41,020 nucleotides of DNA from Alistipes sp. (lineage in GTDB: Bacteria; Bacteroidota; Bacteroidia; Bacteroidales; Rikenellaceae): positions 1-41,020 of the forward strand of contig JAGAPT010000012.1 in assembly GCA_017623115.1 (NCBI GenBank), written 5' to 3'. The position numbers were made by a program, and so were the translations under genes. The notes beneath the pieces are model-generated. The model was not told the origin of the DNA. It ran no database searches and saw only the letters and a program-made list of their open reading frames with translations. Positions 1 to 41,020 of this stretch are shown piece after piece. Position 1 is the stretch's first letter; every line of letters begins with the position of its first letter.

Positions 1-1527
1 ATCGACATCAATATCGGGCAACGAGATACGATCGGGGTTCAGGAAACGCTCGAACAGCAAGTCATAGCGAATCGGGTCAATCTGCGTGATACCCAAACAG
101 TAAGCGACGGCCGAGCCGGCGGCCGAGCCACGTCCCGGGCCAACCGAGACATCCAACTCCTCACGCGCTGCTCGGATAAAATCCTGTACGATGAGGAAGT
201 AACCCGGGAAACCCATCGTCTTCATGATGTGCAACTCGAACTTCAGACGCTCCAGCACCTCATCACTCAATGGGTCGCCATAGCGTTTCTTGGCACCAAT
301 CATGGTCAGATGCCCCAGATAATCAGCCTCGAATTTGATGCGATAGAGTTTATCGTAACCCCCCAGATTTTTAATCTTCTTGTGTGCCTCTTCGTCGCTC
401 ATCACGACGTTTCCATTTTCGTCGCGCGTAAACTCGTTAAAGAGGTCCTCCTCTGTCAGGCGAGCACGATAATCCGCCTCGGTACCAAACTCCACCGGAA
501 TCTCAAACTCGGGCATGATGGGGGCGTGGTCGATGGAGTAGAGCTCCACCTGATTACAGATATCAACCGTGGTCTGCATCGCCTCGGGATCCGACTCCCC
601 AAAAATAGCCGCCATCTCGGCCGTGCTCTTCATCCACTCCTGCTTCGAGTAGCGCATGCGTTTCGGGTCATCGAGGTCCTTACCCGTCGAGAGGCAAATC
701 AAGCGGTCATGCGCCTCGGCATGCTCCTCATCGACAAAGTGCACGTCATTCGTACAGATGGTGCGCACATGGTGCTTGGCCGCCAAATCACGCAGATAGT
801 CATTCACCTTGAGCTGCATGGCGTAGGCCTCGTGGTTGGCATCTTCGACCGTTGCCCGATGCAACTGCAGTTCGAGGTAATAATCCTCGCCAAAGAGATT
901 CTTGTGCCAGCGAACCGCCTCATCGGCTCGTTCCATATCATCGGCCGTAATGGCACGAGGCACCTCTCCGGCCAGACACGCCGAACAGCAAATCAACCCT
1001 TCGTGGTATTTTTCCAACTCCGTGCGGTCGGTACGAGGGCGCATATAGAAACCCTCGGTCCATGCTTTGGAGACAATCTTAATCAGGTTGTGGTAACCCG
1101 TTTCATTCTTGGCCAACAAGATGAGGTGATAGCCACTCTGGTCGGGTTTTCCCTCCTTATCCTGCAATCGACGACGTGCTACATAGACCTCACAACCGAT
1201 AATTGGCTTAAAAGCCGCTTTCTGCTGCCATACAGCCAATTTTTGCTCCTCTGCCGCAATCTCGGCATTCAAGTTATCAACCTGCTCCGAACCATCGCGC
1301 AGGGCCGCCAAACGAGCCTCACACGCCTTGATACCATCCTTGCATTTACCCTTGACCTTCTTCACATAGTTGAAGAACTCCTTCACGCCAAACATGTTAC
1401 CATGATCCGTCAGGGCAATACCGGGCTGGCCATCGGCCATAGCCTTATCTACCAGGCGTTGAATCGACGCCTGGCCATCGAGAATCGAGTACTGCGAATG
1501 GACGTGCAGGTGGACAAATTGGGACAT
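1..1527 (-). CDS. dnaE: DNA polymerase III subunit alpha, N-terminal part (runs off left edge)
   Basis: This is the catalytic subunit of the replicative DNA polymerase. The 509 visible residues begin [18 protein letters not shown], the metal-binding start of the PHP domain, followed by [10 protein letters not shown]. The polymerase core carries [18 protein letters not shown]. The window cuts the gene just after PDIDVD, the catalytic aspartate motif, so roughly the C-terminal half or more is missing (the family is usually above 1100 residues). The start at 1527 is the ATG before the PHP HxH motif and lies 27 nt below a TATCTTTG -7 box. It diverges from the DUF2007 gene. Identity is near certain; full length and integrity cannot be judged. 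Confidence 0.97.
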
Positions 1528-1554
1528 AGTTATTCGCTTCTTTTTCTTTCTTGC

Positions 1555-1562
1555 CAAAGATA
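1555..1562 (-). promoter_or_regulatory. -7 promoter box of dnaE
   Basis: On the minus strand the sequence reads TATCTTTG, an exact match to the Bacteroidetes -7 consensus TAnnTTTG, 27 nt upstream of the dnaE ATG. No well-spaced -33 TTTG is obvious. Confidence 0.6.
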
Positions 1563-1655
1563 CAATAATTCCTCGGAAAAAAGGTGGCAAGCGAGTTGCA
1601 TTTTATCAACAAAATGCTTAATTTTATAAAGCGATATTGCAACAACCTGAAAACG

Positions 1656-1871
1656 ATGTCTGTTATGAGTAGTGAAACTTTTGTGGCCTTAGCGGCATAC
1701 AACACCTTGGCCGAGGCCGAAATCGCCAAATCCATCCTGCAGAGTGCCAACATCTGGGTCGATATCCGCAACGAGCATATGTCTGTGCTCAACTCGATTG
1801 GAGGTGCCGCCACCATTGTTGTGCGTAGCGAGGACCTCGAAGCCGCCCGATGCGCTTTGGAGATGCGCTAA
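1656..1871 (+). CDS. DUF2007-domain small protein (putative signal-transducing protein)
   Basis: A 71-residue soluble protein starting MSVMSSETFVALAAYNTLAEAE. The pattern of an A/E-rich first helix (AEAEIAKSILQSANI), a short strand with VDIRNEHMSVL, then a hydrophobic strand and a final helix (SEDLEAARCALE) matches the DUF2007 family, a small ferredoxin-like fold with no established biochemical role. A further in-frame ATG at 1665 could be the real start; an upstream extension to 1584 is unlikely because it runs back into the intergenic region. It is transcribed divergently from dnaE and convergently with aroE, sharing a terminator with the latter. Family assignment is by pattern only. Confidence 0.75.
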   Translation: MSVMSSETFVALAAYNTLAEAEIAKSILQSANIWVDIRNEHMSVLNSIGGAATIVVRSEDLEAARCALEMR

Positions 1872-1893
1872 TTGCCGGCGATTTCCCACAAAC

Positions 1894-1930
1894 AAGAAGG
1901 GATTACCCGATTATCGCGTAATCCCTTCTT
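1894..1930. terminator. Bidirectional terminator, overlapping the 3' end of aroE
   Basis: A perfect 13-bp inverted repeat, AAGAAGGGATTAC (1894-1906) and GTAATCCCTTCTT (1918-1930), sits between two convergent genes. The aroE stop codon (1911-1913) lies in the loop, so the last codons of aroE form one arm of the stem. Confidence 0.8.
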
Positions 1931-2660
1931 GATTCCATATCTCCCAACTCGCCTCGGCCTGCCCAACCAGCATCCCCTCGCCATTCATGATGCGGGCACC
2001 TCGCTGCTCGCCATAGGATAGGAATTGCGTCAAGGGCGGATTGTAGACCAAATCGAGCAAATGGTGTTCAGGGGTCACATAGGCATACGGAATCCGAGGG
2101 GCTTCGTCGACCTTCGGCCAAGTGCCGAGTGGGGTAGCATTCACAATGAGTTTCGAAGCGGCAACCACCTCGACCGGCAGATCGTCGTAGGTGTAGTGGG
2201 CTCGTGCCGCATCACGCGACACAAGCGCATAGGGAATCTCCCGCTCCATCAGTGCGTACTGCACCGCCTGTGACGCTCCGCCCGTACCCAAAACCAAGGC
2301 GTGTGCTATCTCCGTAGCCCCCAACAGCCCATTTAGCACCTGGCGCAATCCGACAATATCGGTATTATGGCCCACCAAGCGGCCATCGGCCATACGACGT
2401 ACACAATTCACCGCCCCGATACGCTCCGCTTCGGGCGATAGTGCATCCAGATAGCGCATCACCTGCTGTTTGTAGGGAATCGTCACATTAAAACCCTCCA
2501 AATCGGGATAGGCTTCAAGCAATCCCGGCAACGCATCTATCGACGGAAGTTCGTGGAGTTCATACCTGCAATCTAACCCCTCACGGACAAATTTCTCCGT
2601 AAAGTAACGAGCCGAAAAAGAGTGTCCTAACGGGCAACCTATCAAGCCAAAGCGTCGCAT
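1911..2660 (-). CDS. aroE: Shikimate dehydrogenase
   Basis: This 249-residue enzyme reduces 3-dehydroshikimate to shikimate with NADPH, step four of the aromatic amino-acid (chorismate) pathway. Visible motifs: GCPLGHSFSA at residues 8-17 (substrate binding), NVTIPYK with the catalytic Lys at 64, VNC at 84-86, GHNTD with the conserved Asp at 101, the nucleotide loop GTGGAS at 125-130, and the C-terminal GEGMLVGQAE. The start at 2660 is preferred over an upstream ATG because MRRFGLIGCP matches the family N-terminus and lies 1 nt after the stop of the preceding gene, suggesting translational coupling. It is the last gene of the ettA-hisS-S41-VTT-aroE operon. Confidence 0.95.
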   Translation of the reverse strand: MRRFGLIGCPLGHSFSARYFTEKFVREGLDCRYELHELPSIDALPGLLEAYPDLEGFNVTIPYKQQVMRYLDALSPEAERIGAVNCVRRMADGRLVGHNTDIVGLRQVLNGLLGATEIAHALVLGTGGASQAVQYALMEREIPYALVSRDAARAHYTYDDLPVEVVAASKLIVNATPLGTWPKVDEAPRIPYAYVTPEHHLLDLVYNPPLTQFLSYGEQRGARIMNGEGMLVGQAEASWEIWNQEGITR

Positions 2661-2661
2661 A

Positions 2662-3288
2662 CTACAAGCAGTAACCAATGAATACAAACGACCCAATCAG
2701 CAAGACCGTAAAGAGAATTGCCAGCAGGTTGAAATACTTATCGATGAAGCCTTTAATCGGCGCACCAAATTTCCATATCAGCCACGCAATCAAGAAGAAA
2801 CGCATTCCTCGCGAAATCACCGAGGCCAGCAAAAACATCACAAAGTTGATATGAAACAAACCTCCTGTGATGGTAAAAATCTTGTAGGGCAGCGGTGTAA
2901 ATCCGGCCGTAAAAACAATCCAGAAATTGTAGCGGTCATACAGCGCACCCACCTTTTCAAAGGCCTCCACCGAGAAGACATGATTGAAAAAGAAGTGGGC
3001 GAGGGCTGTATACTCCCCCGAAGGGGTTTGCCACGCCAAATAGCCGATTGCATAGCCGAGCACTGCGCCCAGCACCGAACCCATGGTACATATAGCCGCA
3101 AAACGGAATGAGCGCGCCACTGCACCCAAACAGAGTGCAATCAGCAACACATCAGGCGGAATCGGGAAGAAACTCGACTCGGCGAAAGCAAAACAAAAAA
3201 GAGCTACTGCTCCCCAACGAGAATGCCCCCAGGAGAGCATCCAATCATAGAGTCGTTTTATCGGATTCATAACACTTGCACGATTCAT
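2662..3288 (-). CDS. YqaA/DedA-like VTT-domain membrane protein
   Basis: A 208-residue integral membrane protein of the VTT (SNARE-associated/DedA) superfamily, YqaA branch. The sequence shows the re-entrant-loop signature FAESSFFPIPPDVLLIAL near residues 35-52, a Gly-rich segment (GSVLGAVLGYAIGYLAW), and the later motif FTPLPYKIFTITGG. DedA relatives are linked to proton-motive-force maintenance and lipid scrambling; the role of this member is not known. Its ATG at 3288 directly abuts the TAA of the S41 peptidase gene. A second ATG at 3270 (MNPIKRLYDW) looks closer to the usual family N-terminus and may be the true start. The aroE ATG follows its stop after 1 nt. Confidence 0.88.
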   Translation of the reverse strand: MNRASVMNPIKRLYDWMLSWGHSRWGAVALFCFAFAESSFFPIPPDVLLIALCLGAVARSFRFAAICTMGSVLGAVLGYAIGYLAWQTPSGEYTALAHFFFNHVFSVEAFEKVGALYDRYNFWIVFTAGFTPLPYKIFTITGGLFHINFVMFLLASVISRGMRFFLIAWLIWKFGAPIKGFIDKYFNLLAILFTVLLIGSFVFIGYCL

Positions 3289-4821
3289 TTATGCTTGTTC
3301 AAGCAGGCTGACAGCCCGTTGGAACGATTCGACACGAGCGGCATTCATCACCCGATAGAATCCCTCAGTACCAAACAACCGTTGCGCCGTAAGTGCCTTG
3401 AGCTGACTGGCCATCCATGGCTTCGATGCAGCAAATTGCGCCTCGTCAAAGGCAACACCCTGTCGCTCGCCGGCCTCACGCAACGCCTCATACAATACCT
3501 CCGGTACCTCATACCCCGCATCGAAGCGGTCAAAGTCGGGATATTGTTGCGCAAGCGTCACACGCTCTCGCTCCAAATAGGAGGCCATCACCTCCTGTAT
3601 CACCCCTCGACGAATCAACGCAGCATAGTAGTTCGTATAGCCGGTCGTATCCTCCTCGATGAGGATATCGGGACGAATGCCACCACCGCCCTTCACGATA
3701 CGACCCTCCTTCAAGGTACGATACTGTAGAGCCTCACCGTCCAGCGAATCAGCGTAGCCGCGCAGGTGGTCCAGGTAATATTCATTGCGCTTGCCACGCT
3801 CGTAAGGCCGCTGAATCACACGCCCCGAAGGGGTATGATAACGCGCCACCGTCAGTCGCACAGCCGAGCCGTCTCCCAAAGGTATCTGTCGCTGCACCAA
3901 CCCCTTACCAAAACTCGGCCGACCGATAATGGTTGCCCGATCCCAATCCTGCAAGGCACCGGCCACAATCTCGGAGGCCGAGGCCGACACCTCATCCATC
4001 AATACGGCCACCTTACCATGCAGGTTTTCGCCATCTCGCTGCGCATAATCGGAGGTCGGAGGCACCGCACGTCCCTCAGTCGAGAGGAGCAACGAACCCT
4101 TGGGCAGGAAAAACTCTGCCATCTCAATGGCTTGATCCATCAACCCTCCGCCATTACCTCTTAAATCGAGTATCAAGCGTTGCGGTCGCCCCAACTTCTC
4201 ATAGGCGGCACGAAATTCGGACATCGTCGTACGACCAAAGCGATTGACCTTGATGTAACCCACGTGTGGAGAGGCCATATAGGCCGCATCAACCGTATTC
4301 AGCGGAATCTTATCGCGCGTAATGCGGAAATGCAACCGCTCGGCAACCCCGCGACGCACCACCTCGACATCGACCTTCGTGCCCTGTTTTCCGCGCAGGT
4401 ACTTGGGCACTTCATTTTGCTTCATACCGACAGCCGATAGGGTATCGATACGCACAATGCGGTCGTTGGGCAACATACCGACACGCTCGGCAGGGCCTCC
4501 GGCAATGGTGTTGACTACCATAATCGTATCGCGCATCAACGAAAACTCGATGCCGATACCGCTGAATTCACCATCAAACGACACCTCGACCTGCTTCATC
4601 TCTTCGGCACCGATATAGGCCGAATGGGGGTCGAGCTGTTCGAGCATCCCCTCGATAGCCCCTTCGACAACCGGAGCCATCGAAACGGTATCGACATAAA
4701 GGCTATGCAGATAGCGATAGGTGCGTACAAACTTCTGCAGCTGCCGCAACGCCTCCTCATCCTGCGCCCGAAGGGGCAGCAAGCAGACCATTCCCAACAA
4801 CAGTAATAGTGTACGCAACAT
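3289..4821 (-). CDS. S41-family carboxy-terminal processing peptidase
   Basis: A 510-residue secreted serine protease of the CtpA/Prc type, expected in the periplasm, where such enzymes trim or degrade proteins from exposed C-termini. The N-terminus (MLRTLLLLLGMVCLLPLRAQ) is a signal peptide. A PDZ domain spans about 80-165, and the S41 catalytic domain follows with the SASASEI motif. The spacing from S281 to K306 (FGKG) is 25 residues, the spacing of the Ser-Lys dyad in this family. A further 140 residues follow the catalytic core. It lies 13 nt below hisS and abuts the VTT gene, so it is co-transcribed with translation and transport functions. The substrate is unknown. Confidence 0.93.
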   Translation of the reverse strand: MLRTLLLLLGMVCLLPLRAQDEEALRQLQKFVRTYRYLHSLYVDTVSMAPVVEGAIEGMLEQLDPHSAYIGAEEMKQVEVSFDGEFSGIGIEFSLMRDTIMVVNTIAGGPAERVGMLPNDRIVRIDTLSAVGMKQNEVPKYLRGKQGTKVDVEVVRRGVAERLHFRITRDKIPLNTVDAAYMASPHVGYIKVNRFGRTTMSEFRAAYEKLGRPQRLILDLRGNGGGLMDQAIEMAEFFLPKGSLLLSTEGRAVPPTSDYAQRDGENLHGKVAVLMDEVSASASEIVAGALQDWDRATIIGRPSFGKGLVQRQIPLGDGSAVRLTVARYHTPSGRVIQRPYERGKRNEYYLDHLRGYADSLDGEALQYRTLKEGRIVKGGGGIRPDILIEEDTTGYTNYYAALIRRGVIQEVMASYLERERVTLAQQYPDFDRFDAGYEVPEVLYEALREAGERQGVAFDEAQFAASKPWMASQLKALTAQRLFGTEGFYRVMNAARVESFQRAVSLLEQA

Positions 4822-4834
4822 CTCTTTGCTCTTG

Positions 4835-6178
4835 TTACTTCAAACGCGCTGCCAACTCGGCAAAAGCAACCTTCTGTTGCTCTCCCGTGAGCATATTTTT
4901 CACCGTAGCCTCCTGCGCATTCAGCTCCTCGGAACCAATGATGATCACAAACGGAATGCCACGACGATTGGCATACTCCATCTGCTTCTTCATCTTTGCC
5001 GCCTCGGGATAAATCTCCGCCGGAATACCCTCACTGCGCAAACCACGCAACAAGGCCAACGAAGCGGCCTGCTCGGCACCGCCGAAATTGAGGAAGATGG
5101 CACGCGTCAAGCAGTTCAGCTCCTCGGGGAAGAGGTCGCAACCGAGCATCACGTCGTAGATACGGTCGGCACCAAACGAGATGCCGACACCCGACATATT
5201 CGGCATGCCGAAGATACCTGTCAAGTCGTCGTAACGACCACCGCCCGAGATCGAACCGATGGCATAATCCAACGCTTTTACCTCAAAGATTGCACCCGTA
5301 TAGTAGTTCAAACCACGCGCCAGCGAAAGGTCGAGTTCCACCTGCAAATCAAGCCCCAGAGCCTCGATATGGCCAAAGACCTCGGCCATCTCCTCGATAC
5401 CCTTCATACCGGTTTCCGAAGCTGATAATATATCACGCAACGTATCTAATTTCTGCGCGTTAGAGCCTTCGAGCTCAAGAATCGGTTGCAGTCGGGCAAT
5501 AGCCATCTCATCCAGGCCTCGCTCGGCCAACTCGGCCTTCACATGCTCCAAGCCAATCTTATCGAGTTTATCGATGGCTACCGTGATATCAATCATCTTA
5601 TCGGCATGACCAATGACCTCGGCAATACCGAAGAGAATCTTGCGGTTGTTCATCTTCAACGCCACACGAATACCCAGCGCTTTGAAAACCCGCTCGACAA
5701 TCTCGACCAACTCGACCTCGCACAAGAGCGACTTCGTGCCAATCACATCGACATCACACTGGTAGAACTCACGATAACGCCCCTTCTGCGGACGATCGGC
5801 ACGCCATACCGGTTGTACCTGATAGCGTTTGAAGGGGAACTGCAACTCGTTCTGGTGTTGCACAACATAGCGGGCAAACGGTACAGTCAGGTCATAGCGC
5901 AGACCCTTCTCGCAGATTTTCGAGGCATTGCGCACCTCTTCATCCGTGAGTTTGGCAGCGTAGTCGCCCGAATTCAAAATCTTGAAGAGCAATTTATCGC
6001 CCTCCTCGCCATATTTACCCAAGAGGGTCGAAAGGTTCTCCATCGACGGCGTCTCAAGCGGAGCAAAACCATAGAGACGGAAGACCGACTTAATCGTGTC
6101 GAAAATATATTGGCGACGCATCATCTCGATCGGCGAGAAGTCGCGCGTGCCCTTTGGAATCGAAGGTTTTTGTGCCAT
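4835..6178 (-). CDS. hisS: Histidyl-tRNA synthetase
   Basis: A class II aminoacyl-tRNA synthetase of 447 residues that charges tRNA-His in the cytoplasm. The N-terminus [15 protein letters not shown] is the usual HisRS start. [12 protein letters not shown], followed by the motif 2 region [17 protein letters not shown], is visible, as are the histidine-specific [11 protein letters not shown] and the GGGRYDDL loop. The C-terminal anticodon-binding domain carries [19 protein letters not shown] and an EELN segment. The gene starts 4 nt after the ettA stop and is followed after 13 nt by the S41 peptidase gene. Confidence 0.97.
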
Positions 6179-6182
6179 ATGC

Positions 6183-7856
6183 TTATGCCATGAGTTTCTT
6201 ATACTTCACACGCTTCGGCGTCAGGTCGATCCCCTGCGCCTTCTTCCACGCCTCATACTCGGAGTAGGTACCCTCGTAGAAGACCACACGCGAATCGCCC
6301 TCAAACGAGAGGATGTGCGTAGCAATACGATCGAGGAACCAACGGTCGTGCGAGATGACCACAGCGCAACCGGCGAAGTGCTCCAGACCCTCCTCCAAGG
6401 CTCGCAGCGTATTCACATCGATATCGTTGGTCGGCTCGTCGAGCAGGATTACATTGCCCTCCTCTTTGAGAGCCAAAGCCAAGTGCAGACGATTACGCTC
6501 GCCACCCGACAATACGCCACACTTCTTCTCCTGGTCGGCACCCGAGAAGTTGAAACGACCGACATAGGCACGGGCATTTACCTGACGATTACCCAACGTA
6601 ATGAGATCGGCACCCTGCGAAATCACCTCATAGACACTCTTCTCGGGGTCAATCGACTTATGCTGCTGATCCACATAGGCGAGTTTCACGGTCGGACCCA
6701 CACGGAACGAACCGCTTGTCGGCTCGTCGAGGCCCATAATCATGCGGAAGAGGGTAGTCTTACCCGTACCATTCGCACCAATCACACCCACGATACCGGC
6801 AGGCGGCAACGAGAAGTTCAGCCCCTCGTAGAGCACACGATCACCGAAGGCCTTCGTAACATCGTGTGCCTCGATAACGATATCGCCCAAACGCGGACCA
6901 TTCGGGATGTAAATCTCCAGACGCTCCTCCTTCTGCTTCGTATCCTCGTTGAGCATCTTGTCATAGGCCGACAAACGAGCCTTCGACTTGGCGTGACGGC
7001 CTGCAGGCGACATGCGCACCCACTCCAACTCGCGCTCCAAGGTCTTGCGACGCTTCGACTCCTGCTTCTCCTCCATGGCCATACGAGCAGTCTTCTGCTC
7101 CAGCCAGCCCGAGTAGTTACCCTTCCACGGAATACCCTCGCCACGATCCAACTCGAGAATCCAACCCGCTACATTATCCAAGAAGTAACGGTCGTGCGTC
7201 ACGGCAATCACCGTACCCTTGTACTGCTGAAGGTGTTGCTCGAGCCAATCGATGGACTCGGCATCGAGGTGGTTGGTCGGCTCGTCAAGAAGCAGCACAT
7301 CGGGCTGCTGCAGGAGCAGGCGACACAGGGCCACACGGCGACGCTCACCACCCGAGAGCACCTTTACCGACTGATCGCCATCGGGACAGCGCAGGGCATC
7401 CATGGCACGATTGAGCACCGTATCCAGATCCCAGCCATTGACCTGATCGATCTTCTCGTAGAGCTCGCCCTGGCGGTCGATGAGTTTCGCCATCTCATCA
7501 TCCGACATCGGCTCACAGAGCTTCATGTTAATCTCCTCGTACTCCTTCATGAGGGCCACCGTTGCGGCACAGCCCTCCTCGACCACTTCACGTACCGTCT
7601 TGTTGTCATCGAGCTGCGGCTCCTGCTCCAGATAACCCACCGAGTAGCCGGGCGAAAAGACCACCTCGCCCTCAAAGTTCTTGTCGAGACCTGCGATAAT
7701 CTTCATCAGGGTCGATTTACCCGAGCCGTTCATACCCACGATACCGATTTTGGCACCATAGAAAAACGAAAGGTAGATGTTGTTCAATACTCTCTTTTGG
7801 TTGGTAAAGGTCTTCGAGACACCCACCATCGAAAAGATAATTTTTTCGTCTGCCAT
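6183..7856 (-). CDS. ettA: Energy-dependent translational throttle protein EttA (ABC-F)
   Basis: A 557-residue ABC-F ATPase with two ATP-binding domains and no membrane segments. The first domain has Walker [10 protein letters not shown] (41-49), signature LSGGE (167-171) and Walker B DEPTNHLD. The second has GANGTGKTT (360-368), LSGGE (449-453) and DEPTNDID. Between them lies the charged linker (about 255-320), with [15 protein letters not shown] typical of EttA. EttA binds the ribosomal E site and couples the first elongation step to ATP/ADP ratio; this is family knowledge. It is the first gene of a five-gene leftward operon and has its own promoter. Confidence 0.95.
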
Positions 7857-7888
7857 ATCTATTTTTGTTTGATTATTGTCTTAATGGA

Positions 7889-7920
7889 CAAAGATAGTGA
7901 AAGCCGAGCGCACTGCCAAA
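7889..7920 (-). promoter_or_regulatory. Promoter of the ettA-hisS-S41-VTT-aroE operon
   Basis: On the minus strand a TTTG (7917-7920) is followed after 20 nt by TATCTTTG (7889-7896), matching Bacteroidetes -33/-7 elements; the ettA ATG is 32 nt downstream. Confidence 0.7.
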
Positions 7921-7981
7921 AAAAATCGGGCAAAAAGCGCACGCGCGCGTATGCGACTACGCCGAGAAGGCAGGAATGGAG

Positions 7982-8062
7982 GTATTGGAGGTTTTAGCCT
8001 TTCGGTTGCCGAAGGCAATACACAAGGTGTTGGATACTACGGAGGTTTCAAAAGGCTAAAAC
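7982..8062. repeat. Compound inverted repeat in the ettA-aspA intergenic region
   Basis: The 364-nt gap between ettA and aspA holds no convincing gene. A perfect 12-bp inverted repeat, GTTTTAGCCTTT (7991-8002) and AAAGGCTAAAAC (8051-8062), encloses 48 nt. An alternative hairpin uses the same left arm: GTATT (7982-7986) and GCCTTTCGG pairing with CCGAAGGC and AATAC (to 8021), closed by TTG. The two folds exclude each other. The unit could be a short dispersed element with terminal inverted repeats or a regulatory leader. Confidence 0.6.
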
Positions 8063-8146
8063 AGGCAGCGGATGCCCCCCTCAATACAGAAAGAGCAGAA
8101 CGCAGTGGCAGCAACCATAGTAAAAGTAAAGATTATACTCAAAAAA

Positions 8147-8177
8147 TTGGCTTTTTGATAAAAAAGTGTTATCTTTA
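8147..8177 (+). promoter_or_regulatory. Likely promoter of aspA
   Basis: TTGG (8147-8150) is followed after 19 nt by TATCTTTA (8170-8177), one mismatch from TAnnTTTG, leaving a leader of about 43 nt before the aspA ATG. Confidence 0.5.
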
Positions 8178-8220
8178 TGCTTTGTAAAGTTACAAATAAC
8201 TAAACAACACCCTATAAATC

Positions 8221-9654
8221 ATGACAAACAATTATTCATGTAAGACTCGTACCGAGAGTGATTTGATAGGCCAGTTGGAGGTTCCCATCGAGGCTCTCTA
8301 TGGCGTACAAACACTACGTGGAGTGGAGAATTTCCCCATCAGCCACTTCCACCTCTACGACTACCCACTATTTATCAATGGCCTGGCAATCACGAAACTG
8401 GCTGCTGCCGAAGCCAACCACCAGCTCGGGTTGCTGACCGATGCACAGTTCGACGGCATCTCGAAGGCCTGTCTTGAGATTCTGGAGGGTCAGCACCACG
8501 ACCAATTCCCCGTAGATATGATTCAGGGCGGTGCAGGTACCTCAACCAACATGAATGCCAACGAGGTCATTGCCAATCGTGCGTTGCAGATTATGGGGCA
8601 CGAGGCAGGGGAGTACCAATACTGCTCGCCGAACGACCATGTAAACTGCTCACAGTCGACCAACGATGCCTATCCGACGGCCATCCACCTCGGCCTCTAC
8701 GCCACGCACCTGCGTTACATGAAGCATTTCGAGGCACTTATCGAGGCTTTCGAGGCGAAGGCCACGGCTTTTGCCCACATCTTGAAGATGGGACGCACAC
8801 AGCTCGAGGATGCTGTGCCGATGACCTTGGGACAAACCTTTGGTGCCTATGCATCGATTTTGAAGGATGAGATAAAAAACCTGAACTTTGCCGCCGAAGA
8901 GTTCCTCACGGTCAATATGGGTGCTACGGCTATCGGTACGGGCATCTGCTCGGAACCCGGCTATGCCGAGAAATGCGTAAAGGCCTTACAGAAGATTACA
9001 GGCTGGAATATCCGCCTGGCCGAGAATCTGGTAGCCGCCACATCGGATACAAGCTGCATGGTAGGGTATTCGTCAGCACTACGCCGCGTGGCTGTGAAGA
9101 TGAATAAGATTTGCAACGACCTACGCCTATTGGCCTCGGGTCCTCGTTGCGGCCTGCACGAGTTCGATCTACCCGCCCGTCAGCCCGGTTCGTCGATTAT
9201 GCCCGGCAAGGTAAATCCCGTGATTCCCGAGGTGATGAACCAAATCGCCTATAAGGTAATGGGTAACGATATGTGCGTTGCCATGAGTGGCGAGGCGGCC
9301 CAAATGGAGCTCAATGCCATGGAGCCCGTGATGGCACAATGCTGCTTCGAGTCAGCCGAGATGATGATGAATGGATTCGACACGCTGCGTGTAAACTGCG
9401 TGGAGGGCATCAAGGCCAATGAGGAGCGTTGCCGCGAGTATGTCCACCAGAGCATCGGTATCGTAACAGCCCTCAATCCCATCATCGGCTACAAGAACTC
9501 CACGAAGATTGCCAAGGAGGCATTGGAGACCGGTGGCAGTGTCTACGACCTTGTGCTCCAACACGGGGTGCTCACCAAGGAGGAACTGGACACGATTCTC
9601 TCACCCGAGAACATGATTAAGCCTGTAAAACTCGATATCAAACCGCGTCGATAG
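8221..9654 (+). CDS. aspA: Aspartate ammonia-lyase
   Basis: A 477-residue enzyme of the fumarase/aspartase superfamily that reversibly deaminates L-aspartate to fumarate and ammonia. In Bacteroidales this can feed fumarate to anaerobic respiration. The N-terminus TESDLIGQLEVPIEALYGVQT is aspartase-like; QGGAGTSTNMNANEV and NDHVNCSQSTNDAYPTA are the substrate-binding regions; the flexible SS-loop GSSIMPGKVNP lies at 323-333 with the catalytic Ser. Aspartase is preferred over class II fumarase from the N-terminal pattern and the SS-loop context. It is a single-gene unit with its own promoter and a strong terminator. Confidence 0.93.
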   Translation: MTNNYSCKTRTESDLIGQLEVPIEALYGVQTLRGVENFPISHFHLYDYPLFINGLAITKLAAAEANHQLGLLTDAQFDGISKACLEILEGQHHDQFPVDMIQGGAGTSTNMNANEVIANRALQIMGHEAGEYQYCSPNDHVNCSQSTNDAYPTAIHLGLYATHLRYMKHFEALIEAFEAKATAFAHILKMGRTQLEDAVPMTLGQTFGAYASILKDEIKNLNFAAEEFLTVNMGATAIGTGICSEPGYAEKCVKALQKITGWNIRLAENLVAATSDTSCMVGYSSALRRVAVKMNKICNDLRLLASGPRCGLHEFDLPARQPGSSIMPGKVNPVIPEVMNQIAYKVMGNDMCVAMSGEAAQMELNAMEPVMAQCCFESAEMMMNGFDTLRVNCVEGIKANEERCREYVHQSIGIVTALNPIIGYKNSTKIAKEALETGGSVYDLVLQHGVLTKEELDTILSPENMIKPVKLDIKPRR

Positions 9655-9674
9655 ACTCGAGCCACAACACAAGA

Positions 9675-9699
9675 AAAGCCCCTCTCTTTTAGGGGCTTT
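9675..9699 (+). terminator. Intrinsic terminator of aspA
   Basis: A 9-bp stem AAAGCCCCT / AGGGGCTTT with a 7-nt loop lies 20 nt after the aspA stop. Confidence 0.85.
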
Positions 9700-9754
9700 C
9701 TGCTGTTATATATAGCATGGGGCTTGATTACGACTTTACAACAGGTACCCATCC

Positions 9755-9792
9755 AACAAAAGGAGCACCCTTTCGGGATGCTCCTTTGTTGT
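9755..9792 (-). terminator. Terminator of the rubrerythrin gene
   Basis: A near-perfect inverted repeat pairs CAAAAGGAGCACCC with GGGATGCTCCTTTG around TTTC. On the minus strand it ends in TTTTGTT, 14 nt after the rubrerythrin stop. Confidence 0.8.
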
Positions 9793-9805
9793 GCGAACTA
9801 TCCGA

Positions 9806-10384
9806 TTAATAGTTCTGCTTCATCGGCTCGAAATAGGCCTGCGGATGCAGACATGCGGGGCATGCCTTCGGAGCATCTTCAGCCTCGATGATGAAACCGC
9901 AGTTGCGGCACTGCCACCAAATCTTACCATCGCGGTGGAAGAAATCACCATCGGTAATGCGGCTCAGCAACTTCAAATAGCGACGCTCGTGCTCGGCCTC
10001 TACCTTGGCAATGTTCTTAAATGCAGCAGCCACAGCGAGGAAGCCCTCCTCTTCGGCTACCTTGGCAAACTCGGGATACATCTCCGACCACTCCTCCTTC
10101 TCACCCATGGCGGCAGCCAACAGGTTTTCAGGTGTCGTACCAATCTTACCGGCGGGGTAGGTGGCCGTAATCTCCAGATCACCACCCTCGAGGAATTTGA
10201 AGAAACGCTTGGCGTGCTCCTTCTCCTGCTCGGCCGTCTCCATAAAAAGACCCGAGATCTGCTCATAACCCTCCTTCTTGGCAACGCTTGCAAAGAAGGT
10301 GTAGCGCGTACGCGCCTGGCTCTCACCGGCAAATGCCTTCAGCAGGTTCTGCTCGGTGCGTGTTCCTTTCAGACTTTTTTCCAT
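9806..10384 (-). CDS. Rubrerythrin
   Basis: A 192-residue non-haem iron protein that acts as an NAD(P)H-linked peroxidase in the oxidative-stress defence of anaerobes. The N-terminal ferritin-like diiron four-helix domain shows AFAGESQARTRYTFFA, ETAEQEKEHAKRFF and a later EAEHERRYLKLL. The C-terminal rubredoxin-like knuckle has CRNC and CPAC for one iron. The start at 10384 (MEKSLKGT) is the usual rubrerythrin start, supported by a -7 box 38 nt upstream; an in-frame extension upstream runs through the promoter and is not coding. Confidence 0.95.
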   Translation of the reverse strand: MEKSLKGTRTEQNLLKAFAGESQARTRYTFFASVAKKEGYEQISGLFMETAEQEKEHAKRFFKFLEGGDLEITATYPAGKIGTTPENLLAAAMGEKEEWSEMYPEFAKVAEEEGFLAVAAAFKNIAKVEAEHERRYLKLLSRITDGDFFHRDGKIWWQCRNCGFIIEAEDAPKACPACLHPQAYFEPMKQNY

Positions 10385-10421
10385 TGTATTTTCTGTGTTT
10401 AAGGTGTTACTTTTTCGCAAG

Positions 10422-10451
10422 CAAAGATACACTCTTTTTTCGATTCTGCAA
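10422..10451 (-). promoter_or_regulatory. Promoter of the rubrerythrin gene
   Basis: On the minus strand TTG (10449-10451) is followed after 19 nt by TATCTTTG (10422-10429). It lies between the CapA stop and the rubrerythrin ATG, so rubrerythrin can be transcribed independently of the CapA unit. Confidence 0.65.
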
Positions 10452-10494
10452 CAAAAAAAAGAGCTTCGATATCGAATTAATCCGTTTGCACGAT

Positions 10495-11544
10495 TTACAA
10501 GCCCTCGGACAACAAAATGCGGGTGTCTCGACGGAATATTTCGCAAGCATCGTTACGAACCACCGAATCACGATCCACCAAAGGAACCACCCGATAGCCG
10601 GCACGTTTATCCACCCAGACCGGTATCGCCTCCGCCCGTAAGTCCAACCGCCCGTCGGGCAGACTCGTTACCGTCACTCGCACCATCAAACCGCCATCGC
10701 AATAACGCTTTCGCTGGTTGGAAACAAAATTACCCAACGAATAGAAACACAAATGCGACGAGTCGGCCACATAGGGTTGGATGACATGGGGATGGTGCCC
10801 GATGATAACATCGGCTCCATTGCGCCGCAGAAAGGCTGCCAAGCGACGTTGTTCGACATTGGGTCTGCGCTCGTACTCATGGCCCCAATGGATGCAGACA
10901 ATGCGGCAATCGACATCAGCCACAGCTGCCAAATCGCGAGCCATCCGCAGCGTGTCAATCCGATTGATGACCATTCCCTGCGGCACAGGCATGCCATTCG
11001 TGCCATAGGTATAATTCATCAGCGCAAAGCGCAATCCGCGACTCTCCAGACGAAGGATATTATGTCGGGCAAAGTCGGTGCTATCACGATAAACGCCCAC
11101 ACGACGAATACCCTCACGGTCGAGAATACGAGCCGTGCGACGAACGCCCTCGGCACCCCAATCCAGTGCATGATTATTGGCCAGACAGGCCACATCGACC
11201 CCGCAACGAGCCAACGCATGCGCCAAGGCAGCCGGTGCCCGAAAAAGCGGATAACCCGTATAGGGAGGCTCCTCCGAGAGGGTTGTCTCCAGATTTACCA
11301 CCGCAATATCGGCTGAAGAGAAATAGGGTTGCACGGATTCAAAGACAGACTCGTAATGATACGCTACACCTCGACGAGCCGCCTCCATCTGCGGTGTATG
11401 CTGCATCACATCCCCCGCAAAGAGCAATACCGCCTGCCGTGGTTGTGGCACACGATGCGTCGGCTGATTCGGGTCCATCCGAAGCACCACAGCCACCACC
11501 GAAACAACCACCAACGCCAGCAGATATCGCCCCCAACGCACCAT
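10495..11544 (-). CDS. CapA-family (PgsA-like) metallophosphatase-fold protein
   Basis: A 349-residue protein with an N-terminal membrane anchor or signal (residues about 5-22) and a calcineurin-like CapA domain outside the membrane. Visible motifs: LLFAGDVMQH, IAVVNLETTLS, CLANNHALDWG, IVCIHWGHEYE and ADVIIGHHPHVIQPY, which supply the metal-ligand Asp, Asn and His residues. CapA/PgsA proteins take part in poly-gamma-glutamate capsule synthesis in Bacillus, but in Bacteroidales they usually stand without the other cap genes, as here, so the substrate is open. It starts 2 nt after the DUF4491 gene and is probably co-transcribed with it. Confidence 0.9.
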   Translation of the reverse strand: MVRWGRYLLALVVVSVVAVVLRMDPNQPTHRVPQPRQAVLLFAGDVMQHTPQMEAARRGVAYHYESVFESVQPYFSSADIAVVNLETTLSEEPPYTGYPLFRAPAALAHALARCGVDVACLANNHALDWGAEGVRRTARILDREGIRRVGVYRDSTDFARHNILRLESRGLRFALMNYTYGTNGMPVPQGMVINRIDTLRMARDLAAVADVDCRIVCIHWGHEYERRPNVEQRRLAAFLRRNGADVIIGHHPHVIQPYVADSSHLCFYSLGNFVSNQRKRYCDGGLMVRVTVTSLPDGRLDLRAEAIPVWVDKRAGYRVVPLVDRDSVVRNDACEIFRRDTRILLSEGL

Positions 11545-11546
11545 CG

Positions 11547-11855
11547 TTATCGGTCTTTTTTCTCACGCTTGGGGAACCAGCCTCGTTCGACCCGTTTACG
11601 CTGTTCGAAGATTTCGCCAATCGACCACAGCGATGAAGCTCCCCACACCGCCAAGAGGGTAGAGAGAAACAGCTCATCGACCAGCAGCGACCCCACAATA
11701 GCCGCCACGCCCATCACAGCAAACACCCACCAACACTTCGTGCCGAAGTAGTATTCGCCCTTGATAACAAGCGGATGAAACAGACCAATAATCAAGAACG
11801 TAGCCACACCGATAGCGATGCCCGTCAAATGATATGTCGCAAGAAATTCTAACAT
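11547..11855 (-). CDS. DUF4491 membrane protein
   Basis: A 102-residue protein with three predicted membrane segments (IGVATFLIIGLFHPLVI, WWVFAVMGVAAIVGSLL and a shorter third). The pattern GIAIG...FHPLVIKGEYYFGTKCWW...SIGEIFEQRKRVERGWFP matches DUF4491, a family I know from Bacteroidetes and some Firmicutes with no assigned function. The conserved EYYFG and KRV-GWFP parts should face the cytoplasm or membrane surface. The start at 11855 is chosen because an earlier ATG would lie inside the -7 box. It is translated just ahead of the CapA gene. Confidence 0.82.
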   Translation of the reverse strand: MLEFLATYHLTGIAIGVATFLIIGLFHPLVIKGEYYFGTKCWWVFAVMGVAAIVGSLLVDELFLSTLLAVWGASSLWSIGEIFEQRKRVERGWFPKREKKDR

Positions 11856-11862
11856 GATGAGA

Positions 11863-11870
11863 CAAAAATA
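11863..11870 (-). promoter_or_regulatory. -7 box for the DUF4491-CapA unit, with a very short leader
   Basis: The minus strand reads TATTTTTG, an exact TAnnTTTG match, with only 7 nt before the ATG at 11855. It overlaps the T-rich tail of the porin terminator. Confidence 0.45.
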
Positions 11871-11874
11871 CAAA

Positions 11875-11902
11875 TAAAAAGAGGAAAGCCCAAACTTTCC
11901 TC
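11875..11902 (-). terminator. Terminator of the DcaP-like porin gene
   Basis: GAGGAAAG (11881-11888) and CTTTCCTC (11895-11902) form an 8-bp stem with a 6-nt loop; on the minus strand it is followed by TTTTTAT. Confidence 0.85.
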
Positions 11903-11924
11903 TTAACTCCCGACCTATCGTCTG

Positions 11925-13250
11925 TTAGAAATGGTATTTCACCTCCAGATTCACTCGGTTGGCGTGATTCTTCTCCGAGTTCATATTTTTACGCGAGCCG
12001 TAGAGGTATTCGGCACCTATCGAGCAGCGGGGTGTCAACTTATAGAAGATGTTACCAAAGATATAGCGGCCCTGCTTATACTCGTTGTCGAACGAATAGC
12101 CCTCCTCACGATCTACATTGACCATCGAGAAGCCGCCCGAGATAAACATACGGCGCGAAAGGTTGATTTGCGCAGCCGCCTGCCAGCCCCACATCGGAAT
12201 CACCTTCACATCTTCACCCGTCGAGGAGGGGAGGAAGTCAAGACCCGAGCCGGTCAAATCCTGAATATAGGGTGTGATACCTCGGCCATAGACACCATTC
12301 ATAAAGAGTCGCAGTGCCGGAAAGACCTTAATCGTACCGCTTGCCTGCACACCCCAACCAAAGAGGCGTACATTATCAGCATCGACGGCATTGCGTACAT
12401 ACATATTGCGGAAGACTCCCGAAGCACGAATATGGCTATCTCGGTTTTCGCCCCACGCATATTGCAGATAAACCGGAATATCGGGGATACGCTGACGCAT
12501 GGCGAGATAGGCCTCGCTATAGGTAGCCGACACATTGGGCATTTCGGCCGCCACACCCATCGACAGGTGGTCGTTGGCACAACTAAACTCGTAACGAATC
12601 ATCGTAGCGAAATTGAAGTTGTAGGCATTGGGGCCCTGGAAATCAATCGTCGTCGGAGCCGCAGCCAAATCACAGAAGGTCGACACATCCCGACCAAACG
12701 TAAAGCCCAGGAACGAGATATAGGCCGAGCGCAGGCGTGGGGTATAGCTCTGCTCCGAGCCGCCTCTGAAATCGGCATCCATGTAAATCACCACCTGCCC
12801 CAAGGCATCGGTGTTGGCAATGGATTTCAAGAAGAGGCGCGAGGTCGAAGCATCCATCATCACCTGCTGGCGGTTGTTGTAATCGGCCGTCAGCGGAATG
12901 TCGTACGGCACAAAATCGAGGTTATCGGAGATACCATCGAAATCATACGCTGCACGCAGGGCCACATAACCTCCCAAGGCTAACGAGAAGCGATTGTTCT
13001 TCGTCGCAAAGATAAATTGCGGCTTCTCGGTCTGCTGGGCACCATACCGATGTGTAGCGTGGTAATCCATCGTGGTTTGCGACATCACCTGCACCTGATC
13101 GCAGCAGGGGGTCACTTCACGCTCCTCCACAGCAATCAGATAGACCGTCGGGGAGTATCCCTCGACCGCAGGAGCCTGTTGTGCCGTGTTTTGAGCCGAT
13201 GCGGTCACTGCAAAAAGCAGAGCTGCCGCCAAAAGTCTAAATTTTTTCAT
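11925..13250 (-). CDS. DcaP-like outer-membrane porin
   Basis: A 441-residue protein with a clear signal peptide (MKKFRLLAAALLFAVTASA, cut before QN). The mature part consists of alternating amphipathic beta strands and ends in an aromatic residue (VNLEVKYHF), the usual signal for outer-membrane barrel insertion. The segments FSLALGGYVALRAAYDFDG, STSRLFLKSI and RSAYISFLGFTFGRDVSTFCD resemble DcaP-type trimeric porins. After cleavage there is an N-terminal stretch with a CC pair (TPCCDQVQ) before the barrel. DcaP porins take up small anionic molecules in Acinetobacter; the substrate here is not predictable. A 51-bp sequence repeated near 40.5 kb lies 10 nt upstream of its ATG. Confidence 0.82.
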   Translation of the reverse strand: MKKFRLLAAALLFAVTASAQNTAQQAPAVEGYSPTVYLIAVEEREVTPCCDQVQVMSQTTMDYHATHRYGAQQTEKPQFIFATKNNRFSLALGGYVALRAAYDFDGISDNLDFVPYDIPLTADYNNRQQVMMDASTSRLFLKSIANTDALGQVVIYMDADFRGGSEQSYTPRLRSAYISFLGFTFGRDVSTFCDLAAAPTTIDFQGPNAYNFNFATMIRYEFSCANDHLSMGVAAEMPNVSATYSEAYLAMRQRIPDIPVYLQYAWGENRDSHIRASGVFRNMYVRNAVDADNVRLFGWGVQASGTIKVFPALRLFMNGVYGRGITPYIQDLTGSGLDFLPSSTGEDVKVIPMWGWQAAAQINLSRRMFISGGFSMVNVDREEGYSFDNEYKQGRYIFGNIFYKLTPRCSIGAEYLYGSRKNMNSEKNHANRVNLEVKYHF

Positions 13251-13260
13251 ACGTCGAATC

Positions 13261-13311
13261 TTTTTGGTTGAACGTGCGTGTTAATTAGGTATTTGTTTGT
13301 AAATATGCTTT
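13261..13311. repeat. 51-bp repeat, copy 1 (upstream of the porin gene)
   Basis: This sequence, beginning TTTTTGGTTGAACGTGCGTG, recurs at 40515-40565 in the same orientation with 48 of 51 positions identical. Differences are at 13283 (a/c), 13291 (a/c) and 13306 (t/g). It fills most of the porin 5' region on the minus strand and lies between the divergent porin and metallophosphoesterase genes. Neither copy is coding. Confidence 0.9.
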
Positions 13312-13384
13312 CGCCGAGGTTTTTGCAAGATGTATGCCAAAGCCATAACGAGAAAAAAAAGGGGCGAGGTAGCCAATTTTTCAC

Positions 13385-13392
13385 TATCTTTG
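13385..13392 (+). promoter_or_regulatory. -7 box of the metallophosphoesterase/RibD-like operon
   Basis: TATCTTTG, an exact consensus match, lies 15 nt before the ATG at 13408. It fixes that ATG as the start and rules out the upstream in-frame ATG at 13330. The -33 element is weak. Confidence 0.65.
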
Positions 13393-13407
13393 CAGATAGA
13401 TTCAATC

Positions 13408-14562
13408 ATGCACCACAAAATGATGTTTTTTTTGCTCCTCATACCTATTTTTATTGCGGTTCTCATCGACTTCGTAGCCTATCGACACAAAGTGATTGCA
13501 CGTCGCGCATTGCTTCTGCTCCTTGCCATCGATACGTTGCCGCTATGGATACTGCTTGTAGGGGTACTGTGTGATAATACCCCCACGGTGATGCGCCTTA
13601 CCATGTGGGCAATTTGGCTCTGGATTGCACTGACTTTGCCGCGATTCCTCTATGCACTCTTTGCTGCGATACATCTGCGTTTTGTAGGCATTGCAACAAG
13701 CATAGCAGCCCTCTGTGTGCTTGTTTGGGGTGTGGTGGTTGGACGCAAGGATTTGCAGGTAAACGAGGTGGAGATTTGCTCCGAGCACCTTCCGAAGGCG
13801 TTTGACGGCTACCGCATTGCCCATTTCTCCGACTTGCATCTGGGCACCTTGGTCAACACCCGACATGAGGTGGGGCAGTTGGTCGAACGACTCAATCAGT
13901 TGCAGCCCGATATGGTCTGCTTCACGGGCGATTTGGTCAACATTCGCCATTCGGAGTTGGATGCACAAGCCACACGGCTATTGCAAGGTATTCAGGCCCC
14001 CGTTCTCTCGGTCTTGGGCAACCACGATGTCGGTAGTTACATTCGTGATACCCTCCGACTACCTCGGGAGGTGAGCCACCAACGACTCATCAAGCAGCAA
14101 CAGCAGATGGGGTGGCTTCTCCTGCAAGATTCCACTATCTACCTGCACCGTGGAGCGGATTCCCTCTCCGTCACAGGGCTTACGTTCAACCCCTCGTTGC
14201 GCCACGACCGACATAGTGCTATCCTGCCACTTACCGGTGGAGAAAAAGCCTATCAAGGCGTTCCCGACTCGCTCTACAACATCACATTGGTACATCTGCC
14301 ACAACTGTGGGAGCAGATTGTCGCCCTGGGGCATGGTCATTTGACCTTGGCGGGACATACCCACGCCATGCAACTAAAACTGAGGTTTGGCGAGGGGCGG
14401 GGATGGTCTCCGGCCGGATGGATGTACGACCGCTGGAGCGGGCGATACGACCTCAACGGTCACACCCTTTATATCAATGATGGTATCGGCTATGTCGGCT
14501 ATCCGATGCGAATCGGGGCTCGACCCGAAATCACCTTATACACGCTAAAAAGATGCGAATAA
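13408..14562 (+). CDS. Membrane-anchored calcineurin-like metallophosphoesterase
   Basis: A 384-residue protein with about four N-terminal membrane segments (residues 5-25, 32-55, 64-88 and 94-111), followed by a soluble metallophosphoesterase domain of the YkuE/YaeI type. The dinuclear-metal motifs are in order: AHFSDLHLG (D142, H144), CFTGDLVN, VLGNHDVGSY, LVHLPQLW and LAGHTHAMQL. Relatives hydrolyse lipid-linked phosphodiesters such as UDP-diacylglucosamine, but most members are uncharacterised. The first 26 codons of the longest possible reading frame are dropped because they lie upstream of the promoter. Its 3' end overlaps the next gene by 10 nt. Confidence 0.9.
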   Translation: MHHKMMFFLLLIPIFIAVLIDFVAYRHKVIARRALLLLLAIDTLPLWILLVGVLCDNTPTVMRLTMWAIWLWIALTLPRFLYALFAAIHLRFVGIATSIAALCVLVWGVVVGRKDLQVNEVEICSEHLPKAFDGYRIAHFSDLHLGTLVNTRHEVGQLVERLNQLQPDMVCFTGDLVNIRHSELDAQATRLLQGIQAPVLSVLGNHDVGSYIRDTLRLPREVSHQRLIKQQQQMGWLLLQDSTIYLHRGADSLSVTGLTFNPSLRHDRHSAILPLTGGEKAYQGVPDSLYNITLVHLPQLWEQIVALGHGHLTLAGHTHAMQLKLRFGEGRGWSPAGWMYDRWSGRYDLNGHTLYINDGIGYVGYPMRIGARPEITLYTLKRCE

Positions 14563-15581
14563 CACTCTCTTTTGCTGTTACTGCAGATGGCTACCTCGAC
14601 GATTGTTCGAGCAAACGATTAGTCATCTCCACGCCTGAAGATTGGGCTGCCGTACACCGGTTGCGCAACGAGCACGATGCCTTATTGGTGGGTGCTGAGA
14701 CCCTGCGTCGCGACAATCCTTCGCTTCGTGGCATGGCCACGAAAGTTTCGTTGACACGGAGTGGCGAACTTGCACCCGACATGCGGGTTTTTACCAGCGA
14801 AGAGGCTCGCTGTATCCTCTTTTCACCCATTGAGTTGCCACACTTAGCCTCCGTGGCCGAGGTAATCGTCTGCCGTGAGCCTATCACAGCACGTTACATC
14901 GTCACCGAACTGGAGCGTCGAGGCGTTCGCCGCCTGATGGTCGAAGGAGGCGCACAGGTGCTTCGCATGTTCCTCAACGAAGGAATGGCCGACACGGTAC
15001 GCATGGCGCGAAATCCGAATCTGAAACTCGGTGCAGAGGGTGGTTTTGCCCACTTCCTGTTCGAGGCTCCGGCAGGCACGCCCTGCACACACGAGGAGTT
15101 GGGAGGCATGGAGGTAACCACCTGGCAACTGAAACCCGACACGACCACCGAAGATTTAATCTACCTGCGCCAAGCCATCGAGATGAGTCGCAACTGCACA
15201 CCAAGCGCCACCTCCTATTGCGTCGGAGCCGTTATCCGCACCGCTGACGGGCGCATCTTCACGGGCTACACCCACGAGACATCCCCGACCCACCATGCCG
15301 AGCAGGAGGCACTGCTGAAGGCTTTAGCGGCAGCAGCCGACCTGCGAGGTGCAACCATCTACGCATCTATGGAGCCCTGTTCGACCCGAAAGAGCGAGCC
15401 GAAAAGTTGCACGCAACTGATTCTTGAACACGGTCTTTCGCGGGTGGTTTTTGCCTGCTACGAGCCGGATTGTTTCGTGTGTTGCCAAGGAGCCGCCACG
15501 TTGCGTGCCCATCATGTTGACGTGCGGGTCTATACGGAATTGGCCGACGAAGTGCTCCACATCAACCGCCATCTGCGATAG
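14553..15581 (+). CDS. RibD-like bifunctional protein with swapped domains (reductase first, deaminase second)
   Basis: A 342-residue cytoplasmic protein. Residues 1 to about 197 resemble the RibD C-terminal reductase domain: FAVTADGYLD at 7-16, LLVGAETLRRDNPSL at 44-58 and VEGGAQVL at 130-137. Residues about 200-342 resemble a cytidine-deaminase-like zinc domain with HAE at 248-250 and PCSTRKSEPKSC at 275-286 (zinc Cys 276 and 286). Canonical RibD has the deaminase first and the reductase second. The Cys pair spacing (nine residues between) is one longer than I expect for RibD. It overlaps the preceding gene by 10 nt and is surely co-translated. It may act in riboflavin synthesis or on a related pyrimidine; whether a canonical RibD exists elsewhere cannot be seen here. 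Confidence 0.8.
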   Translation: MRITLSFAVTADGYLDDCSSKRLVISTPEDWAAVHRLRNEHDALLVGAETLRRDNPSLRGMATKVSLTRSGELAPDMRVFTSEEARCILFSPIELPHLASVAEVIVCREPITARYIVTELERRGVRRLMVEGGAQVLRMFLNEGMADTVRMARNPNLKLGAEGGFAHFLFEAPAGTPCTHEELGGMEVTTWQLKPDTTTEDLIYLRQAIEMSRNCTPSATSYCVGAVIRTADGRIFTGYTHETSPTHHAEQEALLKALAAAADLRGATIYASMEPCSTRKSEPKSCTQLILEHGLSRVVFACYEPDCFVCCQGAATLRAHHVDVRVYTELADEVLHINRHLR

Positions 15582-15625
15582 GGGAGTGTTCCATCGCTAC
15601 ACACACTATTCTCACCAAAAACAAG

Positions 15626-15652
15626 GAAGGTCGGGCAGCACGCCCGACCTTC
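15626..15652. terminator. Terminator between the convergent RibD-like and OMP genes
   Basis: A perfect 11-bp stem, GAAGGTCGGGC (15626-15636) and GCCCGACCTTC (15642-15652), has a 5-nt loop. The minus-strand side is followed by CTTGTTTTTGG, so it works best for the OMP gene. Confidence 0.8.
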
Positions 15653-15664
15653 GCTCGTAACAGA

Positions 15665-18652
15665 TTATCTGGGGCCAAAGCCACCGCCTCCTCCCGGAGG
15701 AGGCCCCATCATCCGGCGGTGCTTTTGAAACTCCTTCTGTTGCGAGCTTTCATAATCCGACATATTGCGCGAACCCTTCTTACCGAAGATGCGCAGGTTA
15801 TAGGTAAATTGTACCATGTAGTAACGACCCATCGAGAGGTTGGTTGCATTCTGCGTATAACCCGCGCCGGTCGTGCGTGAGAAGGCGACATTGTTCTGGT
15901 TGAGCAGGTCGTTGACACCCACCAACACTTCGCCTCGCTTATTCTTGAAGACCTTCTTGCCGAGGTAGATGTTGCAGATGAGGTAATCCTCGTTATAGTC
16001 GTTCGTGATACCGAGATATTGCGAATAGAGAGCCGAAGCTGTGAAGGTGAAGTTCCACGGCAGGACAAACTTCATCGACGCATTGGCCGAATGGTTGAAG
16101 TAGCGGTTCTTCTCGTTACCCGTAGCCAGCGAGTTGGTAGCCTCGTTGTAGGCACCATTCCACGACAGCGTGAAGTCCACCTTCTCGGAGATATTCGAGC
16201 CCAAGACGGCACGGAACGAGTAGCCCATATTCTCGGCATCGTTGCGCTCACCACCCAGAATCGTCCCCGTCGCAGCATCGTAACTACCACCAATCATACT
16301 CGGTGTTTTCGAGTAGTTGACACCGGCCATCATGTTGAAATTACTCTTCAGGAAACCAATCGGGAAGCCATACATCAACATCGTGCGCAGGCTCCACTGC
16401 CCATCCAGATTGACCGGCATCGAATAATAGTTCGGGCGATACACCTCCTGCGAGTCGCCAATTGCCATCTCGCCAGGGTTCTGCAACAGGTGTGTAGCGG
16501 TATAATCCTGCGTCTTATTCCACGAGAACATCCACATAAAGGTACGGCCCTTTTCGAGGTTCGAATTCGTATAGTGGAAGTTGATGTTGTGCGAATAGGA
16601 GGGCTTCAGGTAGGGATTACCTCGCGTGATATGCTGGGCATTCGACACATCGTAGACATCCTGCAAATCCGAAATCGAAGGCGTATTCGTATTCGAGCGG
16701 ACAAACAGACGCAACGAGTTTTCCTGATTCAGATTCAGCTGACCCATCATGAAATAGGTGATGTTGTCATAGTTGTGTTTGATGGGTTTATTTTCGCCTA
16801 CCGTCTGGCCATTCAACACCTGACCTTCGAGCTGTGCCGTTTGGTAGTAGACATTCGCTACAAAGGTATTTTTCTCCTTGGCATAGCGGAAACCCGGACC
16901 GACACGATGTTCCATGTTTGTACTCTCGTAGTTATTCGAGAGCGAAGGATCGGGAAGCAAACCGGCAATATCATACCGATCACCGGTCACGTAGGAGGCC
17001 TTATCACGCTCCTCCTCCTCATAGTCGGCGCGATATTGCAGGCTAATCTGCGAATACTTCGACATAGGTTCCGTGTAGGTCAATTCACCCGAAAGGTCCA
17101 GGCTCGTCGAAGGAGCCTGATTACGCAGATAGCGCAAATCGGTGTAGGCGGTCGGATCCCAGCCCCAAATATCCGCCCCTTCGGGACGCTCATCGCTTGT
17201 ACCCATCTGGTTGGAGTAGGAGTTCGAGTTATTCTCCTGATCCGCGTAGCGCACATTGCCATTCACGGTCATCGTACGACCCAATTTACCCAGTTTGGCA
17301 CGATAAACGACACGTGTTCCCGCATGGTAGCCATAGCGTTCGGTCATCGAGTAGTTATCCGTGTAACTATAACCGCTACCACCCATCGAGGGGTCACCAT
17401 ACTGCCACCCAATCGTTGTCGAGGTCGGGTCATTTCCCTGGAAACTGAAATACGGGCGGAACATCAAGCTTTGATTCTCCGAAATCTTCCACTCGATACG
17501 GGCATTGAAACGATGGTTGTCGGACTTCGTAGCAGACCAGCCACGGGTCGACAGGGTATCGAGTTTCATCGGAGCCTCATACCACTTCTCGAGGGTAGAA
17601 CGATTCTCCGTATCCGTATTGTTGAAAAAATAACTTGCCTGAATCGTAACCTGATCTTTCTTACCCCACGCATCGGAGTAGTTCAAACCAATGGCATTTA
17701 CCGAAGCTACACCGCTCTGCGGACGCATCATATATTGACCAACGCCACGACCACGGCCTCCGCCGCCACCCGAAACACCCAGAATATCCTCAAACGAGAA
17801 GTTCTGCTGATTGACATTGTTGAAGAGTGCCAACACCGACAAACGGCTACTGCCATTGAAGAGGTTGACATTACCTCCGGCAAGGTATTTCATCCGATCC
17901 TTGGCTCCATCCTCGGCATCGTAGCCCAAACCGGCATAGACCTTACCAAACTTACCTTGACGCATATGGCGATGGGTAACGATGTTCAAGGCTTTGTAGC
18001 CCTCGCCATCATCCATGCCCGAAAACTCGGCTGCATCCGAGAGTTTGTTGTAAACCTCGATACGATCCACGGTTTCGGCCGGCAACGATTTGATAGCCGT
18101 CGTTACATCCTCGCCAAAGAACTCCTTGCCATCGACGAAAACCTTCTTGACCTCTTCGCCTTGGGTCTCCACCTTACCATCCGAGACCGAAATACCCGGC
18201 ATCTTCTTCAGCAAACCTTCGACATCGGCATCATTGGCCACCTTGAAGGCTCCGGCATTGTAACTGATTGTATCGCCTTTTTGCGATGCACGAATCGCCT
18301 TGGCCTCCTTGACCACCGTTTCAATCGCCACACCGGATTTGAGTTCCAAACGGCCCAAATTAACTGCTGCCTTCTCTACCTTGAATTTCGTTTCCAGGTT
18401 ATTATATCCCAGAAACGACACTACAAGCGAATACTCGCCATAGGCCAGCGCACGGATAGCAACCGAACCTTGATAGCCCGACGTAAGGTGTTGTGCTCGT
18501 TCAGGTGCAGCCACCGGAGCCACCGTTAACACAGCACCGGCAATGCCCTCACCGGTTTCGGCATCGACCACCGTAGCCGTCACCGAGCCCTTCTGCGCAA
18601 AGGCCACCGACGAGGCTAATACAAGCATTGCAATCAACAAAATACGTTTCAT
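15665..18652 (-). CDS. TonB-receptor-like outer-membrane beta-barrel protein with Gly/Pro-rich tail
   Basis: A 995-residue outer-membrane protein. Order: signal peptide (1-19, cut after AFA), a carboxypeptidase-regulatory-like beta-sandwich (about 22-105), a plug-like domain (about 125-215) with LLKKMPGISVSDG and VFVDGKEFFGEDVTTAI, then a long barrel of the OMP_b-brl_3 type. The C-terminus is not an aromatic strand but RRMMGPPPGGGGGFGPR, a feature seen in several Bacteroidetes relatives as far as I recall. The start at 18652 (MKRILLIAML) is set by the signal peptide; the 35 residues in frame upstream run through the promoter. It lies downstream of a LytS/LytTR two-component pair that may control it. 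The transported substrate is unknown. Confidence 0.88.
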   Translation of the reverse strand: MKRILLIAMLVLASSVAFAQKGSVTATVVDAETGEGIAGAVLTVAPVAAPERAQHLTSGYQGSVAIRALAYGEYSLVVSFLGYNNLETKFKVEKAAVNLGRLELKSGVAIETVVKEAKAIRASQKGDTISYNAGAFKVANDADVEGLLKKMPGISVSDGKVETQGEEVKKVFVDGKEFFGEDVTTAIKSLPAETVDRIEVYNKLSDAAEFSGMDDGEGYKALNIVTHRHMRQGKFGKVYAGLGYDAEDGAKDRMKYLAGGNVNLFNGSSRLSVLALFNNVNQQNFSFEDILGVSGGGGGRGRGVGQYMMRPQSGVASVNAIGLNYSDAWGKKDQVTIQASYFFNNTDTENRSTLEKWYEAPMKLDTLSTRGWSATKSDNHRFNARIEWKISENQSLMFRPYFSFQGNDPTSTTIGWQYGDPSMGGSGYSYTDNYSMTERYGYHAGTRVVYRAKLGKLGRTMTVNGNVRYADQENNSNSYSNQMGTSDERPEGADIWGWDPTAYTDLRYLRNQAPSTSLDLSGELTYTEPMSKYSQISLQYRADYEEEERDKASYVTGDRYDIAGLLPDPSLSNNYESTNMEHRVGPGFRYAKEKNTFVANVYYQTAQLEGQVLNGQTVGENKPIKHNYDNITYFMMGQLNLNQENSLRLFVRSNTNTPSISDLQDVYDVSNAQHITRGNPYLKPSYSHNINFHYTNSNLEKGRTFMWMFSWNKTQDYTATHLLQNPGEMAIGDSQEVYRPNYYSMPVNLDGQWSLRTMLMYGFPIGFLKSNFNMMAGVNYSKTPSMIGGSYDAATGTILGGERNDAENMGYSFRAVLGSNISEKVDFTLSWNGAYNEATNSLATGNEKNRYFNHSANASMKFVLPWNFTFTASALYSQYLGITNDYNEDYLICNIYLGKKVFKNKRGEVLVGVNDLLNQNNVAFSRTTGAGYTQNATNLSMGRYYMVQFTYNLRIFGKKGSRNMSDYESSQQKEFQKHRRMMGPPPGGGGGFGPR

Positions 18653-18690
18653 TCTTTTATCTTTGTTTGATGATGGGATTTCACAAAATG

Positions 18691-18736
18691 CGAAGTTACA
18701 CGTTTTCGTGTAAATTGATTTTTCACCACAGGTGAA
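18691..18736 (-). promoter_or_regulatory. Palindromic operator candidates at the OMP promoter
   Basis: Two perfect inverted repeats lie upstream of the OMP start. TTACACG (18696-18702) and CGTGTAA (18707-18713) surround TTTT; TTCACC (18722-18727) and GGTGAA (18731-18736) surround ACA. On the minus strand the first overlaps a candidate -7 box TAACTTCG (18691-18698, one mismatch), where a bound repressor or activator would act. Confidence 0.5.
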
Positions 18737-18741
18737 TCGGC

Positions 18742-18780
18742 AAAAAAGAGAGGTCAATCGCCCTTGATTGCTCTTTTTTT
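18742..18780. terminator. Hairpin with poly-A/poly-T flanks between the OMP and LytTR genes
   Basis: AAAAAAGAG (18742-18750) pairs with CTCTTTTTT (18771-18779), and CAATC with GATTG inside, with a 4-nt bulge on one side. It can serve as terminator of the leftward LytTR operon. The rest of the 329-nt gap (18781-18981) holds a 7-bp hairpin, CAAGGAT/ATCCTTG at 18912-18936, and no convincing gene. Confidence 0.6.
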
Positions 18781-18981
18781 CACCTAGTAGTCTTTATTTT
18801 TGTTTCGGTTGCCTTTTTTTGACCCTTGGATGGTGTACCCACAAGCGCAAGCGTAGTTCGTTTCATACCTATAATTATTTTAGACGTTCAACTAAGTGCC
18901 AAGCACCTTTACAAGGATACAGCCAACCCATCCTTGTTAATGTCCACATCGGTGAAACGCCTAAAACAACCGTTGAAACAA

Positions 18982-19740
18982 CTATTCGATGGTCGATGTT
19001 GCACGCAACCACGCCTTAAACTCCGGCACTCGCGCCTTGGAAATCACAATCCGCTCGGGAGTTTCGACCGACAGATGGAGTGACAGGCGACTTCCAAACC
19101 ACACCGTAATCTCCTTAATTGCCCGTCGAGCGACAATAAATTGACGATTGGCACGTATAAAATCAGCTTCGGGTAGCGCAGCCTGCATGGCCTCGAGCGT
19201 TTTGTCGAGCGGATAGCTGTTCCCCTCATAATCATAGGCCGTAACACGCTCATTGGTCGTATAACAATAGGCAATACGATCGCGATGAAGCGGAATAATT
19301 TTATCCCGCACATGAATCAGGAAGGTCTCTTGTTCACGACGCGCAATCTGTTTTTGGCGCATAGCATACTCCCGCCGCTCGAGGTTGGTCAAACGCACCC
19401 ACTTATCCAATGCGCGACGCACATCGGCCGTATTGATGGGTTTCAGCAGGTAGTCGATGCTGTTCACCCGAAAAGCCTCCAGCGCATATTGATCGTAAGC
19501 TGTCGTGAAGATGATGGGAGCCCTCACATCAACCTGCTCCAGAATACGGAATGACTCGCCATCGGCCAGATGAATATCCATGAAGAGCAGGTCGGGCATC
19601 GCATGCGAACCAAGCCACTCGACACTCTCTTCGATACTTTCAAGCACCGCCAGCACCTCCGTTTCGGGGGCCTCTTGTTTCAAAATCGCCTGCAAATTCT
19701 GCGCAGCAGCCGTTTCATCTTCGATAATCAACACATTCAT
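18982..19740 (-). CDS. LytTR-family response regulator
   Basis: A 252-residue two-component regulator. The receiver domain (1 to about 120) has the acidic pair E7/D8 (IIEDE), phospho-acceptor D55 in FMDIHL, T80 in IIFTTAYDQYA and the conserved K100 in YLLKPI. A charged linker follows, then a LytTR DNA-binding domain (about 145-250) with IHVRDKIIPLHRDRIAYCYT, SYPLDKTLEAMQAALP and FIRANRQFIVARRAIKEI. LytTR regulators bind direct repeats and often control surface functions. Its ATG overlaps the kinase stop by 4 nt. It ends 330 nt before the OMP gene, its most obvious candidate target. Confidence 0.95.
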   Translation of the reverse strand: MNVLIIEDETAAAQNLQAILKQEAPETEVLAVLESIEESVEWLGSHAMPDLLFMDIHLADGESFRILEQVDVRAPIIFTTAYDQYALEAFRVNSIDYLLKPINTADVRRALDKWVRLTNLERREYAMRQKQIARREQETFLIHVRDKIIPLHRDRIAYCYTTNERVTAYDYEGNSYPLDKTLEAMQAALPEADFIRANRQFIVARRAIKEITVWFGSRLSLHLSVETPERIVISKARVPEFKAWLRATSTIE

Positions 19741-21041
19741 GCTTCGGTCGGTTTTTGCAACGGCATACGCACCGTAAAGGTCTCACCGTCGTTCAAAATC
19801 AAAATATCACACCCCGTAATCAAACGCCAGCGAGTAACCAGATTGTGTAGTCCGATACCGGTCGAGGGCTCCGGCGTAAGTTTGGGGCGAATCGGGTTCG
19901 ACACCTCGAGCCACCCATCCTTGGCACGAATGGTTACATGCAACGGGCGGGACTTGGTAATCGTATTGTGTTTCACCGCATTACCAATTAGTGGTTGCAG
20001 CGAAAGAGCCGGCAGATGCCACGAACGATACACGTCGTCTATCTCGAACTCAAAAAAGAGTTTATCGGCATAACGGATGCTATACTGATAACTGAACGAC
20101 TCGGCAAAACGCAGTTCGTCACTCAATGGGACAAGCGTATTTTGGCCATTCTGAATGATATAGCGGAAACTATAGGAGAGTTGTTCGATATACCGAATAG
20201 CAGTGTCGTTTTGCCCCTCACGCACCAACATCGAGAGTGAGTTGAGCGAATTGAAGAAGAAGTGCGGACTGATTTGCCCCACCAACAAGTGGTAGCGAGC
20301 CGTCAACGACTCATTTTGCAACTGCTCCATCTCCATCTCTACCTGCTGACGATGCGATACGAGCATGCGAATCCAGCCATAGAGAATCGACACGATAACC
20401 GTAAACGAGAACTTCATCACCAGCACCGAATCGAACATACGTTGGTGGGTAAAATTGGGACGAATATTTCCCGAATACCAATCCGGCATCGGAGCGATCA
20501 GGAACATGCCGACCACAACCATGGCAGCAATCAATACCAACTGCACCATGCGCCATTTCGATAGATGAGGCACCTGCAAATAACGCCGCATGAGCATGAT
20601 AAGCAGCAGCGAAAGCAGCCAGAAATAGAGTAGTTGCAAGCTGATTTCCAAGGTCTCGGAAGGGTAGTTGAAGAACTGGTTGTAATCGAACTCCTCGCCA
20701 TTGAGCTCATAGATGCGATTCAAAACCGGATGTCCCCCTTCGCGCCTCGGATGATTCACATCAACCCGCATCAAATCCCCATCCCGCAAATCGAACCATC
20801 GGACACGTTGTTGCGGCACGTAGACACTATCCCGCCCGGCATAGACCAGATAGCCGTGCCCATCGGGCGAGAGGTGCAAAACACCCTCACCCGGCTGCTC
20901 CATTGAAGGTCGCGGTATATGGGGCCGCCATTCGTAGCGTGGTTGTCCAAAGAGGAGCAATAGGTAAGAAAAATTAACAACCAGAGCGATAGCAATGGCT
21001 GCCAACAGGCTCACCAGGTGTTCGGGTTTCTTCAGTTTCAT
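19737..21041 (-). CDS. LytS/YehU-type sensor histidine kinase
   Basis: A 434-residue inner-membrane kinase. The first membrane segment (about 9-31) is followed by a roughly 100-residue extracytoplasmic domain, then three more segments (about 134-152, 166-184 and 206-227). The His_kinase domain has GQISPHFFFNSLNSLS with the phospho-acceptor H260. A shortened HATPase region shows LQPLIGNAVKHN and GIGLHNLVTRWRL. The cognate regulator is the overlapping downstream LytTR gene. The extracytoplasmic part has a beta-rich look (LHLSPDGHGYLVYAG) but I recognise no sensor family. It follows the gamma carbonic anhydrase gene by 31 nt in the same direction. Confidence 0.94.
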   Translation of the reverse strand: MKLKKPEHLVSLLAAIAIALVVNFSYLLLLFGQPRYEWRPHIPRPSMEQPGEGVLHLSPDGHGYLVYAGRDSVYVPQQRVRWFDLRDGDLMRVDVNHPRREGGHPVLNRIYELNGEEFDYNQFFNYPSETLEISLQLLYFWLLSLLLIMLMRRYLQVPHLSKWRMVQLVLIAAMVVVGMFLIAPMPDWYSGNIRPNFTHQRMFDSVLVMKFSFTVIVSILYGWIRMLVSHRQQVEMEMEQLQNESLTARYHLLVGQISPHFFFNSLNSLSMLVREGQNDTAIRYIEQLSYSFRYIIQNGQNTLVPLSDELRFAESFSYQYSIRYADKLFFEFEIDDVYRSWHLPALSLQPLIGNAVKHNTITKSRPLHVTIRAKDGWLEVSNPIRPKLTPEPSTGIGLHNLVTRWRLITGCDILILNDGETFTVRMPLQKPTEA

Positions 21042-21072
21042 GATGCGATGATGCGAATCAATAGGGTAGTGA

Positions 21073-21609
21073 TTACTCCTTGTCGGTCATATACCAGGAA
21101 GCATAGTGCATATAATCGCGCGCCGTGCGCTTGACAATATGCTCACTCTGTTCGGGTGTTATCTCCTTTACCTTCTTGGCCGGCACTCCTGCATAGACCG
21201 AATTGGGTTCCAACTCGGCATTCGACAGCACCAAAGCATTGGCTGCAATGATACATCCCGACGGCACATGGGCATTATCGAGCACCGTGGCACCCATACC
21301 AATCAAGACGCCATCGTCGATACGAGCTCCATGAATCGTGGCATTGTGACCAATCGACACATCGTTGCCGATGATGGTCTGTGAGGGTTTCGGCGATTTA
21401 TCATACAAGGTATGCAGCACCGCGCCATCCTGGATATTGGTGCGGTCGCCGATGACAATCTTATTGACATCGCCACGCAACACCGCGCCATACCAAATCG
21501 AGCAGTCGCGACCTACGGTTACATCGCCCAACAAGACGGCCGTTTCGGCCAAAAACGTATTTTCACCTACCTGCGGTTCATGACCGCGAATTTTTCGGAT
21601 AACAGCCAT
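21073..21609 (-). CDS. Gamma-class carbonic anhydrase family protein
   Basis: A 178-residue left-handed beta-helix protein of the gamma-CA/PaaY/YrdA group, built from hexapeptide turns (VLLGDVTVGRDCSIWYGAVLRGD). Three metal-ligand histidines are present at 66, 88 and 93 (AVLHT, SIGHNATIHGA), so zinc or iron binding is expected. Many small members of this group show weak or no carbonic anhydrase activity. The start at 21609 (MAVIRKIRG) is preferred to an upstream ATG that lies inside the mazG 3' end. It is 5 nt downstream of mazG. Confidence 0.93.
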   Translation of the reverse strand: MAVIRKIRGHEPQVGENTFLAETAVLLGDVTVGRDCSIWYGAVLRGDVNKIVIGDRTNIQDGAVLHTLYDKSPKPSQTIIGNDVSIGHNATIHGARIDDGVLIGMGATVLDNAHVPSGCIIAANALVLSNAELEPNSVYAGVPAKKVKEITPEQSEHIVKRTARDYMHYASWYMTDKE

Positions 21610-21614
21610 TTTTG

Positions 21615-22391
21615 CTATTCGTTTTTCTTGGATTCCTGCCATACGGACTCCATCTCATCGAGCGTCATATCACGCAAGGTTTTCCCCTGTGCCTCTGCAG
21701 CTTGCTCGAGTGAGTTGAAGCGACGGATAAACTTCTTGTTGGTGCGCTCGAGAGCCGCCTCGGGATCGACGCCATACAGACGGCACGCATTAATCAACGC
21801 AAAGAACAGGTCGCCAAATTCGCCTTCGAGATGCTCCTTCGTACCGCTCTTCATCTCAGCCTCAACCTCAGCAACCTCCTCGCGTACTTTGGCCCATACA
21901 TCCTCCTTCTTCTCCCAGTCGAAGCCCACGCTGGCCGCCTTCTCACCCACGCGGAAGGCTTTGACCATAGCCGGCAACGAACGAGGAACCCCACCTAAGG
22001 TACCGCTCTTACGCTTCTTTTTGCGCAATTTCAACTCCTCCCAGTTGGCCTTTACCTCTTCGGGCGTATTGGCGTGAATATCGCCATAGACATGCGGATG
22101 GCGGTAAATCAGTTTATCACACACCCCATTGGCGACATCCGCATAATTAAACGCACCCTCTTCGTCGCCCAACTTCGAGTAGAAGACCACATGCAACAGC
22201 AAGTCGCCCAACTCCTCTTTGATACCCTCCAGGTTGTGGTCGGTAATGGCATCCACCAATTCGTAGGTCTCCTCGATGGTGTTATTACGTAGCGAATCGA
22301 AGGTTTGCTCTCGATCCCACGGACACTCGCGACGGAGCGTATCCATCACCTCCAAAAGCCGCGCCATGGCAGTCAGTTTCTCATCCATCAT
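21615..22391 (-). CDS. mazG: Nucleoside triphosphate pyrophosphohydrolase MazG
   Basis: A 258-residue house-cleaning enzyme that hydrolyses (d)NTPs to monophosphate and pyrophosphate. Two MazG repeats are visible. The N-terminal one has CPWDREQTFDSLRNNTIEETYELVDAI and EELGDLLLHVVFYSKL; the C-terminal one has KVREEVAEVEAEMKSG and LEGEFGDLFFALINACRLYGVDPE. The acidic EExxE and ExxD metal sites are intact in both. The start is ATG 22391 or the adjacent ATG 22388 (MMDEKLT); a -7 box 36 nt upstream supports this over the longer frame. It is the first gene of the operon with gamma-CA, kinase and LytTR regulator. Confidence 0.95.
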   Translation of the reverse strand: MMDEKLTAMARLLEVMDTLRRECPWDREQTFDSLRNNTIEETYELVDAITDHNLEGIKEELGDLLLHVVFYSKLGDEEGAFNYADVANGVCDKLIYRHPHVYGDIHANTPEEVKANWEELKLRKKKRKSGTLGGVPRSLPAMVKAFRVGEKAASVGFDWEKKEDVWAKVREEVAEVEAEMKSGTKEHLEGEFGDLFFALINACRLYGVDPEAALERTNKKFIRRFNSLEQAAEAQGKTLRDMTLDEMESVWQESKKNE

Positions 22392-22427
22392 ATCTCGTTT
22401 TGTTTTTCTTACATGTATATATGGTTG

Positions 22428-22435
22428 CAAAGGTA
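22428..22435 (-). promoter_or_regulatory. -7 box of the mazG-gammaCA-kinase-LytTR operon
   Basis: The minus strand reads TACCTTTG, an exact TAnnTTTG match, 36 nt before the mazG ATG. No clear -33 at the right distance. Confidence 0.55.
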
Positions 22436-22579
22436 AGAAAATCGCCGAAAAAAAGTATCGTTGCAGAACAATTTATTCTCCCCATGCAAAAAAAATCGGC
22501 ACCCGATAAAACGCGCACCTACACATAGGTACAGATTTTGCAGCACGCTACCATAGAACCTATTAAACTCGATTGGATT

Positions 22580-22834
22580 ATGTATTTTCTTTGGTATCTG
22601 CTGATTGGACTCATTGCCGGATGGATGGCCAATCTGATTGTAAGGGGAAGCAGTTCGGGACTCATCGTCAATCTCATCGTCGGATTGGTCGGAGCCTTGC
22701 TGGGCGGATGGGTTGTTTCGTGGTTCGGATGGTTCCCCGTCGGAACCTTAGCAACGCTCTTTACGGCACTGCTCGGGGCTATTTTGCTGTTGTGGATTGC
22801 CTCCCTCATCACGCAACGCCCCGCCTCCCGCTAA
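22580..22834 (+). CDS. GlsB/YeaQ/YmgE-family membrane protein
   Basis: An 84-residue, very hydrophobic protein with three membrane segments: YFLWYLLIGLIAGWMANLIV, LIVNLIVGLVGALLGGWVV and a third from about TLATLFTALLGAILLLWIA. The glycine pattern GLIAGWMA...GLIVNLIVGLVGALLGGW is the transglycosylase-associated (GlsB/YeaQ/YmgE) family pattern. These proteins are stress-induced in several bacteria but have no known activity. The start at 22580 gives the normal family N-terminus; a longer in-frame ATG at 22538 adds a polar extension and is less likely. Single gene with its own terminator. Confidence 0.88.
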   Translation: MYFLWYLLIGLIAGWMANLIVRGSSSGLIVNLIVGLVGALLGGWVVSWFGWFPVGTLATLFTALLGAILLLWIASLITQRPASR

Positions 22835-22860
22835 TCACCGCTATCAGACATCGACTCACA

Positions 22861-22889
22861 GCCCGATCGTATAAATCGGGCATTTTTTA
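22861..22889 (+). terminator. Terminator of the GlsB-like gene
   Basis: A 7-bp stem GCCCGAT (22861-22867) / ATCGGGC (22875-22881) is followed by ATTTTTT. Confidence 0.85.
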
Positions 22890-22919
22890 TTGGATTTCCC
22901 CGACTTTTAGGTATCTTTG
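22890..22919 (+). promoter_or_regulatory. Promoter of the PaaI-type thioesterase gene
   Basis: TTGG (22890-22893) and TATCTTTG (22912-22919) are separated by 18 nt. The -33 element begins in the T-run of the preceding terminator. Confidence 0.65.
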
Positions 22920-22944
22920 TGCAGTCATTTAGCACACTTTGAAG

Positions 22945-23424
22945 ATGAAAAAGATGAAAAACCCGTGGCTCCCGTTGGTGGCCGAAGGGTATAATTGTTT
23001 TGCTTGTGCGCCGAGCAATCCGCACGGCTTGAAGATGGAGTTTTGGGAAGATGGCGACGACGTAGTCAGCCTATGGCATCCGTCGCCCGATTACGAAGGG
23101 TGGCTCGGCACACTGCATGGCGGCATTCAATCGACTCTCATCGACGAGATTGGTGGTTGGTGGATTGGTCGCAAGTTGCAAACCTCCGCCATGACAACCA
23201 ACCTGAACGTCAAATTTCGCAAGCCGGTCCCCTCATCGCCCGATACAACCATCGAGTTGCGTTGCCGCATGAAAGAGCAAAAACGAGCCTTTGTCATCAT
23301 GGAGGTAACCTTGAGCATCGAGGGGCAGGTGTATACCTTGGCCGAACTGACCTACTACTGCTTTTCCAAGGAGACAGCAATAAACGACTTCCGCTTCCAG
23401 CCTTTTGAACTGGAGGAGGAGTAA
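22945..23424 (+). CDS. PaaI-family hotdog thioesterase
   Basis: A 159-residue hotdog-fold protein. The N-terminal CFACAPSNPHGLKMEFW is typical of this subgroup. The active-site helix reads GTLHGGIQSTLIDEIGGWW (the HGG and acidic residue expected for PaaI/4HBT acyl-CoA thioesterases), followed by TTNLNVKFRKPVP and VYTLAELTYYCFSKE. The substrate is probably an aryl- or acyl-CoA; no neighbour narrows this. ATG 22945 is taken as the start; an in-frame TTG lies two codons upstream. Confidence 0.88.
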   Translation: MKKMKNPWLPLVAEGYNCFACAPSNPHGLKMEFWEDGDDVVSLWHPSPDYEGWLGTLHGGIQSTLIDEIGGWWIGRKLQTSAMTTNLNVKFRKPVPSSPDTTIELRCRMKEQKRAFVIMEVTLSIEGQVYTLAELTYYCFSKETAINDFRFQPFELEEE

Positions 23425-23453
23425 ATCAAACACTCGATTTTCATCCACAACAA

Positions 23454-23494
23454 GGCGATTGTCCCATCTTCGAGGGGTAATCGCTTTTGTTTTT
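23454..23494 (+). terminator. Terminator of the thioesterase gene
   Basis: GCGATT (23455-23460) pairs with AATCGC (23479-23484), extended inward by CCC/GGG pairs and followed by TTTTGTTTTT. The T-rich tail also holds the -33 box of the next gene. Confidence 0.7.
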
Positions 23495-23515
23495 CGGGAT
23501 TTTTGCGTACCTTCG
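23486..23515 (+). promoter_or_regulatory. Promoter of the BaiN-type flavoprotein operon
   Basis: TTTG (23486-23489) and TACCTTCG (23508-23515, one mismatch) are spaced by 18 nt. The ATG follows 8 nt after the -7 box, so the leader is very short. Confidence 0.55.
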
Positions 23516-23523
23516 CATCAATT

Positions 23524-24810
23524 ATGGAAGAACTAAATCAAACTACAATCGTGGAGCGTGAGCCGTATGATGTGATTGTCATCGGTGCAGGCGCAGCCGG
23601 CATGATGGCTGCAGGTACGGCTGCCCGCACGGGTAAGCGTGTGTTGCTCCTCGAAAAGATGGAGAAATCGGGACGCAAAGTGCGTATTTCGGGTAAAGGG
23701 CGTTGCAACGTAACGAATGCTCGTCCCGCCGAGGAGTTCCTCGAGCATGTGCGTACCAACCGAGAATTTCTCACACAGGCCTTCTCGGAGTTTAACAATC
23801 GTGCTACGATTCGCTTCTTCGAGCGTCAAGGTGTAAAGCTCGATATCGAGCGTGGCGAACGTGTTTTTCCCCACAGCGGAAAGGCGTGGGATATTGCCAA
23901 TGCGTTGCTCGAATATTGCGTCGAGGCCGGTGTGAAAATCCTGTACGAAACACGTGTTACGGAGATTATGACTCTCGGAGGCAAGGTCTTCGGTGTACGC
24001 TACCGCAACAAGCGCGGTTTTGAACGCAAGGAGGAGTGCAGTCTGGTTATCCTCGCTACGGGAGGTGTATCGTACCCTGCGACAGGCTCAACAGGCGATG
24101 GTTACTCGTTTGCCGCCGATTTGGGACACACCATCGAGCCCTTGCGCCCTTCGCTCACACCGCTCAAAACCTCCCATCCGCAGATGAAATACCTGCATGG
24201 CCTGCTCTTGAAGAATATCCGCGCTACGCTCTATGTCGATGGCGAGGTAGTGCGCGAGGAGTTTGGCGAAATCGGCTTCTCGGAGCGGGGTATCGAGGGA
24301 GCTGTGGCGTTGCGTGTAAGCCGTGATGCCGTCGACGCATTGATTGACGGGAAGCGTGTCAAGTTGGTCATCGACCTCAAACCCGCCCTCGACGAGGAGA
24401 CTCTGCGCAACCGCATTGCCCGTGAGATTGCCGAGATGGAGCCGACCGAGTTCTTTGGCGAGTTGATGCGTCGCCTGATGCCGAAACCGATGGTGATGCC
24501 TCTGGCACGCGAGTTGGATATCCATTCGAAGAATTATATCTCGAAGGTAAGCGACGACCAGATCACCCGCCTCATTAAGACCCTCAAAGGGCTAACCTTC
24601 CCGATTACCGATTACGCACCATTCGAATATGCCGTTACGACGGCCGGAGGTGTACGCTGCGAGGAGGTCAATCCCTATACGATGGAGTCGCTCAAAGTCA
24701 AGGGGCTCTATTTTGCCGGCGAAGTACTCGATTTGGATGCCAATACGGGTGGCTACAACCTGCAAATCGCCTTCTCGACAGGGCGATTGGCCGGTCTGCT
24801 GAAAAAATAA
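23524..24810 (+). CDS. BaiN/HI0933-like FAD-dependent oxidoreductase
   Basis: A 428-residue flavoprotein of the BaiN/RdsA (HI0933-like) family. The N-terminal FAD motif is VIVIGAGAAGMMAAG, followed by LLLEKMEKSGRKVRISGKGRCNVTNA, the family hallmark. Further conserved parts are LATGGVSYPATGSTGDGY, FTHGGISG-type replaced here by FGEIGFSERGIEGA, and the C-terminal TTAGGVRCEEVNPYTMES with LYFAGEVLDLDANTGGYNLQIAFSTG. In Clostridium scindens BaiN was proposed to act in bile-acid 7-dehydroxylation, but the family is widespread and mostly uncharacterised. The start at 23524 follows the promoter. The next gene begins 17 nt after its stop. Confidence 0.9.
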   Translation: MEELNQTTIVEREPYDVIVIGAGAAGMMAAGTAARTGKRVLLLEKMEKSGRKVRISGKGRCNVTNARPAEEFLEHVRTNREFLTQAFSEFNNRATIRFFERQGVKLDIERGERVFPHSGKAWDIANALLEYCVEAGVKILYETRVTEIMTLGGKVFGVRYRNKRGFERKEECSLVILATGGVSYPATGSTGDGYSFAADLGHTIEPLRPSLTPLKTSHPQMKYLHGLLLKNIRATLYVDGEVVREEFGEIGFSERGIEGAVALRVSRDAVDALIDGKRVKLVIDLKPALDEETLRNRIAREIAEMEPTEFFGELMRRLMPKPMVMPLARELDIHSKNYISKVSDDQITRLIKTLKGLTFPITDYAPFEYAVTTAGGVRCEEVNPYTMESLKVKGLYFAGEVLDLDANTGGYNLQIAFSTGRLAGLLKK

Positions 24811-24827
24811 AGCTCACGAGATACGCC

Positions 24828-25346
24828 ATGAAAATCAACGGACGCACCCTCAAACGACGCCTCTACAGCCTCACCACACTCCCAACACGTGTGGCTCGGG
24901 CTCGATATTTTCGAGGTCACGGGGTGCACTCTCCGTTTGTGTACGGCATCGTGCGACAGGTCTTCATGAAGAGTCACCTATCATCGGAGGAGCGCGTCTT
25001 GTTCGATGCCTTGGTGGCACGACAATTTGTGCACCGTCGAGCCACCCAGTTGCAAAATCTCTTTACCTATTGCAATTACCGCTCTTTTTCAATCGATTCG
25101 TTGAGCAATCCATGCGACCTCTGCATCCTGACCGAGTCAAGTTCGCCTGCCACAACCCTCGAATTGGTCGAGCGAGCCGTGCGCCGTGGAACCACCGTAG
25201 CCTTGATGTCGCCCTACAACGGCCGTGAGCGGGCCGAATTGTGTCGGCAGCTCGCCGAGCACCACACCTGCACCTCGGTAGACAACCGAGGCTACCTGCT
25301 CCTCTTTACCAACGCTGCACTTCCAAAACAACACTATCGAATATGA
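24828..25346 (+). CDS. Short methyltransferase-like protein (degenerate Rossmann region)
   Basis: A 172-residue, basic protein. The segment ARYFRGHGVHSPFVYGIVRQVF near residues 25-46 is the N-terminal signature of a Bacteroidetes SAM-methyltransferase-like family, which I recall as about 230-260 residues. Here the middle is short and the SAM-binding GxGxG loop is not visible; after QLQNLFTYCNYRSFSID the chain goes to CDLCILTESSSPATTLELVERAVRRG and ends in a strand (GYLLLFTN). So it is either a shortened, non-catalytic relative or a divergent enzyme. It sits between the flavoprotein and the adenosyltransferase and overlaps the latter by 4 nt (ATGA), so it is clearly translated as part of that unit. 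Confidence 0.6.
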   Translation: MKINGRTLKRRLYSLTTLPTRVARARYFRGHGVHSPFVYGIVRQVFMKSHLSSEERVLFDALVARQFVHRRATQLQNLFTYCNYRSFSIDSLSNPCDLCILTESSSPATTLELVERAVRRGTTVALMSPYNGRERAELCRQLAEHHTCTSVDNRGYLLLFTNAALPKQHYRI

Positions 25347-25894
25347 AAATTTACACCAAGCAGGGCGATGGAGGCATGACCTCCCTGATTGGCGGCGAAC
25401 GTGTCTTCAAGACCGATCTGCGCGTCGAGGCATATGGCACGGTAGATGAGCTCTCGGCCTTCACGGCCATGCTGGCCGACCTCCTGCGAAAAGATACTCA
25501 AGCGCAGGTGTGGGTCAATGAACTCAATCGTATTCTCTCGCAGATGATGACCATCGAGGCCTTGCTGGCAGTAGGCGAGGGGGCAGCAGAGAAGGTGCAA
25601 CCATTGGCACCCGAGGCTATCGCATGGCTCGAAGAGCGTATCGACACCATGCAAGCAGCGGTAAAGCCACTGACCAAATTCACGATTCCCGGCGGACATC
25701 CGGCTGTCTCGGCCTGCCACATCTGCCGCACGGTCTGCCGTCGTGCCGAGCGAGCTGCTCTCCGCGCCGATCACGAATACGGCATTGACCCGAGCGTAAA
25801 AGCGTGGCTCAATCGCCTCTCGGATTATTTCTATCTGCTGGGGCGGGTATTGACCGAACACTACCAAATCGAAGAGGTGCTGTGGATTCCATAA
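25343..25894 (+). CDS. PduO-type cob(I)alamin adenosyltransferase
   Basis: A 183-residue enzyme that transfers the adenosyl group of ATP to cob(I)alamin, giving coenzyme B12. The ATP-binding N-terminus MKIYTKQGDGGMTSLIGGE, the helix VEAYGTVDELSAFTAM, the family motif CHICRTVCRRAERAA and the C-terminal NRLSDYFYLLGRV are all present. Bacteroidales use B12 for methylmalonyl-CoA mutase and other enzymes. The ATG overlaps the TGA of the previous gene, fixing the start. It is the third gene of the flavoprotein operon. Confidence 0.93.
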   Translation: MKIYTKQGDGGMTSLIGGERVFKTDLRVEAYGTVDELSAFTAMLADLLRKDTQAQVWVNELNRILSQMMTIEALLAVGEGAAEKVQPLAPEAIAWLEERIDTMQAAVKPLTKFTIPGGHPAVSACHICRTVCRRAERAALRADHEYGIDPSVKAWLNRLSDYFYLLGRVLTEHYQIEEVLWIP

Positions 25895-25914
25895 TCGATT
25901 GAAACTCAAAGAAT

Positions 25915-25943
25915 GGGGAGAATACTATTTTCTCCCTTTTTTA
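25915..25943 (+). terminator. Terminator of the adenosyltransferase operon
   Basis: A 7-bp stem GGGAGAA (25916-25922) / TTCTCCC (25930-25936) is followed by TTTTTTATTTG. Confidence 0.85.
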
Positions 25944-25973
25944 TTTGTTTTTTCTACTTTTTTTATACTTTTG
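25944..25973 (+). promoter_or_regulatory. Promoter of the DUF2795 gene
   Basis: TTTG (25944-25947) and TACTTTTG (25966-25973, an exact TAnnTTTG) are spaced by 18 nt. The leader is about 75 nt, long for this window. Confidence 0.7.
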
Positions 25974-26050
25974 CACCTTGATATAGCGGGGAATCCGCTA
26001 AACAAAGCATCTAACAAACACATTGATAACAACTTAAACCATTTATAGCG

Positions 26051-26272
26051 ATGTATTGGACACTTGAATTGGCTTCCAAATTGGAAGATGCACCTTGGCC
26101 CGCAACGAAAGAGGAGCTCATCGACTACGCAGTGCGTTCGGGTGCACCTCTTGAGGTATTGGAGAACCTGCAAGAGATCGAGGATGACGGCGATATCTAC
26201 GAGTCGATCGAGGATATCTGGCCCGATTACCCCTCGAAAGACGATTTTTTCTTTAACGAGGAGGAGTATTAA
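26051..26272 (+). CDS. DUF2795 small acidic protein
   Basis: A 73-residue acidic protein, MYWTLELASKLEDAPWPATKEELIDYAVRSGAPLEVLENLQE and a very acidic tail ending in NEEEY. The pattern PWPATKEELIDYAxRxGAPxxVLENLQE is the DUF2795 family, which in Bacteroidetes occurs as short single-domain proteins with no known function. A strong promoter, a long leader and a near-ideal terminator suggest high expression. Negative charge and small size would suit a binding or chaperone role, but that is only a guess. Confidence 0.85.
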   Translation: MYWTLELASKLEDAPWPATKEELIDYAVRSGAPLEVLENLQEIEDDGDIYESIEDIWPDYPSKDDFFFNEEEY

Positions 26273-26294
26273 TTGCTCGTTTGCAAAAAGAGTT

Positions 26295-26326
26295 GAATCC
26301 GACGATAACGTCGGATTCTTTTTTTT
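26295..26326 (+). terminator. Terminator of the DUF2795 gene
   Basis: A perfect 10-bp stem GAATCCGACG / CGTCGGATTC around ATAA is followed by eight T residues. Confidence 0.92.
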
Positions 26327-26366
26327 CGTATCTTAGATACTCCCGCTCGGCAAAATGCGAGTAAGC

Positions 26367-26397
26367 TTGCTTTTGCCCTCACTTATTCCTATCTTTG
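26367..26397 (+). promoter_or_regulatory. Promoter of the GH95 fucosidase gene
   Basis: TTG (26367-26369) and TATCTTTG (26390-26397) are spaced by 20 nt, with the ATG 18 nt further on. Confidence 0.65.
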
Positions 26398-26415
26398 TAA
26401 AAAGACCCTATTGAT

Positions 26416-28872
26416 ATGAAACGCATACTCTCGCTATTTGCAATAGCCCTCACAGCCTGCACAACGACATCGCCCGGTCCACAACCACTCAGCCTCTATT
26501 ACGAGCAGCCGGCCGAGCGTTGGGTCGAGGCGTTACCGCTGGGTAATGGGCGATTGGGTGCCATGGTCTACGGAGGCATCAACCATGAGGAGTTGCAGCT
26601 CAACGAGGAGACGGTGTGGGGCGGCTCTCCGCATAACAACGTCAATCCCCACCACGCCGAAGCACTCGATTCGATTCGACAACTGCTTTTTGCCAATCGA
26701 AACGAGGAGGCACAAGCCCTTTGTGGCCGATATATCAGTGCCAAACAGGCAAATGGCATGCCTTATCAAACGGTCGGATCACTTCACCTCGACTTCGAAC
26801 ATACGGCAGAGGCTACCGACTACACTCGTACATTAGATTTGAATAGCGCGGTGGCTACCACGCGTTTTCGCATCGGCGAAGTAACGTATCAACGGGAGTG
26901 TTTTACCTCATTCGAGGATGACCTACTCATCATTCGCTTGACTGCCTCCCAACCCGGTGCCATATCCTTCGGAGCGCATTATACCACCCCCTACACCGAA
27001 CACATCACCCGAAGCATTGAGGGTGACCTGCTCCGCCTTGATGGCAAGACCGATGACCACGAAGGTATCGATGGAAAAGTCCGCTTTACCTCTCTCCTAC
27101 ACATCCATCACGAGGGAGGAACATTAATCGCCGAAGCCGACACATTACTGCGTGTTACAAAGGCCGACCGAGTGACGCTCTACCTCTCGATTGGAACCAA
27201 CTTCCGCAATTACCAAGACCTCTCAGGGGACAGTCATGCCGAAGCACGCAACCGTCTCTCGAAAATCCCCAAACGATACAAAAGGGCTCTACGCAACCAT
27301 ATCAACCGCTATCGTGCGCAATTTGACCGTGTGCACCTTGATTTAGGGAACACTCCGCAAGCCGAAAAACCGACCGATGTGCGCCTGCGAGAGTTCGCAA
27401 GCACCAACGATCCACAACTCGTTGCTCTCTATTTCCAATTTGGTCGTTACCTGCTCATCTCCAGCTCACAACCCGGCGGTCAAGCAGCCAATTTGCAGGG
27501 TATCTGGAACTACCAGCGTCGAGCCCCATGGGATGGGAAATACACCGCCAACATCAACCTCGAGATGAACTATTGGCCGGCACTCATCACTGCTCTCCAA
27601 GAATCGCACGAGCCCTTCCTGCAGTTGGTCCGTGAGGTAGCCGGGGAGCAGGGTAGAGCAGCAGCTGCCATGTATGGATGCCGGGGTTGGACCATGCACC
27701 ACAACACCGACATCTGGCGTTCGACAGGCGCCGTTGATGGACCAAGTTACGGCATCTGGCCTACCTGCAATGCGTGGCTGTGTCAAGATCTATGGGATCG
27801 CTACCTCATTACTGGGGATACGAACTATCTACACACCATCTATCCGCTAATGCGTGAAGCCTCGACTTTCTACCTCGATTTTTTGGTACGCGAACCCCGC
27901 TATGGCTATCTGGTCGCTGCGCCCTCCTTTTCCCCCGAGAATCGCCCCTCGGTAGATGGGAAACGCACCTTCTCGGTGGTGCATGGAACCACAATGGATA
28001 ACCAGCTGATGGCCGACCTGCTCCATAACACGATGCAGGCTGCAGAGGTCGTAGGGGAGGAGGCTGCTTTTGTTGATTCGCTCCGCGTAGCCGTGGCACA
28101 GCTACCTCCGATGCATATCGGACGTCATGGGCAATTACAGGAGTGGCTTGAGGATTGGGATGACCCCGAAGATCACCATCGTCATATTTCACACCTCTGG
28201 GGGCTCTTCCCCGGACGCCAGATTACACTGTACTCGCCGGAGCTGATGGCCGCGGCTCGCCAAACACTCGAACATCGTGGAGACCCCTCGACCGGCTGGT
28301 CAATGGGGTGGAAGGTGTGCTGCTGGGCCCGCCTGCTGGATGGTAACCGTGCTATGAAACTCATCACCGAACAATTGAAGCCCGTAACTGCCGAGAAGGG
28401 GCAGGGTGGTGGCACCTATCCCAACCTTTTCGACGCTCATCCGCCCTTCCAGATTGACGGCAATTTCGGCTGTACGGCCGGTATTGCCGAGATGCTGGTA
28501 CAAAGCCACGCCGGGGCTGTACACCTCCTGCCGGCTTTGCCCGAGGCGTGGTCGGAAGGTTCGATCAAAGGAGTGCGGTGTCGTGGAGGTTTTGTGGTAG
28601 AAGAATTAACGTGGCACGCCGGAAAGGTACAACGCCTTACGATTCGCTCGACGCTGGGGGGAATCCTGCGCCTCCGCACCACCACACCGCTCTCGGGCGG
28701 TGCATTGGCCGAAGCAACCACACCTTCGGATAATCCGCTGCTGCGCCTGCAACCGATTACGACACCCAAATATTCGATTGATGCGCCTGTAGCTCACTTC
28801 GCAATGCCCAAATACTACGAATACGATGCCATGACCCGTCCCGGTTGTCGTTATACGTTTTTCGCACAATAG
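26416..28872 (+). CDS. GH95-family alpha-L-fucosidase lipoprotein
   Basis: An 818-residue glycoside hydrolase family 95 protein that should release alpha-1,2-linked L-fucose (or related L-galactose) from host or plant glycans by inversion. The signal peptide has a lipobox, ALTAC, with the lipidated Cys at 15. The N-terminal beta-sandwich has [21 protein letters not shown] and [16 protein letters not shown]; the (alpha/alpha)6 barrel has [55 protein letters not shown] and [25 protein letters not shown]; the C-terminal domain has [15 protein letters not shown]. It stands alone, without SusC/SusD genes, so it is not in a visible polysaccharide-utilisation locus. Confidence 0.93.
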
Positions 28873-28893
28873 CATCTTCCCGCTCGCAACAAC

Positions 28894-28930
28894 AGCAGAG
28901 CCGAGAAACACGATGTTTCTCGGCTCTGCT
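28894..28930. terminator. Long hairpin between the convergent fucosidase and phosphohexomutase genes
   Basis: A perfect 16-bp inverted repeat, AGCAGAGCCGAGAAAC (28894-28909) and GTTTCTCGGCTCTGCT (28915-28930), has the loop ACGAT. It lies 22 nt after one stop and 19 nt after the other, so it can end both transcripts, though neither side has a long T-run. Confidence 0.8.
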
Positions 28931-28949
28931 ATATACAAAGGTAGTATCC

Positions 28950-30692
28950 CTATACGAGTTTCAGGTCAGCCTTGATCGCCTCAATCTTGGCATCCAAAGC
29001 AGCCAGCGTAGCCTCATACTCAGCCACCGACGGCAACTCCATCTTCACGCCAAAGTAGAACTTAATCTTCGGCTCGGTACCCGACGGACGTACCGACACG
29101 ATGGTACCATCCTCCGTGAACCACTGCAGCACGTTGCTACGATCCTCCTCGATAGGCGTCACGGCACCCGTTACCACATCCAGCGTCTCACCCTTCAGGT
29201 AGTCGTTAATCTTCACAACAGGCGAGCCGACAATCGTCTTCGGCGGGTTGGCACGGAAGTCTACCATCATCTGCTGGATCAGTTCGGCACCCTCCTTGCC
29301 CTTACGAACAACCGAAACGAGGCCCTCACGGAAGAATCCATACTGCACATAGAGCTCCTGCAGCCACTCGTAGAGGGTCTGCCCCTTCGTCTCGAGGGCC
29401 CAAGCAGCAGCCTCGGCAGCCAACGAGCAGGCCGACACAGCATCCTTATCGCGCACGAAATCACCGGCCAGGTAACCGAACGACTCCTCGCCGCCACCGA
29501 TATACTGCGTCTTGCCCTCATTCTCGCGGATGATGCGGGCGATATACTTGAAGCCCGTGAGGCAGTCGTAGCACTTCACACCAAAGTGCGCAGCCACGGC
29601 ATTGGGCATCTGCGAAGTTACAATCGTCTTCACCACGAACTGCTTGCCATCGAGTTTACCCAACTCGGCCCAACGAGTCAGCTGGTAGCTCAAAATCAGC
29701 GCCAGCGTCTGGTTACCATTCAGCAACACATACTCACCCTGCTTGTTGCGCAGAGCCACACCCAGACGATCCGAGTCGGGGTCGGTAGCCAGCACCAAAT
29801 CGGCACCCTCGCGGGCAGCCAACTCAATCGCCTTCATCATCGTCTTGCGCTCCTCGGGGTTGGGCGACTCCACCGTCGGGAAATTACCATCGACCACCGC
29901 CTGCTCGGCTACGACCGATACATTCTCAAAACCGAACTTCTTCAACGAAGCCGGTACAAGGCGTACACCCGAGCCGTGAATCGGCGTATAGACAATCTTC
30001 ATATCCTTATGTGCAAGCACGCACTCGCGCGAGAGCTGCAACGTCAGGATGCGATTCAGATAAATCTCATCAAACTCCTCACCCAAGATGGTGATGTTCT
30101 CGGGATTCTTACCCGTCTCGATTTGTGCCACGTCGGTAATCTTGGCCACCTCGGCAATGATATTCTTGTCATGCGGAGCCGTTACCTGCGAACCATCGGT
30201 CCAGTAAGCCTTATAACCATTGTACTCCTTCGGGTTGTGCGAGGCCGTAACAACCACACCCGAGTGACATTTCAGCTCACGAATCGCAAAGCTCAATTCG
30301 GGGGTGGGGCGGAGGGCATCAAAGAGAAATACCGTGAAGCCGTTCGAGGCGAAGATGTCGGCTACATGCTCCGAGAATTTTCGCGAGTTGTTGCGGCTGT
30401 CGTGACCGATAGCAACGCGAATCTGCTCGCCTGCAAAGTTCTTTTTCAGATAGTTAGCCAAACCCTGTGTCGCCATGCCTACCGTGTAGACGTTCATGCG
30501 GTTCGAGCCTACACCCATAATACCGCGCAGACCGCCCGTACCAAATTCCAAATCCTTATAGAAGCTCTCTACGAGCTCTTTCGGGTCGTTCTCCATCAAA
30601 TACTTGACCTGCGCTTTGGTCTCAGCGTCATAATTCCCATCAAGCCACTGTTGTGCTTTCGCCAGCACTTGCGGATCCAATTCGTTTGCCAT
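28950..30692 (-). CDS. Phospho-sugar mutase (phosphoglucomutase/phosphomannomutase, long form)
   Basis: A 580-residue alpha-D-phosphohexomutase interconverting hexose 1- and 6-phosphates. The phosphoserine loop is TASHNPKEYNGYK with S151, the metal loop DPDSDRLG at 304-311, the sugar-specificity loop GGEESFGY, and the phosphate-binding loop RPSGTEPKIKFY near the C-terminus. The early FGTGGLRGIMG is typical of the PGM2-like long form, which can also act on pentose phosphates or glucose 1,6-bisphosphate. The exact substrate is not decidable from sequence alone. Single gene, with an AT-rich promoter region shared with divergent dnaA. Confidence 0.94.
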   Translation of the reverse strand: MANELDPQVLAKAQQWLDGNYDAETKAQVKYLMENDPKELVESFYKDLEFGTGGLRGIMGVGSNRMNVYTVGMATQGLANYLKKNFAGEQIRVAIGHDSRNNSRKFSEHVADIFASNGFTVFLFDALRPTPELSFAIRELKCHSGVVVTASHNPKEYNGYKAYWTDGSQVTAPHDKNIIAEVAKITDVAQIETGKNPENITILGEEFDEIYLNRILTLQLSRECVLAHKDMKIVYTPIHGSGVRLVPASLKKFGFENVSVVAEQAVVDGNFPTVESPNPEERKTMMKAIELAAREGADLVLATDPDSDRLGVALRNKQGEYVLLNGNQTLALILSYQLTRWAELGKLDGKQFVVKTIVTSQMPNAVAAHFGVKCYDCLTGFKYIARIIRENEGKTQYIGGGEESFGYLAGDFVRDKDAVSACSLAAEAAAWALETKGQTLYEWLQELYVQYGFFREGLVSVVRKGKEGAELIQQMMVDFRANPPKTIVGSPVVKINDYLKGETLDVVTGAVTPIEEDRSNVLQWFTEDGTIVSVRPSGTEPKIKFYFGVKMELPSVAEYEATLAALDAKIEAIKADLKLV

Positions 30693-30747
30693 AATCTATT
30701 AGTTTTACTTATATGTTAATTGTTTTAGGTTACAATAATTTTATACG

Positions 30748-30755
30748 CAAATATA
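30748..30755 (-). promoter_or_regulatory. -7 box of the phospho-sugar mutase gene
   Basis: The minus strand reads TATATTTG, an exact TAnnTTTG match, 55 nt before the ATG. Confidence 0.5.
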
Positions 30756-30874
30756 AGTATTTTTATTCAAATATTCACGATCAACGACTTAAAAAATATA
30801 CACCAAAAATCGTTGTGTTTCTATATACAAAAAAAGAGAATTTGCAACTCAAAAATGAAAATCTTTTTACAAAA

Positions 30875-30883
30875 TTATTCACA
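30875..30883 (+). promoter_or_regulatory. DnaA-box-like site upstream of dnaA
   Basis: TTATTCACA matches TTATNCACA. It lies in a strongly AT-rich stretch (about 30710-30900), 35 nt before the dnaA ATG, where DnaA autoregulation would be expected. One weaker relative, TTATTCAAA, is at 30763-30771. A -7-like CACCTTTG (one mismatch) follows at 30882-30889. Confidence 0.45.
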
Positions 30884-30918
30884 CCTTTGCACTATCAAAA
30901 TTGAGCAATTCTCTTACC

Positions 30919-32328
30919 ATGTTGAACAACGCCCAGACATACAGCGACATGTGGCAAATTTGCCTGGACCACATCAAGGCTCGCACCTCTGCCGAAGAGT
31001 TCGAGAAGTGGTTCCGGCCGATTGTACCCATCGCATTCGACGGTACGAAGTTGCGTCTGCGCGTTCCCAACGAGAGTTACGTCAACCAAATCGAAAAGAA
31101 CTATCTGTCGTTGCTGCGTCCCATCATTTTACAATGCTATGGCCAGCAAACCCAGTTACATTATGCGGTGCCTCGTGCCACGGCCACTACCTCGGTAACC
31201 GCATCCTCCGACAGCACGGGGGTAGCGACGCATTTCACGACTCCGACCGACACAAAGATAAAAAATCCTTTTGTAATTCCGGGTATTCCGCGTCGATTAA
31301 ATATCGACCCGCAACTCTCGGCCGGTCTGACTTTCGATAGCTTTATCGAAGGTGAGTGCAACCGCTTGGCCCGCTCGGCCGGTATGTCGGTAGCCGTATC
31401 CCCGGGTAACAACCCCTTTAACCCCTTATATATATATGGTGATTCGGGGTTGGGTAAGACGCACATCGCTCAGGCCATCGGCCACGAGGTGCGCCAGCGT
31501 CATCCGGAGTTGTACGTGCTCTATGTCTCGATGAACAAATTTCAGGCACAGTTCCAAACCGCCTACAAGAATGGTGAAATCCCCGATTTCATCCACTTCT
31601 ACCAGATGATTGACGTGCTGATTATCGATGACATCCAGGAGCTCACCGGCAAACCGGGTACACAAAACGCCTTCTTCAATATCTTCAACCACCTGCAATT
31701 GTCGGGCAAGCAGCTCATCCTCACGTCGGATAAGCCGCCCGTAGAGTTGAAGGATATCGAACAACGACTGCTCACGCGCTTTAAGTGGGGACTTTCTGCC
31801 CAGCTGCAGACCCCCGACCGCGAAACGAAACTCAAGATTATCCGCGCCAAAGCCGAGAAGCTGGGTGCGCAAATCACGGAGGAGGTCGTAGCTTACCTGG
31901 CTGACAACATCTCGGCCAACGTCCGCGAAATCGAGGGTGCGCTCTCGTCCCTCGTTGCCAACGCCTCGTTCCTCGGTCGCAAGATTACCACATCGCTGGC
32001 TCGTGAGATTTTGAAAGTGTATGTCAAGCTCTACCAAAAGGAGATTACCATCGAGCAGATTATCAAGGTGGTATGCGAGCACTTAAATATTGACACCGAC
32101 CGCTTTAATTCGAGCGAGCGAACCCGCGAGATTGCCCAAGCGCGCCAGATTGCCATGTATCTCTCAAAACAGCACACCAGGGCACCGCTCACGGCTATCG
32201 GAGCAGCAATTGGAGGCCGCAACCATGCTACAGTGCTTCACTCGTGCAAGGCCGTATCAAATCTCATTGAGACCGACAAGCAGTTCCGCCGCACGGTCGA
32301 AGAGATTGAGAAGAAGATTAAAGCCTAA
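30919..32328 (+). CDS. dnaA: Chromosomal replication initiator DnaA
   Basis: A 469-residue AAA+ ATPase that opens the replication origin. Domain I has YSDMWQICLDHIKARTSAEEFEKWFRPI; domain III has Walker A GDSGLGKTH (about 174-182), Walker B VLIIDDIQEL (about 232-241), the sensor LTSDKPP and the box VII arginine in EQRLLTRFKWGL. Domain IV has AIGAAIGGRNHATVLHSCKAV, the DNA-binding DnaA signature, with N for the usual D in GGRDH. ATG 30919 is taken as the start; an in-frame TTG lies six codons upstream. Single gene followed by a terminator. Confidence 0.96.
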   Translation: MLNNAQTYSDMWQICLDHIKARTSAEEFEKWFRPIVPIAFDGTKLRLRVPNESYVNQIEKNYLSLLRPIILQCYGQQTQLHYAVPRATATTSVTASSDSTGVATHFTTPTDTKIKNPFVIPGIPRRLNIDPQLSAGLTFDSFIEGECNRLARSAGMSVAVSPGNNPFNPLYIYGDSGLGKTHIAQAIGHEVRQRHPELYVLYVSMNKFQAQFQTAYKNGEIPDFIHFYQMIDVLIIDDIQELTGKPGTQNAFFNIFNHLQLSGKQLILTSDKPPVELKDIEQRLLTRFKWGLSAQLQTPDRETKLKIIRAKAEKLGAQITEEVVAYLADNISANVREIEGALSSLVANASFLGRKITTSLAREILKVYVKLYQKEITIEQIIKVVCEHLNIDTDRFNSSERTREIAQARQIAMYLSKQHTRAPLTAIGAAIGGRNHATVLHSCKAVSNLIETDKQFRRTVEEIEKKIKA

Positions 32329-32356
32329 TCAGCACACACTAAACATCCCATAAACG

Positions 32357-32390
32357 AAATCGCCTGATAAAAATCGGGCGATTTTTTTTC
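32357..32390 (+). terminator. Terminator of dnaA
   Basis: A 10-bp stem ATCGCCTGAT (32359-32368) / ATCGGGCGAT (32373-32382) with one G-T pair and an AAAA loop is followed by TTTTTTT. Confidence 0.88.
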
Positions 32391-32413
32391 TGTTTATTGT
32401 ATTTTTTGAAAAC

Positions 32414-32450
32414 TTGTGTCATAAGTTGTCATTTTAGCCCCATACCTTTG
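32414..32450 (+). promoter_or_regulatory. Shared promoter/operator module, copy 1
   Basis: TTGTGTCATAAGTTG (32414-32428) recurs at 33938-33952. In both places the motif start is exactly 29 nt upstream of a -7 box, here TACCTTTG (32443-32450). A run like TTTTTTGAAA precedes both copies. In this copy the right palindromic arm is degenerate. Confidence 0.7.
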
Positions 32451-32490
32451 CACCAGAATACGATTCACGAACTACCTAACACATTCCGCT

Positions 32491-32910
32491 ATGACGCTAT
32501 TTATCTTCATCTACCTCGCCGTCTGCATCGGTATCGCTTATGTAATTGCAGATGATCTGAACACCCGTGTAAAACGCAAGCAAGAAGCACGTGCCGCCTA
32601 CTACTACACGCGCTATAACAAGTACGACGACTCGGAGATCAATACCCAACAAACATCCGATACAATCGCTTATCTACCACACGGTAGCGCGCAAGCAAGA
32701 CAAGCAGCATACGATGATCCCGAACTTTGCCCAAACTGTTGCGAGGACGATTACTGCTCCCAGCACAACCACCTTTTCTTGTCCACCGCAGATGATGATG
32801 CCTACCAATATTGGTATGGCGAAGCCGATCGGCACGAGAGCGAAAGCAGCTATAACCTCTTCGATGATGGGTATCACAACGACGATAGCAACGACAACAA
32901 CTTCTTCTAA
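32491..32910 (+). CDS. Small membrane-anchored acidic protein of unknown function
   Basis: A 139-residue protein I do not recognise. It has one N-terminal membrane segment (LFIFIYLAVCIGIAYVIA, residues 3-20), a short basic stretch (RVKRKQEARA) and then a long acidic, low-complexity region rich in D, N, Y and S. A small Cys cluster (CPNCCEDDYC) lies near residues 80-89 and could bind a metal. It ends DDSNDNNFF. The basic stretch suggests the acidic part is cytoplasmic. It shares its promoter/operator type with the Cys-rich small protein at 34015, so the two may be regulated together. Its stop codon forms part of the following terminator. Confidence 0.7.
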   Translation: MTLFIFIYLAVCIGIAYVIADDLNTRVKRKQEARAAYYYTRYNKYDDSEINTQQTSDTIAYLPHGSAQARQAAYDDPELCPNCCEDDYCSQHNHLFLSTADDDAYQYWYGEADRHESESSYNLFDDGYHNDDSNDNNFF

Positions 32911-32948
32911 CAGCACCCCTCGACCGAGAGGGGTTGCTGTTTTTTTTC
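32909..32948 (+). terminator. Terminator of the 32491 gene
   Basis: AACAGCA and CCCCTC (32909-32921) pair with GAGGGG and TGCTGTT (32928-32941), with one bulged T, followed by T residues; it begins within the TAA stop codon. Confidence 0.85.
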
Positions 32949-32959
32949 GGCTGACCACA

Positions 32960-32991
32960 TTTTGCATTTTGAATTCTAAATGCTAAATTTG
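32960..32991 (+). promoter_or_regulatory. Promoter of the WYL regulator gene (leaderless candidate)
   Basis: TTTTG (32960-32964) and TAAATTTG (32984-32991) are spaced by 19 nt. The ATG at 32996 begins only 5 nt after the -7 box, so the transcript should have almost no leader. Confidence 0.6.
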
Positions 32992-32995
32992 TACA

Positions 32996-33892
32996 ATGGA
33001 TCAGCCGAAAATCGAACGTCTGCTTCGCCTGATGAAGCTCCTGACAGCCAACACGACCTACACGGTCGATCAGTTGGCCGAGCGACTCGACATGTCACGT
33101 CGCACCATCTATCGCTACATCGACACCTTCCGAGATGCCGGCTTTGTCATCAAGAAATCGGGCGACTGCATCCGCCTGGATAAGGCTTCACCACACTTCA
33201 AAGACATCTCGCAGCTGGTTCACTTCACCGAGGAGGAGGCCGTCATCTTGAAAAATGCCATCGAGAACATCGACGACACAAACCTCCTCAAGCAGAATCT
33301 CAAAAAGAAACTCTACGCCGTCTACGACAACAAAACGCTCGCCAACACGGTTGTACGCGGTAAAAATGCCCCCAATATCCGCCAGTTGATTGAGGCTATC
33401 GAAGGGGAGCAGCAGGTGGTATTACACGATTATCAGGCTGCACACGGCTCGGGCGTAAGCGATCGTAGGGTAGAGCCCTTTGCCTTCACAACCAACTATG
33501 TACAGGTGTGGTGTCTCGACTTGAAAGACCTGCGTTGCAAGCTCTTCAAGACCTCCCGTATCGGCTCCGTGGAACTCACAACGAGCCCCTGGGAGCATAA
33601 AGCACTGCACGAAGAGGGCTTTATCGACTGCTTCCGCATGCACGGAGGGAAGCGCATGCACGTAGTCCTCGAAATGGGTATGCTGGCCTACAACCTGCTA
33701 TGCGAGGAGTATCCCCTGGCCGAACGTGATCTACACAAAGTCGAAGAGGGGCGTTGGGTACTCGACACAGAGGTAGCCGGCCCGGCTGCTATCGGGCGTT
33801 TTGTAGTGGGGTTACTCGATGATATCCGCATTCTCGAAGGCGACGAGTTGGTTGTTTATCTGCGTGATTACATGGCTAACAATCGCCTGTAA
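32996..33892 (+). CDS. WYL-domain transcriptional regulator
   Basis: A 298-residue regulator with an N-terminal HTH_11-type winged helix (about 5-60; YTVDQLAERLDMSRRTIYRYIDTF is the DNA-binding helix pair). A helical linker follows (FTEEEAVILKNAIENID), then a C-terminal WYL sensor domain (about 130-290) with VEPFAFTTNYVQVWCLDLKDLRCKLFKTSRIGSVEL. The signature WYL residues are replaced around VWCLDL, which is common in Bacteroidetes members. WYL domains sense nucleic acid or nucleotide ligands in several defence and DNA-damage regulators. No defence genes are visible nearby. A second in-frame Met at residue 13 is possible but would trim the HTH. Confidence 0.88.
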   Translation: MDQPKIERLLRLMKLLTANTTYTVDQLAERLDMSRRTIYRYIDTFRDAGFVIKKSGDCIRLDKASPHFKDISQLVHFTEEEAVILKNAIENIDDTNLLKQNLKKKLYAVYDNKTLANTVVRGKNAPNIRQLIEAIEGEQQVVLHDYQAAHGSGVSDRRVEPFAFTTNYVQVWCLDLKDLRCKLFKTSRIGSVELTTSPWEHKALHEEGFIDCFRMHGGKRMHVVLEMGMLAYNLLCEEYPLAERDLHKVEEGRWVLDTEVAGPAAIGRFVVGLLDDIRILEGDELVVYLRDYMANNRL

Positions 33893-33935
33893 TCGCTTTT
33901 CTTACTCTTTTTTTACTTTTTTTGAAACTTTTTTC

Positions 33936-33974
33936 TTTTGTGTCATAAGTTGACACAAAAGAGCCGTTCCTTTG
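33936..33974 (+). promoter_or_regulatory. Shared promoter/operator module, copy 2 (perfect palindrome)
   Basis: Arms TTTTGTGTCA (33936-33945) and TGACACAAAA (33951-33960) form a perfect 10-bp inverted repeat around TAAGT. The -7-like box TTCCTTTG (33967-33974) lies 29 nt from the motif start, the same distance as at 32414. Confidence 0.75.
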
Positions 33975-34014
33975 CACTGTAAACAAAGAACAATAACACT
34001 TAAAACTTACAATT

Positions 34015-34236
34015 ATGGGAACAGCTTACAAGATTCGTTGCAAACATTGCGGCACACAATTCAACCATTCGAGCGATGCAAGCTATGGTTTTCTGCCCAC
34101 CTGCATCGGCTGTGGCGATAACCTGGGGCACATCGAGACGCAAGCCGCCATTCGCTGTCCGGCCTGCCTGAAACGACTGAACAACACACCCGAGGAGTTC
34201 AACGAACAGGTCGAAGTAACCTATTCGTGGGATTAA
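34015..34236 (+). CDS. Small zinc-ribbon-like protein
   Basis: A 73-residue protein with three CxxC pairs: CKHC (residues 9-12), CIGC (about 30-33) and CPAC (about 48-51). CKHC and CIGC are spaced as in a zinc ribbon, and the last pair may give a second half-site. The rest is polar (TQFNHSSDASYGFLPT, TPEEFNEQVEVTYSWD). I do not recognise a named family. Small zinc-ribbon proteins often bind nucleic acid or protein partners. The strong palindromic operator upstream suggests tight regulation together with the gene at 32491. Confidence 0.7.
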   Translation: MGTAYKIRCKHCGTQFNHSSDASYGFLPTCIGCGDNLGHIETQAAIRCPACLKRLNNTPEEFNEQVEVTYSWD

Positions 34237-34285
34237 CCAATTACGCAAACACCCACCTGTTGTTTTACCTTTAACATTTCGCCCT

Positions 34286-34501
34286 ATGGTCGCGCTCATT
34301 GGTGCACTGATAAACGGATTTATGTACTTTACACTCATCCTCATCATCGCAATTGCTCTGATTATCCGATTGGGAATGCAGGCTATGGAGGAGCCGCAAC
34401 AGACCTACCGTCCGGCACAGCACCGCCCGCAATACATCCCCAAAACGCACTATCGTCAGGTTTTTTCGGTGCCCAGAAGCGCAAGGAGCAGAAAAAATTA
34501 A
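34286..34501 (+). CDS. Small membrane protein of unknown function
   Basis: A possible 71-residue protein with a long hydrophobic N-terminus (VALIGALINGFMYFTLILIIAIALIIRLGM, probably one or two membrane segments) and a polar, proline-rich tail. It lies 49 nt after the zinc-ribbon gene and may be co-transcribed. The tail SVPRSARSRKN looks unnatural. One base fewer in the run of six T at about 34460 would instead give GAQKRKEQKKLNKR, a more typical charged end, so a frameshift or sequencing error is possible. Coding status is moderate. Confidence 0.5.
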   Translation: MVALIGALINGFMYFTLILIIAIALIIRLGMQAMEEPQQTYRPAQHRPQYIPKTHYRQVFSVPRSARSRKN

Positions 34502-34508
34502 ACAAGCG

Positions 34509-34540
34509 TTGCGGATTCCGAAAAAAAATCGCTATCTTTG
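34509..34540 (+). promoter_or_regulatory. Promoter of the 34566-recA unit
   Basis: TTGC (34509-34512) and TATCTTTG (34533-34540) are spaced by 20 nt, with the ATG 25 nt further on. No LexA-like palindrome is evident between the promoter and recA. Confidence 0.65.
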
Positions 34541-34565
34541 AGGGTATTTTTACCCATAGGAGACT

Positions 34566-34991
34566 ATGATAAAAACCCGATATAGCACACTCGTATTGGC
34601 TTGCTTGACGGCTGCTCTCCCCCTTGTTGCGCAAGAGCCGGCCATCATCTCGGCTAAGCGGTTGCATGAGGTGATTCCCGCAGCAAAAGTAGCCAATGCC
34701 ACGCCGACAAGCCGGCAATGGTTCGACGAGCGAATCGATCCCATACAACGAGAGCGACGACTGATTCGGGAAGCCCGCGCAGCCGAAGCCAGACGCAATG
34801 CGGTCGGGAATGCCAAGAAGAGTTCCTCTTCACAGGTACGATTCGGCAATACGGCATATGAGAACTGGAGCCCCTATCCGGATCGCGAACTCGATGCTCG
34901 CACATTGAGTTTTCCGATGTCAAAGAGCTCCATACAACGCAACGAGGCAAAAAAAGCCGCGATGCAACAGATGAAAAATATAAGCAAATAA
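34566..34991 (+). CDS. Small secreted protein of unknown function, upstream of recA
   Basis: A 141-residue protein with a signal peptide (MIKTRYSTLVLACLTAALPLVAQ). The mature part is basic and helical (ERRLIREARAAEARRNAVGNAKK), followed by NTAYENWSPYPDRELDARTLSFP and a Lys-rich C-terminal helix. I recognise no family. It lies 15 nt before recA behind a single strong promoter, so the two are probably co-transcribed, an odd pairing of an exported protein with a recombinase. It may simply lend its promoter to recA. Confidence 0.75.
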   Translation: MIKTRYSTLVLACLTAALPLVAQEPAIISAKRLHEVIPAAKVANATPTSRQWFDERIDPIQRERRLIREARAAEARRNAVGNAKKSSSSQVRFGNTAYENWSPYPDRELDARTLSFPMSKSSIQRNEAKKAAMQQMKNISK

Positions 34992-35006
34992 AAACGATAA
35001 AAAACT

Positions 35007-36065
35007 ATGGCAGAGAAAGCACAAGTAAATCCCGACAAGCTCAAAGTGTTGAGCGCGGTGATGGCAAAAATCGAGAAAGACTTCGGTAAAGGCTCGATTA
35101 TGCGCATGAACAGCAACGAAGTAAACGACGTGCCCGTCATTCCGACCGGCTCGGTAACCCTCGACATGGCCCTCGGCGTAGGTGGCTATCCCAAGGGACG
35201 TATCATCGAGATTTTCGGCCCCGAATCATCGGGTAAAACGACGTTGGCCATCCACGCAATTGCCGAGGCGCAGAAGGCTGGCGGCATTGCCGCCTTCATC
35301 GATGCGGAGCACGCTTTCGACAGCTACTACGCCCAGCAACTTGGCGTAGATGTCGACAACCTGCTGATTTCGCAGCCCGACAATGGCGAGCAGGCACTCG
35401 AAATTGCCGACTCGCTGATTCGTTCGAGTGCCATCGACATCATCGTCATCGACTCGGTGGCCGCCCTGACCCCGAAGGCTGAAATCGAGGGTGAGATGGG
35501 CGACTCGAAGATGGGTCTGCAGGCACGACTCATGTCGCAGGCGATGCGCAAGCTCACCTCCAGCATTTCGAAGACCAAGACCGTCTGCATCTTCATCAAC
35601 CAGTTGCGCGACAAAATCGGCGTCGTATACGGTAACCCCGAGACCACAACGGGTGGTAACGCCTTGAAGTTCTACTCGAGTGTCCGCATCGATATCCGCC
35701 GTGTATCGGTCATCAAGGATGGCGAGGAGCAGTTGGGTACCCGCACCCGCGTGAAAATCGTCAAGAATAAGGTGGCTCCTCCGTTCCGTCGTGCTGAATT
35801 CGACATCATGTTCGGCGAGGGTATCTCAAAGATTGGCGAGATTCTCGACTTGGGTGTCGACTACGGCATTATCAAGAAGGCCGGCTCGTGGTTCTCGTAT
35901 GGCGAGAAGAAGATTGGCCAGGGTCGTGATGCCGTCAAGGAGTTGCTCAAACAAGATGCCGACTTCTGCGCCGAGGTAGAGCAGAAGGTGCGCGAAGCCA
36001 TCAAGGCAGCCAAAGATGCTGCCCGCGGAGGCATCGCCGACAGCAAACCGGAAGGGGAGGAATAA
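35007..36065 (+). CDS. recA: Recombinase RecA
   Basis: A 352-residue strand-exchange protein for homologous recombination and the SOS response. Walker A is GPESSGKTT at 71-79; Walker B lies in [14 protein letters not shown]; loop L1 is [25 protein letters not shown]; loop L2 is [30 protein letters not shown]. The C-terminal domain includes [30 protein letters not shown] and ends in a short tail, [12 protein letters not shown]. All functional residues expected in RecA are present. It follows the small secreted-protein gene by 15 nt and is terminated by a large hairpin. Confidence 0.98.
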
Positions 36066-36083
36066 CCCCTTCACACCTCCATA

Positions 36084-36135
36084 AACCACGTCAGTTCTTC
36101 ACCCGAAAGGGTAGAACTGACGTTCGGTGGTTTTA
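36084..36135 (+). terminator. Terminator of recA
   Basis: ACGTCAGTTCT (36088-36098) pairs with AGAACTGACGT (36113-36123), with a 2-nt bulge and an inner ACCC/GGGT around GAAA. The outer AACCAC and GTGGTT can extend the stem. Confidence 0.85.
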
Positions 36136-36180
36136 GCACCTAGGATGCGCACACCGAGGAACGAATTTTGATTTAACGAC

Positions 36181-36188
36181 TATATTTG
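36181..36188 (+). promoter_or_regulatory. -7 box of the RSH operon (leaderless candidate)
   Basis: TATATTTG, an exact TAnnTTTG match, ends 4 nt before the RSH ATG at 36193. No TTTG at normal -33 distance is visible; TTTTG at 36166-36170 is too close. Confidence 0.45.
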
Positions 36189-36192
36189 AGGT

Positions 36193-38415
36193 ATGAATTA
36201 CTCGGCTGAGGATGAACTGTTAATCAAGGAGAAATGGGATGATCTGCTCTACTCTTGCACGAAAATCTGCAAGAATGACGAGGACTGGAACTTCATCAAA
36301 CGTGCATTTTTCCTGGCCAAAGAGGCGCATCAGGGGGTACGCCGCCGTTCGGGCGAGCCCTACCTGCTACATCCGATTGCCGTGGCCAAAATCGTCGTAG
36401 ACGAGATTGGCCTGGGTGTCAAATCCGTCGTAGCAGCTCTGTTGCACGATGTCGTGGAGGACACCGAGTACACTGTGGAAGATATGGAGCATATCTTCGG
36501 TGCAAAAATCGCCTCGATGGTCGATGGTCTGACCAAAATGTCGGGCGTCTTCAATGCCGACACCTCGGAGCAGGCCGAATATTTCCGCAAGGTGTTGCTC
36601 ACCCTTTCGGACGACGTGCGAGTCATCCTCATCAAGATTGCCGACCGCCTGCACAACATGCGCACGCTGGGGGCTATGCCGCTGAATAAGCAAATCAAGA
36701 TTACGGGCGAAACCATCTATCTGTTTGCGCCACTGGCTTATCGATTAGGTCTTTACGCCATCAAGAGCGAGCTCGAGGATCTCTGCATGAAGTATCGTTT
36801 TCCGCAGCAGTATGCCGAGATTCAGCTCAAATTGGCCGAAAGCGAGGCTTCACGCAAAGAGTTTATCGAGAAGTTCAACGCACCGATTATCGAGGCTCTG
36901 AAACGCGATAACATCAACTACGAGATTTCAGGGCGCGTAAAGAGCGTCTACTCGATTTGGAGCAAGATGCAGCGCAAGCAGATTCCCTTCGAGGAGATTT
37001 ATGACCTGTTTGCCATCCGCATCGTCTTCAACCCACTGCCATTCCCCTCGGAGAAGACGCAGTGCTGGCAAATCTACTCAACGATCACCGATATCTATAC
37101 ACCGAAACCGGATCGCCTGCGTGATTGGATTTCGATGCCCAAGGCCAATGGGTACGAGGCTCTTCACTCAACCGTCATGGGCCCCGATGGAGTCTGGGTC
37201 GAGGTACAGATTCGCACCCAACGCATGGAGGATATCGCCGAGCGAGGCTTTGCCGCCCACTGGAAATACAAACACGCAACCATCTCGAAAGACGAAGATG
37301 AATTCGATAAGTGGCTGAAGCAGATTCGCTCGGCCCTGAATAGCCCGACGGAAAACGCCGTCGACTTCCTGGACAACTTTAAGTTGTCGCTATACATGGC
37401 TGAAATTGTTGTGTTTACGCCAAAAGGCGAATCACGACAAATGCCCTATGGATCCACAGCCTTGGACTTCGCATACGACATCCACTCCAAGATTGGCAAC
37501 AGCGCAATCGGAGCCAAAATCAACCACGAGTTGAAGCCCCTCACCACCCAGATACAGAGTGGCGACCAAATCGAAATCATCACCGCCGACAACGCGCGTC
37601 CCAAGGCCGAATGGCTGGAGATCGCCACCACCACAAAGGCCAAGCAAGCCATCAAGAGCTTCATGAAGCGTGAGCGGCAAAACAATATCGAGCGAGGCAT
37701 GCAGATGCTTGAAGAGCAGACCCAGGCTCTCAACGTGCAGTTGGCAGGCCACGTGCTCCGCAAAATCATCCCCGCCTACGAGTGCACCAACAAAGAGGAG
37801 CTATACAGCAAAATCGGCGCAGGCATCATCGATTTGAGCAATCTGGAGAAAATCCTCAAAGAGGATTCATCGCGCAAGCTGCTGAAATTCTGGACATTCC
37901 TCATTCCCCGCAAGAGTAAGGAAGAGGTGGAAGAAGACCCCACAGCCCCGATTCAGAACTCCGCATCCGACTCACCCGAGGAGGCACCACAACAATTCGA
38001 GGTGGCCGAGTGCTGCCATCCTATTCCGGGCGATAAGGTAGTCGGCTACCACGATCCCAAGAGCAATAAAATCATTGTTCACAAGGCCTCCTGCGATGAA
38101 CTCAACCGCCTGGCCGCCCAGCATGGCCGGAACATCGTCAAGGAGGAGATTCGCTGGTCACGCCAAAAGGCAATGTCCTACCTGGTAACGGCAGAACTGC
38201 GCGGTATCGACCGCAAAGGCATCCTGCTTGAATTGGCTCATATCATCAGCGGTGATTTCAACATCAACATCCGCGAAATCAACATCAAGAGCCACGCCGG
38301 CATTTTCGAGGGCAATTTAAGCCTCTATGTCAAGGATGTAGAGAGTTTGCAGGCTGTTATGGACAAATTGCGCCAAATCAAAGGTATCGATAGTGTAAAA
38401 CGCACCATGAAATAG
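36193..38415 (+). CDS. Bifunctional RelA/SpoT-family (p)ppGpp synthetase/hydrolase
   Basis: A 740-residue long RSH protein controlling the stringent response. The HD hydrolase domain (about 45-200) has RRRSGEPYLLHPIAVA, LLHDVVEDTEYT and IADRLHNMRTL. The synthetase domain (about 230-350) has GRVKSVYSIWSKMQRK, IYDLFAIRIVF and ALHSTVMGPDGVWVEVQIRTQRM. A TGS domain (about 395-460), a helical/zinc-finger region with AECCHPIPGDKVVGY, and a C-terminal ACT domain (about 665-740) follow. Both HD and synthetase residues look intact, so it is probably bifunctional. It heads an operon with a hypothetical gene (8 nt gap) and a HIT protein. Confidence 0.95.
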   Translation: MNYSAEDELLIKEKWDDLLYSCTKICKNDEDWNFIKRAFFLAKEAHQGVRRRSGEPYLLHPIAVAKIVVDEIGLGVKSVVAALLHDVVEDTEYTVEDMEHIFGAKIASMVDGLTKMSGVFNADTSEQAEYFRKVLLTLSDDVRVILIKIADRLHNMRTLGAMPLNKQIKITGETIYLFAPLAYRLGLYAIKSELEDLCMKYRFPQQYAEIQLKLAESEASRKEFIEKFNAPIIEALKRDNINYEISGRVKSVYSIWSKMQRKQIPFEEIYDLFAIRIVFNPLPFPSEKTQCWQIYSTITDIYTPKPDRLRDWISMPKANGYEALHSTVMGPDGVWVEVQIRTQRMEDIAERGFAAHWKYKHATISKDEDEFDKWLKQIRSALNSPTENAVDFLDNFKLSLYMAEIVVFTPKGESRQMPYGSTALDFAYDIHSKIGNSAIGAKINHELKPLTTQIQSGDQIEIITADNARPKAEWLEIATTTKAKQAIKSFMKRERQNNIERGMQMLEEQTQALNVQLAGHVLRKIIPAYECTNKEELYSKIGAGIIDLSNLEKILKEDSSRKLLKFWTFLIPRKSKEEVEEDPTAPIQNSASDSPEEAPQQFEVAECCHPIPGDKVVGYHDPKSNKIIVHKASCDELNRLAAQHGRNIVKEEIRWSRQKAMSYLVTAELRGIDRKGILLELAHIISGDFNINIREINIKSHAGIFEGNLSLYVKDVESLQAVMDKLRQIKGIDSVKRTMK

Positions 38416-38423
38416 AGATTATT

Positions 38424-38855
38424 ATGGACATCACTATTATCATCGCCATTGTTGCAGCCATCATAGCCTCGGCATACAACGATGCTCAAAAACGCCGCAG
38501 AGCCACTCAAGAGGACCAAGAGAGCCCCATCGAGCCCACGCTCGACGAGCCCATTCGACCCGAATCGCCTATGGACCTCCCGCAAAAGCAGATACCACGG
38601 CCTCGGCTGGAGAGTTTTCCCCGTCCATCGCATGCCTTCCCGGGTGACACTACCCACTTAGAAGCATTCCAGCGCAAAATAAAAGCTGCAAACCAAGCGA
38701 CAACACCCACCAAAAGGGTAGTAGCCAAAGCAGCCCCGACAACCAACGAGGCGAAGAGGGCCAACGAAACACGCTGCACCGAAGAACCCTTCGACGCAAA
38801 GCGCGCTATCATTTATAGCGAAATTCTGCAGCCGAAATTCAAAGAGTACGAATAA
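38424..38855 (+). CDS. Membrane-anchored protein of unknown function in the RSH operon
   Basis: A 143-residue protein with one N-terminal membrane segment (MDITIIIAIVAAIIASAY), then a long polar, proline-rich, probably disordered cytoplasmic region (residues 20-125), and a conserved-looking C-terminal motif, FDAKRAIIYSEILQPKFKEYE. I recall similar endings (F-x-x-RRAVIYSEIL-PKF) in hypothetical proteins of other Bacteroidales. The combination of anchor, linker and C-terminal peptide suggests a docking protein, but no function is assigned. It begins 8 nt after the RSH stop and ends 17 nt before the HIT gene. Confidence 0.82.
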   Translation: MDITIIIAIVAAIIASAYNDAQKRRRATQEDQESPIEPTLDEPIRPESPMDLPQKQIPRPRLESFPRPSHAFPGDTTHLEAFQRKIKAANQATTPTKRVVAKAAPTTNEAKRANETRCTEEPFDAKRAIIYSEILQPKFKEYE

Positions 38856-38872
38856 ACTAAACACAAGAACCT

Positions 38873-39262
38873 ATGGCAACCATTTTTTCACGCATCATCG
38901 CCGGCGAGATTCCCTCGTATAAGGTAGCCGAGGATGAGCATTACTACGCATTTCTGGACATCAATCCGCTAACCAAAGGACACACGCTCGTAGTTCCCAA
39001 GCAAGAGACCGATTACATCTTTGACCTCGACGATCAGACACTGGGTGGGATGATGTGCTTCGCCAAGAGGGTAGCGGCCAACATCAAAGAGCATATAGAC
39101 TGTGCGCGTGTTGCTGTAGTGGTTTTAGGACTGGAAGTACCCCATGCACACATCCATTTAATCCCCATTAAGAGCGAAAAAGATGTCGATTTTCACCGCG
39201 AAAAGCTCCAGTTAACCCCGGAAGAGTTCGCAGAAATTGCCGCTAAGATTCGAGTAGAATAG
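38873..39262 (+). CDS. HIT-family nucleotide-binding protein
   Basis: A 129-residue protein of the histidine-triad (Hint-like) group: IFSRIIAGEIPSYKVAEDEHYYAFLDINPLTKGHTLVVPK, then the active-site triad HAHIHL at 91-96 (H91, H93, H95). Hint-type enzymes hydrolyse adenosine phosphoramidates or adenylated Lys. It is the last gene of the RSH operon; a nucleotide hydrolase beside a (p)ppGpp enzyme is reasonable but proves nothing about its substrate. A strong terminator follows. Confidence 0.93.
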   Translation: MATIFSRIIAGEIPSYKVAEDEHYYAFLDINPLTKGHTLVVPKQETDYIFDLDDQTLGGMMCFAKRVAANIKEHIDCARVAVVVLGLEVPHAHIHLIPIKSEKDVDFHREKLQLTPEEFAEIAAKIRVE

Positions 39263-39294
39263 GGGATTTACATCTGTATAACGCACTGATTTAA

Positions 39295-39333
39295 GCAGGG
39301 TTGTGGAGTTATCAACACAACCCTGCATCTTTT
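39295..39333 (+). terminator. Terminator of the RSH-HIT operon
   Basis: An 11-bp stem GCAGGGTTGTG (39295-39305) / CACAACCCTGC (39316-39326) is followed by ATCTTTTT. Confidence 0.92.
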
Positions 39334-39872
39334 TATTTAACATAATATAAGATGGATCCAGCGGCTGTTAAAAAGTAGGCCATTCAGTGTATTTAATCTT
39401 GAAAATTTACAAAATTTACATCTGTTTTAACATTTTTAATTACAAATGTTAAATATAAAGAGCGGTCGGTCGGGTAGGGTAGTTTACAAGACTAAACCAT
39501 AAGCGTTGTTAAAAACCCTCAACTGAAAACATTTGTAAAATCCCCAAAACAGCCCGATAAACCTCTTTATTCAGGCCAAATCAAACAGATTCAATCGCTA
39601 AACAATAGAATAAATCACACTAAAAACCAACTATTTACACATTTCATATAAAGTAAAATACCCTACAACGACCAGATCGCAGCGCATCATGCGTAAAAAC
39701 CGGAAAACAACGAGTTTATAAAGCTTATAAAAGTTGATTATCTGCATTTTAAGCATTTTTACATAAAGTAGAAAACGAGATAAATACAGAGAGGGTTATT
39801 TTACCATATTGGCATTTTAACAAATGTAAAAGTTGTCAACATGGATTAACATTTTACAATTTAACAATTTCC

Positions 39873-39903
39873 TTGCATTACAAAAGAAAAATGTTTACCT
39901 TTG
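39873..39903 (+). promoter_or_regulatory. Promoter of the XRE-type regulator with an overlapping palindrome
   Basis: TTGC (39873-39876) and TACCTTTG (39896-39903) are spaced by 19 nt. TTTAC (39894-39898) and GTAAA (39903-39907) make an inverted repeat across the -7 box, a likely autoregulatory operator. Confidence 0.6.
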
Positions 39904-39918
39904 TAAAAAATCAAGGAA

Positions 39919-40362
39919 ATGAAGGATAAATTGCGTGATTTGCTCGAAAGCGAAGGTTTGAAGCCTGGACAATTTGCCGAGATGCTCGGTATCAACCCTG
40001 CCGGTGTTTCCCATCTTTTGGCAGGACGAAACAAACCGGGGTTTGAGCTCCTGCAAAAAATGCTGCGTCGCTTTCCTCGGGTCAACCCTGACTGGTTGTT
40101 GCTCGATCAAGGAGCCATGTATCGTACCACCGTCTCGGAATCAACCTCGATTGTTACAGAACCGGAGCCGGCTAATTCCATAGGCTCTGTCAACGAGACG
40201 GCTCCCATAGCATCATCCGGCAACCTCTTCGAAGAGCAGCCGACTACACCTCGCATGCCATCACAGCAAAAAGGCATCTCCTCAAAAGCCAATGTTGCGC
40301 GCGTCGTGATTTTCTATGAGGACCAAACCTTCGAAAGTTTTACGCCCTCGCAACAAGGTTGA
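39919..40362 (+). CDS. XRE-family HTH regulator
   Basis: A 147-residue protein with an N-terminal helix-turn-helix (about 3-60): KPGQFAEMLGINPAGVSHLLAGRNKPGFELLQKML, then NPDWLLLDQGAMY. A flexible middle (about 70-125) rich in S, T, E and P follows, ending in a short C-terminal segment ARVVIFYEDQTFESFTPS. I recall this arrangement from Bacteroidetes regulators that end in a similar FY-x-DGTF strand; none that I know has a defined role. It stands alone between two AT-rich, TTTACA-rich regions and its promoter overlaps one such site, so it probably binds there. It could be chromosomal or a remnant of a mobile element. Confidence 0.88.
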   Translation: MKDKLRDLLESEGLKPGQFAEMLGINPAGVSHLLAGRNKPGFELLQKMLRRFPRVNPDWLLLDQGAMYRTTVSESTSIVTEPEPANSIGSVNETAPIASSGNLFEEQPTTPRMPSQQKGISSKANVARVVIFYEDQTFESFTPSQQG

Positions 40363-40391
40363 TGCTGTTCGATCATGCATCTATTACGATA

Positions 40392-40433
40392 AGCCACGCA
40401 AAAAATTCCCATCGGGACTCATTTTGCGTGGCT
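40392..40433 (+). terminator. Terminator of the XRE-type gene
   Basis: A 12-bp stem AGCCACGCAAAA (40392-40403) / TTTTGCGTGGCT (40422-40433) encloses an 18-nt loop that itself has CCC-ATC-GGG. It lacks a long T-run. Confidence 0.7.
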
Positions 40434-40514
40434 GTTCATTTTCGCCATATTCCGAGCAACCATACACATCGCTTAAAAATAAGCGATTCTCAGCAGGTTT
40501 ATTTTTTACCTCTC

Positions 40515-40565
40515 TTTTTGGTTGAACGTGCGTGTTCATTAGGTCTTTGTTTGTAAATAGGCTTT
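40515..40565. repeat. 51-bp repeat, copy 2
   Basis: Same orientation as 13261-13311, 48 of 51 positions identical. Here it follows the XRE-type gene in non-coding DNA and has no gene directly downstream on either strand. Confidence 0.9.
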
Positions 40566-40929
40566 ACATAGTCTGATTGGTAGTGCAAACTTCGGTGCCA
40601 ATCACTCCTTCATAGGACCTCAATCTCCCCTACAACCCCATCCGCCTTGATTTGAATTAATATTTACATACAGATAAAAAAGGCCTAACAATAGAGAAAA
40701 ATAGAACAGAAAAAGCCAATACAACGCAATAAAAGACCGAAACAAAACGAATTTACATTTATCGGTAGTACATTTAACAATATGTGGTAGGCCACGACAA
40801 ATGTAAACCCACACAGATAACCACGAACAGCCAAAACAACCGCCAACGCTCCACAAAAATTTACATGGCACCAACATAGGCACACGCCCCGAGGGATGCG
40901 ACAACCGCGAGTAGAGCGGTGCCGGTGCA

Positions 40930-41020
40930 CGACCCGCGAGGGTCGCAGGAGCGACAAAACCACCCCGCTTTGCGGGGGCCATCTTTTGACCGCGGAGCGG
41001 GCAGTGGCCCCCGCAAAGCG
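40930..41020. repeat. GC-rich nested palindrome at the window edge
   Basis: A perfect 16-bp inverted repeat, CGCTTTGCGGGGGCCA (40966-40981) and TGGCCCCCGCAAAGCG (41005-41020), encloses 23 nt with its own hairpin CCGC-GGA-GCGG. The left arm also folds on itself (CCCCGC-TTT-GCGGGG, 40963-40977). Just upstream, CGACCC-GCGA-GGGTCG (40930-40945) and GTCGC-AGGA-GCGAC (40942-40955) overlap and exclude each other. The pairing reaches the last base, so the structure is probably cut. Confidence 0.85.

Follow-up and report, generated by a model that had tools for sequence, protein, structure and literature searches.

A putative promoter code tied to WYL genes in Bacteroidales and heading the recA operon of Alistipes

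Two small genes in a 41,020-nt stretch of an Alistipes sp. genome (hereafter the window) are preceded by the same promoter module of two TGWCA boxes at a fixed distance from a -7 box, and we consider it likely that the two copies are operators of an activator resembling DriD and PafBC, namely the WYL protein encoded between them. The module recurs throughout the genus and is tied to WYL genes across Bacteroidales. This apparent WYL-linked promoter code and the recA operon that follows it in Alistipes go beyond a preliminary description of the same DNA, which had proposed a common operator for two uncharacterised genes.

Table 1. Annotated features of the window, numbered from its first nucleotide.
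Feature	Position	Strand	Remark
Operator 1, WYL-type: TGTCA-TAAGT-TGTCA, TGTCATAAGTTGTCA	32417..32431	+	exact fit to the genus pattern; about -40..-26
-7 box TACCTTTG	32443..32450	+	11 nt past operator 1
139-aa acidic protein with hydrophobic N-terminus (predicted membrane anchor) and CPNCC-x4-C	32491..32910	+	
WYL gene promoter, ordinary-looking: TTTG-N19-TAAATTTG	32961..32991	+	without operator
HTH-WYL transcription factor, 298 aa, proposed activator	32996..33892	+	only Pfam WYL match in the genome
Operator 2, WYL-type: TGTCA-TAAGT-TGACA, TGTCATAAGTTGACA	33941..33955	+	within the palindrome 33936-33960
-7 box TTCCTTTG	33967..33974	+	11 nt past operator 2
Three-CxxC zinc-ribbon protein, 73 aa	34015..34236	+	first gene of the recA operon
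71-aa protein with hydrophobic stretch (by eye)	34286..34501	+	codirectional
Candidate internal constitutive promoter GTTG-N21-TATCTTTG	34508..34540	+	
141-aa protein with signal-like N-terminus (by eye)	34566..34991	+	codirectional; no Pfam family
recA	35007..36065	+	Pfam RecA, E 4.3e-138

A two-box module at a fixed distance from the -7 box

The sequence TTGTGTCATAAGTTG had been described as occurring twice, each time 29 nt before a -7 box, and both copies are indeed exact: they occupy 32414-32428 and 33938-33952, and the -7 boxes TACCTTTG and TTCCTTTG each begin 29 nt after the start of their motif (Table 1). The first copy precedes the 139-aa gene at 32491 and the second the zinc-ribbon gene at 34015; the CPNCC-x4-C of the one product and the three CxxC pairs of the other are found in the translations just as reported. 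A similar run was also said to stand ahead of each copy, and a T-run ending in GAAA is present upstream of both, but its distance from the motif is unequal (about 10 versus about 20 nt). Taken by itself, the common 15-mer is weak evidence: the window would be expected to contain 0.78 matches with up to three mismatches, and two or more turn up in 20 of 100 shuffles.

The palindrome noted at 33936-33960 is a perfect one of 25 bp, with 10-bp arms around TAAGT. In a search allowing up to three mismatches, its full sequence TTGTGTCANNNNNTGACACAA occurs exactly at a single place in the genome and its next-best matches carry three mismatches, so that we rejected it as the consensus and take TGWCA-N5-TGWCA as the general motif. 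Since TGWCA is identical on both strands, "direct repeat" and "palindrome" describe one and the same unit, of which the palindrome in the window is just one case: the genus loci examined contain 114 distinct sites, with the box pair TGTCA/TGTCA in 60, TGTCA/TGACA in 27, TGACA/TGTCA in 14, TGACA/TGACA in 7 and another combination in 6.

The conserved unit as a whole is a pair of TGWCA boxes with a 10-bp period, separated by 11 nt from TnnCTTTG. With the final G of the -7 box taken as position -7, the convention that we assume, the boxes of TGWCA-N5-TGWCA-N11-TnnCTTTG fall at about -40..-36 and -30..-26, with their centre at -33. The -7 consensus is TAnnTTTG; the TTTG of the -33 element is missing from the module, and the two-box unit occupies its place. 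The conservation of the boxes, the spacer AA and CTTTG partly reflects selection by the search, which required them, but conservation also extends beyond the searched pattern, to T at -14 (93%), G at -15 (75%), T at -31 (78%) and, over -52..-47, an A/T-rich stretch (79-94%).

The alternative sigma factor that had been offered as one explanation of the fixed spacing is unneeded, since the -7 box keeps its CTTTG core and solely the -33 element is exchanged. An ECF sigma factor reading TGWCA-N5-TGWCA and CTTTG directly would account for an upstream element at a fixed spacing from the -7 element, yet the -7 element resembles the primary-sigma type, the two boxes, spaced by one helical turn, suit an HTH protein that binds as a dimer, and the link of the module to a WYL gene extends far outside the genus, all of which makes such a factor very improbable.

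Spread of the module

Within the 2.19-Mb genome that contains the window, the module with its spacing gives five matches with 0-1 mismatch, followed by two with three mismatches, a level at which the reversed control likewise yields one match per strand; these two (C13 and C52:20614) were left out as noise. Another candidate, C2:6102, has TTTG at the right distance but was not counted, being inside an ORF and with its second box broken. Among the same-genus relatives (records named Alistipes), we found 139 sites with at most one mismatch in 77 of 101 genomes as against 0 in the reversed control, with genomes treated as independent notwithstanding their shared ancestry. These matches to module plus spacing exceed what chance would give.

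Beyond the genus, five of 295 genomes of the order match the strict pattern, comprising the window's own genome, one without mismatches in which the site adjoins a WYL gene (G172) and three with one mismatch each and no WYL match, and the control likewise has three matches. Outside the genus, the strict pattern is therefore at noise level apart from the single WYL-linked match in G172. In a collection of species genomes the exact pattern was found in 98 stretches; of the 80 listed, 79 bear Bacteroidales-type names and one is Hutsoniella. The viral contigs scanned held no exact match to the module.

Linkage of the module to a WYL gene

The protein encoded between the two copies has an N-terminal HTH followed by a WYL domain, the arrangement of WYL-domain transcription factors. 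At E<=0.01, HTH_11 is detected in all 20 aligned homologues, WYL in 18 and WCX in 8. The window protein itself reaches 21.5 bits for Pfam WYL against a cut-off of 21.8 (24.4 bits and above the cut-off in the search of the whole genome) and 16.8 bits for WCX against a cut-off of 23.9, and it fits the CRISPR-associated WYL model of PADLOC with an E-value of 1.5e-25. Its WYL triad reads YVQ by eye; this triad is described as not strongly conserved. When a profile of the 20 homologues was compared with the PDB, the best match was PafBC (E 1.8e-5, composed of three weak stretches), while PafC (0.021) and the DriD entry 8tp8 (0.77) both ranked below unrelated HTH proteins. The TTTG-N19-TAAATTTG promoter of the WYL gene is the same in 6 of 30 loci examined, counting the window's genome.

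For the order as a whole, the case is built on scored windows downstream of WYL genes together with records found by the motif. Starting from the motif, we detected a WYL homologue in 30 of the 80 listed stretches (of 98), each of up to 8 kb, where by our own arithmetic about 0.3 would be expected at one gene per 2.2 Mb. In every one of these 30 listed stretches the motif lies on the same strand as the WYL gene and downstream of it, at no more than 60 bp from the end of the WYL alignment in 11, 100 bp in 14 and 250 bp in 20. The genes at 36 of the motif-first loci, those lacking Alistipes or Rikenellaceae labels, were examined.

Starting from the protein, we searched 295 genomes of the order, found it in 46 and took 29 loci besides that of the window, of which 28 were scored and one was too short; scoring was used in place of matching because distant WYL homologues use degenerate boxes. 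A score of at least 14/17 was reached within 300 bp downstream of the WYL gene in 17 of 28 loci, compared with 0.27% of 5,600 shuffles, one of 28 upstream regions and none of 28 in each of two intragenic stretches, the reversed and the antisense control. At a cut of 13, the count is 21 of 28 against 3, 0, 0, 1 and 4 of 28 in the controls, with the remaining 7 loci scoring lower. High scores persist down to 35-40% identity of the WYL protein, and the spacing across the order-wide WYL loci peaks at N14 (11, 17 and 9 loci at N13, N14 and N15).

Within the genus, the WYL gene and the motif occur together in 72 genomes, the WYL gene alone in 14, the motif alone in 5 and neither in 10 (Fisher p = 1.4e-4, uncorrected for ancestry); the five genomes with the motif alone are 78-86% complete assemblies. 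A same-strand site lies within 1 kb downstream of 34 of 92 genus WYL genes where 0.03 would be expected, in a count that omits two partial matches inside open frames of 940-947 codons and one fragment. Because the module follows WYL genes (17/28) and the protein encoded at 32996-33892 is the only Pfam WYL match in the genome, this protein is very probably the regulator of the module. Its role as controller, earlier mentioned as a possibility, is thus backed by the motif-first, protein-first and genus linkage alike, and the idea of a shared regulator and a single regulon gains support from this linkage and from the spread of the module (139 versus 0).

The same results bear on two other explanations. 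A lone 15-mer repeat is not rare in 41 kb and could have been chance or a copied promoter without any regulon, but with 139 sites spread over 77 of the 101 genus genomes, none in the reversed control and a site in front of 58 of the 94 zinc-ribbon matches this is hardly conceivable, and a chance repeat is ruled out by the genus counts, the protein-first scores and the control regions. It is also quite improbable that another DNA-binding protein of PhoB/OmpR, CRP/FNR or HTH-S24 LexA-like type reads the boxes with the WYL gene as a mere passenger or target. In the E. coli pho box, TGTCAT repeats with a period of 11 replace the -35 element, and the repeats found here in the place of the -35 recall it; we dropped this reading because the period here is 10 bp instead of 11 and the WYL linkage is stronger. 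The genome also holds an HTH-S24 protein (L323, 223 aa) that could be a LexA-like repressor, but CTAA-N5-TTAG is not enriched in the window (four matches with one mismatch versus 9.08 expected) and does not occur within 4 kb of recA with 0-1 mismatch. The gene found linked to the sites in both the motif-first and the protein-first search is the WYL gene.

The recA operon and other genes behind the module

The gene at 34015 had been viewed as a lone small gene but instead heads the recA operon: copy 2 of the module precedes the zinc-ribbon gene and recA shares most zinc-ribbon loci, from which we conclude that this copy leads the operon. A search of 150 genomes yielded the zinc-ribbon protein in 82, every one within the genus, and 58 of its 94 matches (in 58 genomes; the total omits one fragment row) are preceded by a site at a distance of 22-378 bp. 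Of 30 zinc-ribbon loci fetched, 25 contain recA, and the five others comprise three loci that end early and two complete ones. A frequent order is zinc ribbon, AhpC/TSA (bcp-type) peroxiredoxin and recA, and co-transcription of recA with bcp-type genes is described for B. fragilis (PMC3025348). Since such a peroxiredoxin gene is often part of the recA operon, the trigger of the regulon may be oxidative. The candidate promoter at 34508-34540 would give recA of the window a start of its own, so that recA may be only partly under the control of the module.

Other sites in the window's genome stand before a PLD-SNF2 helicase (C3), an HNH nuclease preceded by an acidic protein of 45 aa (C20) and a pair of acidic proteins whose N-termini are hydrophobic, namely the one at 32491 and another on C52. 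The 32491 protein is an orphan: of 101 genus genomes only its own encodes it, with no relative in the 100 others, and it has no Pfam family above cut-off; we regard it as a candidate for a small membrane effector induced by damage. Of 140 distinct sites, 6 are followed by a protein with a hydrophobic N-terminus and an acidic tail (control 0.55-1.4%), which makes for a weak class given just six cases. A small acidic protein of any kind follows 34 of the 140 (control 1.0-2.3%), though these cases are not independent, as 25 of the 34 share a single family starting with MSLWDW or MSFWDW.

Across the genus, a gyrB/parE-type gene was found at seven sites (L087 and L183 by Pfam; L092, L099, L144, L158 and L168 by eye), followed at L183 by a gene for a topoisomerase A subunit. 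Further sites lead to dnaE (L091), to HIRAN proteins (L148 and L167), directly to a C-5 DNA methylase (L146) and, behind a small gene, to Cas12a (L189), and an acidic leader beginning MSLWDWLLAAW... recurs in front of variable cargo that includes AbiH, NERD, Mrr-HNH and sacsin-HNH proteins. A Bacteroidales record (L237) has Cas9 215 nt after its site; a gene of Cas9-like appearance in L229 is unsupported by Pfam and not claimed. Among ORFs after WYL genes of the order (33 of 35 were taken for the family test), Cas6 was matched by 8, HIRAN by 7 and Cas9, RNA ligase and DNA methyltransferase families by single ORFs each. Restriction-type genes are also among those behind sites. The gene content of the regulon speaks for a role in the response to DNA damage and in defence against DNA from outside.

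Proposed mechanism and significance

The promoter geometry matches that of DriD and PafBC, and PafBC is the best match of the protein profile, if from three weak stretches; we therefore propose that the WYL protein acts as a DriD-like dimer on the two boxes and works with the housekeeping polymerase. Its HTH domains would read the two TGWCA boxes that flank -33 one helical turn apart, and the dimer would bring the housekeeping RNA polymerase to promoters with a -7 box but no -33 TTTG, while the activator gene itself would run from an ordinary-looking promoter. As for DriD and PafBC, the most likely signal would be ssDNA that binds to the WYL domain and stems from DNA damage or from an invading genome. 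In the window's genome, the regulon would comprise the operon from the zinc ribbon to recA, the PLD/SNF2 helicase, the HNH nuclease with its small acidic protein and the two predicted membrane-anchored acidic proteins (32491 and C52). The sequences show the module with its constant spacing, its distribution, the genes that follow it and its linkage to the WYL gene, and from these we infer direct binding, activation as opposed to repression, an ssDNA ligand and DNA damage as the inducer.

The WYL protein might instead sit over the -33 region as a repressor that is relieved by a ligand. The operator overlaps the -33 position, and other WYL proteins are described as repressors, for example sll7009 acting on a type I-D CRISPR system. 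We nevertheless find this unlikely: the module lacks the -33 TTTG expected of an unaided housekeeping promoter, which the promoter of the WYL gene has; a fixed spacing to the -7 box would be superfluous for repression; and an activator, PafBC, is the best profile match among WYL proteins of known structure.

If the WYL protein is an activator, a broader though still tentative reading, to which we give somewhat less than even chances, is that one family of WYL activators reading TGWCA-N5-TGWCA-N11-TnnCTTTG serves as the SOS substitute of Bacteroidales. If so, ssDNA from damage or invading DNA would induce recA, a type II topoisomerase, the replicative polymerase and HIRAN factors along with CRISPR (cas6, cas9 and cas12a), abortive infection and restriction genes, the fast-evolving small acidic proteins, some of them membrane-anchored, would be checkpoint or division brakes, and DNA repair and immunity would share one promoter code. 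Because the same promoter fronts the recA operon, CRISPR, repair and defence genes, the module may be the missing DNA-damage switch of these gut bacteria. It would link the repair of DNA with CRISPR and further defences in a major order of gut bacteria, and with a named regulator, a defined fixed-spacing operator and a list of genes the question of their damage response becomes directly testable.

Comparison with known WYL and SOS systems

A search of the literature, with most subscription journals outside its reach, returned no description of the module or of a WYL-driven recA regulon in Bacteroidales. The LexA proteins of Bacteroidetes, whose SOS regulons likewise control core DNA-damage genes, are reported to be repressors with sites of the form CTAA-N5-TTAG or GGA-N5-TCC, and both groups are reported as absent from Bacteroidales (PMC8565304). 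WYL regulators are described as adjoining CRISPR and defence loci (PMC4012209). BrxR and CapW are further regulators of this kind. The WYL genes studied here resemble them in standing beside CRISPR and defence genes but differ in that one promoter module joins defence genes, recA and replication genes. WYL activators as such are already known, and this promoter module appears to be an unusually wide-reaching variant.

With its centre at -33, its N14 spacing peak and no TTTG at -33, the module has a promoter architecture of the DriD/PafBC type. DriD of Caulobacter crescentus is described as a homodimeric WYL activator whose pseudo-palindromic site overlaps the -35, has its centre there and keeps a constant spacing to the -10, and which anchors the polymerase on promoters with poor -35 elements; its consensus is CGAC-N7-GTCG, and its targets didA, bapE, recJ and dnaG include repair genes and the cell-division regulator DidA (PMC12340889). 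Common to both systems are the wHTH-WYL protein, a pseudo-symmetric site that overlaps the -35 position and is set at a constant spacing from the -10 of a promoter with a poor -35, and repair genes among the targets. The ssDNA that activates DriD is the predicted ligand here. The half-sites differ (TGWCA-N5-TGWCA does not follow the DriD consensus), as do the targets, which are the recA operon, topoisomerase, CRISPR and HIRAN genes.

PafBC is the heterodimeric WYL regulator of mycobacterial recA (PMC11804915, PMC5656591, PMC6789036), in which PafB is described as reading the -26 motif and PafC as meeting sigma domain 4, with ssDNA in the WYL domains as the trigger (PMC11804915). Our system would depart from it in using two boxes and one WYL gene in place of a heterodimer on one -26 motif, and the single Pfam WYL match in the genome leaves no separate PafB and PafC subunits. 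The best PDB match of the WYL profile is nonetheless PafBC (see above), and the consensus given for mycobacterial recA P1, tTGTCRgtg-8 nt-TannnT or TGTCR-N11-TannnT (PMC5656591), shares box and spacing with box 2 and the -7 box of the module (TGWCA-N11-TnnCTTTG), although the -7 box is other in kind. This common box and spacing suggest a single promoter geometry maintained by WYL activators of different phyla.

Genes carried behind the module promoter

Across records from Alistipes, Tidjanibacter, Muribaculaceae and Bacteroidaceae, we found a near-constant leader composed of the module promoter and an acidic protein of 45 to 60 aa that starts with MSLWDW and ends in an acidic-aromatic tail, which we take to resemble the acidic tip of SSB. 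The cargo downstream varies from locus to locus and is often defence-like, and the combination of leader and variable cargo looks like a mobile cassette slot. In two genomes, the module also lies upstream of a gene whose product carries a transposase domain of the IS1595 type (by Pfam at L089; the first 95 residues of the L191 product are identical), so that this switch may have been captured by a mobile element.

In distant Bacteroidales, the module often sits between the WYL gene and a Cas6-type gene, with scores (match out of 17 in the 300 bp downstream of the WYL gene) of 13 to 17 at seven of eight such order loci and 12 at L302; L209 is a pattern match outside these eight. This suggests that CRISPR operons share the module promoter code in these distant relatives.

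The window's 139-aa acidic protein encoded at 32491 is similar in build to two module-preceded proteins, whose C-terminal stretch SPDxLFxEPDYxDTRYDD is common to both by eye. A homologue search among 101 genus genomes found no relative of the 32491 protein beyond itself. A further uncharacterised protein of ca. 323 aa follows a HIRAN or HIRAN-like gene in most of its loci, with a WYL gene nearby in L148, L167, L178 and L181; its residues 187-258 weakly match the RelA/SpoT-like NCBIfam model TIGR00691 (E 8.7e-11), well short of the cut-off.

Features at module sites and related loci
Feature	Locus	Coordinates
MSLWDW leader	L067	1565-1702
MSLWDW leader, further loci	L083, L086, L097, L102, L138, L139, L147, L156, L160-L163, L182, L186, L190, L205, L233, L252, L273	
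IS1595-type transposase-domain gene, module upstream	L089, L191	
Cas6-type gene after WYL gene, distant Bacteroidales	L300, L311, L314, L316, L317, L321, L295, L302, L209	
Acidic protein, hydrophobic N-terminus, module-preceded	L068 (contig C52, window's genome)	1563-1973
Same	L175 (same-genus genome G027, contig 10)	
Uncharacterised protein, ~323 aa, MELDIKLSINKK...	L148	3892-4860
Relatives of the ~323-aa protein	L098, L101, L140, L149, L167, L178, L181	
WYL gene, -7 box to start codon	window	32984-32995
HTH-S24 protein, 223 aa	L323 (window's genome, contig 8)	1462-2133

The WYL gene and possible regulators

The WYL mRNA may be leaderless because the -7 box ends 4 nt before the ATG; residues 1-5 of the protein, MDQPK, are invariant across 20 homologues. 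The same genome encodes an HTH-S24 protein, and its host order, Bacteroidales, is one from which the two Bacteroidetes LexA groups are described as absent (PMC8565304). The architecture of this protein resembles that of LexA-type or phage repressors.
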